Virus record (IMG/VR): IMGVR_UViG_3300043427_002600
Span: 1-60,769 of that record
Length of the DNA: 60,769 nucleotides
Reading direction: 5' to 3' (one strand)
From: a virus
Numbering within the stretch: the first letter of the stretch is position 1; each line of letters opens with the position of its first letter. Shown one piece after another: positions 1-60,769 of the stretch. The notes beneath the pieces are model-generated. The model made no database searches, had not been told where the DNA came from, and saw only the letters and a list, made by a program, of their open reading frames with translations. Both the position numbers and the translations under genes were made by a program.

Positions 1-934
1 GAAATTCGGTCCAAGTTTGCTTACACTTGTCGTGAAGTTCGTCATTAGGAACAATAACCTTGTCCAGTTCCAGTTTGGGAATCTCTACATAGACATTCTC
101 ATAACCATTCGTATTGACGAGTTTCTTAAGTGCTTCCTCAAGAGATTCCATCGTTTTCACTTCAGGTTCTTCGTTATGTTCTCCACCTAAAGGACCACTT
201 TGGGGTTGTTGAGATTGTTGTTTCTGCTCACTACCATCATCAGACTCAGAACCATCGGCACCAGACTCTTCGGGTTGGTCGTTATCACCTTCTTCCTGAT
301 TCTCAAAATCATCAGGACCAGAATCTCCACCAGAACCACTGGTTGGATTCTCGTGAGAGTCCAGATTGACTTTGGTTTCTTCGTTTTGCTTTTCTTTACA
401 ATACTTATAGAGAACTTCAGCAGCATTCAGAACCTCAGGGAAGGTTTCAGCAGCACCGATCAAATCAACAATCTCACGTTCCTGTGAAGTGAAATCCAGT
501 TTCAGGAAGTTGCCCACCTTGAAGTAAAGATTTGCTTTGTCGGCAAGATTGAAAGTATCCAGGTCTTCATCAGCAATAGAAAAGAAATCTTGATCGTTCA
601 GTTCCTTATAACCGTTGTAGAAAGTCTTGGCAAGTCCAGGATAACGCCGCTTCATCAGTTTCTCAATACGTGAGTCTTCTACTATGTTTACGAATTGCGG
701 AGGAACCTTATGATTCTCGGTCCAGTCCTCATCAGGAGTTTCCAGAGCGTGTCCTACCTCATGCCCCACCAGAAGGTCATAGACGGTGCTGCTGGCACGT
801 TCCCACATCGGAAGAGTCAGCACACGAGTATGAACGTTGAACTGAGCGGTCTCTACCTTCTTATGCTCTACCACAAGGTCTTCGGTGGCAAGAAGTTTAG
901 CAAGTTGGGACTTGATTGCGTGATTGACGGGCAT
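1..934 (-). CDS. HExxH metallopeptidase-like protein, possible CobT/VWA partner of phage CobS (3' end outside window)
   Basis: The start codon is at 932-934 and the frame is open to the window edge for 311 codons, so the C-terminus is missing. Residues 58-62 read HEVGH, a zinc-metallopeptidase motif, inside VYDLLVGHEVGHALETP. Residues about 190-240 are an acidic Gly/Ser/Asp/Gln-rich linker, as in CobT-like proteins that work with MoxR/CobS AAA ATPases. T4-like cyanophages commonly carry cobS, so a CobS-CobT-type remodelling pair is the inferred role. The leader has a TATAAT -10 box at 957-962 followed by GTTCATAAGAAAAC, matching the leader of the gene at 60211 and placing it with the early-type genes. 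The peptidase-like call is firm at motif level; the CobT link is inference. Confidence 0.6.
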   Translation of the reverse strand, partial: MPVNHAIKSQLAKLLATEDLVVEHKKVETAQFNVHTRVLTLPMWERASSTVYDLLVGHEVGHALETPDEDWTENHKVPPQFVNIVEDSRIEKLMKRRYPGLAKTFYNGYKELNDQDFFSIADEDLDTFNLADKANLYFKVGNFLKLDFTSQEREIVDLIGAAETFPEVLNAAEVLYKYCKEKQNEETKVNLDSHENPTSGSGGDSGPDDFENQEEGDNDQPEESGADGSESDDGSEQKQQSQQPQSGPLGGEHNEEPEVKTMESLEEALKKLVNTNGYENVYVEIPKLELDKVIVPNDELHDKCKQTWTEF

Positions 935-945
935 AGGTTTGTTTT

Positions 946-964
946 CTTATGAACCTATTATACA
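946..964 (-). promoter_or_regulatory. Early-type promoter of the metallopeptidase-like gene
   Basis: The minus strand shows TATAAT (957-962), then GTTCATAAG and the ATG at 934. It lies directly behind a terminator hairpin, the same arrangement seen in the 54.8-60.6 kb region. Confidence 0.55.
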
Positions 965-969
965 AAAAA

Positions 970-989
970 AGAGGGTGGTGAAACCCTCT
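970..989 (-). terminator. Rho-independent terminator after the 468-aa structural gene
   Basis: On the minus strand a stem AGAGGGT/ACCCTCT is followed by a run of seven T. The stop codon of the 1014-2420 gene is about 25 nt upstream, with a TGGCACA motif between. Confidence 0.8.
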
Positions 990-1013
990 TGTGTGCCAGT
1001 TTGAAAAGTGGTC

Positions 1014-2420
1014 TTAGGCAGTTTTAGTATCAGTTTTATTTTGCCCTTTAACCATCAAATTTCCACCCATAATTTTATTAACTGTTCCGGGAGGTAAATC
1101 TTCTCCTCTACTATGTCTATTAATATATCCAGTAGGAGTTTTAGTTAATCCACGAGTGCCAGCGTCCCCAGATCTATTGGGTCCTTGAGTACCATAATTA
1201 TTTAATACTTTTGGAAAATCCTCAACAATACTCTGTCTCCACTCTTCACTCATATTCGCCATAATTACAAGTGCTGCCTCATTTGTATCGGCATATCCTT
1301 CGGCAACTAGGTGCTCAAGGATAGAGTCAAAGAGATCATATTCTTCTTTATGTACTGAAGAAAAATCTCTGAATGAACTATTTCCTCTAGGTAATTCTGA
1401 AGGGCCATATCCATCTCTTTCATATCCTTTACGGTATTGAACAGGTTGTCCTCTTCCCGTTTTATTAGTTCTTCTTTTACCTTTAAGAGGTCCAGTAATA
1501 TTTGGAGAATACCCAGTTCCTCCTTCTTTTCTTCTACGAAAAGAACCTGTGGCAGTGCTGCGTCTCATTGAATCAACAACTCTAGACCCAACTTGAGTTC
1601 CCGCAGATGCTCTTGCACCATCAGACATTCCAGCAGTATAAGATGCCATACGATTTTCATCAAGATTCTCCACTTCTTCCATATAAATCTCACACATATC
1701 ATCCCAAGTATATTCACTCAGGTCATAACCTTCTTCTACAAGACCATTCACCCACGCCTCTACTTCTTCTCTAGTTACAGCAGCGGCAAATTTTACAGCA
1801 CCTGAAGCACCTTTACCAACTTCTTTAGCAACTTCACCAACTTTACCAGCCGCTTTTTTAGCAACTTCCACAGTTCCGCGAACATTGCTCATAAATTTCT
1901 TTCTAGTTTCAATATCTTTCTGTGCTTTGTTTTTTGCCGCATCAAGTCCTCTATTGACAGCACCAGCAACACGATCTAATACACCTTTCTTCTTTGGTTG
2001 TTGCTTCTTCACAAAGGCAACGGCAGACTGTCTCTGTAAAGATGCCTTGAGTCCTGATGGTTTTGCTTCCGATGCTTCTGCTTCTGCTTCTCTTCTTGCT
2101 GCTTTCTGAGAACGAAGTCTCTCTAATGATTTACCAGTTGGTTTCCCACCTCTAAATGGTTTTCCTTTTGCTGTAACTGGTTCAACCTTGACACCACCTG
2201 CTCTTGCCTCTGTCAAATAGTACTCTTCGGCAATATCATATACAAACTCACCAAACTCTTCTACACCGAGTTCTTCAATCAAAATTTCAACACCTTCTTC
2301 ATTCAACCCCATCTCATAGAAATATTGTGCTGCAATTTCTACTTCTTCAGTAAGTTCTTCTTGAGGGGTATAAATGGAAGCATAAGCTTCTTGTAAATCT
2401 ACAATTTCTTGATCTCTCAT
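1014..2420 (-). CDS. Cyanophage structural or internal (packaged) protein, 468 aa
   Basis: This is a conserved-looking cyanophage protein of unknown function. Residues 1-72 are acidic and helical and end in LTE followed by ARAGG, a good (L/I)xE site for the gp21 prohead protease. Next comes a long Lys/Ala/Arg-rich segment (about 73-210), then EEVEAWVNGLVEEGYDLSEY, a motif I associate with cyanophage virion proteins, then a Gly/Arg-rich tail. The mature basic part could bind DNA in the capsid. A late promoter-like CTAAATA lies at 2447-2453 and a strong terminator follows. A packaged protein with a cleavable N-terminal propeptide is inference; a gp-number cannot be assigned. Confidence 0.5.
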   Translation of the reverse strand: MRDQEIVDLQEAYASIYTPQEELTEEVEIAAQYFYEMGLNEEGVEILIEELGVEEFGEFVYDIAEEYYLTEARAGGVKVEPVTAKGKPFRGGKPTGKSLERLRSQKAARREAEAEASEAKPSGLKASLQRQSAVAFVKKQQPKKKGVLDRVAGAVNRGLDAAKNKAQKDIETRKKFMSNVRGTVEVAKKAAGKVGEVAKEVGKGASGAVKFAAAVTREEVEAWVNGLVEEGYDLSEYTWDDMCEIYMEEVENLDENRMASYTAGMSDGARASAGTQVGSRVVDSMRRSTATGSFRRRKEGGTGYSPNITGPLKGKRRTNKTGRGQPVQYRKGYERDGYGPSELPRGNSSFRDFSSVHKEEYDLFDSILEHLVAEGYADTNEAALVIMANMSEEWRQSIVEDFPKVLNNYGTQGPNRSGDAGTRGLTKTPTGYINRHSRGEDLPPGTVNKIMGGNLMVKGQNKTDTKTA

Positions 2421-2445
2421 TTTTTCGTAAATAGTTTCCTATCTT

Positions 2446-2874
2446 TTATTTAGTGTTCATCGTGATTCCATCAAGATGATCTACTTCGTGTTGAATAACT
2501 CTTGAAGTAAGACCAGAATAACTATTGATACAAGGCATTCCTTTGGTATTACGATACTTGACTTTGACGGTTTCAGGTCTTGTGATTTGCAAATATTCGC
2601 CAGGAATACTCAAGCATCCCTCTTCCATTTCACAACTTTGATCAGAAAACTCCAAAATCTCTGGATTGATCATTACGACTGGATTATCATCAATCAATAC
2701 GACAATAATTCGTTTCAGTACTCCAACTTGATTTGCGGCAAGTCCAATACCTTTATTTTCAAGCATCGCACTTACCATAGAAGCACAAAGAGTTCTTACG
2801 GTATCATCTACGCGATCAACTCTTTTTGCTTTTTGAGTCAGGACTTTATCCCCCAGAGTTCTGATAGTAAGCAT
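2446..2874 (-). CDS. def: Peptide deformylase (phage type)
   Basis: The protein removes the N-formyl group from nascent proteins. All three family motifs are present: GIGLAANQVG (residues 42-51), EGCLSIPG (85-92, with the metal-binding Cys) and HEVDH (129-133, two metal-binding His and the catalytic Glu). At 142 aa it lacks the C-terminal extension of bacterial deformylases, as is usual for cyanophage enzymes. Those are thought to favour photosystem proteins such as D1 and so help keep photosynthesis running during infection. The gene lies downstream of the gp55-gp47-gp46 group and ends within the late promoter-like site of the next gene. Confidence 0.93.
   Translation of the reverse strand: MLTIRTLGDKVLTQKAKRVDRVDDTVRTLCASMVSAMLENKGIGLAANQVGVLKRIIVVLIDDNPVVMINPEILEFSDQSCEMEEGCLSIPGEYLQITRPETVKVKYRNTKGMPCINSYSGLTSRVIQHEVDHLDGITMNTK
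2447..2453 (-). promoter_or_regulatory. Late promoter-like site CTAAATA for the 468-aa gene
   Basis: The minus strand reads CTAAATAAAAGATAGG, 27 nt before the ATG at 2420 and overlapping the end of def. It resembles the T4 late box TATAAATA. Confidence 0.45.
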
Positions 2875-2889
2875 ATGTATCTCTCGCTA

Positions 2890-3045
2890 CTATACCATAT
2901 ATAGCGCACTAAAAGAAGAAGCGCCCCCTTGCGAGAGGCGCTTCTTGAGTGCTTGGCGACGTGCCTTTGCTTGTCGGAGTGCTTGCGGTTTGAGTTTCCG
3001 CTTCTGTTCTTTTTTGGAATGGTGATAGCGGTTGGGGACTTGCAT
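2890..3045 (-). CDS. Small basic protein downstream of gp46 (51 aa)
   Basis: This is a short ORF whose ATG overlaps the gp46 stop as TAATG, the coupling used by most neighbouring genes. The product begins MQVPNRYHHSKKEQKRKLK and is very rich in Lys, Arg, Gln and Ala, suggesting a helical nucleic-acid-binding peptide. A terminator-like hairpin (2916-2946) is embedded in its last codons, so some transcripts may end before its stop. Function is unknown. The call rests on position, coupling and composition. Confidence 0.5.
   Translation of the reverse strand: MQVPNRYHHSKKEQKRKLKPQALRQAKARRQALKKRLSQGGASSFSALYMV
2916..2946 (-). terminator. Hairpin terminator inside the 3' end of the 51-aa gene
   Basis: Perfect 10-bp stem AAGAAGCGCC/GGCGCTTCTT with an 11-nt loop, followed on the minus strand by CTTTTAG. 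It closes the gp55-gp47-gp46 unit. Confidence 0.6.
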
Positions 3046-4772
3046 TACTCTTGTGCTTGTGAGGACATCATACGGGAGAAACCCTTGACTTTTTCGAAAC
3101 GGAGGACAGTTTCAAATTTGTCCTCAAGTCCTGTCTTATGAGAGATTACAAAGATATTAGCATCTTTAATCACATATTTGATAATCTTTAAGAATTCATC
3201 AGTTCCAAATCCATCAAGCGAACTATCAAAAACCTCATCCATAATCAGCAGATTGGTATTGACAGAGTTTTTAACTTTCGCAACTTCTCTCCAAGTAAAG
3301 AGTAAAGATAAATCCACTCTCATTTTCTCACCCTCAGAAAATGAGGCATAAGAAAAGTTTTCATGAATGGGAGATTTTATACTCTCATTAAACTCTTCAT
3401 CCAGTTGAAAATTAATATAAAAGTCCATCATCTGTAGGTAACGATTCACCTGCTGATTTATGAACGGAAGATACTTCTTAATAATCTTCGTTTTTACACC
3501 ATCATCCTTGAGTAAGGAGTAGGCAAAATCGTAATAAACGATTTCTTCTTTTTTCTTTGAAAGGTCTTCGAATGTTTGTTGGAGATTGTCTCTAAATTCT
3601 TCTAACTTCTCATGTTCAGAATTTCTGTTTTTAAGTTGTTCGGTAATAGTTTGAACTTCAGATTCAAGACCTCGTATTTGTCTCTGGTTGAGGGAAATCC
3701 GAGTATTGTTTTGAGAAATCTCATGGTTGAGTTTCGTAATCTCCTTAGATAGAACTGTGAATTGACGCTCTCTCTCTTGTTCTAACTTTATAGTCTCCTC
3801 AAGTTCTTGAAAACCTTTCTGGAGTTCCTTTGCTTTATTTTGAGCGTCTGCTATTCTATTTAACCGAAACTCTTCTTCTATGGTTTGAGTACAGGTGGGG
3901 CATACCGTATTTTCAGTAAAGAACTTATGCTCTTTGGTAATCGCTGATACTTTCTGAGAGATTTTACCTTTAAGATTGTTAAGCTTTACTAACTTATCGC
4001 CAGTTCCAATCACCTCTTCTTGTTCTTTAGTATATCCAAAAATCTGTTCTTCAATCTTGGCATTCTCAGTCATATAAATGCCAACTTCAGAATCTAAATT
4101 GGCAATCTTTTGTTGATTGGCATTGATGTTGGCATTTCCACGATTTTCAAGTTCCCCAATAAACTCCTCTTGCATCTTGATTTTGTCTTTGAGATTTCCC
4201 TTACGGGCATCTAAAGATTTAATTTGATCTTTTTGAACTCGGATCTTATCTTTAATGAGAGCATTCATTGCAGAGAAAATACGAATATCCAAAAGGTCTT
4301 CAATCACCTCACGACGATTTGCTGTCGTAAGCTGCATAAAAGGCACAAAGGTGCTACTACCCAAAATCACAATTTGAGTAAAAGACTTGTAATTAACTTT
4401 GAGAATATTCTCTTCTAGAATTTTTTGATTTGCTCTGTCGTCTGCTTCCTTATGAAGTTGAACACCATTCACTTCAATATCAAAAATATTGGGTTTAATT
4501 CCACGACGAACAAGATAGTCTCTACTATTCACAGAGAACTCAATTTCAACTACACAATCCTTCTCATTTACACTGTTGAGTAGTTGAGGTTTATTAATAC
4601 GCCTAAACGGTTTGTTGAAAAGAACAAACGTAAGTGCATCCAGAACAGTTGATTTCCCTGCTCCGTTTGTTCCAATAATTAAATTTGTATGGTGTTTTTC
4701 AAAATCAATTTCAGTCCAACTATTTCCAGTTGAAAGAAAGTTTTTCCATTTAATCTTGTGAAATACTAACAT
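3045..4772 (-). CDS. 46: gp46 recombination endonuclease subunit (Rad50/SbcC-like ATPase)
   Basis: This is the ATPase half of the gp46/gp47 complex, which resects DNA ends for recombination-dependent replication and host DNA breakdown. It has a Walker A motif GTNGAGKST (residues 34-42), a long coiled coil, a central zinc hook CPTC (near 293), the ABC signature SFSEGEKMRVDL near 480 and Walker B LLIMDEVFD near 513. The length of 575 aa fits the T4 family. Its first 23 nt overlap the DUF3110 gene, which itself overlaps gp47, so all three are translationally coupled. Confidence 0.95.
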   Translation of the reverse strand: MLVFHKIKWKNFLSTGNSWTEIDFEKHHTNLIIGTNGAGKSTVLDALTFVLFNKPFRRINKPQLLNSVNEKDCVVEIEFSVNSRDYLVRRGIKPNIFDIEVNGVQLHKEADDRANQKILEENILKVNYKSFTQIVILGSSTFVPFMQLTTANRREVIEDLLDIRIFSAMNALIKDKIRVQKDQIKSLDARKGNLKDKIKMQEEFIGELENRGNANINANQQKIANLDSEVGIYMTENAKIEEQIFGYTKEQEEVIGTGDKLVKLNNLKGKISQKVSAITKEHKFFTENTVCPTCTQTIEEEFRLNRIADAQNKAKELQKGFQELEETIKLEQERERQFTVLSKEITKLNHEISQNNTRISLNQRQIRGLESEVQTITEQLKNRNSEHEKLEEFRDNLQQTFEDLSKKKEEIVYYDFAYSLLKDDGVKTKIIKKYLPFINQQVNRYLQMMDFYINFQLDEEFNESIKSPIHENFSYASFSEGEKMRVDLSLLFTWREVAKVKNSVNTNLLIMDEVFDSSLDGFGTDEFLKIIKYVIKDANIFVISHKTGLEDKFETVLRFEKVKGFSRMMSSQAQE

Positions 4773-5025
4773 TCTTAGGAGGAATTACAATATCGTCAGG
4801 AGTAATTACGGCATATCTATAATTATACATCTTACAAGTCTTTATGGCAAGCTCATCATCAACTTCCACTACATCCATTTCAGTTTCTTCTTGGTCTTCT
4901 AGCATTAAGGCATAACGGGTTGCGTCATCTTCATCCTCAAAAAGAAATAAGACTTTATGCCCGTATTGGTCTTGAACTGCGTATGCTCCGTCGTCCTTTC
5001 TGTCTTTAAGAGTGAGAAGAAACAT
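4750..5025 (-). CDS. DUF3110-type protein between gp46 and gp47
   Basis: The protein is 91 aa, starting at the ATG that overlaps the gp47 stop as TAATG; a start 15 nt further upstream is possible but less likely. The core FLFEDEDDATRYALMLED followed by VVEVDDE and YAVITPDD matches the DUF3110 family of cyanobacteria, whose function is unknown. Its place inside the gp46/gp47 operon suggests it acts with or regulates that nuclease. The gene is probably of cyanobacterial origin. Confidence 0.75.
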   Translation of the reverse strand: MFLLTLKDRKDDGAYAVQDQYGHKVLFLFEDEDDATRYALMLEDQEETEMDVVEVDDELAIKTCKMYNYRYAVITPDDIVIPPKNVSISQD

Positions 5026-6062
5026 TATTCTACTTCGCAAGCTTGTTGGTAGAGGTCTTGAAAAATTCCTTTAATAATTGTCTTATCAAACTCAAATTCT
5101 GATTCATCAATATAACGACTTAGGATTGAAAGTGTATTCTCTTCTTCATCAATTTCAAAATCTTCACTTTCTTGAATTTCAAAGTTCTCAATAATTTTGA
5201 GTTCTTGAATATTCGCATTATAAAGTTTATCAATAAATTTCTCAAAATCTTTGGGTTTTGATTTTTTACGAACAATCACCTTTACAATTTTGTTTTCGTA
5301 TTCGGTTGTATCAAACAATTGATAAGGCGTGTCCTCATAGTAGATATTATAGAATAATTTATAAGGATTATTAATTGGAGTATGAGTAAGAGTTTCCGTA
5401 TCAAAGATATGAAATCCTCTTGTATCATTTACATCTGTCCAATACATTTCATAAGGATTACCAAGATAGAAAATGCGTCCATTATCAGAACGAGTGTGGT
5501 AATGACCAGAAAATACCTTCTTGAACTTTGAAAAAATATCCGCATCCAGTCCATGATCCTCCATTACAAGATTACGATTAACACGAAAACCTTGAAGTTC
5601 TAAATGACCCATAGCAACTTTCGCTTTGGTCTTTTGAATTTGGTTCAAAGTTTCTTCATAGTTTTCACTACAAATCCAGGGAATCATCATAATATTCAAT
5701 CCACCAACATTAATGGTTTGTGGAGAACTATAAGTCTTAATATTTGGATACGTTTGAAGAAGCAGACTGGGGGAATTAACGCTATTGGTATTCTTGTAGT
5801 AACAATCGTGATTACCAATAATCATATGAACCTCATACTTTTTCATAGGTTCAAATACAACTCTCTTTGCCCATTCAAGACTTTGATAGTCAATTGATTT
5901 ACGGCTATCAAAAGCATCACCCATATGAATGACTGCCTCTACTCCGTGTTCTTTGAGAGCAGGGAAAAATACATTCTTGTAGAACAACTCAAAATGGTCA
6001 TGAAGGTATTTGGAACCTTTTCTTGCCCCGTAATGTGTATCCGTAAGAATTGCTATCTTCAT
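5025..6062 (-). CDS. 47: gp47 recombination endonuclease subunit (Mre11/SbcD-like)
   Basis: This is the metallophosphoesterase nuclease partner of gp46. It has the motif series DTH (8-10), GD (48-49), GNHD (83-86), GHLELQG and GHYH (near 190), which ligand two metal ions. The length of 345 aa is normal for T4-like phages. It overlaps the gp55 gene by 4 nt (ATGA) upstream and the DUF3110 gene by TAATG downstream. Confidence 0.95.
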   Translation of the reverse strand: MKIAILTDTHYGARKGSKYLHDHFELFYKNVFFPALKEHGVEAVIHMGDAFDSRKSIDYQSLEWAKRVVFEPMKKYEVHMIIGNHDCYYKNTNSVNSPSLLLQTYPNIKTYSSPQTINVGGLNIMMIPWICSENYEETLNQIQKTKAKVAMGHLELQGFRVNRNLVMEDHGLDADIFSKFKKVFSGHYHTRSDNGRIFYLGNPYEMYWTDVNDTRGFHIFDTETLTHTPINNPYKLFYNIYYEDTPYQLFDTTEYENKIVKVIVRKKSKPKDFEKFIDKLYNANIQELKIIENFEIQESEDFEIDEEENTLSILSRYIDESEFEFDKTIIKGIFQDLYQQACEVE

Positions 6063-6580
6063 CGATTTCCGTTTCTGTACTGGATTGCGTCCTTCATACT
6101 ATTATACTCCGAATTGTTTCCAGAAAGCAAGTTGTCATCTATCATCATAACCTCATCAAAACCAGTTCTTTCAATAATCTTGGTCTTAATATCTAATTGC
6201 TTTTTCTCCTTTTGAATTCTTCTCAAAAATGCGTAGTGAATAATTTGAGTAAAGTAGGCAAAAGGATTTGTAGATTTCTCTGGGTCAAAATTATGAATAT
6301 ACTGAACACAGTTTTCAATTCCATCGGAAATCATATCCTCACGGAACATATAATTCACAAAGTTCGGTTTGTATGATAGATGAGTTGCAATCTTTAAAAA
6401 ACACTCTCCAAGATAGTTGGGAATAGGAGGCTTTCCTTCCCAATGTTTTGATCTATCTTGTCTTGTTGGATTTCTAGAATTTCTTTCAAAAAAATCTGCT
6501 TCAACTTTAGATCTATAAACAGTAAGTGCTTCTAATAATTCTTTATTATTTACATAGTGTTCAGTTTTCTTTTTAGGCAT
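6059..6580 (-). CDS. 55: gp55 late-transcription sigma factor
   Basis: This is a small sigma factor that directs host RNA polymerase to late promoters of TATAAATA type. At 173 aa it resembles cyanophage gp55 in NPFAYFTQIIHYAFLRRIQKEK, a sigma region-2-like helix. It leads the gp55-gp47-DUF3110-gp46 unit, driven by a clear host-type promoter at 6613-6642. Octamers of the expected type lie before many structural genes in this window. Confidence 0.88.
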   Translation of the reverse strand: MPKKKTEHYVNNKELLEALTVYRSKVEADFFERNSRNPTRQDRSKHWEGKPPIPNYLGECFLKIATHLSYKPNFVNYMFREDMISDGIENCVQYIHNFDPEKSTNPFAYFTQIIHYAFLRRIQKEKKQLDIKTKIIERTGFDEVMMIDDNLLSGNNSEYNSMKDAIQYRNGNR

Positions 6581-6612
6581 AGCATTGGACTCATCTATGA
6601 TAACTTTTGTTT

Positions 6613-6642
6613 ATTATAACACACAAATCAAGGGCTTGACAA
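6613..6642 (-). promoter_or_regulatory. Sigma70-type promoter for the gp55-gp47-gp46 operon
   Basis: On the minus strand TTGTCA (6637-6642), an 18-nt spacer, then TATAAT (6613-6618), about 33 nt before the gp55 ATG. Confidence 0.7.
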
Positions 6643-6690
6643 GTTATCAAAATACGAATAGACTAGGTTTGTCTCCGTTGAAGATAAGTA

Positions 6691-7098
6691 TTAGCTTTCT
6701 TTAAGATCTTTAAAGATTCTTTCAAGGCTCTTGCGAGCATCTTCTACTGAACCAACATATCCCATTTTTTGAGACGGTTTTACAGCACCTCCAGGTTTAT
6801 AAACTTCAATTGAATCATCATCTTGAATATAACTTTCGTAGATATCAATTAAATTTTGATCTTTACTTTCAGTCATCGTAATAATTTTATCAAGTTTAAT
6901 CATATAAAGATCATCCTCAGACATTTCAATCCAAGATTTTACCTTAAGGTACGTTCCTTGATGATTTTGATATGCTTTTATTGTGACTGGATTTTGAAGA
7001 ATTACAATAGGATCCCCATCATTTTCATCAACCGTTATCAGAGAAAAAATCTCTTCACCTGATACTAACTTTAAAACGCAATAGAACTCTTCTCCCAT
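6691..7098 (-). CDS. Conserved cyanophage protein, Sm-like N-terminus
   Basis: This is a 135-aa protein of unknown function placed between gp55 and uvsW. The N-terminal half, with FYCVLKLVSGEEIFSLI followed by IVILQNPVTIK, has the strand pattern of an Sm/LSm-like barrel. The C-terminal half is acidic and ends in a Lys/Glu-rich helix. Its start abuts the uvsW stop (shared base at 7098), so it is translated with uvsW. The Sm-like fold is inference from pattern only; a role in RNA or DNA handling would fit its neighbours. Confidence 0.55.
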   Translation of the reverse strand: MGEEFYCVLKLVSGEEIFSLITVDENDGDPIVILQNPVTIKAYQNHQGTYLKVKSWIEMSEDDLYMIKLDKIITMTESKDQNLIDIYESYIQDDDSIEVYKPGGAVKPSQKMGYVGSVEDARKSLERIFKDLKES

Positions 7099-8561
7099 TA
7101 GTCTTTTAGAGGTATATTTACAATATCATAATTAAAGTTTTCTTCATTATAAATTTTAATTCTTTCAATAAGGTGATTGAGTGTATAATTTTTTCTTGAT
7201 TTGTAACTAATATCATCGGCAATATCATATAGAGTTGCCTTCACTTTATTTTCCCCTTTTCTGAGTACTCTTCCAATTGATTGGAGATTTCGTATTCTCG
7301 ACTTGCTAGGGGAAGCAAATATAACATTATGCAGATTTCTGATATTGACACCAGTAGAAAAAGTGCCGTAGGAAGCAACGATGATTGCATTATTCTCTCT
7401 TTCAGTAATTTCTCTAACTAATTCTCTTTCTTCAGTATCCACTCCACCATGAACAAAAAATACGTGTCTATCATCAATTTTGCTATTATTTATGAGTTCG
7501 TAGAGTGGTTGCCCATGACCTTCTACTCTGGCAAAAAGAACAAGAGTATTGCCTTTTAAATCTAGAGCAAGATTTTTTATAAAGTTATTTCTTTTTTGAT
7601 GATTGATAATATATTGAACTTCATCTTCAAAAGTGTCAAATCTGTTTGAGGGATGCTTGAGTAATAAGACTTTAATATCTAATTTGGCAAGATGACCTTT
7701 TTGCATCAGTTCATCTGTCTTGATAATTTTATATGATGGACCAAATAAACCCTCTAAAACCCATTTGTGAGTTTGAGATCCATCTAATGTTCCCGTGAAT
7801 CCAAAACGGTATTTGGCATCACAAAGTTTAGTCATTATAGATATTAGTGACTTGGATTTAAACTGGTGTGCTTCGTCTCCAACGACAACATTAAATCTGG
7901 AAAAGTACTGCTTCGGAAGTTTGTAGATGGACTGCCAGGTAGTAATAATGACTTGGGAATCAGTTTCTCTTTCCTTTCCCGCATAGATTTTGTGACAGTA
8001 TGAACCAACATCCCATCCATAATCTGCAAAATCTTTATACATTTGTTCTACAAGGGAAGTCGTTGGAACAACTACGAGAATATTTTGTTGCTTCTCAACG
8101 TAATATCTCACAAGAGAATATATCATTAGTGACTTTCCAGAAGCAGTTGGAGATATCAATAACTTGCGATTATGTCTTAAAGCGTCGTATACTCCCTCAA
8201 TTTGGTAATCGCGTGGAGAATGCCTACTGATTGCCGTCATATAGTCCTTTACACCTTCCTTTGAGATGTTCTCATTTACCTCAAAAGGAAGACCATAAAA
8301 CTTATTATCTCTAAACTCGTAGGTATAATTGTGGTCCTTACAGAACTGAATTACCCTATCTAAAAGACCAACATATATTTCTTTCGTATCCACATTAAAC
8401 AGATAAATGAATCCATCCCACCACTTATTTTTGTAGGCGGGTGAGAACTTTGCGTTTGGAACTTCAAATTGAAAAGTATCTTTTAACTCATAGTAGATAT
8501 GAGGTTCTGCCTCTATTTGCAGATAAACCTCATTCTTTTTTGATATCACCAAATGGCTCAT
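7098..8561 (-). CDS. uvsW: UvsW RNA-DNA and DNA-DNA helicase
   Basis: This is a superfamily 2 helicase that unwinds R-loops and branched DNA and switches replication from origin-dependent to recombination-dependent mode. It has Walker A SPTASGKS (137-143), GDEAH near 229, GFTGTLDG (motif III) and QSIGRVLRKG (motif VI). The length of 487 aa matches T4 UvsW. An AATAAATA site lies 24 nt upstream, suggesting late expression as in T4. A terminator for the preceding gene lies at 8604-8621. Confidence 0.94.
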   Translation of the reverse strand: MSHLVISKKNEVYLQIEAEPHIYYELKDTFQFEVPNAKFSPAYKNKWWDGFIYLFNVDTKEIYVGLLDRVIQFCKDHNYTYEFRDNKFYGLPFEVNENISKEGVKDYMTAISRHSPRDYQIEGVYDALRHNRKLLISPTASGKSLMIYSLVRYYVEKQQNILVVVPTTSLVEQMYKDFADYGWDVGSYCHKIYAGKERETDSQVIITTWQSIYKLPKQYFSRFNVVVGDEAHQFKSKSLISIMTKLCDAKYRFGFTGTLDGSQTHKWVLEGLFGPSYKIIKTDELMQKGHLAKLDIKVLLLKHPSNRFDTFEDEVQYIINHQKRNNFIKNLALDLKGNTLVLFARVEGHGQPLYELINNSKIDDRHVFFVHGGVDTEERELVREITERENNAIIVASYGTFSTGVNIRNLHNVIFASPSKSRIRNLQSIGRVLRKGENKVKATLYDIADDISYKSRKNYTLNHLIERIKIYNEENFNYDIVNIPLKD

Positions 8562-8584
8562 ATTCTATATCATTATGATACAAA

Positions 8585-8592
8585 TATTTATT
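8585..8592 (-). promoter_or_regulatory. Late promoter-like octamer before uvsW
   Basis: AATAAATA on the minus strand, just behind the terminator of the preceding gene and 24 nt before the uvsW ATG. Confidence 0.45.
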
Positions 8593-8603
8593 TCCAATAA
8601 AAA

Positions 8604-8621
8604 AGAGGCATTTCTGCCTCT
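8604..8621 (-). terminator. Terminator after the capsid-targeted protein gene
   Basis: Stem AGAGGCA/TGCCTCT with a four-base loop, followed on the minus strand by six T. It begins 5 nt after the stop codon at 8626. Confidence 0.85.
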
Positions 8622-8625
8622 GGAT

Positions 8626-9051
8626 TCATTTTTTATTTTTTAATGCTTCTATTCTTCTTTGTGCTTTACTTCCCTTCCCTCTTGGTAAAGTATCTACCTG
8701 AGGCATTCCATGCCCTGCAACATTCTCTTTTCCAGTCTTCCAATTAACGCCACCTGCGTTATTAAATGCAGAACTAGAAAGCTTTCTTTTTTTAACTCCT
8801 GGACTTGTTCTACTATTTGCAATAGTATTTTTTGGAGCTCTACTTTTTTGTGGGTTTGGGTGGGAACCAAATCCTTGAGATGGATGTTCTTTTCCAATAA
8901 AAGATTTACCAGACAACCAATTTGCCTGTCTTTTTCTTTTTCCTTCCGCGCCATCAGTTGTTGTTTTTCGGGAAGCAATAGCAATAGCTCTTTCTTTTCT
9001 TTCACCAGTTAGTTCTTCACAAATATATAAAAACTCTTGAAATGTTTTCAT
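8626..9051 (-). CDS. Small basic packaged protein with capsid-targeting sequence
   Basis: The 141-aa product starts MKTFQEFLYICEE, very close to the T4 capsid-targeting sequence MKTYQEFIAE carried by internal proteins and Alt. A gp21-type site ICE (residues 10-12) sits where T4 has IAE. The rest is Lys/Arg/Ser/Asn-rich without predicted folded core, as in T4 internal proteins that are packaged with DNA. The gene has its own late promoter-like CTAAATA (9067-9073) and terminator. The packaging role is inferred from known T4 biology. Confidence 0.65.
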   Translation of the reverse strand: MKTFQEFLYICEELTGERKERAIAIASRKTTTDGAEGKRKRQANWLSGKSFIGKEHPSQGFGSHPNPQKSRAPKNTIANSRTSPGVKKRKLSSSAFNNAGGVNWKTGKENVAGHGMPQVDTLPRGKGSKAQRRIEALKNKK

Positions 9052-9066
9052 TTATCTTTTTATTTT

Positions 9067-9073
9067 TATTTAG
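9067..9073 (-). promoter_or_regulatory. Late promoter-like CTAAATA overlapping the uvsY stop
   Basis: The minus strand reads CTAAATAAAAATAAAAAG, closely matching the site before the other capsid-targeted gene at 10282-10288. Confidence 0.5.
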
Positions 9074-9501
9074 TTAAACCCTGCCGTGAACTTGTGCCAC
9101 TCAATACTGTTCTTGATTTGGTAGTTTCTCTGAGAAATCATCTTAATCACTTCCTCCAGAAACTTAAGCATCACATCATAATACCGAATCTTCATATCAA
9201 TTTTATTGAGTCTCTCATCAGCGTCCATATGCCTCTGTATGGCGTCTTTCTCTCTGACCTTATACGGGAAAGGTTCTTCCACATAAACCTCTGCTGGTGC
9301 CTTTCCTGTGTAGTAATTATAACGCTCTAATCTTACCTTGCTGTAAGTATCTCTTGCCTTCTCACGAAGCAAAGTAATCGTATTGTGGAGAGTATAATAT
9401 TTAGAGTGTAGTTGAGGAATTTTTAAAGATTCATCGTGTAAGTTATCGGGATCTATGACAGAATCTCTCTGCCACATTTCCTGAATTTCATCAAGGTTCA
9501 T
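9070..9501 (-). CDS. uvsY: UvsY recombination mediator
   Basis: The protein loads UvsX recombinase onto single-stranded DNA covered by gp32. At 143 aa it matches cyanophage UvsY in MNLDEIQEMW, SVIDPDNLHDESLKIPQLHS and a helical C-terminal half with RYYDVMLKFLEEVIKMISQR. Its start overlaps the end of the tail-type gene by 4 nt (ATGA). Confidence 0.9.
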   Translation of the reverse strand: MNLDEIQEMWQRDSVIDPDNLHDESLKIPQLHSKYYTLHNTITLLREKARDTYSKVRLERYNYYTGKAPAEVYVEEPFPYKVREKDAIQRHMDADERLNKIDMKIRYYDVMLKFLEEVIKMISQRNYQIKNSIEWHKFTAGFN

Positions 9502-10040
9502 GTGCTTGTGTCTATATTGTAGATAGTATACTTGAAAGTTACGTCTGCTGTAAAGTACTGAACGTCTGTTTGTGTAGCATCAAATTCAAGAGAAGACAAA
9601 TATATTGGAAATAAGTCTTTAAATTTGACTGTCGCATTTGTTTTAAAATTACTATCTAAAATATAAAGAGTTCCGTCACTAAACGCCTTTTTAGGATCTA
9701 GTGGTTGTGTGACATCATTTTCATCTGTTAAAAGATCTCTATATTGCTGAGTTGTCTCTGGAAAACCAAGACCTGTCAACCAGTTATGAACTGCCATATA
9801 ATTTTCCATATCTTCATCGACCATAAATCTTAAAGTTAAATCACCATACTGAAGTTTTCCCCCAGGAATGTCCAAGTCCTTAAGATAATTCGGTTGCTGA
9901 AGAACAGATAATGAAATTTCTGGAATTCTTGCGGAATTGCAGAAAAATGGGATCTTTGGTTCTTTTGCCAGAGTGAATTTAAATCCAACTGGTGAAAGAA
10001 AGTTTCGGTTTGTAATTTGATTTGGAAAATTGCAAGCCAT
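9498..10040 (-). CDS. Tail tube-like or tail completion virion protein
   Basis: This is a 180-aa protein of mixed beta strands. FLSPVGFKFTLAKEPKIPFF, the IPEISLSV segment and NWLTGLGFPE resemble tail-tube-fold proteins of T4-like phages (gp19, gp54 and gp3-like), but not closely enough for a gp number. It lies between gp23 and uvsY, a usual place for one such protein in cyanophages. A role in the tail tube or its junction with the baseplate or neck is likely. Confidence 0.6.
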   Translation of the reverse strand: MACNFPNQITNRNFLSPVGFKFTLAKEPKIPFFCNSARIPEISLSVLQQPNYLKDLDIPGGKLQYGDLTLRFMVDEDMENYMAVHNWLTGLGFPETTQQYRDLLTDENDVTQPLDPKKAFSDGTLYILDSNFKTNATVKFKDLFPIYLSSLEFDATQTDVQYFTADVTFKYTIYNIDTST

Positions 10041-10045
10041 AATTT

Positions 10046-10270
10046 TTAATATTTTCCGTACATTAGACCTTTACTTTGTGTTACTGGAAATGTTGGTGAT
10101 GGAGTTGCAGTTGGATTCACTGGAACTAATGTGAATTTTCTATTAGGGGATGGTTTAGAACCTGGACCTATTTGACCAGACATCGCTTTATTTAAATTTT
10201 TTTGTGCTTCTGCATCCAATTGGATCGTATTTTTGGAAAGATCTTCTCGAAATTCCTGAAACGTTTTCAT
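10046..10270 (-). CDS. Small protein with capsid-targeting sequence (74 aa)
   Basis: The open frame extends much further upstream into gp23 antisense-phase sequence, but the true start is the ATG at 10268-10270. It follows a CTAAATA late-type site and the gp23 terminator. The product begins MKTFQEFREDLSKN, a T4-like capsid-targeting sequence. The remainder is Pro/Lys/Thr-rich (GPGSKPSPNRKF, TPSPTFPVTQ) and probably unstructured. The first nine residues match the 8626-9051 product in seven positions. It is probably a packaged internal protein; no obvious LxE cleavage site directly follows the tag. Confidence 0.6.
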   Translation of the reverse strand: MKTFQEFREDLSKNTIQLDAEAQKNLNKAMSGQIGPGSKPSPNRKFTLVPVNPTATPSPTFPVTQSKGLMYGKY

Positions 10271-10281
10271 CGTTTTATTTT

Positions 10282-10288
10282 TATTTAG
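10282..10288 (-). promoter_or_regulatory. Late promoter-like CTAAATA for the 74-aa gene
   Basis: The minus strand reads CTAAATAAAAATAAAACG, ending at the ATG. It lies between the gp23 terminator and the start. Confidence 0.5.
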
Positions 10289-10290
10289 AT

Positions 10291-10316
10291 AAAAAAAAGG
10301 GATCCCGAAGGATCCC
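10291..10316 (-). terminator. Strong gp23 terminator with UUCG loop
   Basis: Stem GGGATCC/GGATCCC around a TTCG tetraloop, then eight T on the minus strand, 21 nt after the gp23 stop. UUCG tetraloop terminators are characteristic of T4-type capsid genes. Confidence 0.93.
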
Positions 10317-10337
10317 CATAAGATATGTGAGAAAGAC

Positions 10338-11753
10338 TCACATAAGGTTTGCAACTTTAACTCTTCTGTAGTATACGTTTGAGTTAGTTGAGATATTATC
10401 TCCCGCTGATGCGACAGTACCACCCTTAGCAAATGGATTCGCAACGACTCCATAACGAGTCTTGAATCCGATTTTTGGTTGGAAGGTATCCTGACCAACA
10501 GCACGTACCATCTGGAGAGGTACATATGGGCAGTAGAAGAGTCCAGCGTCATAAGGTGAAGAACCCTTATAACCGACAACATAGAACTGATTTGCAGCAA
10601 CGTTTGCCGAATATGGGTCGATATAGACTCTATACTTACCTTGGAGAACACCAGCAAAAGTGTTTCCGGTATCATCAACGTTAAGGTTAGCGTTAAGAGC
10701 TGGGGTATAATCCAGAACTCCTGCCATCGTGAGTGCCGAAGCAACGTCAGCAGAGCAAAGGATCATATTACCCTTCCCTCTACGAGTTTGCTGAGCGATA
10801 GCGTTAGCGTCGCGTTCGATCTGGAAAATCAGACCTTTGAACTTCTCAACTGACCAACGACCGTTGGAGTCAACATCAAGGTCAAAAGTACCAGCGGTAG
10901 CAGTATTAACCTGAGCACCAGGAACTGCAACCTTATAAACTGTACGGATGATTTCTCTGTTGATTTCAGCGAGAATCTCTGTGCTAAGAATATTAGCAAG
11001 CTCAGCTTCTGCATTCAGACCGTGAATTGCCTTTAGGTCTTGTGCGAGTTCGAGCGAATACTCAGCTTTCAGTGCTCTTGACTTAGCAGTAACAGTAAGC
11101 TTTTCAATCGAGAATGCCATCTCGTTGAAAGCATTATTAGCCGCATCGTCTCCAAGTGCTTCAGCATTACCAGTGGTCATGCCTTCGCCAACGTTATAGG
11201 CATCATCGCCACTAACGTTATTTGCTTGGTTTGTTGGGCTGAGAACTGATGGATTGTTACCCTTTTGGTTAGTAGTACCTAAACCAACAGTTCCATCAAT
11301 GTAACCAGCAGTAAGATTGCTCGTATTGTTCTGACCCGAGAATGCCGAATCTACTTCATTGTAGAACGCTTCAGTGCCACTTTGATTGCGATAACGTGAA
11401 CGCATTGCAAAGATAAGTCCTGTAGGTCCGTTCATTGGTTGAACGCCACACAGATCATAAGCGATCAGATTAGGCATTGAACGTCTGATTAGTGAGATCA
11501 GAACGGGGTCGAAACCTGCGACTGGTGATCCAGTTGTGTTTGATGCACTTCCACCAAATCCACCGGTACCGGCAGAGTTGGTTGGGGAAGCTTCTGAAAG
11601 AAAAGAACGCTCTTCACGAAGCTCTCTTTCTTGGTTTTCTAGCAGGATAGCGGTTACAGATCTACGATGTGCATCTTTGATCGGATCCATTCCGGAATAA
11701 TCCAGAATTGGTGCCCACTTCTCCTGCAAATGTTCCGAATTGTACATTTGCAT
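10338..11753 (-). CDS. 23: gp23 major capsid protein
   Basis: This is the main shell protein, 471 aa, close to cyanophage gp23. An N-terminal scaffold-binding propeptide carries gp21 sites: FLSEASPT near residue 53 gives LSE before A. The core shows FDPVLISLIRRSMPNLIAYD, YDLCGVQPMNGPTGLIFAMR and SIEKLTVTAKSRALKAEYSL, all hallmarks of gp23. Base composition is more GC-rich than the adjacent tail genes, as usual for a highly expressed gene. It is followed by a strong UUCG terminator. Confidence 0.97.
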   Translation of the reverse strand: MQMYNSEHLQEKWAPILDYSGMDPIKDAHRRSVTAILLENQERELREERSFLSEASPTNSAGTGGFGGSASNTTGSPVAGFDPVLISLIRRSMPNLIAYDLCGVQPMNGPTGLIFAMRSRYRNQSGTEAFYNEVDSAFSGQNNTSNLTAGYIDGTVGLGTTNQKGNNPSVLSPTNQANNVSGDDAYNVGEGMTTGNAEALGDDAANNAFNEMAFSIEKLTVTAKSRALKAEYSLELAQDLKAIHGLNAEAELANILSTEILAEINREIIRTVYKVAVPGAQVNTATAGTFDLDVDSNGRWSVEKFKGLIFQIERDANAIAQQTRRGKGNMILCSADVASALTMAGVLDYTPALNANLNVDDTGNTFAGVLQGKYRVYIDPYSANVAANQFYVVGYKGSSPYDAGLFYCPYVPLQMVRAVGQDTFQPKIGFKTRYGVVANPFAKGGTVASAGDNISTNSNVYYRRVKVANLM

Positions 11754-11801
11754 TTGTTTTTACCTTTGTAAAAGTTTTAGTTTGACTTTATAATCTAAAA
11801 A

Positions 11802-12968
11802 TCAATTTTTAGCGACTCTACTGAGTGTTTGGAGATATGCTTCCATAATTGGTGATACGGATTGCCCGCCATCATAGGAAACATCTTCAGACAAGTTTTC
11901 AGTTTCATCTCTTTGAGTACCAGTATTTGTTGGGAAATACGATTCCCTCAGAGTTACCAGTTTCTCACGATAGTTTGCTTCACTATCAAACTCAACATTT
12001 TCGGCAAGAGAAGCGAGTTTGTCTTTCTGAGAAAGTGCAAGACCCTCAGTGACATCTGCAAAAATTACATCAGCAACTGACTCTGCTAATCTTCTATTCA
12101 GAGCAACGTTTCTTTCGATTTGCTCGTTGAGTTTTTCTTCCATTTCATCAAGTTTATCTACCATACTCTCGATTACATTATACTTATCTTCAGGGATTGT
12201 TACATAATGATCTTCAAAAAGACTCTTCATTCCTTGGAGGAATGATTCGGTCATTTCAGTCTTAAGACCGTGCTCAACTGCGAGTGCATTTTCTTGCATC
12301 CACTCGTCAGCAACATACTCAAGGTATGCATCGAGTCTTTCGGTAAGACCTTCTTTAATAGCAATAACTTCTTCTACCAGTGCTTCTTCATAAGCAACTT
12401 GAAGATCTTCTTTGATTTCAGCAACCTTCGAACGGATTGCTGCCTCAAAGATGGTTCGTGCTTTCTCTTGGAATTCTTCAGAAAGCTCTTCACCAGCAAG
12501 GAGAGCATTGACATCTTCTTCAATGTCAAACTCTTCCTTCATTTCATCTTCACAAGAGGTTTCTTTTTTACCTTTCTTACCTTTCTCTTTGGGTTCCATT
12601 TCTTCTGGACCACCCTCATGATACTTTTCGGTTACTTCCTCGTCACCTTCTTCTAGTTCATCCTCATCTTCGACGAGTTCCTCATCCTCATCTTCAACCT
12701 CTTCTTTAGCCATTGTTGGCATAGGTTCAGCAGATGCTGCCTTAGCATTGACAACATCTCTTACCTGAGCAAGAGTAGCGCCAGGAGTTTTTAGCATATT
12801 TGAATCGTCATCTGGACGACTATTCTGTGGAGTAGGACCTCCCAAATCTTCCCAAGCACCAGTTTGTCCTGGAGTAATAGATCCAGTACCAGTTTGCATT
12901 GGCTCGGCAGGTGCAGCCCCTTTGGTTACTACGTTTTCCATTTCTTGTAAATTTCTACCAACGGACAT
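11802..12968 (-). CDS. 22: gp22 prohead core scaffold protein
   Basis: This is the major scaffold around which gp23 assembles; gp21 degrades it during maturation. The 388-aa product has a Pro/Thr-rich N-terminus, a highly acidic Glu/Asp stretch (about 95-130) and a long helical part with EELSEEFQEKARTIFEAAI. Several LxE sites are present, as expected of a gp21 substrate. It lies between gp21 and gp23 as in T4, with a perfect TATAAATA at 12997-13004. Confidence 0.9.
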   Translation of the reverse strand: MSVGRNLQEMENVVTKGAAPAEPMQTGTGSITPGQTGAWEDLGGPTPQNSRPDDDSNMLKTPGATLAQVRDVVNAKAASAEPMPTMAKEEVEDEDEELVEDEDELEEGDEEVTEKYHEGGPEEMEPKEKGKKGKKETSCEDEMKEEFDIEEDVNALLAGEELSEEFQEKARTIFEAAIRSKVAEIKEDLQVAYEEALVEEVIAIKEGLTERLDAYLEYVADEWMQENALAVEHGLKTEMTESFLQGMKSLFEDHYVTIPEDKYNVIESMVDKLDEMEEKLNEQIERNVALNRRLAESVADVIFADVTEGLALSQKDKLASLAENVEFDSEANYREKLVTLRESYFPTNTGTQRDETENLSEDVSYDGGQSVSPIMEAYLQTLSRVAKN

Positions 12969-12996
12969 TTGTTTTGATTTTGTTATAATCTATATT

Positions 12997-13004
12997 TATT
13001 TATA
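12997..13004 (-). promoter_or_regulatory. Late promoter TATAAATA before gp22
   Basis: Exact T4 late octamer on the minus strand, 29 nt before the gp22 ATG, in the 38-nt gap after gp21. Confidence 0.7.
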
Positions 13005-13006
13005 AA

Positions 13007-13657
13007 TTAAAGATTTGCTAAGAAATCTTGGAACAATTGAACTTTATGTTCTTGAAGAGTTTTTTCATCAACTAAAGTATTTATTCTACGCTTAGCTGAT
13101 TCTGCGAGTTTTTCACGAAGGATTCCTCCCTCCCAAACCCACTCCTTTCCTTCCATAATTCCAGAAACAAAAGCATCAGGTGCTGAAGGATCGGCAACGA
13201 TATCTGCAGCAGTTGCAAGCATAAAATCTTCACCAACAATTTTATGACCTTCATTGGTTGTCTGAAGTGATCCAACACCACGAGAAGAAACACCGAGGCA
13301 AACACCAGAATCTAAAAGAGATTGGGCAATCTTACCCATAGGAGTTTCGAGAAGTTGTGCCTTACCTCTAAAATTGCTTCCATCTTGTTCGAGAGAAACA
13401 ATCTTGTGAGAAACACGATCCAGATTTACAGTTGGACCATCTGGATGTCCAAGTTCCCCAAGAGCACGACCTTTGTTAATAAAGGCTTCAGTGTATCTCT
13501 TTACCTCACGGGAAAGAGTTTGCATTGGATACATTCTTCCATTACGATTACAAATATCACCTTGAAGGAAAATACCCTCAATAAACATACACTTTTTACC
13601 ATTTACCTTTTCGGTAATAAATTCGACTTGTGAGACTTCTTCTGTGATGAGTTTCAT
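13007..13657 (-). CDS. 21: gp21 prohead core protease
   Basis: This is a serine protease that cleaves scaffold, capsid and internal proteins after (L/I)xE. It shows His in GELGHPDGPTVN (H71) and the Ser region CLGVSSRGVGSL (S124/S125), the catalytic elements of the U9/gp21 family. The length of 216 aa is typical. It lies upstream of gp22 and gp23. Likely substrates in this window are gp22, gp23, the capsid-targeted small proteins and perhaps the 1014-2420 product. Confidence 0.94.
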   Translation of the reverse strand: MKLITEEVSQVEFITEKVNGKKCMFIEGIFLQGDICNRNGRMYPMQTLSREVKRYTEAFINKGRALGELGHPDGPTVNLDRVSHKIVSLEQDGSNFRGKAQLLETPMGKIAQSLLDSGVCLGVSSRGVGSLQTTNEGHKIVGEDFMLATAADIVADPSAPDAFVSGIMEGKEWVWEGGILREKLAESAKRRINTLVDEKTLQEHKVQLFQDFLANL

Positions 13658-13661
13658 TTTT

Positions 13662-14189
13662 TTATTCGGAAACTAGTTGGACTATTTCTGCGATGCTTAC
13701 ATTTGTTCCTGCACTATCTGCAAGTGCTGCTACTTTTACACTTCTAGAAACAGTTGAATTGGTAACTGTTATTATACCAACTATCGATGAAGTGTTAGCA
13801 GCAATTGTAATAGAAGAATCTGTCAATGCTGTGATTTCCCTATGTACTGTATTAATGCCAGATGGTTCCGCACCCTCAATAGTTACATAGTCACCGACAA
13901 TAAATGGATTTCCTGCGTTTTCTAAAAATGTAACGACTGTTGTTGCTCCAGTCGTAATACCAGCAATTTTTTGTTTTGCAATCCTTTCTTTCAAAACTTC
14001 CGTTCCATATGGTGGGATATGAAAAGAATTGGTTGTTACAACTGGATTTGCACCAGTTTCTACATAAATCGCAGTTAAACCAGTAGAAACTCTGATATAT
14101 CCTGCCTTTAATGCAATAGGATTACTAGTTGCAGCTGTAGAAACTGTTGGCGAAATTCTATTTACGTTTTGAACTATTTTTACAGCCAT
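13662..14189 (-). CDS. Virion structural protein between gp21 and core peptide
   Basis: This is a 175-aa Thr/Val/Ile/Ala-rich protein with an alternating beta pattern (YIRVSTGLTAIYVETGANPV, VGDYVTIEGAEPSG). The start overlaps the stop of the 57-aa core peptide as TAATG. Its location in the head cluster suggests a capsid decoration or head-associated beta protein. I do not recognise the family with confidence. Confidence 0.5.
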   Translation of the reverse strand: MAVKIVQNVNRISPTVSTAATSNPIALKAGYIRVSTGLTAIYVETGANPVVTTNSFHIPPYGTEVLKERIAKQKIAGITTGATTVVTFLENAGNPFIVGDYVTIEGAEPSGINTVHREITALTDSSITIAANTSSIVGIITVTNSTVSRSVKVAALADSAGTNVSIAEIVQLVSE

Positions 14190-14362
14190 TATTCAGCATC
14201 CTCATTTTCTTCTACTTGCTCATCACCAAACATTACTGAAGCAATTTCTGGTCGAGCAGCATCTACTCGATCAGCAGCTTTTGCATATAACAATTCTTTA
14301 ATCTTGTTGGAAACGTCCGAGGGTGTTCCATCAGTTGCAATCAAATCGATAAGTTCTTCCAT
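14189..14362 (-). CDS. 67: Prohead core peptide, gp67/gp68-like (57 aa)
   Basis: This short acidic helical ORF lies between gp20 and gp21, where T4 has genes 67 and 68. The product begins MEELIDLIATDGTPSDVSNK and ends in an acidic EQVEENEDAE tail, like cyanophage prohead core peptides. Two TATAAATA late octamers lie at 14376-14383 and 14388-14395. The stop is coupled to the next gene by TAATG. The gene number rests mainly on synteny. Confidence 0.65.
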   Translation of the reverse strand: MEELIDLIATDGTPSDVSNKIKELLYAKAADRVDAARPEIASVMFGDEQVEENEDAE

Positions 14363-14375
14363 AAAAATAAGTTTA

Positions 14376-14395
14376 TATTTATAAGATTATTTATA
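14376..14395 (-). promoter_or_regulatory. Two late promoter octamers TATAAATA
   Basis: Exact TATAAATA on the minus strand at 14376-14383 and 14388-14395; the second overlaps the gp20 stop. They head the core peptide-175 aa-gp21 unit. Confidence 0.7.
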
Positions 14396-16100
14396 TTTTC
14401 CCACCTTTAGGTTCTGTGGGAATCTCGGGTGCTGCTGGTGCTGGTTGTTCCATTGGAACTTCCCCCATAGATGCTTGATTTTCAACTTCACCTTCTGGGG
14501 GCATTCCTTCTTGTGGAATCGGATTACCCATTTCATCTACAGGTGCATTTGGATCAGGTAAAATACCTTTTTCAATTTCATCATCAATCTGTGCATCAAT
14601 TTCAATAATTTCCGAATCTGTTTGACGAAGAATCTTTTTGCGAACATATTCTGTTGAGAAATATTTGCCAAGATATGGTTCAATCTGTACCATTAATCCA
14701 AGTCTATTTGTCAATAGTTCTGCTTCCTTAAGTTCAGCAAAGTGATTATCATAAAGAAAATCATATTGAATATGATCTTCCATTTTTTCCCAATCTTCTG
14801 GAGTGACAATATTTTTCAGAAGAAGTTGAGTACGAAGAATATCATTAAACATTCTTGCGAATCTTTTTCTGAGACGACCTACGAACTTAGAAAACTTAAG
14901 TTCATCCCTTAGAATCTCCGAAGAACGACCGAGATTGAATCCATCTCCACCACCAGCAATTCTTGATTCGGGAACTCCGAGTGCCCTATAAAGTTTCTTT
15001 TGAAAATATTCAATATCAGAAAGTTCCCCAAGATTTTGACCGCCAGGAAGAGTTGTGATTTCAGTTCCTCTACCACCTTCTCTACGAGGTAACCAAAAAT
15101 CCTCCATCATAGACATAAATTTACGATCATCTCTTACTTCTCCAGTATTCGCATCATAAACAAGTTTATTGCGATAGCGAGACATAACCTCTTTAAGGTA
15201 TTGCTCTGCCTTTACCTTAGGAAGGTTTCCAACATCAATATAGAAAATACGACGTTCTGGTGCTCTGGATAGTCTATAGATTACAAGGCTATCCTCAATC
15301 ATACGAAGTTGATTGAGAGCTTTAATTGCTTTGTGGAGATATGAAAGAACTGTTCCCTTATTTCTATCTACAAGACCTGAAGTGCAGTATGTAATCGCAT
15401 CCTTTGCAATTTTAAGAGATCCTTTAGATGCTCCTCCACTCAAACCTCCCATAGATCCCATAGGATAATTGGGAGTTGGAGAGTAGATAAAATATTCTTC
15501 TACATCAGAATAACTTAGTTCGGAGTTGGTTAAATTTGCATTTGCAGTTAATCTGCTTACAACAGGATCACCATTTTTTCCTTTTGTTTTGACCTCTTGA
15601 CGAACGTGCTTCATCTTCATTGGATCAATATACCTCAGTTCTTTAATTCCCTCCTGAGGTTTTTTCATATCAATGACTTTAAGATAATAAAGTCTCCCAT
15701 CCACATACCAATTTCTAAAAATTTCGTGACACTTTCTATCAAAGTCCATCATTTCTTTGATCGACTTAAATTCGTTTCTGATTATTTCTTTTAATTTATC
15801 ACTTGCATTTAAATTTGATAATTCAATTTCCACGGGAGAATCATATAAGTCACTTACAAGTGCCTCATTTACAACATCCTCAATCGCCCCATCACATTCT
15901 GGGTGTAGCGCCATTTCTCTATAGCGGCGCATTAAGTCAAATTCGGTTCTATAGACACCCTCAATATCTACATATTGACCATAAAACCCAGATTGGACAA
16001 AATAATCAACCCCGTCCTCATCTGTCTGGGGAACGGGGGAGACTATAGATTTGGATTTCTCTTCTGCATCCTCAATCGAAAAACCAAAAAGTTTCGCCAT
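14391..16100 (-). CDS. 20: gp20 portal vertex protein
   Basis: This is the dodecameric portal at the head vertex through which DNA is packaged and the neck attached. The 569-aa product shows the cyanophage gp20 hallmarks: FYGQYVDIEGVYRTEFDLM, ALHPECDGAIEDVVNEAL, RMIEDSLVIYRLSRAPERR and FYIDVGNLPKVKAEQYL. A Pro-rich tail ends the protein. A CTAAATA site lies at 16129-16135. Confidence 0.97.
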   Translation of the reverse strand: MAKLFGFSIEDAEEKSKSIVSPVPQTDEDGVDYFVQSGFYGQYVDIEGVYRTEFDLMRRYREMALHPECDGAIEDVVNEALVSDLYDSPVEIELSNLNASDKLKEIIRNEFKSIKEMMDFDRKCHEIFRNWYVDGRLYYLKVIDMKKPQEGIKELRYIDPMKMKHVRQEVKTKGKNGDPVVSRLTANANLTNSELSYSDVEEYFIYSPTPNYPMGSMGGLSGGASKGSLKIAKDAITYCTSGLVDRNKGTVLSYLHKAIKALNQLRMIEDSLVIYRLSRAPERRIFYIDVGNLPKVKAEQYLKEVMSRYRNKLVYDANTGEVRDDRKFMSMMEDFWLPRREGGRGTEITTLPGGQNLGELSDIEYFQKKLYRALGVPESRIAGGGDGFNLGRSSEILRDELKFSKFVGRLRKRFARMFNDILRTQLLLKNIVTPEDWEKMEDHIQYDFLYDNHFAELKEAELLTNRLGLMVQIEPYLGKYFSTEYVRKKILRQTDSEIIEIDAQIDDEIEKGILPDPNAPVDEMGNPIPQEGMPPEGEVENQASMGEVPMEQPAPAAPEIPTEPKGGKI

Positions 16101-16128
16101 TTTATAAATTTAAACTGTTGTTATCTAC

Positions 16129-16135
16129 TATTTAG
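16129..16135 (-). promoter_or_regulatory. Late promoter-like CTAAATA before gp20
   Basis: The minus strand reads CTAAATAGTAGATAAC, overlapping the end of gp19 and 29 nt before the gp20 ATG. Confidence 0.45.
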
Positions 16136-16722
16136 TTAATATCCTCACCACCAGCTGCTGGTGAAGTACCTTTGATTGCTTCCCACCAATGAACTTGCAT
16201 TTCTACAGTAAATTCTTCAATATTATCATTGTCATATCCTAAATTAATAGAACTGATTGCAGTTGGGAAAGTATCATAGAAATGATACGCTCTCAGAATA
16301 CTTCCATCACGATTTAACTGATAGACAAAAGCATCTGCTTGATAAAGTGCTGGATCAGTCGTTCCAGTATTATCGGAAAGACGATTCATATAGTTACTCC
16401 ACTTTTCAAAAGCTGATCGAATTGAAAAATCAGTATCATTGAGGATTGTAATTGTCCAAGATTCGAAGGATCTATCTCCAGCAACTTTCAGAGTTCTTCC
16501 TCTAAAAGCAACTTCCAATTGAGTTACATTTGATGCTGGAAGTGCTGCAGTTTTGACAAGAAATCTAGTCTTATCCAATGTTACTGCATCAACGCCAATT
16601 GCTGCTGGGAATGAAAGTTCAACTTCAAAGAGGTTAGATCTGGTGCCGCCACCCGACAATTTACTCTTGAAGTCTGTAATTTTCCTTAAAGGAATTGTAT
16701 TGAGTTGGGTTCTGGTTGCCAT
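16132..16722 (-). CDS. 19: gp19 tail tube protein
   Basis: This protein forms the stacked hexameric rings of the tail tube. The 196-aa product has the T4-like pattern RSNLFEVELSFP, TRFLVKTAALPASNVTQLEV and DRSFESWTITILND. Genes 18, 19 and 20 follow T4 order with short gaps. Confidence 0.95.
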   Translation of the reverse strand: MATRTQLNTIPLRKITDFKSKLSGGGTRSNLFEVELSFPAAIGVDAVTLDKTRFLVKTAALPASNVTQLEVAFRGRTLKVAGDRSFESWTITILNDTDFSIRSAFEKWSNYMNRLSDNTGTTDPALYQADAFVYQLNRDGSILRAYHFYDTFPTAISSINLGYDNDNIEEFTVEMQVHWWEAIKGTSPAAGGEDIN

Positions 16723-16744
16723 TTTTTTAAAACCTCTGAGTTAA

Positions 16745-18901
16745 TTAAAAGTTTCCAATTACTTCTTCAAAATCAACACCAGTCTTGGTGGCAATAAAGT
16801 TCAAACCAATAAAGTTAATTGATCTTGCTGGTTTGATGTAAATATCAGCAACGAATTCATTATTATCAATGACTGCAGCAGTATTATTAGTTTCATCACA
16901 AACAACGACATAATCAAAAATTCCCCTCTTCGCCTGAACATCACGGAGGAATGGTTCAATCGTATTTACAAAATTTGTTCTTGTAATTTCATCATTGAAT
17001 TCGAAGAGAGCATCTTTTGCTGCTTGTGAAATCGCATCTTCAAGATATATGAAGAGGCGGCGAACATTAACACGATCAAAAGAAGATGCTTTCGCAAGAC
17101 CAGTTCTATCACCAAATAGAACAATTCCTGCCCCTGGTGAGAAGATTACTGGATTAACTCTATTTGTATAAAGTCTATCTCTTTGCGATTTTGAAGGATT
17201 GTATGCAAGTTTAACTGCATTGAGAATTGCTCCCCTAGTTGTTCCTGCTGGCGAATACCACGGGAAATTGTTAATGTCATTTCTTGCACAAAGTCCAGCA
17301 ATATCACCGTTTAGTGGAATATATCTAAATGTATCCGAGAATCTATCGTACATATACTTATATCCACTGTCAAATATTGCATAAGATGAGGATGCAATTG
17401 GAGCATAAAATGTTAATACATTATTAGTAATGTCTTCTGCAGATCTAACATTTACTTCAGTTTGAACTGCAGTATCGGTTAATGCAGCACCTCTGTATGG
17501 GGAAATAAGTGCGATAGCGTCTTTTCTCAATTCAGCAACGGAAATGAGTTTGTTTGCTAAAGATTGGGCAGTGGTGATATCATATGCAGCAGATCCCATC
17601 AGTAAGAAATCTACTTTAAAGTTTTCGGTATTTTCAAATAAATCATATCCATCGGAAAGTTCTCCTAAAGATGCTGTTAAAGATCCAGATGCTGTAATTG
17701 TAGAAATTCCCGAATAATCTTTTCCGCGACTTAAAGAATCTGTTGAAGATCCGTAAGCTCCAAATGTAATTCCATCAGCATCTTGATCCCAACCAGTATC
17801 AGTTTCTAAAGTGAATCCAGAACTATATCCAGTTGTTACAATACCTGTTGGAGCTCCAAGTCCAAAAATGTAACTTGAATTATTTACAAGATATTTTCTC
17901 CAATAAGATGGATTACCAACAGAAAATTCGGCATCTTTTGCTTTAGAAAGATTAAGATGCTTTTCTAAAATAGTTCCTGCATTTCCGGTGATCGATCCCA
18001 ATCCATCAATTACAACTACATGAACTTCATCAAATCTAGAATTTCTCGCGCTGGCATAAGCAGAAGTTCCTGGTCTTGGTGCAAGATTATTCCAATTAAT
18101 TGAGGTTGAGGTGGTTAATCCAACTGTTTGTTGATCAAACCAATCAAGTCTTGATATGTAAGTTGTAGATGCATAGGAAATTGCCTGTCCGTTTGTATGA
18201 ATTGCAACTGAACCTGTGGTTGAAAAGGCGTATATTCCAGAAGATTGATAATCCACTTCAGTTTCTGTATTAGCTGCAGATACATGACTTAAAACCTTAA
18301 CTTCAATTCTACTAGCACCAATACCCGTGATTATTCCCTTCAAATGTCCATCTAAAGTAGTTGTGGTTCCGGAACCAGGTAAAACTGAAGAAATTGCTTG
18401 AGTTACACCATAACCAACTAAAATATTAGTTGTATTAATTCCAGTTAAAATTTGATCTGCTTTAGAATCAATAATTGCAACTCTAACTCCATTAGACCAA
18501 GAACCAGGATTTCTTGCTGCTACTACAACACCAGTAAGAGTATTCTCATCATAACCCAAAGCATCATAATGCTCTAGACTATCAATTTTAACGCTTGATG
18601 CAGTACCAATAAAACCATTTCTTAAGTCACTATCATTTGCCCTTATAACTCTTAATGATCCACCATATGCAAGATAAGAAGAAGCAGTTAGCCAATGCTC
18701 ATAGTGCTTATCTGTAGAATATGGTTGTCCGAAATTGTTAAGTAAATCATTTTCATTTTCAACTAACGTTGGAACATCAATAGGACCCTTAGCAAAGGGT
18801 GCTACTATAGCACCAGTTTTATTCGATGATGGTGTAGTTCTTCCAGTGGTTAAATCAATTTCCCTAACTACAATTCCAGGAGATGCTAAATTTAGCGGCA
18901 T
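16745..18901 (-). CDS. 18: gp18 tail sheath protein
   Basis: This is the contractile sheath subunit. The 718-aa product begins with the family hallmark LASPGIVVREIDLTTGRT and APFAKGPIDVP. It ends with the sheath C-terminal domain including ERRL-like RVNVRRLFIYLEDAISQAAK, FEFNDEITRTNF and YIKPARSINFIGLNF. The middle part (about 130-430) is a variable beta insertion. An AATAAATA late octamer lies at 18937-18944. Confidence 0.96.
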   Translation of the reverse strand: MPLNLASPGIVVREIDLTTGRTTPSSNKTGAIVAPFAKGPIDVPTLVENENDLLNNFGQPYSTDKHYEHWLTASSYLAYGGSLRVIRANDSDLRNGFIGTASSVKIDSLEHYDALGYDENTLTGVVVAARNPGSWSNGVRVAIIDSKADQILTGINTTNILVGYGVTQAISSVLPGSGTTTTLDGHLKGIITGIGASRIEVKVLSHVSAANTETEVDYQSSGIYAFSTTGSVAIHTNGQAISYASTTYISRLDWFDQQTVGLTTSTSINWNNLAPRPGTSAYASARNSRFDEVHVVVIDGLGSITGNAGTILEKHLNLSKAKDAEFSVGNPSYWRKYLVNNSSYIFGLGAPTGIVTTGYSSGFTLETDTGWDQDADGITFGAYGSSTDSLSRGKDYSGISTITASGSLTASLGELSDGYDLFENTENFKVDFLLMGSAAYDITTAQSLANKLISVAELRKDAIALISPYRGAALTDTAVQTEVNVRSAEDITNNVLTFYAPIASSSYAIFDSGYKYMYDRFSDTFRYIPLNGDIAGLCARNDINNFPWYSPAGTTRGAILNAVKLAYNPSKSQRDRLYTNRVNPVIFSPGAGIVLFGDRTGLAKASSFDRVNVRRLFIYLEDAISQAAKDALFEFNDEITRTNFVNTIEPFLRDVQAKRGIFDYVVVCDETNNTAAVIDNNEFVADIYIKPARSINFIGLNFIATKTGVDFEEVIGNF

Positions 18902-18936
18902 CTTTATTCTCCGTGATATCCAGAATTATCTAGAAA

Positions 18937-18944
18937 TATTTATT
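18937..18944 (-). promoter_or_regulatory. Late promoter-like AATAAATA before gp18
   Basis: Minus-strand octamer 36 nt before the gp18 start, in the 82-nt gap after the zinc-ribbon gene. Confidence 0.5.
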
Positions 18945-18983
18945 AAAATACTTATCTTAAACGGGGAAACGCTGCATGAATAT

Positions 18984-19211
18984 CTACCAATCAGGATAAT
19001 ACCAATCTGTACAATATCGTTTGGATTTTTTAGACTCTTTGATTCTTTTTATAGTACATTCTCTACACTCATATGAATACGATGATATTAGAGTATTATT
19101 CTTTCTTGTCTTATAAAATCCATCTATTAAATTTTTTTTAATTCCACAAACTCTACATTTTCTTTCTGTAAAAAGCAAGTGTTCTACTTCAAACTGTTCC
19201 CCCAAATCCAT
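18984..19211 (-). CDS. Zinc-ribbon protein resembling the N-terminus of HNH/EndoVII endonucleases (75 aa)
   Basis: The ATG overlaps the gp17 stop as TAATG; a GTG 15 nt upstream is an alternative. Cys pairs at residues 19/22 and 49/52 (CRVC and CREC), about 27 residues apart, form the treble-clef zinc ribbon that opens many phage HNH or endonuclease VII-like proteins. The catalytic HNH part is absent. The same Cys pattern opens the complete endonuclease VII-like protein at 22596-23006. It may be a decayed homing endonuclease or a free DNA-binding ribbon. It lies between gp17 and gp18, which are usually adjacent. Confidence 0.6.
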   Translation of the reverse strand: MDLGEQFEVEHLLFTERKCRVCGIKKNLIDGFYKTRKNNTLISSYSYECRECTIKRIKESKKSKRYCTDWYYPDW

Positions 19212-20932
19212 TAATGATATTCCCACATATATGAACGATCACCATATTCATCTGCATTCCATATCTCAGTGCTATCGAGTTTATTCTCATTAGTTGCAAA
19301 CATCCAACGATCTCCAGTCTTTTCTTCAACTACGACACTCATATCTTCCAATCCATCAGAAATAAATCCGAATGGGGACATATCCTGATCTATTTGATTT
19401 TTTTGTTCTTCATAAATTCTTTTGCGAACATCATTATCAGTCATTTCTTTGAAATAATCTTGAGCGACTAACCAAGAAAAAATAACCAAACACATTGCTA
19501 AGTCATCATTACATCCCTCTTCTGCTTCAAATGAATTGTGTTTTTGTGAAAATGTTGTTAATTCCGAAATAATATCATAATCTACAGTTAATAACTTATC
19601 ATCTTCCATTAATGTTTTTAAGTTGGAACATCCTAGTTTTTTAACTGCGGCAGTAGTCCTTACTCCAAGTTGCGACTTCTTACCACTAAATCCCGATCCA
19701 ACAATTTGACCAGCACGACCTCTCATAGCACACATTAAAATATTATCATATTCCAAGTCAAAATGAAGAATATTTGCAACTTGATCCCCGATATCATTGA
19801 CTTCAACTAACAACCAAGCATCATTGTATCCTCTGGCAACTTCATCAATAATACTTGGGAATAACATTGGTTTAATTTCATTATTTCTATATTTTCCGAC
19901 AACTTTATATGGAAAATTACTTATATCAAATATAATAAATGCCGAATAATCATTTCCAAGACCACGAGCAACATCAACAGTTATTAAGTAGTTATGTTCT
20001 TCTTGAGGATTTTCATAGATGTCCAAACCAGCATTTCTCTTTATTGGATCTTCATAAACAAAATTTCTAAGTTTTGCTGGATTAATTAATGTGTTAATAG
20101 ATCCTAAAAATTCACATTCAAACTCAACTTTAAATTGCTGCTCGCTAGTGTTAGCAATTGTTTGTTCTCTCCATTTTTCATCTCTTCCAGGAACTTCTGA
20201 CCAATGGACATCAGTGGGAATATATTCATTTTTCTTACGTTCCGCATCATGCCACATACGGTAAAAGTGATTCATACCACGAGGAGTGGATACGATAATT
20301 ACTTTTGTTGATTGTCCCGAAGAAATAGTAGGATAAACGGAAGCGAAGAAATCATCGGCAATATGATTTGGAATGAAAGCAAATTCGTCTAAAAATATAA
20401 TATTATAAGATCCACCACGAACAGCAGATGCTGATGTAGAAGCGGCAATGATTTTAGATCCATTTTCAAGCTCTAAGCTACCTCTGTTCCACTGTAAGAC
20501 ACCTTGCTGCATCCATTTGGGTAAATTTTCATATGCTAGTTGTAGGCGCTGCAAAAGGTCTCTGGCTGTCGATGCTTTGTTTGCGAGAATAGCAATATTC
20601 ACATTATCATTAAAGACCGCATAATGTAAAAGATAAGACACGCAAGTTGTTGATTTGCCAGTCTGACGAGGCATCTTGCAAATATTGAAACGGTTCTTAT
20701 GAAACCTTGAAATTAATTTTTCTTGAAATGGATATAATTCAAACGGAACAAGACCGTGATCCAAAGAAACAATTTTAATATAATTTCTAGCAAAATATAC
20801 CGGATCCTCTTTGCATTTAAAAAATTCTAGAATCTGTTCTTGAGACCATTGTATGGTAGTGTTTGCCTTTTTTAAATTGGGATTGGATAGATAGGCATCA
20901 CCCTGTTTTAATTGAATATCTTGAATTGCCAT
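19211..20932 (-). CDS. 17: gp17 large terminase subunit
   Basis: This is the packaging motor ATPase and headful nuclease. Walker A is RQTGKSTT (89-96), Walker B is IIFLDEFAF near 180, and the nuclease domain begins with DVARGLGNDYSAF near 330. The length of 573 aa is typical. It sits between gp16 and gp18 in T4 order, although two extra genes and a DUF5661-type gene separate it from gp16. Confidence 0.97.
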   Translation of the reverse strand: MAIQDIQLKQGDAYLSNPNLKKANTTIQWSQEQILEFFKCKEDPVYFARNYIKIVSLDHGLVPFELYPFQEKLISRFHKNRFNICKMPRQTGKSTTCVSYLLHYAVFNDNVNIAILANKASTARDLLQRLQLAYENLPKWMQQGVLQWNRGSLELENGSKIIAASTSASAVRGGSYNIIFLDEFAFIPNHIADDFFASVYPTISSGQSTKVIIVSTPRGMNHFYRMWHDAERKKNEYIPTDVHWSEVPGRDEKWREQTIANTSEQQFKVEFECEFLGSINTLINPAKLRNFVYEDPIKRNAGLDIYENPQEEHNYLITVDVARGLGNDYSAFIIFDISNFPYKVVGKYRNNEIKPMLFPSIIDEVARGYNDAWLLVEVNDIGDQVANILHFDLEYDNILMCAMRGRAGQIVGSGFSGKKSQLGVRTTAAVKKLGCSNLKTLMEDDKLLTVDYDIISELTTFSQKHNSFEAEEGCNDDLAMCLVIFSWLVAQDYFKEMTDNDVRKRIYEEQKNQIDQDMSPFGFISDGLEDMSVVVEEKTGDRWMFATNENKLDSTEIWNADEYGDRSYMWEYH

Positions 20933-20933
20933 A

Positions 20934-22271
20934 TCAATAAATCTCTCTCCACCTCATAGAAACTCCAACATTAGTGCTAGCATCACCTATATTAGATACT
21001 CTAACTGAAAAAATTTCAGAGTCTGTAGAATCAAAATTTTGAGATAAGAAATTTTTCTTTGAAGTTGGCCCTGATTGGGCATCTGCAGTTGTTGCTGATG
21101 GTTTTTGTTGATTTTGACTTTCTCCTGCAGCATATCCACCCATAAAATCTTCAAAATACGCTGTACTAATTCCAGTTAGAGATTGATTATATTCGACAAC
21201 AGATTCATCATTTTCAGAAACCCAAGTTCCTAATCCACTAAGAGCAACAGAACTTCGTAACTTCACAACCTCATATTTTATATTAGCACCATTTGTAAAT
21301 ACAGAAACATCTTCAAGTTTTACTGTTGCTCTATTTGGATATCCCTTGAATGAATTTTTAAGTCTAATTGCAAGAATAGGAACTGTAGTACCTATTCCAA
21401 CAGTTCTAAGATTTGTTGTATGTGAATATTCTCTGCCTGCTTCTGTATATCCACCTTCACTCATCACGGTAGAACAAATTTGAATAAATGAACCACCAGC
21501 ACCTACTTGTGCTCCAGTATTTCTAACCTCACATCTTACTGGAAGATTTGGATTAGACATATAAACGGTTGGAAGAACATTTGAATTATAAAATTCGTGA
21601 GCAATAACATTTAATCCATTAATACTGAATCCACAACGAACTCTACCTACACCCAACCACTCAAAGTCGGTCATGAATAATTGGGTTTTGGTGATGTCTA
21701 AATTAAATCTTGAGGGACCATTTCCGTCCAGAGTATCCTTATTCCATTGAGATTGTGGAACTCTTCTGTCTGAAGCAATCCCAGTTACATAAGACCTGAT
21801 TACAAAACTCAAAGTTCCATCTGGTGCCTGCTCAAAGAAAATACCATCTCTATCATCAAAATATCCAGTCCTCTTATAAACGTTTTGCTGTGCTGCACCA
21901 AAATTAAATGTTGAATAAATTACCTGTGATTTGCCAGGCATATAATGATGATATCTCTTTGTCTGGTGAATACAGTATCCATTCGTGCTGATACCAGAAC
22001 TTAAAATTGCTGCTGCCTGATTACCATCGAAACTTACAGATGCTCCAGTTCCCACCTTTACATCTATAAAGTCTGGGTCAATAGCATAAAGATGCTTATA
22101 ATCTCCAAGAGTATATGGATTTGATGTTCTTAATCTTCCAAAAGCATCTCCAGAAAATCCTTGTCCAAGATCTTCATAAATTTCTCCATACTTATTAGCC
22201 CTCATATAAACCTCAAAGAGGGTTCTCTCTTGGTTTAAATAATCTTGTTCGTTCTTATTCCACTGTGCCAT
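20934..22271 (-). CDS. Cyanophage virion structural protein (445 aa) beside terminase
   Basis: This is a large beta-rich protein with a Trp/Asn-rich start (MAQWNKNEQDYLNQERTLFE), a central part with TKRYHHYMPGKSQVIYSTF and a C-terminus of repeated Val/Ser/Gly strands ending SMRWREIY. It looks like a conserved cyanophage structural protein located next to gp17; its position in the virion is not known to me. The stop lies 1 nt before the gp17 start. Confidence 0.55.
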   Translation of the reverse strand: MAQWNKNEQDYLNQERTLFEVYMRANKYGEIYEDLGQGFSGDAFGRLRTSNPYTLGDYKHLYAIDPDFIDVKVGTGASVSFDGNQAAAILSSGISTNGYCIHQTKRYHHYMPGKSQVIYSTFNFGAAQQNVYKRTGYFDDRDGIFFEQAPDGTLSFVIRSYVTGIASDRRVPQSQWNKDTLDGNGPSRFNLDITKTQLFMTDFEWLGVGRVRCGFSINGLNVIAHEFYNSNVLPTVYMSNPNLPVRCEVRNTGAQVGAGGSFIQICSTVMSEGGYTEAGREYSHTTNLRTVGIGTTVPILAIRLKNSFKGYPNRATVKLEDVSVFTNGANIKYEVVKLRSSVALSGLGTWVSENDESVVEYNQSLTGISTAYFEDFMGGYAAGESQNQQKPSATTADAQSGPTSKKNFLSQNFDSTDSEIFSVRVSNIGDASTNVGVSMRWREIY

Positions 22272-22287
22272 TTTGTATTACTCCTAT

Positions 22288-22596
22288 TCAATCAGACCAA
22301 GAAAATTTTTCAGGTCTATATCTTTGCGAACTCTTAATAGTTATATCACTATTTGTTGATGGGTAAATGTTATGAACAATTGCTCCAGGATATTCTCCCT
22401 GAAGTTGCTCGGCAAGTTTAGTTTTATCCATCATTTGCCCACCAATTTCTAAACGATATATCTTTCCTTCCCAAACAACATCAGCGATAAAAGATTCGCT
22501 TGTAGTTTCTGGTTGGGGAGAATTCATATAAAGATTCCCATTGAAATCTCCGGCGATATTGATGCTTTCTGAAATAAATTGTTGAAATGATTTCAT
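22288..22596 (-). CDS. Small protein with capsid-targeting sequence (102 aa)
   Basis: The product begins MKSFQQFISESINIAG. It matches the T4 capsid-targeting sequence MKTYQEFIAE, with the gp21-type cleavage triplet ISE at residues 8-10, exactly where T4 has IAE. The rest is a compact, polar protein with a WEGKIYRLEIGGQMM strand-turn pattern and no recognised domain. The ATG overlaps the stop of the endonuclease gene as TAATG. It is probably a packaged internal protein. Confidence 0.6.
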   Translation of the reverse strand: MKSFQQFISESINIAGDFNGNLYMNSPQPETTSESFIADVVWEGKIYRLEIGGQMMDKTKLAEQLQGEYPGAIVHNIYPSTNSDITIKSSQRYRPEKFSWSD

Positions 22597-23006
22597 TACT
22601 TATCCTTTTCTCTTAAGTAATCTATCGCTGCTTGTAAATTATTTATGTTATCTTTAAAATTTCCCAATCCTCTATTACAGTGGTTACATAACATACCTCT
22701 AAATTTTCCTGTTCCATGATTATGATCCATTACCAAAGCATAAACTTTACCTAAATGTTTGTTATATCTTGAACCTGCAAGTTCATTACCACCACATATA
22801 TCACATTTTTCTTGTTTTCTCAATTCTTTAACTTCATCATCTGAAAGTTGACCTCTAAACTTTCCCCTGTTTATTTCACTTCTATAAGATGCTCTACATT
22901 TTCTACACCAACTATCTAAACCATCTTTACATTTATTATGAGGTGGAAAATTTATAGTGTCTCTTGGTTTTTCTTTTTTACACCTAGTACAGATTTTTGT
23001 ATTCAT
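22596..23006 (-). CDS. Endonuclease VII-type HNH/His-Me finger nuclease, probably homing
   Basis: The 136-aa protein has two zinc-binding pairs in an N-terminal ribbon (C6/C9 and C34/C37). A second set (C68/C71 and C107/C110) surrounds DHNHGTGKFRGMLCNHC, the catalytic His-Me motif of recombination endonuclease VII-like proteins. It stands alone inside the structural cluster between unrelated virion genes, as free-standing homing endonucleases do in T4-like phages. Its start codon and Shine-Dalgarno AAAGG lie inside an 18-bp inverted repeat (23001-23050). The nuclease call is strong; homing behaviour and control are inference. T4 gp49 function (resolvase) is an alternative. Confidence 0.85.
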   Translation of the reverse strand: MNTKICTRCKKEKPRDTINFPPHNKCKDGLDSWCRKCRASYRSEINRGKFRGQLSDDEVKELRKQEKCDICGGNELAGSRYNKHLGKVYALVMDHNHGTGKFRGMLCNHCNRGLGNFKDNINNLQAAIDYLREKDK

Positions 23007-23050
23007 ACCTTTTCATTACTCTATTATTTATGTAATGAAAAGGTATGAAT
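23001..23050 (-). promoter_or_regulatory. Perfect inverted repeat covering RBS and start of the endonuclease, with late octamer in the loop
   Basis: Arms 23001-23018 and 23033-23050 are exact 18-nt reverse complements with a 14-nt loop. On the minus strand the 3' arm contains GAAAAGGTATGAAT, that is the Shine-Dalgarno and ATG. The loop begins CATAAATA (23025-23032), the late promoter type also seen at 28908. Transcripts read through from upstream would hide the start, whereas transcripts begun in the loop would not. The hairpin may also act as a terminator. Confidence 0.75.
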
Positions 23051-24435
23051 TAACACTTCCATCTTCTTCTTGCTTTGCAAATTGGTTTATCTGGAGTTTT
23101 AGAGCAATCTATATTGTGCATATCTCTTTGACCTGCAGATCGTGAACAAAAATTCTTACGACGTTTTGCCCTTTTACCTTTTGGTTTTTTCTCAGTTACT
23201 GCAGTTTGAAGTTTTGACCCAGGATTTTCACGACGATAAGCATTTACTGCTGCTTGACTTAATCCATCTGTTTTATCTTGGCGATTCACTTTTTGCCAAT
23301 CTTCAAATAATCCAAGATCTGCTCTCCAATTTGAAAGTTCTTCCTTTTTTACGCAACGATTATAAGTTTTTCCAAAAAGTTTTTGAGTTCCTGTTTTTTT
23401 ATATCCAGTCCAACATTTTTTCGATTCTTCCACAACATCATGCTCTCCACTATCTATATAATCCGCTGCAGCATCAAGATAATCTGCTGCTTTTGTGATT
23501 TTTGACTGAACCCAAGCTTCAATATTACCCTCGCCTTTTAATTTTCCACGAAGTCTTCTTGCTGCAGAAATAATTGTAGAAAGTTCAGATCGGGCCATTG
23601 AATGCTCATGATCGTATTGTTTAGACTCTGGGAAATTTCCTGGATGTGGAGTATTTGGGTCATAATCTTTACCAAAAAGACTAGGTAAAGAGTACATATC
23701 CCAATATTTTGGACCATACTTACACTCACCGCGAGTCTCGTCTTTTTTACACTTAGGGCAAAATCTAATCATTTCCATAGCCTCTGATTTTGTACCCCAA
23801 TTGTCAGCACCCACTTTTCTACACCTTACAAGTGCCCCCGAAGCATATGCACTTGGCCAGATTTTATATCTACTTTTTACTTTATGATAACAAGCATCCT
23901 TTTCACCCTTCTTTTCTTGAATGTATTCTTCTTGTGTCACGATTTTTGCAGCTCCTGATCTATTTGGATTTGGATCTTCTCTACGTTTTTTAGCAGATCT
24001 TTTATTTCTTTCTTTTTTACTCATATTTGCACGATCATCGGGATCACGACAAAATGGTTTTGTCGTTTGACCTGGTTGTTTTGCACATGGCTTACCATCA
24101 TACTTTCCACCAGTTTGAACCCAACCACCATCATCAAACCACCTATCTAACCTGCCATTATAATCCTTTGCTTTAATTCCATCAGTTGCTTCTTTCACAT
24201 CATTAAATTTTTTATGGTCTTTTTTAGCATCAGATTCCATTTTTTTCAGACGAGTATAATAATCTGGGATTTCATCAAGATGCTGCAGAGCAATATCAGT
24301 AGCAAGGTCTTTATCTTTTGTATGCTCATATTCAATAGGGATTCCCATTCCCAGTTGATTCTTTATAAAAGAAACTTCTAAACGATGTTTCTTTGCAATT
24401 TGCTCAACCGTTTTATGAGATTTTAATTTATGCAC
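23050..24435 (-). CDS. DUF5661-like, Cys/Lys-rich cyanophage protein (461 aa)
   Basis: The start is GTG at 24433-24435; the second codons KLKSHKTVEQIAKKH and LGMGIPIEYEHTKDKDLA match the DUF5661-type domain, so the GTG start is kept. Later modules include TKPFCRDPDDRANMSKKE, a conserved DACYHKVKSRYKIWPSAYAS segment, CWTGYKKTGTQKLFGKTYN and a basic tail ending CKARRRWKC. Many Cys pairs and Lys/Arg runs suggest zinc-stabilised nucleic-acid binding. I do not know its function. It ends exactly in the arm of the inverted repeat at 23050. Confidence 0.6.
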   Translation of the reverse strand: MHKLKSHKTVEQIAKKHRLEVSFIKNQLGMGIPIEYEHTKDKDLATDIALQHLDEIPDYYTRLKKMESDAKKDHKKFNDVKEATDGIKAKDYNGRLDRWFDDGGWVQTGGKYDGKPCAKQPGQTTKPFCRDPDDRANMSKKERNKRSAKKRREDPNPNRSGAAKIVTQEEYIQEKKGEKDACYHKVKSRYKIWPSAYASGALVRCRKVGADNWGTKSEAMEMIRFCPKCKKDETRGECKYGPKYWDMYSLPSLFGKDYDPNTPHPGNFPESKQYDHEHSMARSELSTIISAARRLRGKLKGEGNIEAWVQSKITKAADYLDAAADYIDSGEHDVVEESKKCWTGYKKTGTQKLFGKTYNRCVKKEELSNWRADLGLFEDWQKVNRQDKTDGLSQAAVNAYRRENPGSKLQTAVTEKKPKGKRAKRRKNFCSRSAGQRDMHNIDCSKTPDKPICKARRRWKC

Positions 24436-24448
24436 AATGATAAAAAAA

Positions 24449-24871
24449 TTACTCCTTATTATTTAGAAAACCTTGCTTTAGTAATTTTGAAAGTTCTGTA
24501 GTTGAACCAATAAACACGGCGTTGTTGGTTACATTATTAGATGTTTTTGTAGATTCATCTTCAACATCTTTTAATTTCTTTTGGAGATCTATTAATTTAT
24601 CAGTTACATCACCCACATTTTTTATAAGTTGTCCAGCAACTTCATATGCTCTTGGAGATGCAGAATCTCCGGCAAGTTCCATAATTCCATTAATCGCCTC
24701 CTGTCCCTTTTCAATCAATGAATATAGATTTGCTCTCGTATATTCGTAATCCTTTTTAATATCATCAGGTTTTAAAGGTGATACTGTTATATCTGTCGCA
24801 ACCTTATCCACTTCTACAATACTACTCTCAATATTGAGGGATTGGTCCAACTTATCATAATTATTTTTCAT
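24449..24871 (-). CDS. 16: gp16 small terminase subunit
   Basis: This regulator of DNA packaging recognises DNA and stimulates gp17. The 140-aa helical protein has the T4-like pattern YEYTRANLYSLIEKGQEAI, SPRAYEVAGQLIKNVGDVTD and LIDLQKKLKDVEDE. It lies just after gp15. Its last codons contain CTAAATAAT, which could serve as a late site for the next gene. Confidence 0.9.
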   Translation of the reverse strand: MKNNYDKLDQSLNIESSIVEVDKVATDITVSPLKPDDIKKDYEYTRANLYSLIEKGQEAINGIMELAGDSASPRAYEVAGQLIKNVGDVTDKLIDLQKKLKDVEDESTKTSNNVTNNAVFIGSTTELSKLLKQGFLNNKE

Positions 24872-24876
24872 AGAAT

Positions 24877-25677
24877 TTAAATATCACTTTGTTGAGTTGG
24901 GCTATATTCCTTACTATCAAAGAATACTTCTCTAGTTTCATTGAATCCAAAATCATCTTCTGGTTCCGCATCAATTGGATCTGGGACAACAGTATATCTC
25001 ATTTCTCTCTTTGCTGTTGTGGTATCAGAACTACTATAATAATCAACTTGAACTTTGCGAATAAGACCCTCAGTAGATTCTGCAATTGGTCCGAACATAT
25101 AAGTTTTTGCGGTAAAATTAAAAGTATATATTAAAACTCTTCTTGTAGAGAAATCTCCTTCATAATCATCGGTAAATGATACATTATCTAAAACTATAGG
25201 AATATCTTTTTTTTCACCTATAGAATCAATTAAATCTACGGTTAAATTGAATGACGGTTGAAAGTATGGCAATATTTGTTCCACAACTTGCAAAGCATCA
25301 TCTTGCAATTTAGACATTAAATTTAATTGAAATCCAATATTATATGGAACTGGCATATAAACTTTTTTTACATCACCATCACCACCACAAGATTTAAAAA
25401 TTTGAGTAACGTTAGACTTCCTTGTGGGATCATACTGAATAGATGTCATTTCAAACGACAATCTGGGTAAAGTCATTGCAATTGGTTTATTTAATTCTGG
25501 TTGTTGTTCGATTCTTGCCAAAAACTTTTGAATAGGTCCATATGCTAAGGGAATTTTTATCTGACTAATACTATCTCCAGATGAATTTTTATGCCTTACA
25601 TTGATATCATTAAACAACGTACCAAATGCAATTACTGTTTTTCTAATAATTTCGTGATAAAAATAAGTTCCTAACAT
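24877..25677 (-). CDS. 15: gp15 tail terminator (proximal sheath stabiliser)
   Basis: This protein caps the tail and joins it to the neck. The 266-aa product begins LGTYFYHEIIRKTVIAFGTL, with IPLAYGPIQKFLARIEQQP and MPVPYNIGFQLNLMSKLQDD, all typical of cyanophage gp15. Its start overlaps the gp14 stop (TAATG). Confidence 0.95.
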   Translation of the reverse strand: MLGTYFYHEIIRKTVIAFGTLFNDINVRHKNSSGDSISQIKIPLAYGPIQKFLARIEQQPELNKPIAMTLPRLSFEMTSIQYDPTRKSNVTQIFKSCGGDGDVKKVYMPVPYNIGFQLNLMSKLQDDALQVVEQILPYFQPSFNLTVDLIDSIGEKKDIPIVLDNVSFTDDYEGDFSTRRVLIYTFNFTAKTYMFGPIAESTEGLIRKVQVDYYSSSDTTTAKREMRYTVVPDPIDAEPEDDFGFNETREVFFDSKEYSPTQQSDI

Positions 25678-27071
25678 TAGTAGTTGCCAAATGGATTTGA
25701 TTGTGAAAAATCTATAATTTGATCCGCCTCATCCTGTATCACTTTGTTTTCTCCATATTTATCATAAAGATCCCATTCGTTTGCAATTGATACTGCATAA
25801 GTTGCAGAAGAAGATGACCCTACAATAATTTCTCCAGGATAAAATCCGGAGTTATTTTCACCAATATTTGCAAAGGATACTTTTAATACTTTGGTATCAT
25901 AGTCCCATGATTTAACTCTTGCTTGAGTTCCTGAAGTGGAACCCGTAATAATTTCATTAAATATATAGGTTCCGAATCCACTTAAAGATGGTGGGTTTGC
26001 AATGGTAACTATTGGTGCTTGAGTATAACCCGCACCCGAATTGGAAATTCTAATTGCAGAAACCTCATTATTTGTTCCCAGAGAAGCAATCCCAACAGCC
26101 GTCTCTCCAGTTCCAACAGAACCTGTAATCGTTATTACTGGTTTAGTTTTATACCCACTACCAACATTTAACATACTAAATGAAATAATTCCATTATTAA
26201 CTGTTTCTATAGAGCAAGTTGCTGCAGCACCAGATCCCCCACCCCCAGATATGGTAATAGTTGGTGCTACGGTATATCCAGATCCTGCGTTAATTAAAAG
26301 TATTTCTTTAACGGATCTAACTCCACCAAATGATGAGGTTATTGCAACTGCCGACGCATTTATCCCACCAGATGGTGCGGTGGATATAGAAACTGTTGGG
26401 TTCCCAGTATAAGCATAACCATCATTATTTAAATAAATTTTTCGTATATATCCCGTTCCAATTGTTGCAGATGCCGTTGCAGTTGATCCACTACCAATCA
26501 ATGTTAATGTTGTAATATATCCTTCATCTTGAACTTGAGTATCAATTTCTTCGATACTGGTATCAATAACTTCATCTTCATACTCAAATAATTCACATTT
26601 CAATTCATAAACATATAATTTTCCCAATTGATAAAATGGTTGCTCGTGTTCAACAAATTTAACTTCAAATAATCTTTGCCCTAATGGAAAATAAACCAGA
26701 TCGCCCTCCCTAGGGCGTGTCGATAATTCAATTTCATCATCATCATCTGTTTCTAAAAATGGAGAGATAAAATCTTCAAATCTCTCTCTTGAAATAAGTA
26801 AGCTTACCTCATCCTTTAAACTAACCCCAAATTTTGATAAAATATCTCCTTGTCCAGTATATCCATCGTAATTATTTACATATGCCTCTATTGCATAGTT
26901 ATCATCAAACTTTGAAGATGATATTTCTTTTAAAACACTCTCTTTTCTTACGAATTTTCTTGGAATGTAAATAACTTCTACACCATAAATTTTAAGCTGC
27001 TCATTAATCAACTCTTGAATGAGTCTCTGCTCATTTGGTGATCCCTGTAAGAAGAACGGATTAAGTGCCAT
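25677..27071 (-). CDS. 14: gp14 neck protein with inserted beta-repeat domain
   Basis: This neck protein works with gp13 to complete the head. The N-terminal 185 residues (MALNPFFLQGSPNEQRLIQE, GVEVIYIPRKFV, EGDLVYFPLGQRLFEVKFVE) are typical gp14, as is the end DLYDKYGENKVIQDEADQII. Between them, about residues 190-390 carry a series of GxGY-xx-P-xVxI repeats, also found in the giant baseplate proteins here. The insertion makes it 464 aa, compared with about 250-300 aa in simple relatives. Confidence 0.92.
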   Translation of the reverse strand: MALNPFFLQGSPNEQRLIQELINEQLKIYGVEVIYIPRKFVRKESVLKEISSSKFDDNYAIEAYVNNYDGYTGQGDILSKFGVSLKDEVSLLISRERFEDFISPFLETDDDDEIELSTRPREGDLVYFPLGQRLFEVKFVEHEQPFYQLGKLYVYELKCELFEYEDEVIDTSIEEIDTQVQDEGYITTLTLIGSGSTATASATIGTGYIRKIYLNNDGYAYTGNPTVSISTAPSGGINASAVAITSSFGGVRSVKEILLINAGSGYTVAPTITISGGGGSGAAATCSIETVNNGIISFSMLNVGSGYKTKPVITITGSVGTGETAVGIASLGTNNEVSAIRISNSGAGYTQAPIVTIANPPSLSGFGTYIFNEIITGSTSGTQARVKSWDYDTKVLKVSFANIGENNSGFYPGEIIVGSSSSATYAVSIANEWDLYDKYGENKVIQDEADQIIDFSQSNPFGNY

Positions 27072-27913
27072 TATCCAATAAAATCGTAAGGTGGTAATTC
27101 ATAATCCATTGACATTCTCTGTCTTAAACTTTCAAGTTCTCTTTCTGCATCATCGTACATTTCTCTACCGTTCAACTCAATTCCACCAGGAAGTTTTACT
27201 CCCCTAAATTTAATTAGATTTTGTCCCCACTGCCTCTTCATTAAGGAGGTTAGATATTTTTTCAAAAAACTATCATTATAAACTTTGGTAAAATCGTTTG
27301 GATCTAAAATTCTATAACAATCTATAACAATAAAAGTATCTTTATTTTGAGAATTCCAATCAATATCGAGATACATTCTATTTTGTCTTTTATTAAATCT
27401 AATTTGCTTATCTGTAGTTAAAAGAAAATCAATATCTTCTAGATAACTTTTAACCATAGCATATTGTAATAATTCAACTGAGTTAAAGTAATATAAGTCA
27501 TTCAAGAATAATTGATATTTGATACTGAACATTCCACCAGAAATAGAACTAGTATCAAATTTAAATACTTTTTCAATTCCAATTACTGAATCAGGAACTT
27601 GAATAAAATTAGAATTTTCGTAAAAATTAAACGATGTAGTTCCTATACCAGAAATATTTGCCGTACCAGTCGTTGTTACAATACCTACACCGTTTGTTCC
27701 TTTCCCTCTTCCTCTATTTAAATCTTCTTCGGTAATTTTATACTTCAAATACATTCTTTCAACACCATCAAAGTGTCTTTCATGGAAATATTGTAAGGCA
27801 TCATCTACTAAATCATCTATCTGCTCGTCGGCTAAATTAATTTCTAAGACTGGAGCGCCTAACCTTCTTAGGCAATAATCTATTAATTCTTGCCTACTAC
27901 TTGGTTTTGACAT
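27071..27913 (-). CDS. 13: gp13 neck protein
   Basis: This head-completion protein forms the neck ring with gp14. The 280-aa product begins SSRQELIDYCLRRLGAPVLE, then DLVDDALQYFHERHFDGVE and a central FYYFNSVELLQYAMVKSYLE-like segment, all cyanophage gp13 hallmarks. Its ends overlap both neighbours by TAATG. Confidence 0.95.
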   Translation of the reverse strand: MSKPSSRQELIDYCLRRLGAPVLEINLADEQIDDLVDDALQYFHERHFDGVERMYLKYKITEEDLNRGRGKGTNGVGIVTTTGTANISGIGTTSFNFYENSNFIQVPDSVIGIEKVFKFDTSSISGGMFSIKYQLFLNDLYYFNSVELLQYAMVKSYLEDIDFLLTTDKQIRFNKRQNRMYLDIDWNSQNKDTFIVIDCYRILDPNDFTKVYNDSFLKKYLTSLMKRQWGQNLIKFRGVKLPGGIELNGREMYDDAERELESLRQRMSMDYELPPYDFIG

Positions 27914-28542
27914 TAATAAGTACCTCCATCTAAAACACTTGCCCAGGTAGGGATACCTGAAGAGTTAGTTGAAACTATATAGTTGGTTTCGGATATGGAT
28001 GTTGAGGTTGTTCCAGTTGAAACTAACTTATCATTTTGATCAAAATATGCAATTCCATATGGTTCTCCAATTGGATAATATAAAAATTGACCAACTGTTA
28101 AAATGCCAGTAATGTTGCCATTGCGAGCAGTAAATTCATCAAATACTAAATCATCAGAAATATATAAATCGCCACCAACATAAAGGTCTCCACCAGTCGT
28201 TGTAATTCCACCATTTGCGGCAAGAGTAGAAATTCCTGCGACATAAAGAGTTCCTGACAATGAAGCATCATTGGCAGTAAAATCATCAAAAACTATATCA
28301 TCCTGAACGTATAAATCTCCTCCGATATATACATCATTTCGAAAAGTTGCCAGACCAACAAAGGTAGATAAACCACTTACACTCAGTTGAGTTACTGAGG
28401 CAATTCCCCCAATTACATTTTCTGCAATTATTGCAGTTCCTCCAGCAGATCCTGAAACGCTGGATACAACTTTTATAGAGTTTTGTTGTCCAACTCTTAC
28501 TTTTGTATTTTGTTGATCAAATTTAACTCTAATATCCGACAT
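27913..28542 (-). CDS. Virion protein with short fibre-like repeats (209 aa)
   Basis: The N-terminus (DIRVKFDQQNTKVRVGQQNS) is conserved-looking. The middle has two copies of a module with GGDLYVxDD(I/L)VFD(D/E)FTA followed by a Leu-x-Val-Gly turn, as in short tail or neck fibres. It is translationally coupled to gp13, so a neck whisker or fibre attachment role is plausible. This is inference. Confidence 0.55.
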   Translation of the reverse strand: MSDIRVKFDQQNTKVRVGQQNSIKVVSSVSGSAGGTAIIAENVIGGIASVTQLSVSGLSTFVGLATFRNDVYIGGDLYVQDDIVFDDFTANDASLSGTLYVAGISTLAANGGITTTGGDLYVGGDLYISDDLVFDEFTARNGNITGILTVGQFLYYPIGEPYGIAYFDQNDKLVSTGTTSTSISETNYIVSTNSSGIPTWASVLDGGTY

Positions 28543-28883
28543 TATCGGGTAACTCCTTCTCTTACGAGAACCATTCCCTCAATAACTCTATTTTTAATTC
28601 CTTGAGAATCTGTGATAAGAATATCATATACATATCTTCCAGGTTTTAAATTTTGAGTTTCAGTAGATCCTAAACTGATAGCAATTTTCCCCAGAGTTTT
28701 GGGAACAATAATAGTAGAACCGAAAGATACTGCTGTAGAACTTCCTGCCCATTTTCTTATCTGGGCGTTAACATCATAATCTGTTAGATTTAATGCTGAA
28801 TTATCGGAACCTTCTAAAGTAAAAGATTGAGTAAAATCGGAACCAGCATTAATAACTAAATTATTTACATATACTGATGCCAT
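28542..28883 (-). CDS. Small beta-sandwich virion protein (113 aa)
   Basis: This protein has a regular beta pattern (VYVNNLVINAGSDFTQSFTL, LNLTDYDVNAQIRKWAGSS, LKPGRYVYDILITDSQGI). The arrangement resembles the N-terminal attachment domain of BppU-like baseplate proteins and similar small phage structural proteins. It is coupled to the following fibre-like gene by TAATG. A CATAAATA late octamer lies at 28908-28915. Confidence 0.55.
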   Translation of the reverse strand: MASVYVNNLVINAGSDFTQSFTLEGSDNSALNLTDYDVNAQIRKWAGSSTAVSFGSTIIVPKTLGKIAISLGSTETQNLKPGRYVYDILITDSQGIKNRVIEGMVLVREGVTR

Positions 28884-28907
28884 CTATTTTTTTTGAGATC
28901 TACTTCT

Positions 28908-28915
28908 TATTTATG
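28908..28915 (-). promoter_or_regulatory. Late promoter-like CATAAATA for the neck gene group
   Basis: Minus-strand octamer 25 nt before the start at 28883, overlapping the end of the 61-aa gene. Confidence 0.55.
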
Positions 28916-29096
28916 TTTCAAAAACTCCAGAAGAACCCAAGGAATTAATTACCTCCTGCTGTTTTAAATATAATTTGCAGTAGAGTTTTGAAAAATTTTT
29001 TAGTTCTTCTAAATTCAATTCGTCTATAATACGAGAATGTTTCTCAAATTCAAACATCTTATCAATTGTATCAAGTTCTATATTATTTGGATTCAT
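28911..29096 (-). CDS. Small helical protein, possible NblA-like (61 aa)
   Basis: The product reads as two amphipathic helices: DTIDKMFEFEKHSRIIDEL and LKNFSKLYCKLYLKQQEVIN. Size, helical hairpin shape and the FxxxLY...KQ pattern resemble NblA, the small adaptor that triggers phycobilisome degradation. Similar small proteins occur in cyanophages and picocyanobacteria. The similarity is weak by eye, so the call is tentative. It sits between the 67-aa gene and the neck cluster. Confidence 0.4.
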   Translation of the reverse strand: MNPNNIELDTIDKMFEFEKHSRIIDELNLEELKNFSKLYCKLYLKQQEVINSLGSSGVFET

Positions 29097-29286
29097 TTAT
29101 CAACTCCTTCAATAAAGATTTAATTTCTTCTATATCAGACTTCATTTTTTCTATTTCATTTTTTTGAGTTTCTCTATTATGCAAACTATTAATATATTGA
29201 TTATACGATTGATTGTCCCGATTTACTATAGCACCGGTGTTTTCATCACGATATAAATTAGGATGTCCCTTTACCCGTATCATCAT
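29083..29286 (-). CDS. Small protein with coiled-coil C-terminus (67 aa)
   Basis: The N-terminus MMIRVKGHPNLYRDENTGAI with NRDNQSY resembles short conserved phage peptides. The C-terminal 35 residues are a Glu/Lys heptad helix (QKNEIEKMKSDIEEIKSLLK). It overlaps the DUF4815 gene stop by 4 nt and the 61-aa gene by 14 nt. Function is unknown. Confidence 0.55.
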   Translation of the reverse strand: MMIRVKGHPNLYRDENTGAIVNRDNQSYNQYINSLHNRETQKNEIEKMKSDIEEIKSLLKELINESK

Positions 29287-32200
29287 TTAACTGCAATACT
29301 TCTTAAATCAGCAAATCGTGGAGGATTTGATTGATCAGTTCCAGACATTACAATTTTAATTGTATATCCAGTAAAGTCTCCAAGATTACTAGCAGTAAAT
29401 TCATATTCAAGGAACTGATTTTCTAAACTTGCAGGAACAAATACATCAGGAAGACCACTATTTTGAGATGGATCAACAACGTCTAAATATCCATCTTGAT
29501 TACTATCGATTGTTAAATTATTATAACCTGGAAATAGTTCAAATGCTTGTTCAATTTCACTGGAGTCTGGGCGTATTAAACTATAAAGAACTCTAAAGTC
29601 TGCAGAGGAAGGTCTGTAGGCAGATAAAAGAACTTTAAGAGACGATGCTGGTTGCTCTAATCTAATAGTATTGGATACATATACTGCAGAGTGGGGATCA
29701 TCATTTATAGAATTAACTCTTCCATCGTTAATGTAATCGGAGATGGGATTATTTAAACTATTGCTCAATAAAACAACCGAAGAGTCTTTCCAGAAAACTA
29801 GCGGAGAAAGATTATTATCAGAAGTTGATAGATTTACCTTTAATATTAGTGATTTACTTCTATTTTGAAGTAAAGATCCATTTAGGTATGTAATTTCATT
29901 AACATTTGAGCAAATGATTCTTGTTGATGAGAGTTTATTTCTTGATCCAATTTCAACATTTTCATATCCTAAGTCCTGGAAAGAAATTTCATTGCCACCA
30001 GCACTTGTTCCGCTCACTGTTCTAACTTGTGTTGATATATCTGTTAGAGAACTAGGAACCACAGAAGAAATTTGTGGGATAATTGTATCATATTGTATAT
30101 TTTGTGTAGCAGTAACTTGATTACCACCACCCGAATATTCGGAATTGAAACAAAGTTGTGGCGTGGAATCGGTATTATTGTCTGAACTTCTATCTACACC
30201 ATTTACAGACCTATCAAATTCAAGATAATATTTATCAATGTCTCCTGAAATATTACTAATATTGTGAGTTGTATTTATTCTTCTCAAAGAAACTCCAGAA
30301 AGTTCATATTTATAAATTGGGGTATTAATTGAATGGTCTTGAATAGTTGTCGAATCAAATCCTCTAGTGCAAGAAATTAACTGATTATTTGAAGTTCCAA
30401 CATACTTAATAATTTCATTACCAACTTTCACATATCCTGGATTATTGCTATCCACAAGATATCCTTCAAATGTTGTAAAGTTTGCTGTGGAAGCAAGACT
30501 AATACTCGTATCAGAAATATTAATTGGTGATATTAAGATTCCTGGTGCAATATTAGATTCTATATTATCTAATATTACTTTGTTGTTTGATGCGTGCATT
30601 CCGTGTTCAAACTGACTCACTTCTAGGACATTACCACCATAAATTCCACCGACAGGGACGGAAGACTTTATTAACGTAGAAGCTAGAGATACTGCGTTTC
30701 CAGAATTATCGTAATATACTAAAGATATGTTATCGGTAAAATCATTTCCCTGAACATTTGATAGATATAAAGTGTCTAGACCACTAATCGTTGATATAGT
30801 AATTATTGCATCTCTGCCGGTTGATGTAGAAACTGATGAGGTTACAATACCCACGATATCTCCAACAGCGTATCCATTTCCTGGATTTACTACAGTTGCA
30901 ACTCCAACAGATCCGTTAGTCGCAGTAATGTTTAACGTAAGTCCCGATCCATTACCACTAATTGAATATGTTTGTACTGCGGATGTATTTGAATAATTAG
31001 ATCCTCCACTTGTTAAACTTATTGAAGAAACGGAACTTCCCGTGCCAGTAATATAACCATACTTATACGAATCTGCCGCACCGGAACCAGAAATTTTTCT
31101 TCCAGTAGTTAATATTCCCAATAATCCACTATTTGTTACTGTGGTAATTCCAACAATTAATTTTCTTGGCAAAACTTTAACTGGGTTATTAGTTAATGTT
31201 GGAACATATCCATTACTTTCATTAAGAGATGGATTTTGGAACAAGATACTACCACTTGTTGATGTAAAGTTTGCCTTATAAAGTTTAAACTTCATATCTT
31301 GATAGTCATTTGGTGTCCATTCGGCACCATTTTGAGATTTATAGAGTCTTCCAACTGCAAACTGTTTGGTATAACGAACACTTTCCGCGTCTGGTAAAGT
31401 TGATGTATTCACAGTTTTTTGACCCATTTCTGCAATCCAAACCTCGTATTGGTCAGATTGTGGTGATAGGAGTGCTATTGCATATTGAAGTCCTGGAGAA
31501 AGATAAACTGGGTAATCAAATGTTACTTTTGTCGCTACTGTTGCATCTCGTGATGTGGTTATTTGATCTGGTCTTAATGTAACTTGTGCAAGTATTGTTT
31601 TTGTTGGTGTTCCCAACTCAACTGTTCTTACTTCTACAGTTAGAGGAGTATTTCCAGAATCTTTACTTGCAAAAAAGAGATCTACAGCAGTTAAGTATAC
31701 ACCATTGGTGTCATCATTTGCAATATTACCATTAACATCCTCAATATTTCCACCAACAGTAAATGATTGTGCCAAAGGATCTACAAATTGGAACCTAATA
31801 TTTTGTGTAGTAATTGTTCTCTGCCTTTGTTCCCATCTACCAGTAGATCTGTAAATAGTCTCTCCAGAAGAAATTAATGCACTTCCAGGAAGAGGAGTTT
31901 CATTATTTTCACTCGATGTTAATTTATAAACTTTAGCACCTGTATTTACTCTAGTTGCTGGTGGTGGAATTGTATTTGGATCTCTTAGGAAAAATGATCC
32001 AAAAAGATCTCCATAATTATCGGAAACCAATCTTAAATCTTTAACATAAGCGATTGAACCACTAGTTGTACCAACCAACTTCATTCCAGGAATTAAATAT
32101 CCAGAGTACAAACCTTGAGTTTGTTGGCATAAAGATTCAATATCTACATTCAAAATATTTGAAGAAGAACTATATGATGCTGGAATATTTTCATTTCTCT

Positions 32201-35200
32201 TGTAAGGATTGATATTATATGTTGTTGATGGTGAATTAAAAGGACCTTCTTTGTGATTTGAAGTTGCAACTCTAAATCTAATTAAAATTCTATCATTAAA
32301 AGAACCAACTACAGTTTCACCGACTTGAAACGCCCCAGAAGAACCATAATTTTGCAAATTGGAATCACTAGAAATTTCAATTAGTTTTGGAATAAAATCG
32401 ACGCCACTTTCACCGTCTAAAAATTGATAAAATCTTGTTAATGGTCTAAGATTGGATGCATAGAATCCAGTATTTCTGGATCTCATAAACCTTTCTTCAC
32501 CATCAAATACCTCTTCTTCTTCGTTAGTTATGACAGCACCTGTCAATCTACTAACCGTTCTTCTTCTGTTAAATAACCATCCCCATAAACCTCTTCTCCT
32601 TATTCTTATCTGAGTAAATACTGGTTGTGCATTATTATTATTAATCCACCTTTGTGCAGATCCCGGAGTAATCCTTAAAGTTGTACTTGTTGTAACTAAA
32701 ATATCTTCAAGTCTAATACTTCTCACCCAGCTATCACTTTCTGGATTTAACTTTATAACTCCATTATAACTTACTACATTAAATGGATTGACATTTTCAA
32801 CTCTTGTTGCCAGTGGTTGCTCAATCCACCCAACAGATTCATATTTTAAAGTGATTGCATCCCCAGTTTTTTGTACATTTGAATCATAAAGAGTAAAATT
32901 TTTATTTAAATCCAAATCCTCATTTGTAAATACTTCCGCAGACACTGGAAGTAAATTGATACTATTTCTTCCTACTGGTGCAGATAACTCCTCAGTATCT
33001 TCATCAATTTCTGCGGTTGTTAATAAATTATTCATTAAATCATAATTTTTAAAATCATCTACAAAAAATCCAGTTTTAAATCTATTAAATCCTTGTGCAT
33101 CTTGAATTTGTAGTGTTTGAGTATTTAATTCTAAAAGAGACAAGGAAGTTACTCTTTCTAAATTCTTAACTCTATTATTAATAAGTCCAATATCTCTCAT
33201 TGTATAACGTCTATTATCAACCAAAGATATAATCGCATCTCTTGGATTATAAAGATATGGTGGAAGATTTATTGTACATAATTCTATAACTTCGGATGGA
33301 TTTGGTGGTGGTGTAGGTAATACAGATGGAGTTCCTTGCGAAACGATAAATTGACCTAACTTATTAAGATATAACTTATCAATTCTACCTAAGTAAAAAT
33401 CATACGATACTAATGAACTTTCGTTTGGAGTTAAGATTACTTTCGGTTCATTAGTAAAAGATCGTGAAGAAAAATCAAATGGGGATGAACTTGACCCAGT
33501 AAAAACGGATACTCTTGGTCTAAAGTCGAGTGTATCTGATGCCCTGACATTGTTAATGCCAATAAATGGCACATCGGAATTAAATCTCTCAGATTCGTAG
33601 CTATTTACTGTAAATACATCACCGGTATCATTGGATGGTATTGAATAATAATCAAAGATTGCTAGAATTTTATTAGTTGGTTCAGATTCTCCTTTTTTTC
33701 TCACTAGTCTGGAATAATCATAATATTGATCTTTTTGAGCCTTATCAAGAATAAATTTATTTGTGATATTTTTATATCTTCCGGCAGTAAATAGATCAAT
33801 AGTAGTATCTATATTTGATTCTTCGAAATAAACATTTTCATTTGCGAAAAACTTATTGTTGTTTAGATAAACAACTCCCAATGTATTTGAAGATGGTTTT
33901 GAAACAATTCTAGCGACTGCTTTACTCTGCTTTCCTCTAATATTTTCCCCAATAATTGCATTAGTATCAACATTAACTGTTGAACTAAATGTAAGTGTAT
34001 CCAAAACAGGATTAGAAGTATCTAATGACTCATATACAGCAATAATTTTAGCAACATCTGGATATCTTAAACAAATTTCTTCATCCTGAACTCTCAAACC
34101 ATAATAAGAATTGTATGTTAATCCATCATTAATCGATGTGTTAATTCCAGTTCCTGATTGAACATTTTTTGAAAGATCAATGCTTAATGATTGACTTCTG
34201 TTAAACTTTTTAACTTTATTTTGAATACCATTTTTGACAAATGTAGCATTAATTACACTAATATTTTTATTTTGAATGTTATTGAATGTCAATTGATTAT
34301 TGAATAGAACTACCTTATCGGAAGATAGTGGTTCAATAGTACCATCTGCATAATGAATTGAATATCTCTCTTCATCATATGGTTCAAATTGAGATATTGA
34401 AGTGCTTACTCCAAGAGTGAAGTTTGATGGGGATAATACTAAAGATCCTCCAGAAGGTGTTAAAGTTCCTGCCGATTGTGCAGTAAAAACTAAATTAGAA
34501 TTTGTTAAGTTAGTTGATGAGATATTTGTATTTGGCAATTCGGCGTATAAAAATCCACTTTGTTGATTTCTGATTCTAGGAGATCCAACGGAAAAAGTTA
34601 CTGTTGTTTGTGATACTGGCAAAGACCCATCACAAATTCCACTAACAGTAGATATTCCAGATAAAGTTATTGTAGTTTTATCGGAAGAAATTGTTGCAAC
34701 TCTATTGTATGTTTCTGTATTAAAACCAACTCGCTGATATCTGATAATAGCACCACTTGATATTCCTGTAAAAATTTTACCAGAGGAAGATACATTTCCA
34801 TTAGATTCAATTGTAATAGTATCTGTGGGTGAAAATCCCGTAGGTATTATTTTATCTAATTGAGTATCTGCCAAAAATGCAGTTGAAAATCCAGAAACTG
34901 ACGTTGATTGATATACAGATTTAATATCTTGAGATGAATATGTGGTAATATTCTTGATAGATCTAGGATATGTCTCCACACCATTAATCAAAATCTGCTC
35001 ATTTACAATAAATGTTCCAGAAGTTTGTCTTATAAAAAGTCTATCCGAACCTGACCCTGCGGCAGTTGCATATCCAGATGCTCCACTGCTTTTACCTTTG
35101 ATAAATGAGGAGAGTGGTAATTCAGATCCCGAAAGGCTTTTATTTAATTGAATTTCTGTATAAGTTTGAATATCAAATAAATAAAGATCCCAATTCGTAG

Positions 35201-36548
35201 AGTTTCCAGAATATGCAGAATCTGTAACTGAAAAAGTATAAATTCTTGCATCTCCAATTTTAGTTCCTGAAGGAGTTGTTGTTGAAGATTTTCTATAGTT
35301 GTATAAATCAACTGTCTGTTTTTGTAAAGGAGCTCCTGATACATTATTAATTCTAATCAAATTTCCCATTTCAAATGGAATATTGATATTTGTTCTAGAC
35401 TCAGTAGTTCTAGGCTTTGCAACATCTAAAATTTCAACTCCAGTTTTTTCAATATCATACCCTCTCACATATGCTTTTCCGGGAGATAACTTAATACACA
35501 TTAAGTTATCTGAAGGTGTATTACCTTGATCTGTTTTTTCATTTGAAAAATATATACCATCATTCCCTAAAGCATCGTTTAGCGAATTGTGTATAGAAAA
35601 TTGAAATGGATCAACTACATAATCTCCGGATTCATCATAAGTTCTTTGCGCCAAATAATCTTTAATTAAAGAATAGCTAGATTTTACATCTATTTTTTTA
35701 ATTGCTCCTTCCCTAACTCTCAATAATTCAACAAAATCAGTATCATTTACATCTTCAATAAGTTTTTTCGTTAATACTAAGGATATTTGAAATCTATCGG
35801 CTCCAGGTGCAGCAAAATTTGTAAATCCTTTTGCATTATCATACAGACTAGAATCATCTTTTGGGGTAATTATCTTCTCATCTATTCGCAATCCAACTCT
35901 ATATGAAGGTGAATTTGTATAATAATCTAAAATAATTGTCTGCTTCTCAACTTTAACAAAAGATCCCCTAATAAAATATATTCCCTCCCCAATTGAAGCC
36001 GCTGATCCAATCGCAGTTGAATTTGTGGAAATAGTTGTTGCAAATGGTGTTCCTGATGTTATTGTTCCAATAATCTCACTGGCATATAATTGCTCATTAT
36101 CTTGAAATTGATTTACTTGAAAATTAACATCAGAATCTAAATATTTAACGTAAATAGTTGGATATTCAATCTCAGAATTTGGTAGTTGGACAAATTGAAT
36201 AGTTGCAGTTACTCCAGATATTTGTCCTGTAATTTTTTTACCTACAAATTCCGACAAATACGATGATATTTCAACATTATACTGCTGTGGATTCAATTTA
36301 ACAGAATAAAATTGATTATCATAAACAATATTACCGGGAATTACTACAGACCCTTCTTTGAATATATGACTTCCAAATGTTTCTACTTGATTTTGTAATA
36401 TTGACTGTAAAGTATTTAATTCTCTTGCCTGAATTGGTTTTCCAGGGTTGAATAAAACTTTATAGTAATTTTTATCCCTAGCACCTTGATCCTTTTCCAA
36501 GAAGTCATCAAAGTATGGGCTTACATTAAGATTCGTTTTTTGGGCCAT
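29283..36548 (-). CDS. DUF4815-type giant virion protein (2,421 aa), gp9/gp10 position
   Basis: The N-terminus contains NYYKVLFNPGKPIQARELNT and VETFGSHIFKEGSVVIPGNI, the DUF4815 signature of cyanophage structural proteins. A long beta-rich body follows. It has a basic RRRGLWGWLFNRRRTVSRL segment near residue 1320, a receptor-type part with RSRNTGFYASNLRPLTRFYQ, and a GGSNYSN...GNGSGLTLNIT repeat near 1840-1890 like those in gp14. It occupies the place of T4 gp9/gp10 between gp8 and the neck genes, so it is probably a baseplate-to-fibre protein. Confidence 0.75.
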   Translation of the reverse strand: MAQKTNLNVSPYFDDFLEKDQGARDKNYYKVLFNPGKPIQARELNTLQSILQNQVETFGSHIFKEGSVVIPGNIVYDNQFYSVKLNPQQYNVEISSYLSEFVGKKITGQISGVTATIQFVQLPNSEIEYPTIYVKYLDSDVNFQVNQFQDNEQLYASEIIGTITSGTPFATTISTNSTAIGSAASIGEGIYFIRGSFVKVEKQTIILDYYTNSPSYRVGLRIDEKIITPKDDSSLYDNAKGFTNFAAPGADRFQISLVLTKKLIEDVNDTDFVELLRVREGAIKKIDVKSSYSLIKDYLAQRTYDESGDYVVDPFQFSIHNSLNDALGNDGIYFSNEKTDQGNTPSDNLMCIKLSPGKAYVRGYDIEKTGVEILDVAKPRTTESRTNINIPFEMGNLIRINNVSGAPLQKQTVDLYNYRKSSTTTPSGTKIGDARIYTFSVTDSAYSGNSTNWDLYLFDIQTYTEIQLNKSLSGSELPLSSFIKGKSSGASGYATAAGSGSDRLFIRQTSGTFIVNEQILINGVETYPRSIKNITTYSSQDIKSVYQSTSVSGFSTAFLADTQLDKIIPTGFSPTDTITIESNGNVSSSGKIFTGISSGAIIRYQRVGFNTETYNRVATISSDKTTITLSGISTVSGICDGSLPVSQTTVTFSVGSPRIRNQQSGFLYAELPNTNISSTNLTNSNLVFTAQSAGTLTPSGGSLVLSPSNFTLGVSTSISQFEPYDEERYSIHYADGTIEPLSSDKVVLFNNQLTFNNIQNKNISVINATFVKNGIQNKVKKFNRSQSLSIDLSKNVQSGTGINTSINDGLTYNSYYGLRVQDEEICLRYPDVAKIIAVYESLDTSNPVLDTLTFSSTVNVDTNAIIGENIRGKQSKAVARIVSKPSSNTLGVVYLNNNKFFANENVYFEESNIDTTIDLFTAGRYKNITNKFILDKAQKDQYYDYSRLVRKKGESEPTNKILAIFDYYSIPSNDTGDVFTVNSYESERFNSDVPFIGINNVRASDTLDFRPRVSVFTGSSSSPFDFSSRSFTNEPKVILTPNESSLVSYDFYLGRIDKLYLNKLGQFIVSQGTPSVLPTPPPNPSEVIELCTINLPPYLYNPRDAIISLVDNRRYTMRDIGLINNRVKNLERVTSLSLLELNTQTLQIQDAQGFNRFKTGFFVDDFKNYDLMNNLLTTAEIDEDTEELSAPVGRNSINLLPVSAEVFTNEDLDLNKNFTLYDSNVQKTGDAITLKYESVGWIEQPLATRVENVNPFNVVSYNGVIKLNPESDSWVRSIRLEDILVTTSTTLRITPGSAQRWINNNNAQPVFTQIRIRRRGLWGWLFNRRRTVSRLTGAVITNEEEEVFDGEERFMRSRNTGFYASNLRPLTRFYQFLDGESGVDFIPKLIEISSDSNLQNYGSSGAFQVGETVVGSFNDRILIRFRVATSNHKEGPFNSPSTTYNINPYKRNENIPASYSSSSNILNVDIESLCQQTQGLYSGYLIPGMKLVGTTSGSIAYVKDLRLVSDNYGDLFGSFFLRDPNTIPPPATRVNTGAKVYKLTSSENNETPLPGSALISSGETIYRSTGRWEQRQRTITTQNIRFQFVDPLAQSFTVGGNIEDVNGNIANDDTNGVYLTAVDLFFASKDSGNTPLTVEVRTVELGTPTKTILAQVTLRPDQITTSRDATVATKVTFDYPVYLSPGLQYAIALLSPQSDQYEVWIAEMGQKTVNTSTLPDAESVRYTKQFAVGRLYKSQNGAEWTPNDYQDMKFKLYKANFTSTSGSILFQNPSLNESNGYVPTLTNNPVKVLPRKLIVGITTVTNSGLLGILTTGRKISGSGAADSYKYGYITGTGSSVSSISLTSGGSNYSNTSAVQTYSISGNGSGLTLNITATNGSVGVATVVNPGNGYAVGDIVGIVTSSVSTSTGRDAIITISTISGLDTLYLSNVQGNDFTDNISLVYYDNSGNAVSLASTLIKSSVPVGGIYGGNVLEVSQFEHGMHASNNKVILDNIESNIAPGILISPINISDTSISLASTANFTTFEGYLVDSNNPGYVKVGNEIIKYVGTSNNQLISCTRGFDSTTIQDHSINTPIYKYELSGVSLRRINTTHNISNISGDIDKYYLEFDRSVNGVDRSSDNNTDSTPQLCFNSEYSGGGNQVTATQNIQYDTIIPQISSVVPSSLTDISTQVRTVSGTSAGGNEISFQDLGYENVEIGSRNKLSSTRIICSNVNEITYLNGSLLQNRSKSLILKVNLSTSDNNLSPLVFWKDSSVVLLSNSLNNPISDYINDGRVNSINDDPHSAVYVSNTIRLEQPASSLKVLLSAYRPSSADFRVLYSLIRPDSSEIEQAFELFPGYNNLTIDSNQDGYLDVVDPSQNSGLPDVFVPASLENQFLEYEFTASNLGDFTGYTIKIVMSGTDQSNPPRFADLRSIAVK

Positions 36549-36551
36549 CTG

Positions 36552-38129
36552 TTAAAATTCCAGAATAATTTTAATGTCTTCTTTTTGCCTAGAATTCCTA
36601 GTAACTGTAGATCTATTATCAATATAGATTATGTCTCCAGACTTATTATTTATCTCTGGATTTGCGAGACCATTTTCAAATATTACACCTAAGTTTATAA
36701 CCTTATTAGAAATAGTTGTAGTGATTCCAGAATAACTCATAATATTTGCAGAAAAACCACCAACAGTTGTGACTTGTTGGGGTGGATCTTCTCCAGGAAC
36801 ATTTGGTTCGAAATTTAAAATACTATTTGTTGATGATGAGAAGAATGAAGAAATTCCTGGAAAATCTTGATAGGTAGATCCACCACCACCTCCAAAATAT
36901 AAAGATCTGTCCCTATAATACTTTAAAATACTTGTCTCACTGTCATAAGAAACAACGTATCCATATGCAACTCCACCAGTTACATTTTGTTTTATTATAT
37001 CACCGATAGAAACTGATCCGGAAATATCCTTCAATCTCATTGAATAAACGCCAGAAAATTCATTGTCAGTATATGTTGCTGTGCTAACGCCAGTTGCATC
37101 ATACGTGAATGGATTTTTTAAAATACCAATTTGTGCAAAACTAGAGTCGATTGGAAAATCTTTAGTTGAATCATCAAATCTGACATAAACTAAAACTTTA
37201 TCTGCACCCAATTCCTCATAAATATCAAATCCATGTCCCTTTGATGGTGGAATAATTGGAATTAACTCAGCATAAGTTCCTGGATTTGTAGTTGTCCCCA
37301 AATCAATTAATGCATAAGTATAATTCTTACCTCCACTAGTAACAACTACATCTGAAATTTTAGTATCTGCACCTACAGTAATTGATGTAGTTCCCCCAGA
37401 ACCATCTCCAACTAAATTACATGATTTAGTTCCAGTAGCATATCCTAATCCTTGATTTTCTATATAAACTTTTTTAATTTGATTATCGTTTAAGGTTGAA
37501 TCACCATTTTCTCTAACTGACTGAATTTGAGAATCTGTAGATGTTTGCCAATTATTTGGAACAGTAATATATTCAGTAGAGTCAAATTTAATTACATCAC
37601 TTGGAACCATTGAATACAAATATTTCCAAGTATATCCATCATCTAAAGTTACTGGTTCTAAATCTGTAAAATTTGGTTCTACCTGAGAAACATTACCAGT
37701 TCTATTTGTTACGGACGAACCGTTATCTATACAGATATAAACTCTATAATCTGAATTAATTACATAATAATTTGCATCATATAATCTTAAAGCTCCTGTC
37801 GACGGTGCAGAATTTATGCCACTATAATCTGGTCGATACATTTCATAAATTTGACCAGAAATCCAATCAATTCTTCTAACTACTCTTCTAAGATTTGCAC
37901 TGGTTATTTTTTTACCAAACAACACTGTGCTTTCATAATGATTTAAATAATCAATATTATCTGTCGGGTTTGGTGTAGTTATATTCCATTGAGAATCTCT
38001 TCCAAAACCAGAAGTTGTAGGATTGGATAACCCAACAAATACATAAAAAGAATTTGAACTGTCCTCAACAGAATCTACAAAACTAGATGCATTAAGTATT
38101 CTAAACTTATCAGTTACAATTGCTGGCAT
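36552..38129 (-). CDS. 8: gp8 baseplate wedge protein
   Basis: The N-terminus shows the gp8 pattern: IVTDKFRILNASSFVDSVED, YVFVGLSNPT, and later LDDGYTWKYLYSMVPSDVIK. At 525 aa it is longer than T4 gp8 (334 aa), because GLGYATG-type beta repeats and a Gly-rich region are inserted after residue 215. An exact TATAAATA late octamer lies at 38148-38155. It follows the giant gp7-position gene. Confidence 0.88.
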   Translation of the reverse strand: MPAIVTDKFRILNASSFVDSVEDSSNSFYVFVGLSNPTTSGFGRDSQWNITTPNPTDNIDYLNHYESTVLFGKKITSANLRRVVRRIDWISGQIYEMYRPDYSGINSAPSTGALRLYDANYYVINSDYRVYICIDNGSSVTNRTGNVSQVEPNFTDLEPVTLDDGYTWKYLYSMVPSDVIKFDSTEYITVPNNWQTSTDSQIQSVRENGDSTLNDNQIKKVYIENQGLGYATGTKSCNLVGDGSGGTTSITVGADTKISDVVVTSGGKNYTYALIDLGTTTNPGTYAELIPIIPPSKGHGFDIYEELGADKVLVYVRFDDSTKDFPIDSSFAQIGILKNPFTYDATGVSTATYTDNEFSGVYSMRLKDISGSVSIGDIIKQNVTGGVAYGYVVSYDSETSILKYYRDRSLYFGGGGGSTYQDFPGISSFFSSSTNSILNFEPNVPGEDPPQQVTTVGGFSANIMSYSGITTTISNKVINLGVIFENGLANPEINNKSGDIIYIDNRSTVTRNSRQKEDIKIILEF

Positions 38130-38147
38130 TTGAACTTGTTTTTTCTA

Positions 38148-38155
38148 TATTTATA
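38148..38155 (-). promoter_or_regulatory. Late promoter TATAAATA before gp8
   Basis: Exact octamer on the minus strand, 19 nt before the gp8 ATG, in the 43-nt gap after the giant gene. Confidence 0.7.
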
Positions 38156-38172
38156 TTGGAATTCATATTTCT

Positions 38173-41100
38173 TTATTTTATAATAGGTCCCACACTTCTT
38201 AGTCCGTATCCTCTTCGTTGCATTATCGGGAATGTAGAAAGACCACTATCAACAGTAAATCCAGAAATACCTATTGAAATTGGGGAAGAGGATCTATTAA
38301 ATCCAGAAATTTTACCCCAAGAAAACTTTCCTACAACACCAGTAGTTGCAATTCCGACAATAGAAGATCCTGAGTGTATATTGCAAGTTACTACTCCAGT
38401 AGATGGGTTAATTCCACTAATAATATAGATATTATCTAAACAAGTTGTTCCGATTCCAACAATATCTAGATTATTACTCAAAATTGTTGTTACACCATTA
38501 CCTACTTTAGTATTAAAGACATAAAGGGGATAACCTGTGGAAAGACCTGTCAAATTTATAGTAAAATTAATCGCTAACGCAGTTCCCACACCAACTGTAG
38601 TTCCAATGCCAACGATAGTTCCAATTGTTCCTGCAATTCCTGTTATATTTGTTATATTTTCATAAATTGGACTTGGTAAAGGAACTAGAACTTGGGGAGG
38701 ATTGTTTGTAGTATATCCAAGTCCAGGATTTGTTATTGTAGTAGATGAAAGTGATCCATTCACAATGGAGATAGATGCGGTAGCAACTGTTCCAATTCCT
38801 GCACCTATTTTGGGTGGAGAAGAAATATTAACATTTATTGAAGAACCTGTATATCCACTACCAATATTAGTAATTACTAAAGATTGAACAGTTCCTGCAG
38901 CAGAAACTACGGCAGTTACTGCTGCTGAAACTGGATCATCAGCACCAGATACAATTAAAGCATCAAAATCAATTTCTCCAGGCAAAACATTTTCATAGTT
39001 GAATAGTGATATAGAATCAACAAAAATTTCATCGTCATTTTCATCAAACGTTTTTATTATTTTTGCCGTAGGATAAATTTGAGTTTCTATTGAATCACGA
39101 GATTTGGAGACTAAATTGCCATTAATAAATTTATCAGTTTTTTGTTTTATCCAACTAACAGGTTTATAATTAATAGAATCTACCCCCTTATCAAAATAAA
39201 GATTAGTTTCTATTGTTGATGATGTAAGAATATCAGTCACAGTCCTAGAATTTTGTGTTGTAGTAATTCCCAAATACGCATTATTACTAAAAACTTGCAC
39301 ATCATCACCTATTTTCAAAGTTTCATATATTAAAATTTGAGAGCTATCTTCAGAACTTCCTCTATAAAAATAGATTGCCACATTGTCTTCTTCTTTTGGT
39401 GGTTCTGTGAATACAAACGATGTTCCACCATCAAATTGATAAGATTCTCCTGGATTTTGTAGGATACCATTTATAAAAATAATTAAAAGAGAATTAAAAT
39501 TAATTAATTGAGAATCTAGATCAGATCCGTCCCTTTCAAAACTCAGTAGATTTCCATTGTAGTATAATGGAAATCTTGTTCTAGAACCATCTTGATAGTT
39601 TTTCACCGAATCAATATAATCTATTTGCCCAAATTGCCATGCAGAAAAAGAGTCAGTGAAGGTATCTAAAACAGTAATTTCAAACTCAGAAATAGGATTT
39701 GGAATTCCTTTAGCAGTTACTAACCCCACAGGTTTAAATACATCACCTTTTTCAAATCCATATCCATTTCTCTTGATTTTAAAATTCTTCACTTCAAACA
39801 ATGTAGATCCAATACCTGTTGTTGAACTTGCCCCAACATCAATATCCATTAGAATACCTATTCCACAATCAGTTGTTGATCCAACAGATAATCTAGAAAC
39901 TCCAACTATAGGTAAATTACTATAACTTGGGGAAGAAATATTAATTATTGGACTAACATATCCAGTTCCACCATTAACGATAGTAAAAGACAATGATCCA
40001 CCAGCTCCTACAGATGCTGTAATAGTTGCTGAAGAACCAACGTGACCAATTTCAGTTATTCCTATTGATATTGGTGATCTATATCCAGATCCCCAATTGC
40101 CAGTGTATAAATCGCCAGAAGTTCCAATTCCAACAGATACAATAGATCCGCCAGCACCTATTATAGCAGTCACAGATGCCCCTACAAGAGGTGCGTATCC
40201 CAATCCACCACTAGATCCAAGTGAAACAATTAAACCTCCTCTAGGGAGTTGGTTTAAATTAACATCAGATTCTGAGATTACTACTGAACCATTTGAAGAG
40301 GTTATACCAGAAAAGGTTATACTTGATATGCCAGAAATTTGATCTTCAGTAATTGCAAAATTATTATTTGGGTTATTTTCAGTTGTTGGAGTTTGGAATA
40401 TTCCATTAATAAAGACCAATCCACTTATTCCGCTTGTACCTAATCCAACAATATTATTCCCAGAAACTGTTAATTTATAAGTTTGTCCAATTCCAGTAAA
40501 TTGTTCTGAAATATTATCATAAACTTTATTATCATCGTAATTTTTTCTCAAAAATACTCTACCAGAAAAATAATCTCTTGATTCTGGTAATGCATCATCA
40601 TCATCAAATAATTGATCCTCTAATGATCCTTGGGGAGTGTCAGAGAAGTAAATATTACTTCCAACAATGTTAAATGATCCTCTATAAACTGAGGCAATGC
40701 CAGAATTTGAATGCGTAGTTGCAGATGATCCGACAGAACCTCTTTCAACACTGACAAGAGGGAATGTTCCCGCAAAAGAAATAGGTCCAGAGTAACTGGT
40801 TCCTAAACCAACATTAATTACTTTCATATATTCACTATCTACTTTCAACAAATCTCCAATTCTAATAGATGATATTCCACTTAACCCAAATGTTGTTGTA
40901 GAAGATCCAACTTGAGACCCATTATTAATGGTATAGTTTAAGAGTGCATAAGAAATAGGTTCTTGGACAATATTACTAATTGTGATAATAGATTTCTCAT
41001 TCTTTTTCAACATTTCAAATTGGTGGGCATTTCCAGATCCTAGAGAAGTGAATGTTACTGATATACCAGAATTTGCATATTCCTCTCTTGTTGAGATCTT

Positions 41101-44100
41101 AAATTTATCATTATTGATCTTAATGGCATATACTCTTTCTGGTAAAATATTAGTAACAACTCCAACATAATTTAATGTTGCCCCTATACCAACTGCAGTA
41201 GCTGCGACTCCAATGAAAGTTGATTTTGGTTCATAGATTAATTCTTCACCTGTGCTAAAGAAATGATTAGGAATGTTAAATTCTCCTGTGCTTAGGTTTA
41301 AGACACTACTATCAGAAGGATTAAATTGCTTTGCAAAAATTGATGTTCCTTGATACCTAAGCGCAAATATTTTTTTATTAATATCATCGTCATTAACTGA
41401 AATGTAACGGGAAACTCCCACAGATTCCAGTATATTAGCATATTCTAAATCTGGAGGTGGTAAATTAATGTAATCATTTTCTCTATAGAAGATTTCATTA
41501 AAAGATATTATTTCAAAATTATTTCCAGTGAAAGAAGGATCTGGATAAAATTTTAAAATTAATTCCGATCCTGATATTTCTCCACCAAAACTACCTATTC
41601 CAAGAGTACTTCCTATTGAAAGAAATGGGTATTGTAGTATAGTTGGATTAATACCATCAGAAACTAATACAACTTGATGTAAAGCACTGGTTCCACCCAC
41701 GCTGACTTTTATCGAGGATTTTACAGATGAAAATATATTATTATTGAGTGATATAACTGTTGATGCTGTAGATACATTTTTATATGAAGAATTAAATAAA
41801 ATAGTATTTTCAAACCCATCAATTTGACCGTCTAATTTAAATCTATATGTTTGCAATCCAACTGAAATTGTACTGAATCCAACATTTTTAGTTCTAATTG
41901 TTACATTATTACTTGAATTATTAGTATAATTAATTTTTATAATTCCACCACTTATAAAAGACCCAAATGTTCCTATAAAATTAGAACTCAATCCGTCATT
42001 AGTATCAAAATAAAACTCAGATATATTAGTGTTTGTTCCATCATGATCAACAAATATTTCAGAATAATTCATTTCTCCATTAGAATCATCAGTTATATGG
42101 ATCATAGAATATAGTGAATCTAAAACAGAACTTGATTTCTCAAGTAAAGTAACTGTTGATCCAGCAGAAACTGTTGTCGTAACGCCAATTAAGCTCACAA
42201 ACCCAATGTTTGTCGTGCCTATTCCAGTTGTTGAGTTGGTAAATGTATTATTCAAATATTTAATATTATAACTACTTACAAATGAATCTTTAGGTTCAAA
42301 TTTTAAATAACACTCATCAGTATCATTGTTAATATATCCAGAAAAATCACCAATAGTATTAGTTTCATATCCAGATTCTGATGATATCCTTGAGTCTACT
42401 GTACCTCTTTCTAAAATAAATATTTCAGAATCATTATTTAGAATAATCAATTCGGTAAATTGAAATTCAGTCAAATTTTTATTTGAAATTTGTACAAGAT
42501 AACGATTGAATTTTCTTGTAGAAACAATATCTGTTACTTTTGAAGAAGCTGCAAGTTCCTGATTGGAATTTGAAAATTCAGAATTAATTTGATCTATATC
42601 CAAAACTCTATTGCTAATTGCTTTAAAATAATTGGATAATTTTTTATTTTTAAATTTTAAATATTTTGATCTATCCCCAAATGTATCTACGTCTACAACT
42701 AAATCATAATTATTGACAGTATCTGCACGTTGTTCTTCAATAATAGTAAAAATTGATTCCGCAAATTGATTTGAATTCACTGAAATTGAATTCACATTAA
42801 CACCCTTTATAATTTGAGTATCTGCAAAATTTTTCAAACCTGATGGGTGAAGAATATTATTTACAGGACTGACAATATCATTCCATTCTTTATTGGTTTT
42901 AATAGAATATGAAAGATTTTGATAATAATCATTATCAGAAATTACTTGAGTATCATCATTAAGTTTTCCAATATCATCATACCACCCCACTTCAGTTATT
43001 TTTCCATAATCAATTTTAAATTGTCCAGAACATTCTTTTACATTATCAATTGACGCTATTGTGCCAGATTGAGATCCTCTTATAATTTGATTGCTTTGCA
43101 AGTCATATGTTCCAAAAAGTTTAACATAATTTTCATTAGATTCTGTAATGACTAAATCTTGAATAGTAAATTCATCTTGTACTTTAACTTGAACTGGTTC
43201 TCCAAGAATAAAGGATGAAAAATCTTGAGTGATATTAAATCTGGGGTAATCATTATAGTTAATAACTACTCCATAATTATTTTCAATTACTTTTGGAACT
43301 CCTGGATTTGTAGTTATGCCAGAAAGATCATATGTTAATATTGCCGATGATCCAGAAATTGAAGATGTATATCCAACAACGTCAAAGAATTGGTATCCAT
43401 AATCCTCCGAATTAAACCCACTTCCATCGGTAGTTTCTTTTTGTATTCCTTCTACAAAAATTTTATCACCCACAGAAAATGGTTCAATTAAAAATCCAGA
43501 TGCGGGAGTTAATAATGCACAAGTAACAATTCCAGAAGAAGAAGATTGAACAGTTTTAATTCCAACTCCATTTGTATTATTAATAGTCCTTAAAGTAACT
43601 ATTGTTTCTGGTAAACCTTTCGGGGGAGAATCAATAGTAACAGATTCAATTGAACCAGATTGAGATAAGTTAGGGATCAATAAACCAGAGTCAATTACAT
43701 TTCTATTATCACTATTGACAATAATTAAATCTGGCGAAGAAATATAATTTTTTCCAGCATTAATTATTCCAATAGAATCAATTGTATTTGAATTTTTTAT
43801 AGAATAAAACTTAGAAATAGAAGCTTCGGGTCTCAAAGTTTTATCCGAAGAATATTCAAATCCTTCATTTAAAATTCTGATTTGATTAATTTTACCTATT
43901 TGAGTAGAATCGGGTATAATATATGCCCCACTTCCAGAATCAGATTCAATTCCGTTAAATATAGGTAATTTTTTAAAATTAGAACCTGGAGAAACTATTT
44001 TTACTTTTGAAACTCCCCCAGAAGAAGATTGTGAGGAAGTTGTATATTCTAAAATATCACACTCAGATACACTATAAGAATTTTTTTCTGGAAAACTAGA

Positions 44101-47100
44101 TAAGCATATATTAAATGTTGTCGTACCTATACCAAAAACATTGTAAGAATTACTGTAAAAACTGTCAATGTAATTAATTGATGAATAATTTATAACTTCT
44201 TTGTCTGCAGTACTAATATATCCAGACTTTTGTAATGAATAAAATAGTGGTGAAGGTATATTGCTATCATAGTTTAAAGATAGTGATGCATTTGTAGTAG
44301 ATACACCTATCGTACCAGTTTTACTTATTGAAAAAGAACTAGTTGATCCAGTTGAAATAAATTCATTATAAAAATCTTGATCATAAAATATCTTAAATTC
44401 ATACCCATAAAGAGATGAGTCCTTCAAATCAAAAATAATGTTATTGTTTTTTATAATTGAAATCGGAGGATTGACCAAAGAAATAACCTGAGAGGATCCA
44501 CCAGTGCTACTAAATGTTAATGTATTGGGCGGATTTGTCTGTACAACATCAGTATAAGTTTCCCCAAGTTTAATTGTGTTATCATTTATTTTGTAAACAA
44601 AGTAAAATCCAGTCGTCAATCCAGATATTACATTATTTGCTGAATATCTGACCTTATCTCCTGTCTTCAATCCATGAGAATTAATTGATATTGTATCAAT
44701 AGAAGCATCAACAACGGAAGAATTAAATTCTATTGGATTAAATAAAATATATTCAGTATCAGCATCCCGCAAAACTTTAATACTTGACGATGATCCGACT
44801 CCTACAGATAAATTTGGTTTAACGAAAAGATTTATAGTATCATTATTGCTAAGATTGTGTGATGTTGATACTGATACTGTTGCAATATTTTTTTGAACAG
44901 ATCCTTTTACTTGATTGAAATTTGATCGTAGAGAATATTGGTAATCATAAGATCCTGGAACAAATGATCTAAAGAATAGTCCATTTGTTGTTGTAGTTAA
45001 TCCAATTTGTGTTACGATTCCAATATAATCTATAGATTTTTTGATGATATAAACAACCTGACTGTTACCACCATCTGGCAAATCAAATGCCACTCCACCC
45101 GACGTAGTACTAACAGAAATATTACTTCCCCCAAGTGCTGGTTTTTGTAATATAACTGGTTGATTTGTTTTAAACGGATGATTTGGCAAATAAATTGACT
45201 GTGTTGGTACTGATACTACATTATTTGTCTGAACACCCACATTATAAGAAATTTGCACATCAACTCCCACTGTTGTACCAATTCCAATCGAATATTGTGG
45301 GTTAAAATAAACTAAATCATTATCTCTAGAATCAAAATAATTTACAGATTTATTAATTGTAAATGAGTCTGGAATAAAATATACTGGTGTTGTTGCAGTA
45401 TGTGGCCCCACTGTCCCAACACTTATCACTCTAACTACATTTTGAGTGTTAAAAATATTAAGAATAGATAAAGTATTTGACCCTATAGTAATGCTGCTAC
45501 CAATGGAAATACTATCAGGAATACTTGAAAGATATACATCAGTTACTATACCACTTGCCAAAGTTGGTAGTTCTTGGAAAAGAGATGAAGTATAAGAAGT
45601 TACTCCAATCCGATTAATCCCATTGAGTGATCCTAAGAAAGTTGATAACCCAGAAACATTAACATAATCTAAATTATTTAAATCATGCTTTGGGGATATC
45701 TTCACCTTTATTTGATTTTTATTTTCCCATTCAAAAATTGTATTATTGTAAGAAAGTGAAGAAGTTTCTATATCTACTATAGATTTTCCTTTAATTTCAG
45801 ATACTTGTGATATTAATCCACCACCTTCAGTATCACTCTGATCGAATAATAATGTTTCTCCAATTTTATAATCTTCCCCAGAATTAATAATATTAAATTT
45901 TTCAATTGATCCGGAAGTAATAGACTCTACAACAGAAAATTGGTTAATGACCTCATTAGACTCAATAATAAAATCATTATTCGCATTAGTATCTCCGATT
46001 TTATACGGAAAAGTGTTTCTAATGAGAGATGAGTTATTAAAATCAAAAGACTGATTTAGTGATCTATTATCTTCAACAAATTTTGAACGGAATCTATTTG
46101 CAATAAAATAAGGATATTTACCTACACTATTTCCATCAACATCTTCTTCGGTAGTAGCAAAATAAGCATAAGTTCCTTTAGGAAATTCTTTTGTTACACA
46201 AAATCTTCCATTATATACATCAAGATCACCTGAATTGGTAAATTCATAATCTTCAATAAAGAACCCCGGGGGAAATAATGAAGAATTTGGCCTGTTAAAA
46301 ACTTTATCTATATTTAATGTGTATCCTGGAGATAAACGTTTTACATTTCCAAGTTCAGACTCTGGATTAGAATAACCAAAAGATCCGTAAATAGGATTAC
46401 CGTCATAAGCCCACCCAATAATAGGGGAGTGTTTAGATCCATCATCGCCAAATTCGTCCTTAATTTTATCAAAATATCCAGAAATACCATATTGCAAATT
46501 ATTATAAGAAGATTTTACAATCTCATTAGATGGTATTATTGAATCGTTAGTTGGGTGAATAGTTCCAAATAATAAATTATCATTTATGGAAAGTGACCTA
46601 ACTTGAACGTCGAAGGCCGCCCCCTTACCAGATGGAGTTATTTCAATTTTAGTATCTTTACTAGAGTATCCAATACCAGTGTTAATAACAATTACATCAG
46701 ATAATTTACCATTTTCTATGACAGGTTTTAATACAGCACCTTTCCCATTTCCCGACAAGTCTATAACGTTAAGATTTGGAGTTGAATAATAATCCTTTCC
46801 CCCATATTGAACAGATACATCCTCTATTCTACCATTTATAATAATGGGTTTGCATTGTGCTTCTTTTCCATTTTTTATTATAATAGAGGGTTTTTTCTGA
46901 TAATTTAGGATAGTTGATCCATAATCGCTACCTTTTTCATAAATGTAAATATCAGTTATTTTTCCTTTTACAATGGGTGTAGAATCAATACTTCCAATAA
47001 ATTGATTTGTGTCTAAACCGACAGGACTATATCTCACTTCTAAAGATATTTCTGGATCATTAAAAATATGATAACCACTACCAATTGTTGATCCCAAACT

Positions 47101-50100
47101 TACAAATTTTCTTCTTTCATAGTTTAATATAGTAGTCCCACCAATTCCTGCATCAGATAATCTGAAAAAATCATCGTCTATCTTTAAAATATAATATTGT
47201 TTTTCGGTTGTTAATCCTGATAATGGATTTCCTGTATTGGAGTATATAATTTTCTCACCATCTTCAAATTTATGTCCGGGAAAATAAATAGTGTCTTTTG
47301 CTGTAGAAATTCCACTAGGTAAAACTCTAAGTTTTCTATTCTTATAATTTTCTCCACCATTGATAACTTTAATTTCACTTAAAGTATTTTTAATTTCTGT
47401 CGCAAATTTTTGAATACCCGCAGCGTTACTAATAGTAAATCCTATTGTGTTAATTCCAGATCTATAATCTGTGATAGACGGATAAAGACGAATCGTGAAA
47501 TTATTTACATATTTTGCAAAATATGATGATCCATCTTTTAAAGTTAATCCAGTATTTGTGTTTGATCCAAGAAAAGTTCCAACTCCAACTGGAGTATTGT
47601 TAAGAGGTCGGTATATAATTTCTTGACCATCTAATAAGTTGTGTTCAGTTAAAAATGTTATTGTTTCTGTGGTGTTATTAACTCCTCCACCAGAGCTTGA
47701 TAATCTAGCATCAAATTCAATCTCTCTTCTTTTTCTTTCAATTATTGGTTGGAACACTGCACCAGATCCATTTCCACCAGTAATAGCAACAGAAACTACT
47801 ACGTCAATATCAAAATTTTGTGGAGTTACATAAACTTTTTCTATAGATCCACTAATGCATGGTTGAATTAATGCTGATCCACTAGAAAGAGATAAATTGG
47901 GAGGATTTATGACATCATAATCACCACCACCACTCAAAACATTAACTTTTTCTAATGGTCCATAATAAATTTTATTAGTTGTCTTATAATTAAATATTTC
48001 AACTCCATTTACAAGCATTCCAATACTTCCAGGAGGAGTTTCCTCAGATTCACCATCACCAATATTAGCATCTAAAGGAAATTTCCTAAGTATTTTTTGT
48101 GCTGATAAAATTCTTTCTTTCTGAGAATTTAAAATAAAGGTGTGAATTCCTTCTGTTAGATCACCAAAATGCAAATAATTTATTGTTCCTATTACAGACC
48201 TGGAACCATACAGTCTAACTTGTAGATTTCCTGGTAAAACTTGGATATAATATATACCTTCTTTTAACCCAGAAATTGGTGTTATTGAGGGTTTATAATA
48301 AATTTCATCACCAGTAAAAAATGAAACTTTATTACTAAAAACAATTAATGAATTTAAATTAGTTTCGGGATCTTTATCAGCAACTCCAAGTGCATCATAA
48401 GAAAATAAAGATTTAGTTATCTCATATGATGGCAATGAATTTGAAGCAATGAACATGTAATCATTATCATCATATACATTTTGAATGTCTGAGGTTATAG
48501 GATTGTAGTCAAATGGTATAGTTGAAGATGATGCGGTTTTAATTTTTCTTCTAATATCATATCTAGAACCAGATGAAAAGGTAACATTATCATCTACACC
48601 AATTTCATATAAATCACTATCGTTAATAGAAATAGAATTTACTTGGAGATTACTTTTTAATATTGTTTGAGTATTTCGGTATAGTAATTCAATAATGTCT
48701 CCGACTTTTAAACTTGATGCATCTACGGGACTTTTTAAAATAATTTGTGAAGTATTTCCTGGAGTAAAATCATCAATTATTTCATATCTGGAACTTGTAT
48801 TATAAATCCAACTATTTGAAAAAATTTCTCTATAAGTTTTATTAGTATCTGGATTTTTGATAATCTTACCGATACTTTTTACTGCTATTTTTTCACCGGC
48901 ACTTATCGGAAAATCAGTTTTAATAGGAATATAATCTGACAAAATACCAGTAATTCTTAATATAACTTTTTTGGAAGTATCACCATTTTCATATCCAAAA
49001 TAAGTATCTTCAGAAAAAATTATCGATGCCACTTCAATGGGGGAAGTTATTCCACTACACCCAAAGAATTGGTTGACGCTCTTATCAGAATAATTTATGA
49101 CATTATTTCCGGAATAAATTATTCCAGATTGTGGAAATCCTATTGTAGAATCAACTGTAATGACAGAACTTCCAATACTAATAGTTTCTAAATTTTTAGT
49201 GCTTCCTGTAATATTAAATTGCCCTGTTATCGGTTCTGGTGGAAGAGTATATCCAAGAAAAAGTAAAAGTTTATAATATGTTTTATTTTTTCTTTTAATT
49301 ATTTCTACTTCTGAAACAGATGCCGTAGTGTTTGAATCTGTTGTTTTTATTATTGTTTGTCCTTCAAGATTAAGTGGATTGCCAGATATTACATCACATA
49401 CGACAATCAATCTTCTAATATAATTTGCAGTTGAAGGTTTAATTAGAAAATTTTCAAGATTAATTATTTTTGGAGTTTCTCCAAATAAAACATTAAACAG
49501 AATTCTAAATGCTTCTTCCGTTCCTTTAGTTTGATATAAAGTTTTTAAAGACTTTATAAAGTTTGATACATTTAGATCAGAAACAAAATTAATATCTTGC
49601 AAATCTGAAGCAAGAGTATATTTTATTTTTTTATAAAATTCCTGTAAAAATAGAGAACTTAAATTATCTACCTTCGATTCGGCATTATGAGATGAAGCAT
49701 CGGAAACTGAAAAAACTAATTCTTCAGCATTTAACTGCTTATGAAAATTCGTGATTCCACTAAATCCTCTAATACAACCAGTAAATGTATTAGTAGTTAT
49801 GCCAGTATATGTAATAATCTCATCATCTATTTTCAATAAACCATATTTTTGAGGGAATCCTTTTGTACTATCAACTTGAATAGTATCACTTATTGCAGAA
49901 ATATTTGCAGAAAGAATTGTAAATCCTGTGATTACCTCTGGTGTTAAATTGTCAAGTTTTAAATACTGATCCAAATTATCAGAAATGTCAATTGAACCAC
50001 CCTGATATTCTTGGGAGATATAATATTGCTTCAAAAAATCCACAGATTTTGGACTTTCATCTAAAATAAATTCTGGTAATTGACTATCAATTATTTGTTG

Positions 50101-50136
50101 AATTTTTACTCTTGATTCAAACCCCGTTTGTATCAT
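38173..50136 (-). CDS. Giant baseplate protein (3,987 aa) in the gp7 position, with YHYH-type domain
   Basis: This is one uninterrupted frame of about 12 kb between gp6 and gp8, where T4 has gp7 (1,032 aa). The N-terminus (GFESRVKIQQIIDSQLPEFI, SPKSVDFLKQYYISQEYQGG, TKGTEEAFRILFNVLFGETP) is typical of cyanophage baseplate wedge proteins. The body is a long chain of beta repeats rich in Gly, Ser, Ile and Thr, with GxGYxxxPxVxI and VGIGTT units. Near residues 1230-1340, SPIIGWAYDGNPIYGSFGY and GDLDVYNGRFCVTKEFPKGT match the YHYH domain. It probably spans the wedge and carries peripheral parts; a gp7 function is inferred from position. Confidence 0.75.
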   Translation of the reverse strand: MIQTGFESRVKIQQIIDSQLPEFILDESPKSVDFLKQYYISQEYQGGSIDISDNLDQYLKLDNLTPEVITGFTILSANISAISDTIQVDSTKGFPQKYGLLKIDDEIITYTGITTNTFTGCIRGFSGITNFHKQLNAEELVFSVSDASSHNAESKVDNLSSLFLQEFYKKIKYTLASDLQDINFVSDLNVSNFIKSLKTLYQTKGTEEAFRILFNVLFGETPKIINLENFLIKPSTANYIRRLIVVCDVISGNPLNLEGQTIIKTTDSNTTASVSEVEIIKRKNKTYYKLLLFLGYTLPPEPITGQFNITGSTKNLETISIGSSVITVDSTIGFPQSGIIYSGNNVINYSDKSVNQFFGCSGITSPIEVASIIFSEDTYFGYENGDTSKKVILRITGILSDYIPIKTDFPISAGEKIAVKSIGKIIKNPDTNKTYREIFSNSWIYNTSSRYEIIDDFTPGNTSQIILKSPVDASSLKVGDIIELLYRNTQTILKSNLQVNSISINDSDLYEIGVDDNVTFSSGSRYDIRRKIKTASSSTIPFDYNPITSDIQNVYDDNDYMFIASNSLPSYEITKSLFSYDALGVADKDPETNLNSLIVFSNKVSFFTGDEIYYKPSITPISGLKEGIYYIQVLPGNLQVRLYGSRSVIGTINYLHFGDLTEGIHTFILNSQKERILSAQKILRKFPLDANIGDGESEETPPGSIGMLVNGVEIFNYKTTNKIYYGPLEKVNVLSGGGDYDVINPPNLSLSSGSALIQPCISGSIEKVYVTPQNFDIDVVVSVAITGGNGSGAVFQPIIERKRREIEFDARLSSSGGGVNNTTETITFLTEHNLLDGQEIIYRPLNNTPVGVGTFLGSNTNTGLTLKDGSSYFAKYVNNFTIRLYPSITDYRSGINTIGFTISNAAGIQKFATEIKNTLSEIKVINGGENYKNRKLRVLPSGISTAKDTIYFPGHKFEDGEKIIYSNTGNPLSGLTTEKQYYILKIDDDFFRLSDAGIGGTTILNYERRKFVSLGSTIGSGYHIFNDPEISLEVRYSPVGLDTNQFIGSIDSTPIVKGKITDIYIYEKGSDYGSTILNYQKKPSIIIKNGKEAQCKPIIINGRIEDVSVQYGGKDYYSTPNLNVIDLSGNGKGAVLKPVIENGKLSDVIVINTGIGYSSKDTKIEITPSGKGAAFDVQVRSLSINDNLLFGTIHPTNDSIIPSNEIVKSSYNNLQYGISGYFDKIKDEFGDDGSKHSPIIGWAYDGNPIYGSFGYSNPESELGNVKRLSPGYTLNIDKVFNRPNSSLFPPGFFIEDYEFTNSGDLDVYNGRFCVTKEFPKGTYAYFATTEEDVDGNSVGKYPYFIANRFRSKFVEDNRSLNQSFDFNNSSLIRNTFPYKIGDTNANNDFIIESNEVINQFSVVESITSGSIEKFNIINSGEDYKIGETLLFDQSDTEGGGLISQVSEIKGKSIVDIETSSLSYNNTIFEWENKNQIKVKISPKHDLNNLDYVNVSGLSTFLGSLNGINRIGVTSYTSSLFQELPTLASGIVTDVYLSSIPDSISIGSSITIGSNTLSILNIFNTQNVVRVISVGTVGPHTATTPVYFIPDSFTINKSVNYFDSRDNDLVYFNPQYSIGIGTTVGVDVQISYNVGVQTNNVVSVPTQSIYLPNHPFKTNQPVILQKPALGGSNISVSTTSGGVAFDLPDGGNSQVVYIIKKSIDYIGIVTQIGLTTTTNGLFFRSFVPGSYDYQYSLRSNFNQVKGSVQKNIATVSVSTSHNLSNNDTINLFVKPNLSVGVGSSSSIKVLRDADTEYILFNPIEFNSSVVDASIDTISINSHGLKTGDKVRYSANNVISGLTTGFYFVYKINDNTIKLGETYTDVVQTNPPNTLTFSSTGGSSQVISLVNPPISIIKNNNIIFDLKDSSLYGYEFKIFYDQDFYNEFISTGSTSSFSISKTGTIGVSTTNASLSLNYDSNIPSPLFYSLQKSGYISTADKEVINYSSINYIDSFYSNSYNVFGIGTTTFNICLSSFPEKNSYSVSECDILEYTTSSQSSSGGVSKVKIVSPGSNFKKLPIFNGIESDSGSGAYIIPDSTQIGKINQIRILNEGFEYSSDKTLRPEASISKFYSIKNSNTIDSIGIINAGKNYISSPDLIIVNSDNRNVIDSGLLIPNLSQSGSIESVTIDSPPKGLPETIVTLRTINNTNGVGIKTVQSSSSGIVTCALLTPASGFLIEPFSVGDKIFVEGIQKETTDGSGFNSEDYGYQFFDVVGYTSSISGSSAILTYDLSGITTNPGVPKVIENNYGVVINYNDYPRFNITQDFSSFILGEPVQVKVQDEFTIQDLVITESNENYVKLFGTYDLQSNQIIRGSQSGTIASIDNVKECSGQFKIDYGKITEVGWYDDIGKLNDDTQVISDNDYYQNLSYSIKTNKEWNDIVSPVNNILHPSGLKNFADTQIIKGVNVNSISVNSNQFAESIFTIIEEQRADTVNNYDLVVDVDTFGDRSKYLKFKNKKLSNYFKAISNRVLDIDQINSEFSNSNQELAASSKVTDIVSTRKFNRYLVQISNKNLTEFQFTELIILNNDSEIFILERGTVDSRISSESGYETNTIGDFSGYINNDTDECYLKFEPKDSFVSSYNIKYLNNTFTNSTTGIGTTNIGFVSLIGVTTTVSAGSTVTLLEKSSSVLDSLYSMIHITDDSNGEMNYSEIFVDHDGTNTNISEFYFDTNDGLSSNFIGTFGSFISGGIIKINYTNNSSNNVTIRTKNVGFSTISVGLQTYRFKLDGQIDGFENTILFNSSYKNVSTASTVISLNNNIFSSVKSSIKVSVGGTSALHQVVLVSDGINPTILQYPFLSIGSTLGIGSFGGEISGSELILKFYPDPSFTGNNFEIISFNEIFYRENDYINLPPPDLEYANILESVGVSRYISVNDDDINKKIFALRYQGTSIFAKQFNPSDSSVLNLSTGEFNIPNHFFSTGEELIYEPKSTFIGVAATAVGIGATLNYVGVVTNILPERVYAIKINNDKFKISTREEYANSGISVTFTSLGSGNAHQFEMLKKNEKSIITISNIVQEPISYALLNYTINNGSQVGSSTTTFGLSGISSIRIGDLLKVDSEYMKVINVGLGTSYSGPISFAGTFPLVSVERGSVGSSATTHSNSGIASVYRGSFNIVGSNIYFSDTPQGSLEDQLFDDDDALPESRDYFSGRVFLRKNYDDNKVYDNISEQFTGIGQTYKLTVSGNNIVGLGTSGISGLVFINGIFQTPTTENNPNNNFAITEDQISGISSITFSGITSSNGSVVISESDVNLNQLPRGGLIVSLGSSGGLGYAPLVGASVTAIIGAGGSIVSVGIGTSGDLYTGNWGSGYRSPISIGITEIGHVGSSATITASVGAGGSLSFTIVNGGTGYVSPIINISSPSYSNLPIVGVSRLSVGSTTDCGIGILMDIDVGASSTTGIGSTLFEVKNFKIKRNGYGFEKGDVFKPVGLVTAKGIPNPISEFEITVLDTFTDSFSAWQFGQIDYIDSVKNYQDGSRTRFPLYYNGNLLSFERDGSDLDSQLINFNSLLIIFINGILQNPGESYQFDGGTSFVFTEPPKEEDNVAIYFYRGSSEDSSQILIYETLKIGDDVQVFSNNAYLGITTTQNSRTVTDILTSSTIETNLYFDKGVDSINYKPVSWIKQKTDKFINGNLVSKSRDSIETQIYPTAKIIKTFDENDDEIFVDSISLFNYENVLPGEIDFDALIVSGADDPVSAAVTAVVSAAGTVQSLVITNIGSGYTGSSINVNISSPPKIGAGIGTVATASISIVNGSLSSTTITNPGLGYTTNNPPQVLVPLPSPIYENITNITGIAGTIGTIVGIGTTVGVGTALAINFTINLTGLSTGYPLYVFNTKVGNGVTTILSNNLDIVGIGTTCLDNIYIISGINPSTGVVTCNIHSGSSIVGIATTGVVGKFSWGKISGFNRSSSPISIGISGFTVDSGLSTFPIMQRRGYGLRSVGPIIK

Positions 50137-50137
50137 A

Positions 50138-52111
50138 TTACAACCTCTTTAGTTCCCCATTTGAATAGCTTGATCTATAGTAATCACTAGTGGAAAAAAT
50201 TACTCCAGATATATCATCACCAGATGCAATGACATCTTTTATCATATTTATTGAACTTTTTTCAATACTAAAAACCAAATATAAATCCTTTAATCCAATT
50301 ATATCGTTTGATTCTGGAAACGCTTGTATTTCAATTATATCTTGAGGTAAAGATGTTGAAGTTATATTTAATTCACCCAATCTTATTTCACCATTCGTAT
50401 AATCTACAGTACCTGCAGACTGAACTACTACTGATATTTTAGAGACCACTTCAGAATCTTTTTCTTCTAAAACTGGTATTTCTTTCACAATTGAAATAGT
50501 TCCAGTTCCACTTAAAGATCCATCAGAATTTTTATTCGGAACATCCGTTAAGAATACTGTATCATTGATTCCAAAAATAGTAAATCCTGTAGATTTAATA
50601 TTTTTTCCTTCGGGATTAATATGAAACTTATTCCCGTAGCAAATCTCATATTGAGTTAAAGAATTAATTTGTGCTTTTAAATCTCTTCTAATTCTAACTT
50701 TTGTAATATTTGAAGTAATTGCAGAGTCTGTATTGTCAATTACTTGAAGAACTTTACTATATTTAAATCTTCCACCAAAAACATTTAGTTCTGCAGAATT
50801 TGAATAGGAAGATAAAGACTCTATCACATTTGTTTTTAAGTCTTCAACGCTTCCTACTTGAGAGTAATTATAATAAATTGAAGAATCAATCTCAACATAA
50901 AGTATTTTTAAATCATTGATTTCAACATTAATTCCTGAGATAGAATATGTCTTGAGTTTATTCTTAATTTGTTGCTTATTAAACTCGGAAACATATGTTC
51001 CATTTTTCGGTTTGATGCTAATAAAAACTTTTCCATATTGAGGTGGATTAAGTTCTTCCCCCCCAACTACAGATATTGATTCTGTTTCTGGATAGAGTTG
51101 AGATTTGATAATTGCTTCGTAGTCTTTTGAAGTAACTGCTCTGTACTGTGAAGAATAAAGTCTGGGAGCATATTTTCTAATAGAACTTACACTTTCAATG
51201 TCAGATCCATTTTGGGCATTTTGTACTGTTGTGACATTAATTGAACTATTAATAATTTCTACAGAATTATTTTGATTCTTAAAGGCACCAACAAACGAAA
51301 AGGAATTTGGTCCATTGCCATCCTTACCGTCCGTAATAATATAAGTTACTGTGATTACTGACCCATTTTCGAGTTTTTTTCCAAATATACCATCCCCAAA
51401 GAGAAGTTCATATTTTTCATCTTTAACTTCTTGAATTAAATAAATTTCTGAATTCGAATCAATTTCAAAAATATTATCGACAAGATTATAAAGTCTGCCA
51501 GTTCCTTCTATATCACTTTCATCTTTTATATAAACTCTAATTGTTGATGTATCAATATACGAATTATCTAAGATAAATCTTTGATCCAAAGATCCATCAA
51601 CTACAAATTGTTTTTTTAAAAAAGTTCCTTGAAATATTTCTACATTGTTAAATGTTGCGGTTCCAACAATTCCACTACCTCTGGGAACTGTTGGACTCAC
51701 TGTTGCAGTAATATTATCTGGAATTGAAAAAACATATGAAGTCCCACTTATAGATCCTGTGCACACCAACCCAGACTGAAGAGTAAGAGTGGAAGTATTT
51801 ACATTTGATGTAGTTGCAGAAAAAGATACTACTGCTGATGCACAAGTTTTAGATCTAGGAACATATCCAACATTTCTTGCAAGAGAAACAACATTTTCTC
51901 TTACGGTTGCTGAATCTAAGAAAGATTCATTTACAACCATATTAGAGTTAAATGCCGTAATATAAGTATTATACGCTAATGTATCAATTAAAACTGAAAA
52001 ATTAGATCCTTCAAAATCAAAATCAGTGAAATTCGAATTCGCACGAAGATAATCTTTAATGGAAGTTTTAATTTGATCGAAATCTAAATTCGCAAACTTA
52101 GTAAAAGGCAT
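50138..52111 (-). CDS. 6: gp6 baseplate wedge protein
   Basis: This is a baseplate J-like wedge component. The 657-aa product shows FDQIKTSIKDYLRANSNFTD, FDFEGSNFSVLIDTLAYNTY, SFLDSATVRENVVSLARNVGYVPRSKTCA in short pieces, and RKYAPRLYSSQYRAVTSKDY, all gp6 hallmarks. It lies next to gp25 as in other T4-like phages. Confidence 0.95.
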   Translation of the reverse strand: MPFTKFANLDFDQIKTSIKDYLRANSNFTDFDFEGSNFSVLIDTLAYNTYITAFNSNMVVNESFLDSATVRENVVSLARNVGYVPRSKTCASAVVSFSATTSNVNTSTLTLQSGLVCTGSISGTSYVFSIPDNITATVSPTVPRGSGIVGTATFNNVEIFQGTFLKKQFVVDGSLDQRFILDNSYIDTSTIRVYIKDESDIEGTGRLYNLVDNIFEIDSNSEIYLIQEVKDEKYELLFGDGIFGKKLENGSVITVTYIITDGKDGNGPNSFSFVGAFKNQNNSVEIINSSINVTTVQNAQNGSDIESVSSIRKYAPRLYSSQYRAVTSKDYEAIIKSQLYPETESISVVGGEELNPPQYGKVFISIKPKNGTYVSEFNKQQIKNKLKTYSISGINVEINDLKILYVEIDSSIYYNYSQVGSVEDLKTNVIESLSSYSNSAELNVFGGRFKYSKVLQVIDNTDSAITSNITKVRIRRDLKAQINSLTQYEICYGNKFHINPEGKNIKSTGFTIFGINDTVFLTDVPNKNSDGSLSGTGTISIVKEIPVLEEKDSEVVSKISVVVQSAGTVDYTNGEIRLGELNITSTSLPQDIIEIQAFPESNDIIGLKDLYLVFSIEKSSINMIKDVIASGDDISGVIFSTSDYYRSSYSNGELKRL

Positions 52112-52112
52112 T

Positions 52113-52514
52113 TTATCTCGTTGCCTCTAGTATGAAAGAAAAATTTTGTGTGGGTAATTCTTGTCCAATGATATCAAAACTTACAGTCACTTCAAATTCA
52201 TTTGTATCTGGACTTGGATCAACTTCTACTTGAACATCAGAAACTCTTGGTTCATAGTTCGTAATGACGTTTAAAATTTGATCTTTTATGATCGATGCAG
52301 TACCATAATCAACAAATTCAAATAAACTTGAACGAACATCCGATCCTAATAGAGGATTAAAAAATCTTTCAGTAGGAATTGTTTCTACTAAATTACGAAT
52401 CGAACGTATGATTGCGCCCTGATTTTTTAAAATTGGTAGATCTTTAGTAATCGGATGTGGTTCAAAGGATAGACTAATATCTTTAAAAGATCTAGATATC
52501 CTAGTTATTGCCAT
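52113..52514 (-). CDS. 25: gp25 baseplate wedge protein
   Basis: This is the conserved GPW/gp25 family wedge protein that contacts the sheath. The 133-aa product includes HPITKDLPILKNQGAIIRSI, NLVETIPTERFFNPLLGSDV and a closing ELPTQNFSFILEATR. An exact TATAAATA lies at 52537-52544. It opens the gp25-gp6-giant protein unit. Confidence 0.95.
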   Translation of the reverse strand: MAITRISRSFKDISLSFEPHPITKDLPILKNQGAIIRSIRNLVETIPTERFFNPLLGSDVRSSLFEFVDYGTASIIKDQILNVITNYEPRVSDVQVEVDPSPDTNEFEVTVSFDIIGQELPTQNFSFILEATR

Positions 52515-52536
52515 TGGATAAGAGTTTTTCTTGATT

Positions 52537-52544
52537 TATTTATA
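52537..52544 (-). promoter_or_regulatory. Late promoter TATAAATA before gp25
   Basis: Exact minus-strand octamer 23 nt before the gp25 ATG. Confidence 0.7.
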
Positions 52545-52545
52545 T

Positions 52546-52788
52546 CTACTTCCAGGAAGAACCATAGTTTGGTTCAGTTCCATAATCCCAATCATCATAG
52601 TCTTCATCATTACGAATTCTTTCGTGTAACTCAACTTGCTTTTTAAAATCGTGTTTTGGGGCAGTATCATGCATAATTTCTTGAATTACGCGCTTTTGTG
52701 GTAATGAATTGTGATCCGTGACTAATTTTTTAGTTCCCCACATCGAATACATGTAGTTTTTGTCTCTATCGACTGGTAAATTAGACAT
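52546..52788 (-). CDS. Conserved cyanophage small protein (80 aa)
   Basis: The acidic, Tyr/Asp-rich product (MSNLPVDRDKNYMYSMWGTK, later NDEDYDDWDYGTEPNYGSSW) looks like a cyanophage-only protein of unknown function. An AGGAG ribosome site lies at the foot of a hairpin (52797-52817), so its translation may depend on that structure. It sits just upstream of gp25. Confidence 0.55.
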   Translation of the reverse strand: MSNLPVDRDKNYMYSMWGTKKLVTDHNSLPQKRVIQEIMHDTAPKHDFKKQVELHERIRNDEDYDDWDYGTEPNYGSSWK

Positions 52789-52796
52789 TTTAGCTC

Positions 52797-52817
52797 CTGT
52801 TTTACTGAATAAAACAG
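52797..52817 (-). promoter_or_regulatory. Hairpin adjoining the RBS of the 80-aa gene
   Basis: Perfect 8-bp stem CTGTTTTA/TAAAACAG with a five-base loop. On the minus strand the final CAG merges into AGGAG before the ATG. Confidence 0.45.
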
Positions 52818-52827
52818 AACTTTTATA

Positions 52828-52849
52828 AAGGAGGTTGCTATCTCCTTAT
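52828..52849 (-). terminator. Probable speD terminator
   Basis: Stem AAGGAG/CTCCTT with a short loop, followed by TTTATAAAAG on the minus strand, a few bases after the speD stop. The U-tract is weak. Confidence 0.5.
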
Positions 52850-52855
52850 TTCTAT

Positions 52856-53182
52856 TTAACGATATATCTCTTTTAGAGAATAATTATCGGAATTTAAGTA
52901 TTTTAAGAGTTCAATTGCAATTAATTTGGGATTTCCTTCTCCACATGTATAGACATCAATCGCAATACACCCATTTTCGGGCCAAGTGTGACAAGAAACG
53001 TGACTTTCCGCCAGGGCAATGACAATCGTACAACCTTGAGGGTAAAAACAATGCGAAAAAACGTTTAAAATCGTCATTTTTGCACGATTTATGCCTCTAA
53101 TCATAGCATCTTGAAGTAATTTAACATCATTAATTGCTTCAAAATCAATATCATACACCTCAAGAAGCAGGTGCTTGCCCAT
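52856..53182 (-). CDS. speD: S-adenosylmethionine decarboxylase SpeD
   Basis: This pyruvoyl enzyme makes decarboxylated AdoMet for spermidine synthesis. The start MGKHLLLEVYDIDF (ATG at 53180-53182) gives 108 aa, the bacterial SpeD length. Further upstream the frame enters a terminator hairpin, so longer starts are rejected. The self-cleavage site is AES-HVSCHTWPENG, with E59/S60 and the pyruvoyl group formed from S60. An AATAAATA late-type site lies at 53218-53225. Phage polyamine synthesis may help charge-neutralise packaged DNA or affect host metabolism. Confidence 0.9.
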   Translation of the reverse strand: MGKHLLLEVYDIDFEAINDVKLLQDAMIRGINRAKMTILNVFSHCFYPQGCTIVIALAESHVSCHTWPENGCIAIDVYTCGEGNPKLIAIELLKYLNSDNYSLKEIYR

Positions 53183-53217
53183 TGAAAATTGTTTCAACTC
53201 ATCTTTTAGTAAAAATT

Positions 53218-53225
53218 TATTTATT
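53218..53225 (-). promoter_or_regulatory. Late promoter-like AATAAATA before speD
   Basis: Minus-strand octamer between the upstream terminator and the speD start, 36 nt before the ATG. Confidence 0.45.
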
Positions 53226-53241
53226 TCTATTTTAAGGCAAG

Positions 53242-53274
53242 AAAAAACACCTACTCTATACAAGAGATAGGTGT
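53242..53274 (-). terminator. Terminator after the 49-aa gene
   Basis: Stem ACACCTA/TAGGTGT with an extra CTCT/AGAG inner pairing, followed by six T on the minus strand. It lies 16 nt after the stop at 53290. Confidence 0.85.
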
Positions 53275-53289
53275 ATGATGGGAATCAAT

Positions 53290-53439
53290 TTACTTTCCTT
53301 GCCCTCTATATTTCTTACGTGCTTTATTACGAGACGAAGAAGCATATTTAGTACCTCCACCATCTCCCTGACGAGATTTCTTAGGAGGTCCAGGAATATA
53401 AGAACTACCTTTAGTCAGACCAACTTTTGCTTTTGCCAT
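53290..53439 (-). CDS. Small basic Gly-rich protein (49 aa)
   Basis: The product begins MAKAKVGLTKGSSYIPGPPK, then has a Gly-rich linker and ends in a basic SRNKARKKYRGQGK. It looks like a short cyanophage-conserved peptide of unknown function. The high charge suggests nucleic-acid binding or packaging with DNA. It is the last gene before a strong terminator and overlaps the end of the 63-aa gene by 25 nt. Confidence 0.6.
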   Translation of the reverse strand: MAKAKVGLTKGSSYIPGPPKKSRQGDGGGTKYASSSRNKARKKYRGQGK

Positions 53440-53606
53440 ACTGTATCCTCTAATAAAATTTCAGTTTCAAGATCTTCAGGATTTGGAGAACCTGTCTGAT
53501 AAAATTCAATTGACAAATCCTCCATTATATTGAAATATTCTTTTTCTGTAAGATGATTATAAATTTTCCTTCCCTTACAGAGAATATTATAGCGTTCGTT
53601 AGACAT
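53415..53606 (-). CDS. Conserved cyanophage small protein (63 aa)
   Basis: The acidic product reads YNILCKGRKIYNHLTEKEYF, NIMEDLSIEFYQTGSPNPED and ends LLEDTVWQKQKLV. The LTEKEYFNIMEDL/FYQTGSPNPEDL pattern is familiar from cyanophage small proteins near structural genes, but has no known role. It starts 5 nt after the glycosyltransferase-like gene and overlaps the next gene, so all three are in one operon. Confidence 0.6.
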   Translation of the reverse strand: MSNERYNILCKGRKIYNHLTEKEYFNIMEDLSIEFYQTGSPNPEDLETEILLEDTVWQKQKLV

Positions 53607-53611
53607 TCAAA

Positions 53612-54364
53612 TTAAATTACTCTTGATTTTTCGTGACCAACTCTAATACGTGGATCGCACCAAATTTCAAAGCCTGCTTCCTTTGCATCTAAACAGAAAG
53701 ATACGTCTTCTCCACACATATCTTGAACATTTCCAGATTCAAAAACTTGCATTTTAGGAGCAAACCAAGGATATTTCATTTCTGAATGTTCAAAAACACC
53801 ATGCTTAATAAGAACCCAACCAAATCCAGTATAATCAACTGTAAATGGTTTGCGACGCTTCGAAATACTTTCAACGGTTTCGTGATTCATTACACCACCA
53901 TTGCTTCTGAAATCATCTTCTTCCAACCAATGTGCAACTGATGTAGTATGCCCATCTTCTGTAGCATACCAACCAGCAGCAATATCCTTATCCATTAATA
54001 CCAATTGGAAAAATTTTTCAGTATTAAAAACAATGTCAGAATCAATCCAAAGTTGCCAATCATATTTCAGTTTTCCATCCCAAGGAATTTGGTCAGGTCC
54101 TCTGAGAACATTTGCTCCCAAACACTTACATCTTGCAAAATTAACCATTGAGGAATAATCTTGTGAGATTTGAATGCTTGCTCCAGATTGAACTAAGTCA
54201 AAACAAAGTTGAACAAAACTTTTTAAAAACTGATATGAGACTCCTCTTCCAGGAAGACAAAAAACAATTGACTTGCCCTTTATCAGTTCCTTGGCAAGAT
54301 CATAGTCCCATTCTTGTTGTATTTGTGTAGGCGCTTTTGCCTTTACTGTAAATCCTTTAGACAT
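53612..54364 (-). CDS. Glycosyltransferase-like protein (GT-A fold)
   Basis: The 250-aa product starts with IVFCLPGRGVSYQFLKSF and has a DxD-type motif in LWIDSDIVFN near residue 110. A C-terminal CGEDVSFCLDAKEAGFEIWC segment is where GT-A enzymes place a metal or acceptor-binding acidic pair. The substrate is unknown; virion, DNA-base or host surface glycans are possible. It has a consensus TTGACA-17-TATGAT promoter directly upstream. The family-level call is good, specificity unknown. Confidence 0.75.
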   Translation of the reverse strand: MSKGFTVKAKAPTQIQQEWDYDLAKELIKGKSIVFCLPGRGVSYQFLKSFVQLCFDLVQSGASIQISQDYSSMVNFARCKCLGANVLRGPDQIPWDGKLKYDWQLWIDSDIVFNTEKFFQLVLMDKDIAAGWYATEDGHTTSVAHWLEEDDFRSNGGVMNHETVESISKRRKPFTVDYTGFGWVLIKHGVFEHSEMKYPWFAPKMQVFESGNVQDMCGEDVSFCLDAKEAGFEIWCDPRIRVGHEKSRVI

Positions 54365-54386
54365 AAGATAACTTGTTTACTTCAGT

Positions 54387-54415
54387 ATCATACTCTATTA
54401 TGTAGTGCTTGTCAA
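54387..54415 (-). promoter_or_regulatory. Consensus sigma70 promoter for the glycosyltransferase operon
   Basis: TTGACA (54410-54415), a 17-nt spacer, then TATGAT (54387-54392) on the minus strand, overlapping the end of the AbrB-like gene. Confidence 0.8.
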
Positions 54416-54586
54416 TTACTTTCTTTCTGAAAGAATAACTTCATTACCTTCTATTGAAAGGTTAATTTGCGTATCCTCGTACCATTCCAATTCATTCATA
54501 ATTTGCTCTGAGATTTTAATGTAGTAGTCTCCGCTAATTGGATCAACTTCTATGGATTCGAAAATATCTCCGGAATTTTTTTTCAT
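54416..54586 (-). CDS. AbrB/SpoVT-like small protein (56 aa)
   Basis: The product has the strand-helix-strand pattern of an AbrB/MazE swapped-hairpin domain: EVDPISGDYYIKISEQIMNE, then LEWYEDTQINLSIEGNEV and ILSERK. AbrB-like proteins bind DNA as dimers; cyanobacterial AbrB proteins are global regulators. It is the last AT-rich gene before the GC-rich block. A TATAAT box at 54617-54622 could drive it. The domain call is by pattern only. Confidence 0.55.
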   Translation of the reverse strand: MKKNSGDIFESIEVDPISGDYYIKISEQIMNELEWYEDTQINLSIEGNEVILSERK

Positions 54587-54803
54587 TTCGGGTATTTTAT
54601 TTTTTACTTTTTCGATATTATATATGGGGAAAAATTTTTTAATTAAGTCTTATAAAACACTAGCGAAAGCAAGACTTTGTAGCCTAAGGGGTCCCATGGG
54701 TTTAATATACGCGCCCGCGCCGACGACCCCCCACCCCCCGCCAACTGCCGATCACGAACGAACGCACTGCCCCCCACGAACGAACGCAGGGGGCAGGAGG
54801 TGC
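54587..54803 (-). other. Compositional boundary region, no gene seen
   Basis: The sequence changes within about 60 bases from very AT-rich (before 54690) to very GC-rich. It holds a 7-bp inverted repeat AAGTCTT/AAGACTT (54645-54651 and 54671-54677), G-runs on the minus strand (54725-54741) and two copies of CACGAACGAACGCA (54753-54766 and 54775-54788). The latter flank the arm of a terminator-like hairpin. I see no coding region. Confidence 0.6.
54767..54796 (-). terminator. Terminator-like hairpin ending the GC-rich array
   Basis: Stem CTGCCCCC/GGGGGCAG with a 14-nt loop, just after the stop of the 69-aa gene at 54804. It lacks a T-run. Confidence 0.5.
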
Positions 54804-55013
54804 TCACCCCTGGGAACTGCGCCACCCGCTGATGGGGCAGCGACCCACCTCATCGGCATGGACCTCAGCGTACTGGGCGGCGATGACCGTAGCGGGCAGA
54901 CCCCAGTGGATGTATGCCGAAGGGCGGGAACCGTTCTTCAGTTGATCGGCACGGGAGATCCAACGAATCTCACGGGTCACGAGGTCGGAGCACTGGGCGA
55001 GTGGGAAACGCAT
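54804..55013 (-). CDS. Array gene 1: small protein of unknown function (69 aa)
   Basis: The start is the ATG at 55011-55013, 23 nt after the -10 box; the longer frame upstream would run through the promoter. The product MRFPLAQCSDLVTREIRWIS continues with an HWGLPATVIAAQYAEVHADE helix. It is not recognised. It is the last gene of the GC-rich array and is followed by a hairpin. Confidence 0.55.
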   Translation of the reverse strand: MRFPLAQCSDLVTREIRWISRADQLKNGSRPSAYIHWGLPATVIAAQYAEVHADEVGRCPISGWRSSQG

Positions 55014-55025
55014 TGGAGGGGTTCG

Positions 55026-55045
55026 GAACTGAGAGAATTGTAGCA
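55026..55045 (-). promoter_or_regulatory. Array promoter 1
   Basis: Minus strand TGCTACAAT (extended -10), five bases, then CAGTTC; drives the gene at 55013. Confidence 0.65.
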
Positions 55046-55056
55046 CGAATCGGGCG

Positions 55057-55070
55057 GGGGTCAGTACCCC
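55057..55070 (-). terminator. Short hairpin after array gene 2
   Basis: Stem GGGGT/ACCCC with a four-base loop, between the stop at 55083 and array promoter 1. The flanks repeat GGGGTACTGA and GATTCGTG twice. Confidence 0.4.
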
Positions 55071-55082
55071 ACCCCCCACGAA

Positions 55083-55271
55083 TCAGTACCCCAACCAGAC
55101 CAGGAACTCACCAGCATCAACGGGACCGAAGCGGGCGGTTGTGCCGTAGTCGGTGCGGAAGTCATCCCAGAGACCGTGTTCCTTTGCTGCCTGGCAGGCG
55201 GCAGACCAGCGGATGCACCCGTTCTCATCGGCGCAGTTCCAGACGATGGCGGGGAAGGTGGAGCAGTGCAT
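55083..55271 (-). CDS. Array gene 2: small protein (62 aa)
   Basis: The start at 55269-55271 is chosen because the promoter lies just upstream. The product begins MHCSTFPAIVWNCADENGCI and continues RWSAACQAAKEHGLWDDFRT. It resembles uncharacterised picocyanobacterial/cyanophage peptides in style. Two early Cys residues and a conserved-looking Trp pattern are its only features. Function unknown. Confidence 0.55.
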   Translation of the reverse strand: MHCSTFPAIVWNCADENGCIRWSAACQAAKEHGLWDDFRTDYGTTARFGPVDAGEFLVWLGY

Positions 55272-55284
55272 CGGTTCGGGGTGT

Positions 55285-55303
55285 GAACTGAGAGAATTGT
55301 ACA
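55285..55303 (-). promoter_or_regulatory. Array promoter 2
   Basis: TGTACAAT, five bases, then CAGTTC on the minus strand. A TTGACC hexamer 18 nt upstream could serve as a -35 box. Confidence 0.6.
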
Positions 55304-55311
55304 GGGTCAGA

Positions 55312-55330
55312 GGGGGAGAGGTCAACCCCC
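55312..55330 (-). terminator. Hairpin overlapping the stop of array gene 3
   Basis: Stem GGGGG/CCCCC on the minus strand; the TGA stop lies at the base of the stem and loop. Confidence 0.5.
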
Positions 55331-55534
55331 GCCGAAGACGTGGGCGACCAGACCAGCGGGATGGTTGACGCCTTCGATCACCGTGAATTCGGCGTACTTA
55401 TCGAAGTCGTCGGCGTGGTATGCTCCGAACTGCTCAATCCAGATGGCGCGGGCAGCGTCCTTCGATTCGGCAGCGATGACCGCCATACCAGCGGTGTAGT
55501 CGGAGAGCACTTCGTTCAGGATGTAGAGGTTCAT
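55322..55534 (-). CDS. Array gene 3: conserved small protein (70 aa)
   Basis: The product begins MNLYILNEVLSDYTAGMAVI, then AAESKDAARAIWIEQFGAYH and ends FTVIEGVNHPAGLVAHVFGGG in two pieces. Its beta-alpha-beta pattern and SDYTxGMAVI/AES segment are familiar from small cyanobacterial and cyanophage proteins without known function. It is a complete compact domain with its own promoter. Confidence 0.65.
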   Translation of the reverse strand: MNLYILNEVLSDYTAGMAVIAAESKDAARAIWIEQFGAYHADDFDKYAEFTVIEGVNHPAGLVAHVFGGG

Positions 55535-55550
55535 CGGTGGGGGTGTCGGT

Positions 55551-55571
55551 TGAACTGAGTGTATTGTAGCA
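55551..55571 (-). promoter_or_regulatory. Array promoter 3
   Basis: TGCTACAAT, five bases, CAGTTCAA; it begins 3 nt past the first base of the TGA stop of array gene 4, so CCTGCTACAAT directly follows the stop. Confidence 0.7.
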
Positions 55572-55573
55572 GG

Positions 55574-55780
55574 TCAGGCGGCGTAGCAGTGGAGATTGAC
55601 CCACCGCCCCAGGGACAGATTCGAATCCAGGAGCAGCAGCAGAATCTCCAGGCGGGATGCCTTCAAGCGGTAGAGGCGGGCAGGAGTCTTATGAAAGCGG
55701 ACGCGAACGCTACCCGTGATGGGGTTGGCGATCAGGGTGTCGATGGCGTTGCTGTCGCTGGTATTGATGGGGTAGCGCAT
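55574..55780 (-). CDS. Array gene 4: KTSC-like small protein (68 aa)
   Basis: The product shows DSNAIDTLIANPITGSVRVR, FHKTPARLYRLK and LGRWVN. The order S-x-A-I, V-x-V-x-F, Y and G-x-x-V-N is that of KTSC domains, also found at the end of lysyl-tRNA synthetase. A Leu-rich segment (LEILLLLLDSN) replaces the usual helix. Its TGA stop is part of the next promoter. Nucleic-acid binding is possible; inference only. Confidence 0.5.
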   Translation of the reverse strand: MRYPINTSDSNAIDTLIANPITGSVRVRFHKTPARLYRLKASRLEILLLLLDSNLSLGRWVNLHCYAA

Positions 55781-55790
55781 CGGGTGGGTT

Positions 55791-55811
55791 GCGGTTGAGA
55801 GTATTGTAGCA
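55791..55811 (-). promoter_or_regulatory. Array promoter 4
   Basis: TGCTACAATACTCTCAACCG on the minus strand; the CAGTTC element is degenerate here. Confidence 0.6.
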
Positions 55812-55816
55812 GGTCG

Positions 55817-55834
55817 GGGGCGGGTCAGCGCCCC
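55817..55834 (-). terminator. Hairpin with the stop of array gene 5 in the loop
   Basis: Stem GGGGCG/CGCCCC with CTGACC in the loop, which contains the TGA stop of the 53-aa gene. Confidence 0.45.
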
Positions 55835-55986
55835 TCAGTGTAGTCTCCGATGATGACCCCGTTGCAGCGGACCTGGGCGTACCCGTACTCTTCAGACAGA
55901 GACAGGCAGAGGTCCCAAGCGCGATCCTGATCGGTGGTGGTGTTCTCCCAGGGAGCGGAGGGGCAGATCACGTCGTAGCGGGTCAT
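55825..55986 (-). CDS. Array gene 5: small protein (53 aa)
   Basis: The product begins MTRYDVICPSAPWENTTTDQ and ends GYAQVRCNGVIIGDYTEGR. MTRYDV resembles the MTRYEV start of array gene 11, suggesting distant paralogy. A good Shine-Dalgarno AAAGGAAA precedes the ATG. Function unknown. Confidence 0.6.
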   Translation of the reverse strand: MTRYDVICPSAPWENTTTDQDRAWDLCLSLSEEYGYAQVRCNGVIIGDYTEGR

Positions 55987-55996
55987 TTGGTTTCCT

Positions 55997-56016
55997 TTGA
56001 ACTGAGATCAGTATAG
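55997..56016 (-). promoter_or_regulatory. Array promoter 5 with palindromic operator-like site
   Basis: TATACT (56010-56015) overlaps ACTGATCTCAGT (56001-56012), whose outer five bases are inverted repeats; then TCAAAGGAAA. Confidence 0.65.
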
Positions 56017-56062
56017 GGCATCAGGGGCGCCGCGGCCAACGGGGTGGGCGGTTCCCTGACCG

Positions 56063-56578
56063 TCACACCAGGCGGCGACCGTGGCGGCGGATCTCACCAG
56101 CGGAGAGAGTCACACCGATGCGGGGGTCCTTTGCCTTGCCGTTGCGCTTGGCGGCGTACTGGCGTTGCGCCTTCGGCAGGATCAGGGAGAGCACCGTGTC
56201 GGCGTCCAGGACCCACACCTCAGCGACCCGTGCGCCTTCATAGCGGGCGTAGTAGTGGCGGGCATAGGCGCCGATCTTATGGTCGATCAGGTATGCTTCC
56301 TGATCCTCCCAGGTCGGTTGAACGCTGATCCCATTGTAGGTTGCGCTGATAGCGCCGCCGATTGTGGATTTGTACTCTACAGGGGTCCCGTCTGCTTCGT
56401 AGGCGTCTGCGCCGCTGTAGGAGTCTGCGACGGTGTGCCCCAGCAAGCAGGCAAGGTGGATCTCCCTGCTGCGGGCATAGGACATCGGATCACCAGCGTT
56501 CAGGGCGTCTGCTGCTTCATACAGGGCGGCGAAGGCGTCCAGGTACTGCTGCTGGGCGGTGGTGAGGGTGGCGGTCAT
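56063..56578 (-). CDS. Array gene 6: PD-(D/E)XK nuclease-like protein (171 aa)
   Basis: This is the largest gene of the array. E39 in REIHLACLLGHTVADS, D58 in SGADAYEADG and E68-Y-K70 in VEYKST form the E, D, ExK set of PD-(D/E)XK nucleases. A Trp/Gln region (VQPTWEDQEAYLIDHKIGAY) and an RYEGARVAEVWVLDAD strand follow, as in restriction endonuclease-like folds. It may degrade host DNA or act in nucleotide scavenging. Fold call moderate, target unknown. The start is fixed by the promoter at 56589. Confidence 0.65.
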   Translation of the reverse strand: MTATLTTAQQQYLDAFAALYEAADALNAGDPMSYARSREIHLACLLGHTVADSYSGADAYEADGTPVEYKSTIGGAISATYNGISVQPTWEDQEAYLIDHKIGAYARHYYARYEGARVAEVWVLDADTVLSLILPKAQRQYAAKRNGKAKDPRIGVTLSAGEIRRHGRRLV

Positions 56579-56588
56579 CGGTGGGGGT

Positions 56589-56609
56589 TGAACTGGGTTA
56601 ATTGTAGCA
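56589..56609 (-). promoter_or_regulatory. Array promoter 6
   Basis: TGCTACAATTAACCCAGTTC on the minus strand, immediately after the TGA stop of array gene 7. Confidence 0.7.
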
Positions 56610-56611
56610 GG

Positions 56612-56821
56612 TCAGGCGGCGCAGAGTCCATAGGATGCTGCCAGGTCGTAGAGGGCATCCAGGATGGCGACCTGATCATCATCCAACCATTCAGTGCCAC
56701 ACTGAGCGCAAACCCAATCCCAAACCAGATCGTAGTTGTAGTCTGTGCCCATCTCAAGCATAAAGGCGGGCAGTCCTTGCATTGCGCTGCGGAACTGGTC
56801 GTCGGTGGGGATGGTGATCAT
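56612..56821 (-). CDS. Array gene 7: small acidic protein (69 aa)
   Basis: The product begins MITIPTDDQFRSAMQGLPAF, with a Trp/Asp-rich centre (YDLVWDWVCAQCGTEWLDDD) holding one CxxC pair, and ends AASYGLCAA. A single CxxC is not enough for a zinc finger unless it dimerises. Its GCC-TGA stop runs into the next promoter. Function unknown. Confidence 0.6.
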   Translation of the reverse strand: MITIPTDDQFRSAMQGLPAFMLEMGTDYNYDLVWDWVCAQCGTEWLDDDQVAILDALYDLAASYGLCAA

Positions 56822-56832
56822 CGGATCGGGTC

Positions 56833-56851
56833 GGTTGAGAGTATTGTAGCA
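56833..56851 (-). promoter_or_regulatory. Array promoter 7
   Basis: TGCTACAATACTCTCAACC on the minus strand, a close copy of array promoter 4. Confidence 0.6.
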
Positions 56852-56861
56852 GGTCGGGGGA

Positions 56862-57041
56862 TCACTCCATCCCCATCGCTTCCTTCAGGGCATTGTAGGC
56901 GCTCAACCAATGGTCGGCGTCGGCATGGTTGCCTTTAGTGCTCTCATCGCAGGCGATGCAGAGCAGGGCAGTGCGGATGGTGCCCCACTTGCCCTCGGGC
57001 AGGGTGACGGTGGTGAGGGTGTTGGGGTTCCAGGCGGTCAT
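56862..57041 (-). CDS. Array gene 8: small protein (59 aa)
   Basis: The product begins MTAWNPNTLTTVTLPEGKWG and continues TIRTALLCIACDESTKGNHA and DHWLSAYNALKEAMGME. It contains a CIAC pair and a C-terminal helix. It is a plausible folded peptide with a strong promoter; function unknown. Confidence 0.55.
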   Translation of the reverse strand: MTAWNPNTLTTVTLPEGKWGTIRTALLCIACDESTKGNHADADHWLSAYNALKEAMGME

Positions 57042-57050
57042 CGGGGTCGT

Positions 57051-57070
57051 TTGAACTGAGATCAGTATAG
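57051..57070 (-). promoter_or_regulatory. Array promoter 8 with palindromic operator-like site
   Basis: TATACT (57064-57069) overlapping ACTGATCTCAGT (57055-57066), identical to array promoter 5. Confidence 0.65.
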
Positions 57071-57079
57071 AGGCAAAAG

Positions 57080-57098
57080 GGAGGGGGTGTGCCCCTCC
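57080..57098 (-). terminator. Terminator after array gene 9
   Basis: Stem GGAGGGG/CCCCTCC, then CTTTTG on the minus strand, with a TGGCACA motif between the stop and the stem. Confidence 0.65.
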
Positions 57099-57107
57099 GT
57101 TGTGCCA

Positions 57108-57206
57108 CTATTCAGGTTGGTCGGCGGCGATGGATTCCAGGATGCTCAGGATCTCATCGCCGTTGGTTCCTTGGCGGAGCAGGGAGAGGGCAAGGGACAG
57201 GGACAT
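57108..57206 (-). CDS. Array gene 9: tiny protein (32 aa)
   Basis: The product starts MSLSLALSLLRQGTNGDEIL and ends SIESIAADQPE-like (SILESIAADQPE). It is an amphipathic helical peptide. The leader is longer than the others, about 52 nt, and lacks the CAGTTC element. Coding status is supported by position between a promoter and a terminator, but the size makes it uncertain. Confidence 0.45.
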   Translation of the reverse strand: MSLSLALSLLRQGTNGDEILSILESIAADQPE

Positions 57207-57258
57207 TAGGATTCGGGGGATAGAGTGTGCTGGGAGTCTTTAGGGCGCTCCCGTTCCC

Positions 57259-57267
57259 ATTGTAGCA
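57259..57267 (-). promoter_or_regulatory. Array promoter 9
   Basis: TGCTACAAT directly after the TGA stop of array gene 10; downstream element differs (GGGAACGGGAGC) and could form a leader hairpin. Confidence 0.5.
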
Positions 57268-57269
57268 GG

Positions 57270-57431
57270 TCAGGCGATCCAACCCTGCTGGCGGCGCTTC
57301 TCAGCGTGGCAGGCGATGCGGAACTCCTTAGGGGTCAGGGATGCTTGTCCAGGGCGGGGACCGCGACTGGGGAGGCGGGTGATCTTGAATTCACCGGCGG
57401 CGATGGCGGCGTTCAGTTCAGCAGAGGTCAT
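57270..57431 (-). CDS. Array gene 10: conserved small protein (53 aa)
   Basis: The product begins MTSAELNAAIAAGEFKITRL, with a Pro/Arg linker (PSRGPRPGQ), then LTPKEFRIACHAEKRRQQGW. The ELNAAIAAGEFKITRLPS start is a pattern I associate with cyanophage and picocyanobacterial small proteins of unknown role. The basic C-terminal helix suggests nucleic-acid or protein binding. The stop TGA overlaps array promoter 9. Confidence 0.6.
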   Translation of the reverse strand: MTSAELNAAIAAGEFKITRLPSRGPRPGQASLTPKEFRIACHAEKRRQQGWIA

Positions 57432-57444
57432 CAGGTCCGTTGCG

Positions 57445-57462
57445 GTTGATCGTATTGTAGCA
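57445..57462 (-). promoter_or_regulatory. Array promoter 10
   Basis: TGCTACAATACGATCAACCG on the minus strand, directly after the TGA stop of array gene 11. Confidence 0.6.
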
Positions 57463-57464
57463 GG

Positions 57465-57605
57465 TCAGGGTGCCAGGTGAGCAGGCGATCCGCAGGAGCG
57501 GTAGAAGGCGACCATAGACTCTGCCTCTGCCAGAGTGCGGAAGAACTGGGAGCGCCACTCACAGGCGTTGTAGGGGGTCTGATAGCGGACTTCGTAGCGG
57601 GTCAT
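57465..57605 (-). CDS. Array gene 11: conserved small protein (46 aa)
   Basis: The product begins MTRYEVRYQTPYNACEWRSQ and continues FFRTLAEAESMVAFYRSCGS. The beta strand followed by a helix that ends in SCGSPA looks like a conserved short cyanobacterial/cyanophage family. It shares the MTRY(D/E)V start with array gene 5. The stop TGA overlaps array promoter 10. Confidence 0.6.
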   Translation of the reverse strand: MTRYEVRYQTPYNACEWRSQFFRTLAEAESMVAFYRSCGSPAHLAP

Positions 57606-57618
57606 CGGATCAGGTCGG

Positions 57619-57640
57619 TTGAACTGGGTTAATTGTAGCA
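57619..57640 (-). promoter_or_regulatory. Array promoter 11
   Basis: TGCTACAATTAACCCAGTTC on the minus strand, identical in this stretch to array promoter 6. Confidence 0.7.
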
Positions 57641-57646
57641 GGTGGA

Positions 57647-57664
57647 GGGGGTCGGGTGACCCCC
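57647..57664 (-). terminator. Terminator after array gene 12
   Basis: Stem GGGGGTC/GACCCCC with a four-base loop, directly before array promoter 11. Confidence 0.65.
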
Positions 57665-57675
57665 TGGAGAATCGC

Positions 57676-57840
57676 TCAGGCAGGGATCAGGATGTCGTTC
57701 TCCCAGCGGGCATTCTCCAGGATCTCATCGTATGCCACCTGCAGGGCGCGTTGGGCGTCTGCCTTCAGGATGGCGTTGCGGCACTGGGCGGCGATCTCCT
57801 CAATGTTCAGGGCGCGGTCGGTGGAGGGGTTGTAACGCAT
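57676..57840 (-). CDS. Array gene 12: small helical protein (54 aa)
   Basis: The product begins MRYNPSTDRALNIEEIAAQC and continues ALQVAYDEILENARWENDIL. It is mostly helical and acidic. It is not recognised. A clear promoter and terminator bound it. Confidence 0.6.
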   Translation of the reverse strand: MRYNPSTDRALNIEEIAAQCRNAILKADAQRALQVAYDEILENARWENDILIPA

Positions 57841-57856
57841 TTGAAGTTCGGGGTTG

Positions 57857-57877
57857 TTTGAACTGAGAGTATTGTAG
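57857..57877 (-). promoter_or_regulatory. Array promoter 12
   Basis: CCTACAATACTCTCAGTTCA on the minus strand; the TG of the extended -10 is absent here. Confidence 0.6.
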
Positions 57878-57917
57878 GGCAGTTTAGGGTCGTGCCCAGG
57901 ACCGTTGTGCCAGTGCC

Positions 57918-58103
57918 TCAGGCGGCACAGAGGGCGGATTCCAGGCAGACCTCCCGCACTTCGATCAGGGCATAATCGTATCCCTCATCCTCCGTCAGGT
58001 GCTGGTGGTAGGCGTCAGCAGCAGACTTGCAATCGAACAGGCGCAGGGAGTGGAAGGACTCGCCTTCATAATCCCAACCACCGATCACAGCGTAGACTTT
58101 CAT
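57918..58103 (-). CDS. Array gene 13: conserved small protein (61 aa)
   Basis: The product begins MKVYAVIGGWDYEGESFHSL, then RLFDCKSAADAYHQHLTEDE and ends YALIEVREVCLESALCAA. The MKVYAVIGGWDYEGE start is a pattern I associate with cyanophage and Synechococcus small proteins. Predicted beta-beta-alpha-beta fold. Function unknown. After the stop comes GGCACTGGCACA, shared with array gene 15. Confidence 0.65.
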   Translation of the reverse strand: MKVYAVIGGWDYEGESFHSLRLFDCKSAADAYHQHLTEDEGYDYALIEVREVCLESALCAA

Positions 58104-58112
58104 CGCGGGTCG

Positions 58113-58133
58113 TTTGAACTGAGAACAGTATAG
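58113..58133 (-). promoter_or_regulatory. Array promoter 13 with palindromic site
   Basis: TATACT (58127-58132) overlapping ACTGTTCTCAGT (58118-58129). Confidence 0.6.
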
Positions 58134-58144
58134 GGGGTCAGAGA

Positions 58145-58161
58145 GGGGGCAGGATGCCCCC
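58145..58161 (-). terminator. Terminator after array gene 14
   Basis: Stem GGGGGC/GCCCCC with a short loop, preceded by CTGGCACAC and followed by TCTCT on the minus strand. Confidence 0.6.
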
Positions 58162-58181
58162 GTGTGCCAGTTGTTCGGGCG

Positions 58182-58268
58182 TCACATCCAACCGCATTTG
58201 GGGCAGGCGGGGTGTCCCTTGCAGGGGCAGGATGCGGCAACGGTCAGGGGGTCGTTGGAGCGGATCAT
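58182..58268 (-). CDS. Array gene 14: 28-aa zinc-knuckle-like peptide
   Basis: The product is MIRSNDPLTVAASCPCKGHP followed by ACPKCGWM. Cys at 14, 16, 22 and 25 with His19 could bind one zinc ion. A Shine-Dalgarno AAAGGAA precedes the ATG and the unit has its own promoter and terminator. At this size coding is plausible rather than certain. Confidence 0.45.
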   Translation of the reverse strand: MIRSNDPLTVAASCPCKGHPACPKCGWM

Positions 58269-58278
58269 CGGGGTTCCT

Positions 58279-58300
58279 TTGAACTGAGAGAATTGTAGCA
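58279..58300 (-). promoter_or_regulatory. Array promoter 14
   Basis: TGCTACAATTCTCTCAGTTC then AAAGGAACC on the minus strand. Confidence 0.65.
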
Positions 58301-58349
58301 GGGAGGTCTTACCGATGCAACGCTAACGTGCCTCCCGTGTGCCAGTGCC

Positions 58350-58541
58350 TCAATCGGCGTAGAGGGATTGGAAGTCCTCCACAAACTCCCGTGCCTCATC
58401 GCCCGTCATGCGGGAGAGCATCTCACGGGCAACGGTCTCCCAGGAGAACTGATCGGCAAGGTCACAGATGGCGGCACGTGCCTGAGAGGCGCTCAGGTGG
58501 GCGGCGGTGATCTCAGCGTAGGTCATTTCCAGGCGGGACAT
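58350..58541 (-). CDS. Array gene 15: conserved helical protein (63 aa)
   Basis: The frame continues upstream through the promoter, so the start is set at the ATG 58539-58541; the ATG five codons later is an alternative. The product includes MTYAEITAAHLSASQARAAI, CDLADQFSWETVAREMLSRM and TGDEAREFVEDFQSLY. The all-helical acidic pattern is familiar from small proteins of marine Synechococcus and their phages. Function unknown. Confidence 0.65.
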   Translation of the reverse strand: MSRLEMTYAEITAAHLSASQARAAICDLADQFSWETVAREMLSRMTGDEAREFVEDFQSLYAD

Positions 58542-58551
58542 GGTGGGTTGG

Positions 58552-58573
58552 TTGAACTGAGTTAATTGTAGCA
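58552..58573 (-). promoter_or_regulatory. Array promoter 15
   Basis: TGCTACAATTAACTCAGTTC on the minus strand. Confidence 0.65.
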
Positions 58574-58593
58574 TGGATCGGGGGGTGGCGCCC

Positions 58594-58833
58594 CTAGAAC
58601 GCCACCAGTTGGTCCACTTCCCATTGCGGCACAGTCTGGACGGTGCCGCCGCAGTTCTTCCGCAACCAGGCGTTGATGTGCTTGCTGGTGGTCGTGGAGT
58701 AGAACTGCTCGGTCCGCATCCAACCCCGACCAGGCACCAGGGCGGCAACGGGGGTGCTGTAGGAGTAGAGCACCTCAGTGCCGTCTGCCAGGGTGACCTG
58801 GGTGCTGGTGGTGGTGACTTGCTGGACCTTCAT
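58594..58833 (-). CDS. Array gene 16: conserved small beta protein (79 aa)
   Basis: The product shows VTLADGTEVLYSYSTPVAAL, GRGWMRTEQFYSTTTSKHIN and a Trp-containing end. The LYSYSTPVAA...TTSKHINAWL pattern occurs in uncharacterised phage and cyanobacterial proteins (I believe a DUF8033-like group). Beta-rich with a C-terminal helix. A strong promoter precedes it. Confidence 0.65.
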   Translation of the reverse strand: MKVQQVTTTSTQVTLADGTEVLYSYSTPVAALVPGRGWMRTEQFYSTTTSKHINAWLRKNCGGTVQTVPQWEVDQLVAF

Positions 58834-58843
58834 GGTGAGTTCC

Positions 58844-58866
58844 TTTGAACTGAGTTAATTGTAGCA
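58844..58866 (-). promoter_or_regulatory. Array promoter 16
   Basis: TGCTACAATTAACTCAGTTC then AAAGGAAC on the minus strand. Confidence 0.7.
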
Positions 58867-58881
58867 GGTGGCGGATGCCAA

Positions 58882-59028
58882 TCAGCGGCAGTCCTGTGAC
58901 ACTTCACAGATCGTCACAGCAAGGCGGTCGGCATTCGCTTTGGCAACCTGCAGGGAAGCGGTCAGGATGCCGCCTCCGATCCACAGGAGCAGCAGGGTGA
59001 CACCAGCAGGGATGATCAGGCGGGTCAT
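58882..59028 (-). CDS. Array gene 17: single-pass membrane peptide (48 aa)
   Basis: Residues 4-25 (LIIPAGVTLLLLWIGGGILT) form one hydrophobic segment, followed by a soluble tail with two Cys (CEVSQDC). It could be an inner-membrane or thylakoid peptide, or a lipobox-free signal anchor. An AAAGGAAC Shine-Dalgarno precedes the ATG. It could alter the host envelope; function unknown. Confidence 0.6.
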   Translation of the reverse strand: MTRLIIPAGVTLLLLWIGGGILTASLQVAKANADRLAVTICEVSQDCR

Positions 59029-59037
59029 TGGAGTTCC

Positions 59038-59058
59038 TTTGATCTGGAATCAGCATAG
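59038..59058 (-). promoter_or_regulatory. Array promoter 17 (diverged)
   Basis: TATGCT (59052-59057), then GATTCCAGATCAAAGGAAC on the minus strand; a diverged copy of the palindrome-bearing promoter type. Confidence 0.5.
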
Positions 59059-59314
59059 GGCATCAAGGATCCCCCGCAACCAGGTCTGTGCCAGTTCAGA
59101 AAGTGGCACAGGACCCCTCCCAGTGCCCCTGCAGTGCCTTTATAATAAAGGGACAATCGGCAAAGACGGCAGCAGGGTCGCTGCCTGATCAAAGGTCGTC
59201 ACGGGGGCAGCTTTAAAATAATAAAAAAAGAAAAGTATAAAAAAGGGAGGGCACCACCCCTCCCCGATTATACCCACCAGAAGGCAGTTTAACGACCTGC
59301 CCAGGTCGCAAGTG
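59059..59314 (-). other. Intergenic region rich in inverted repeats, no gene seen
   Basis: It holds a perfect 8-bp inverted repeat CTGTGCCA/TGGCACAG around 59088-59113, CCTTTA/TAAAGG near 59138-59152, an AT-rich stretch (59211-59244) and the terminator of the nucleotidyltransferase-like gene. I see no convincing ORF on either strand. A small RNA is possible. Confidence 0.5.
59239..59264 (-). terminator. Terminator after the nucleotidyltransferase-like gene
   Basis: GC-rich stem of about seven pairs (GGGGAGGG side and CCCTCCC side), then TTTTTTATAC on the minus strand. Confidence 0.8.
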
Positions 59315-60211
59315 TTACGCTACAGTTTGAAACTTACCGAAGTTGAAGTTGGCGTAAGCGAAGACCTCACGATTCACCAGTTTGAACATACCGAACTCAT
59401 TGGTGAGAACGTAACCCTCAGCATCAATACGGTTGCCGTTGATGTATGCTGCAGGACCATCATTGCGGCACAGGAACAGGCAATCTTCCTTAATGGACTT
59501 CACCAGCAACCACAAACGGATCAGGTTAGGATCACACTCAAAGTCATCTTCGTGAATCCTCATCCCAGCACGAATACGGGCGTTGATTTGCTTTTTGATC
59601 TCTGCTGCTTTCCTATCAGTTACGAACTGAACAGCAAGTGACAATGCACGGGCGAACTTGCACACCTCCTCAACATCAGCGAAGGATTCCTGATTGTGAG
59701 CGATGAATGCATTCGGTTTCACGAACTTGACGTGCTCGGTATCATTCCAGATTGCACGATCAGGGTATGCCTCAGCATCACGAAGATCGCTCTCAGCATA
59801 ATAGCAGGTGTGCGGAGCGATGATAATGTTCTGGGAAACTACCTCAGGAAAAACATACGTGATCGTGTTGGACTTGTACTCACAAAGTCCACCGAACCCG
59901 ATGAAGTCTGCCTGATAGATCGTTTCGGTACGGGGCAGATGATCAAAGCACGAATGAAGAATCTGCGCTACATTGCCTTCATAGAACTGATCAATCTCTT
60001 CGTGATTGTGAGCAATACGAATCTTCTTCTTGTTGAAGACTGCTTTGGTTCCTACAAAGAACTCGCCGCAGGCAGGATCAATGCCCCACACGATGGCGGG
60101 CGCTCCGTCGATCTTGACGGACAGGGAACCAGGCGTCACGAACCAGTCCAGCACGGACAGGTCGCCGTTCAGGATCGTGTCTTCGGGGTGCTCCAGGTGG
60201 GTGTTCTTCAT
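59315..60211 (-). CDS. KxDG nucleotidyltransferase-like protein (RNA/DNA ligase fold candidate)
   Basis: The 298-aa product contains SLSVKIDGAPAIVWGIDP near residues 29-46. K33-I-D-G36 fits motif I of covalent nucleotidyltransferases, in which the Lys takes the AMP. FFVGTKAVFNKKK follows, and a later VKFVKPNAF could supply another Lys motif. Similar phage proteins (a DUF6267-like group, in my recollection) have unassigned function. It may be an RNA ligase-like or kinase-like enzyme. The leader repeats the GTTCATAAGC-AAAC element of the gene at 934. Confidence 0.6.
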   Translation of the reverse strand: MKNTHLEHPEDTILNGDLSVLDWFVTPGSLSVKIDGAPAIVWGIDPACGEFFVGTKAVFNKKKIRIAHNHEEIDQFYEGNVAQILHSCFDHLPRTETIYQADFIGFGGLCEYKSNTITYVFPEVVSQNIIIAPHTCYYAESDLRDAEAYPDRAIWNDTEHVKFVKPNAFIAHNQESFADVEEVCKFARALSLAVQFVTDRKAAEIKKQINARIRAGMRIHEDDFECDPNLIRLWLLVKSIKEDCLFLCRNDGPAAYINGNRIDAEGYVLTNEFGMFKLVNREVFAYANFNFGKFQTVA

Positions 60212-60221
60212 CGGGTAGTTT

Positions 60222-60242
60222 GCTTATGAACGTAGTATGGCA
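60222..60242 (-). promoter_or_regulatory. Early-type promoter of the nucleotidyltransferase-like gene
   Basis: TGCCATACT (extended -10) then ACGTTCATAAGC on the minus strand. Confidence 0.6.
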
Positions 60243-60248
60243 CGAACA

Positions 60249-60270
60249 GGGGGGGCATCGCAACCCCCCT
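60249..60270 (-). terminator. Terminator after the DUF3574-type gene
   Basis: Stem GGGGGG/CCCCCC on the minus strand, preceded by CACAA, the same set-up as 970-989. Confidence 0.65.
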
Positions 60271-60277
60271 TGTGATA

Positions 60278-60565
60278 CTACACGAACTGGCACACGGGCA
60301 GCGCCACTTCGGTCATGAGTACGCTCTCCTGACGGAAGGCGGTTTTGAATGCCTCAGCGATCTCTGCCACGCTGTCGCTGTCGTCGGTGATAAAGGTCAG
60401 GATCGTAACCTGCTCTTGATCACCCTTCCAGAATCCCACGCCTTCGGTGACGGTGAACCCATCGAAGCGGGGGCAGACTTCCTCACGAATGAAGGTCTGC
60501 ATCATTGCCTTGGTCACGGTGCCAGAGTCGGGGATGTTGCGACCGAGGAACAGTTGGAATTGCAC
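60278..60565 (-). CDS. DUF3574-type protein (95 aa)
   Basis: The start is GTG at 60563-60565, close behind a promoter. The product LFLGRNIPDSGTVTKAMMQT, then EEVCPRFDGFTVTEGVGFW and FKTAFRQESVLMTEV matches the DUF3574 pattern (phage or bacterial, function unknown). It probably came from a bacterial genome. Base composition is between the AT-rich structural genes and the GC-rich array. Confidence 0.65.
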   Translation of the reverse strand: MQFQLFLGRNIPDSGTVTKAMMQTFIREEVCPRFDGFTVTEGVGFWKGDQEQVTILTFITDDSDSVAEIAEAFKTAFRQESVLMTEVALPVCQFV

Positions 60566-60575
60566 GGGGGTTTCC

Positions 60576-60597
60576 CTGAACTGAATTCAGTATGGCA
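60576..60597 (-). promoter_or_regulatory. Early-type promoter with perfect 12-bp palindrome
   Basis: TGCCATACT overlaps ACTGAATTCAGT (60580-60591), a perfect palindrome, then TCAGGGAAACC before the GTG start. Confidence 0.65.
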
Positions 60598-60626
60598 GGG
60601 GCAGGGCACGAATGCAACCACCCCTG
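60596..60626 (-). terminator. Hairpin after the truncated gene
   Basis: Stem CAGGGG/CCCCTG on the minus strand with TGGCACA at its foot, between the stop at 60636 and the next promoter. Confidence 0.45.
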
Positions 60627-60635
60627 TGCCACTTG

Positions 60636-60769
60636 TCAGACTGTCACACCCTCCACCAGTTCCTGAATGACATCTTCATCATACACATTGGCGATCTCAT
60701 TGAGAACATCTTCAGGTCCCATGTTCCTCATGTTCTCTACAATCGTATCATAGGCAAATTGCACCAGGC
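60636..60769 (-). CDS. C-terminal end of an acidic protein (truncated by window)
   Basis: Only the last 43 or so codons are present, ending YDTIVENMRNMGPEDVLNEI then ANVYDEDVIQELVEGVTV and a TGA stop. It is helical and acidic, and not identifiable. The stop is followed by TGGCACA and a hairpin, as in the array. Confidence 0.5.
   Translation of the reverse strand, partial: LVQFAYDTIVENMRNMGPEDVLNEIANVYDEDVIQELVEGVTV

Follow-up and report, generated by a model that had tools for sequence, protein, structure and literature searches.

The stretch of DNA analysed here (60,769 nt, hereafter the window) comes from a T4-like cyanophage and encodes terminase, neck and sheath proteins as well as a gp55-type late sigma factor. 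On the minus strand, the gene for the terminase small subunit is followed by a 461-aa gene, a hairpin, a 136-aa endonuclease gene and the gene for phrog_1742, after which come a 445-aa virion protein and the terminase large subunit (Table 1). A separate 80-aa ORF assigned to phrog_4723 ('endonuclease VII'; 18984-19226, minus strand) overlaps the end of the terminase large subunit gene, and neither a hairpin nor a late motif was found before it.

Table 1. Positions in the window of the hairpin, the neighbouring genes and the elements of the proposed late leader
Feature	Position	Strand	Remarks
gp55-type late sigma factor	6059..6580	-	phrog_234, E = 3e-64; same window
Downstream gene, 102 aa, phrog_1742	22288..22596	-	ATG overlaps endonuclease stop (TAATG)
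EndoVII-motif endonuclease gene, 136 aa	22596..23006	-	two N-terminal CxxC pairs; C-terminal DHNH...R...CxxCN
Second CATAAATA, 3' end of endonuclease gene	22640..22647	-	51 nt before downstream ATG
3' arm of hairpin	23001..23019	-	contains AAAAGG (23013-23008) and ATG (23006-23004)
Predicted late transcription start	23017..23021 (about 23019, ~6 nt past motif)	-	predicted from T4 geometry
Late-promoter motif CATAAATA (NATAAATA class, read by gp55)	23025..23032	-	motif match, kept in relatives
5' arm of hairpin, ATTCATACCTTTTCATTAC	23032..23050	-	absent from predicted loop-started RNA; covariation with 3' arm
Upstream gene, 461 aa, DUF5661 + DUF6321 tail (...ICKARRRWKC*, phrog_727)	23050..24435	-	stop adjoins hairpin

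The hairpin is real, and the perfect inverted repeat reported in the preliminary description is confirmed as such, although its arms measure 19 bp (100% complementary) and lie 12 nt apart, rather than 18 nt with a 14-nt loop. It is the sole short-loop perfect inverted repeat longer than 12 bp in the window, where 2e-5 stems of at least 19 bp would be expected from a sequence of the same composition and the longest stem in 60 Markov-shuffled windows was 14 bp. The RNA folds at -27.9 kcal/mol (z = -7) and has no match in Rfam. As had been proposed, both the Shine-Dalgarno sequence and the ATG of the endonuclease gene are located within the hairpin, specifically in the 3' arm. The spacing between AAAAGG and the ATG is abnormally short at 1 nt, so expression from a short RNA begun in the loop may be weak; in several relatives (L019, L023-L026 and L047) the ATG falls 7-8 nt past AAGG, just beyond the arm. 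Two other hairpin-bearing members (L006 and L042) now have ATT and ATA in place of the start codon, for which decaying copies, sequencing error or non-standard starts are suggested alternatives.

The late promoter previously placed in the loop was found at the border of stem and loop, where the C of CATAAATA is the final paired base of the 5' arm and the remainder of the motif is unpaired. The T4 late promoter is a TATA box that precedes the start by approximately one helical turn (PMC2988020), and NATAAATA is the late-promoter motif in cyanophages (PMC2984593). Based on this geometry, late RNA is predicted to start at about 23019, where the 3' arm begins, such that the transcript would lack the 5' arm altogether. 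It should be noted that ATAAATA is common, with 24 matches in the window and no excess over chance, and this counts against a promoter-driven leader. The second copy of CATAAATA, kept in 12 of the 12 members examined at the window-type site, is probably the promoter of the downstream phrog_1742 gene; the support is moderate, since ATA makes up 65% of the Ile codons and codon choice is weak proof of a second promoter. A late promoter serving the displaced neighbour gene has been described for T4 homing genes (PMC2988022), and the second motif inside the endonuclease gene may act in the same way.

We consider it quite likely that these elements together make up a late-promoter hairpin leader of the T4 type, and that it belongs to a mobile endonuclease gene with the EndoVII motif. 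The endonuclease cassette would include this self-contained leader. In polycistronic RNA arriving from upstream, the 19-bp hairpin would form and make the ribosome-binding site and start codon inaccessible, and such RNA would yield no nuclease. From the loop motif, the gp55 polymerase would initiate close to where the 3' arm begins, and this RNA, unable to form the hairpin, would be translatable. The T4-like design put forward in the preliminary description agrees with this anatomy: a hairpin encloses the ribosome-binding site and ATG, its loop bears a late-promoter motif, and the predicted late RNA is minus one arm.

Fold predictions, run alongside T4 positive controls, place the ribosome-binding site and start codon of the long RNA within the hairpin. 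The predicted cost of opening the region from the Shine-Dalgarno sequence to the ATG is 19.8 kcal/mol on the long RNA versus 1.6 kcal/mol on the loop-started RNA, while the 34 gene starts of the window have a mean of 4.6 and a maximum of 8.4 kcal/mol. By the same method the T4 controls gene 49, I-TevII, segB and e cost 12.1-15.6 kcal/mol (12.1 for gene 49 and 15.6 for e), and T4 mobB, mobC and mobD cost 0.7-5.4 kcal/mol. Some T4 starts with early promoters (55, regB and rI) score likewise high, at 11-16 kcal/mol, and opening cost alone is therefore not diagnostic.

The position of the upstream stop codon raises the prospect of translational coupling, in which a ribosome ending at the upstream DUF6321 gene opens the ribosome-binding site and the long mRNA supports a low, coupled level of synthesis. 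The stop (TAA, 23052-23050) has one base in common with the 5' arm, and a ribosome there would cover ~12 nt of that arm. Partial opening of the arm base beside the stop, by ribosomes that terminate there, is a point counted against the leader. Coupling is inescapable in the distant half of the endonuclease family, where the ORF starts within the DUF6321 tail. For the hairpin itself, coupling is rather unlikely, as at least 7 inner base pairs with the Shine-Dalgarno sequence would stay closed, and coupling needs no late promoter, yet nearly all family hairpins retain one, as do relatives without the 5' arm.

The encoded protein belongs to the Endonuclease_7 family (Pfam E = 2e-15), with C68, C71, D94, H95, H97, R103, C107, C110 and N111 invariant in 20 sequences. 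The catalytic motif spans 64-132 of the 136 residues and is C-terminal. In the scheme of Fang et al. (PMC6083498), a C-terminal motif marks the endonuclease clade with Hpy99I and an N-terminal motif the resolvase clade, which assigns the protein to the homing/restriction clade. Consistent with this, the match to Hpy99I in the PDB extends over residues 3-134 (E = 3.5e-13), that to T4 EndoVII is partial (E = 0.004) and similarity to T4 gp49 does not extend beyond the motif (43% over 40 aa). Identification as an EndoVII Holliday-junction resolvase such as T4 gp49 was rejected on these grounds: ~40 aa align, the motif is not N-terminal and Hpy99I is closer. The earlier label 'endonuclease VII-like' thus holds for family membership but not for resolvase identity, as Hpy99I is closest over the whole length. 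The sequence fits the DHHRN (EndoVII-motif) endonuclease family, with the restriction enzyme Hpy99I as the closest relative of solved structure.

Comparison with related loci defines the unit that was inserted. Among 80 loci with phrog_1742 as the downstream gene, 4 contain the endonuclease and 76 do not, and in the empty loci the upstream stop is at most 5 nt from, or overlaps, the downstream ATG; ATAAATA within 600 nt was found at none of the 76. In phage B23, where the corresponding gene tail is 84% identical in DNA to that of the window, the terminase large subunit gene begins one base later. Inspection of the joined site in relatives lacking the gene, a check proposed in the preliminary description, therefore finds the DUF6321-tail gene adjoining phrog_1742, or TerL in B23. 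These empty sites indicate that the inserted unit consists of the hairpin and the gene with the stop codon as its left edge, and the suggestion that one arm marks the insertion edge is borne out, since both neighbours join exactly there. The hairpin and the gene move together: a second group of contigs has both between the tail gene and a TerL-like gene (recognised by its N-terminus), such that one hairpin precedes two different downstream genes across insertion sites. At the same site as in the window, L013 and L014 have neither the hairpin nor the late motif and carry ~190 nt extra (a second CxxC fragment) between tail and gene.

An alignment search over 78 loci (58 distinct) found a W-x-C* tail directly ahead of the endonuclease gene in 75 of them (56 distinct); the DUF6321-type tail was recognised by this ending, with Pfam confirmation for the window gene only. 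Members that follow the tail occur in both low- and high-GC viral contigs (L191-L270). The pattern is as expected if the tail DNA is the insertion target of a putative cleavage, with the cassette integrating directly behind the stop of genes with a DUF6321-type tail, while an old functional pairing is a possible alternative. As in homing-endonuclease families, the gene is optional, its conserved neighbours also being found joined without it in empty alleles. The gene is mobile and probably homing, with putative endonuclease activity.

About 25 viral contigs, together with phage S-SRM01 (20-bp stem, ATAAATA loop), have the same hairpin ahead of a relative of the endonuclease gene, and most close protein relatives carry the leader. 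In a set of 21 sequences, standard pairs fill 92.6% of pair cells and sliding the arms reduces pairing to 41-48%. Two-sided changes occur at 4 pairs, a number reached by 4 of 500 shuffles, and the arm lengths vary in step (T4/A4 or T5/A5). Both arms are strongly conserved in sequence. As the 5' arm is neither coding nor in the predicted late RNA, its conservation speaks for selection on pairing. That conservation would also suit a DNA-level element, in which the EndoVII-fold protein would use the palindrome as an operator or as a cruciform substrate (a site of autorepression or recombination); EndoVII-fold proteins bind branched DNA, and I-TevI represses its own late promoter (PMC2988022). We regard such an element as improbable, however, in light of the G-U pairs and compensated indels, which fit RNA pairing, and of a protein closest to a sequence-specific enzyme (Hpy99I) rather than to a resolvase. 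Further, the 3' arm sequence is kept in relatives without the palindrome, as a leader should be.

Exact and looser hairpin patterns scanned over 2.9 million viral contigs revealed long hairpins only before the endonuclease family, with matches to the looser pattern elsewhere having only an 8-bp core in common. A general feature of cyanophage late genes was rejected, as the 241 kb of S-SRM01 contain no other stem of at least 13 bp with a late promoter. The motif on its own is associated with other nucleases in this phage: ATAAATA is found within 75 nt upstream of 8 of the 8 annotated nuclease genes examined and 32 of 139 others (p = 2e-5), in a test devised after the leaders had been seen. The psbA-internal endonuclease gene of S-SRM01 (L275:8380-8453) has TATAAATA only 5 nt before its ATG, and its late mRNA may therefore be leaderless.

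A second, unrelated EndoVII-motif gene is present between g55 and g47 (L273:42500-42610, corresponding to S-SRM01 142200-142306, with leaders L276-L280). Here, TATAAATA lies between short inverted-repeat arms AATACTAT...ATAGTATT that are kept in relatives, and the hairpin has a weaker fold with the ATG outside. The window has g55 immediately next to g47, and this site is empty there.

At three S-SRM01 sites (L271:17970-18053, L271:48450-48536 and L275:10470-10551) a G+C-rich terminator-like hairpin occurs immediately before the late promoter, and two of these sites are enclosed by an 8-bp inverted repeat (CGGGTGAC/GTCACCCG and ACGGCAAT/ATTGCCGT). Such hairpins before nuclease genes are perhaps another form of insulation from readthrough. 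By analogy, the hairpin of the window could be a transcription terminator or RNA-processing hairpin shielding the cassette from readthrough, but this is highly improbable, as no U-run follows it on either strand and the terminator-like sites do not include it. An intrinsic terminator, defined by a G+C-rich stem and a U-run, was rejected for the absence of the U-run.

Distant members of the family have no leader whatever, while L208, L214, L215 and L030 have the late promoter and a GTAATGAAAAGG-type leader with no 5' arm. Hairpin members and the armless late-promoter relatives form one well-supported clade, with the distant relatives lacking a hairpin. Given this clade pattern, either a late-promoter leader already in place acquired the 5' arm, or the arm disappeared on several occasions; 4-6 changes are required on the tree, which is compatible with one gain plus losses and with several gains. 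The similarity of the downstream gene start (TAATGAAAAG) to the 3' arm might suggest a duplicate, which was rejected because GTAATGAAAAGG is a leader of the family that persists at other sites and in relatives lacking the hairpin.

The terminase/neck/sheath operon is a late transcription unit in T4-like phages. The proposal that the device limits the nuclease to late infection is not supported in that form, as the gene lies inside this operon and its neighbours are themselves late-type. Going upstream, the first ATAAATA between genes lies at 28908-28914, and sigma-70-like sites showed no excess over chance. Combined with the late-type neighbours, that ATAAATA suggests that readthrough RNA is probably late too, and the device is thus read as selecting RNA by origin and not simply by time, probably unhooking the nuclease from the structural operon onto its own promoter. 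The benefit of this is not obvious when the neighbouring genes are also late, which counts against the leader. More tentatively, and at just short of an even chance, the leader may be a portable insulator for a selfish gene that responds to RNA origin rather than timing and holds the nuclease apart from the strong late structural operon around it. The 5' arm would then be an inverted copy of the leader, added in this family ahead of a late promoter already present, and would now travel with the gene between DUF6321-tail genes.

This leader extends the T4 late-promoter hairpin to another nuclease family and host group, and provides a natural series in one mobile gene: a leaderless overlapping start, a late promoter alone, and a late promoter with a hairpin. 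With empty alleles and the cultured hosts of S-SRM01 and B23, the question of why homing nucleases hide their starts becomes testable outside T4, including in late operons where timing alone cannot explain hidden starts.

Among cyanophages, the Synechococcus phage S-SRM01 (MW015081) has the same cassette at the same site, with a gene at 126172 whose protein is 84% identical; it is annotated 'recombination endonuclease VII' in a paper that makes no mention of the hairpin (PMC8557907). The literature searched gave no description of a late-promoter hairpin leader for cyanophage nucleases, nor of such a hairpin for F-CphI of cyanophage S-PM2. F-CphI is similarly a free-standing cyanophage endonuclease with a C-terminal EndoVII motif (DHHRN, PMC6083498), but adjoins psbA and an intron, whereas the gene described here lies behind DUF6321-tail genes. 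In T4, gene 49 (endonuclease VII), e and soc likewise have a ribosome-binding site sequestered in the long RNA and relieved by a late promoter (PMC3014915). Gene 49 and the present gene have the catalytic motif in common, although gene 49 is T4's own resolvase among early genes. The homing genes I-TevI, I-TevII, I-TevIII and segB of T4 and mobE of Aeh1 share the hairpin that sequesters the ribosome-binding site and the late RNA minus the 5' strand (PMC2988022). The preliminary description named I-TevI as the precedent, and the likeness in design stands, though not for I-TevI alone, as gene 49, segB, e, soc and Aeh1 mobE are equally close. The leaders of the I-Tev genes, segB and mobE belong to GIY-YIG or HNH genes among early or middle genes, while this one belongs to an EndoVII-motif gene in a late packaging operon, and its sequence is unrelated to theirs and conserved across insertion sites. 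The T4 hairpins delay translation of long RNAs that are early or middle, whereas here the neighbours are late-type.
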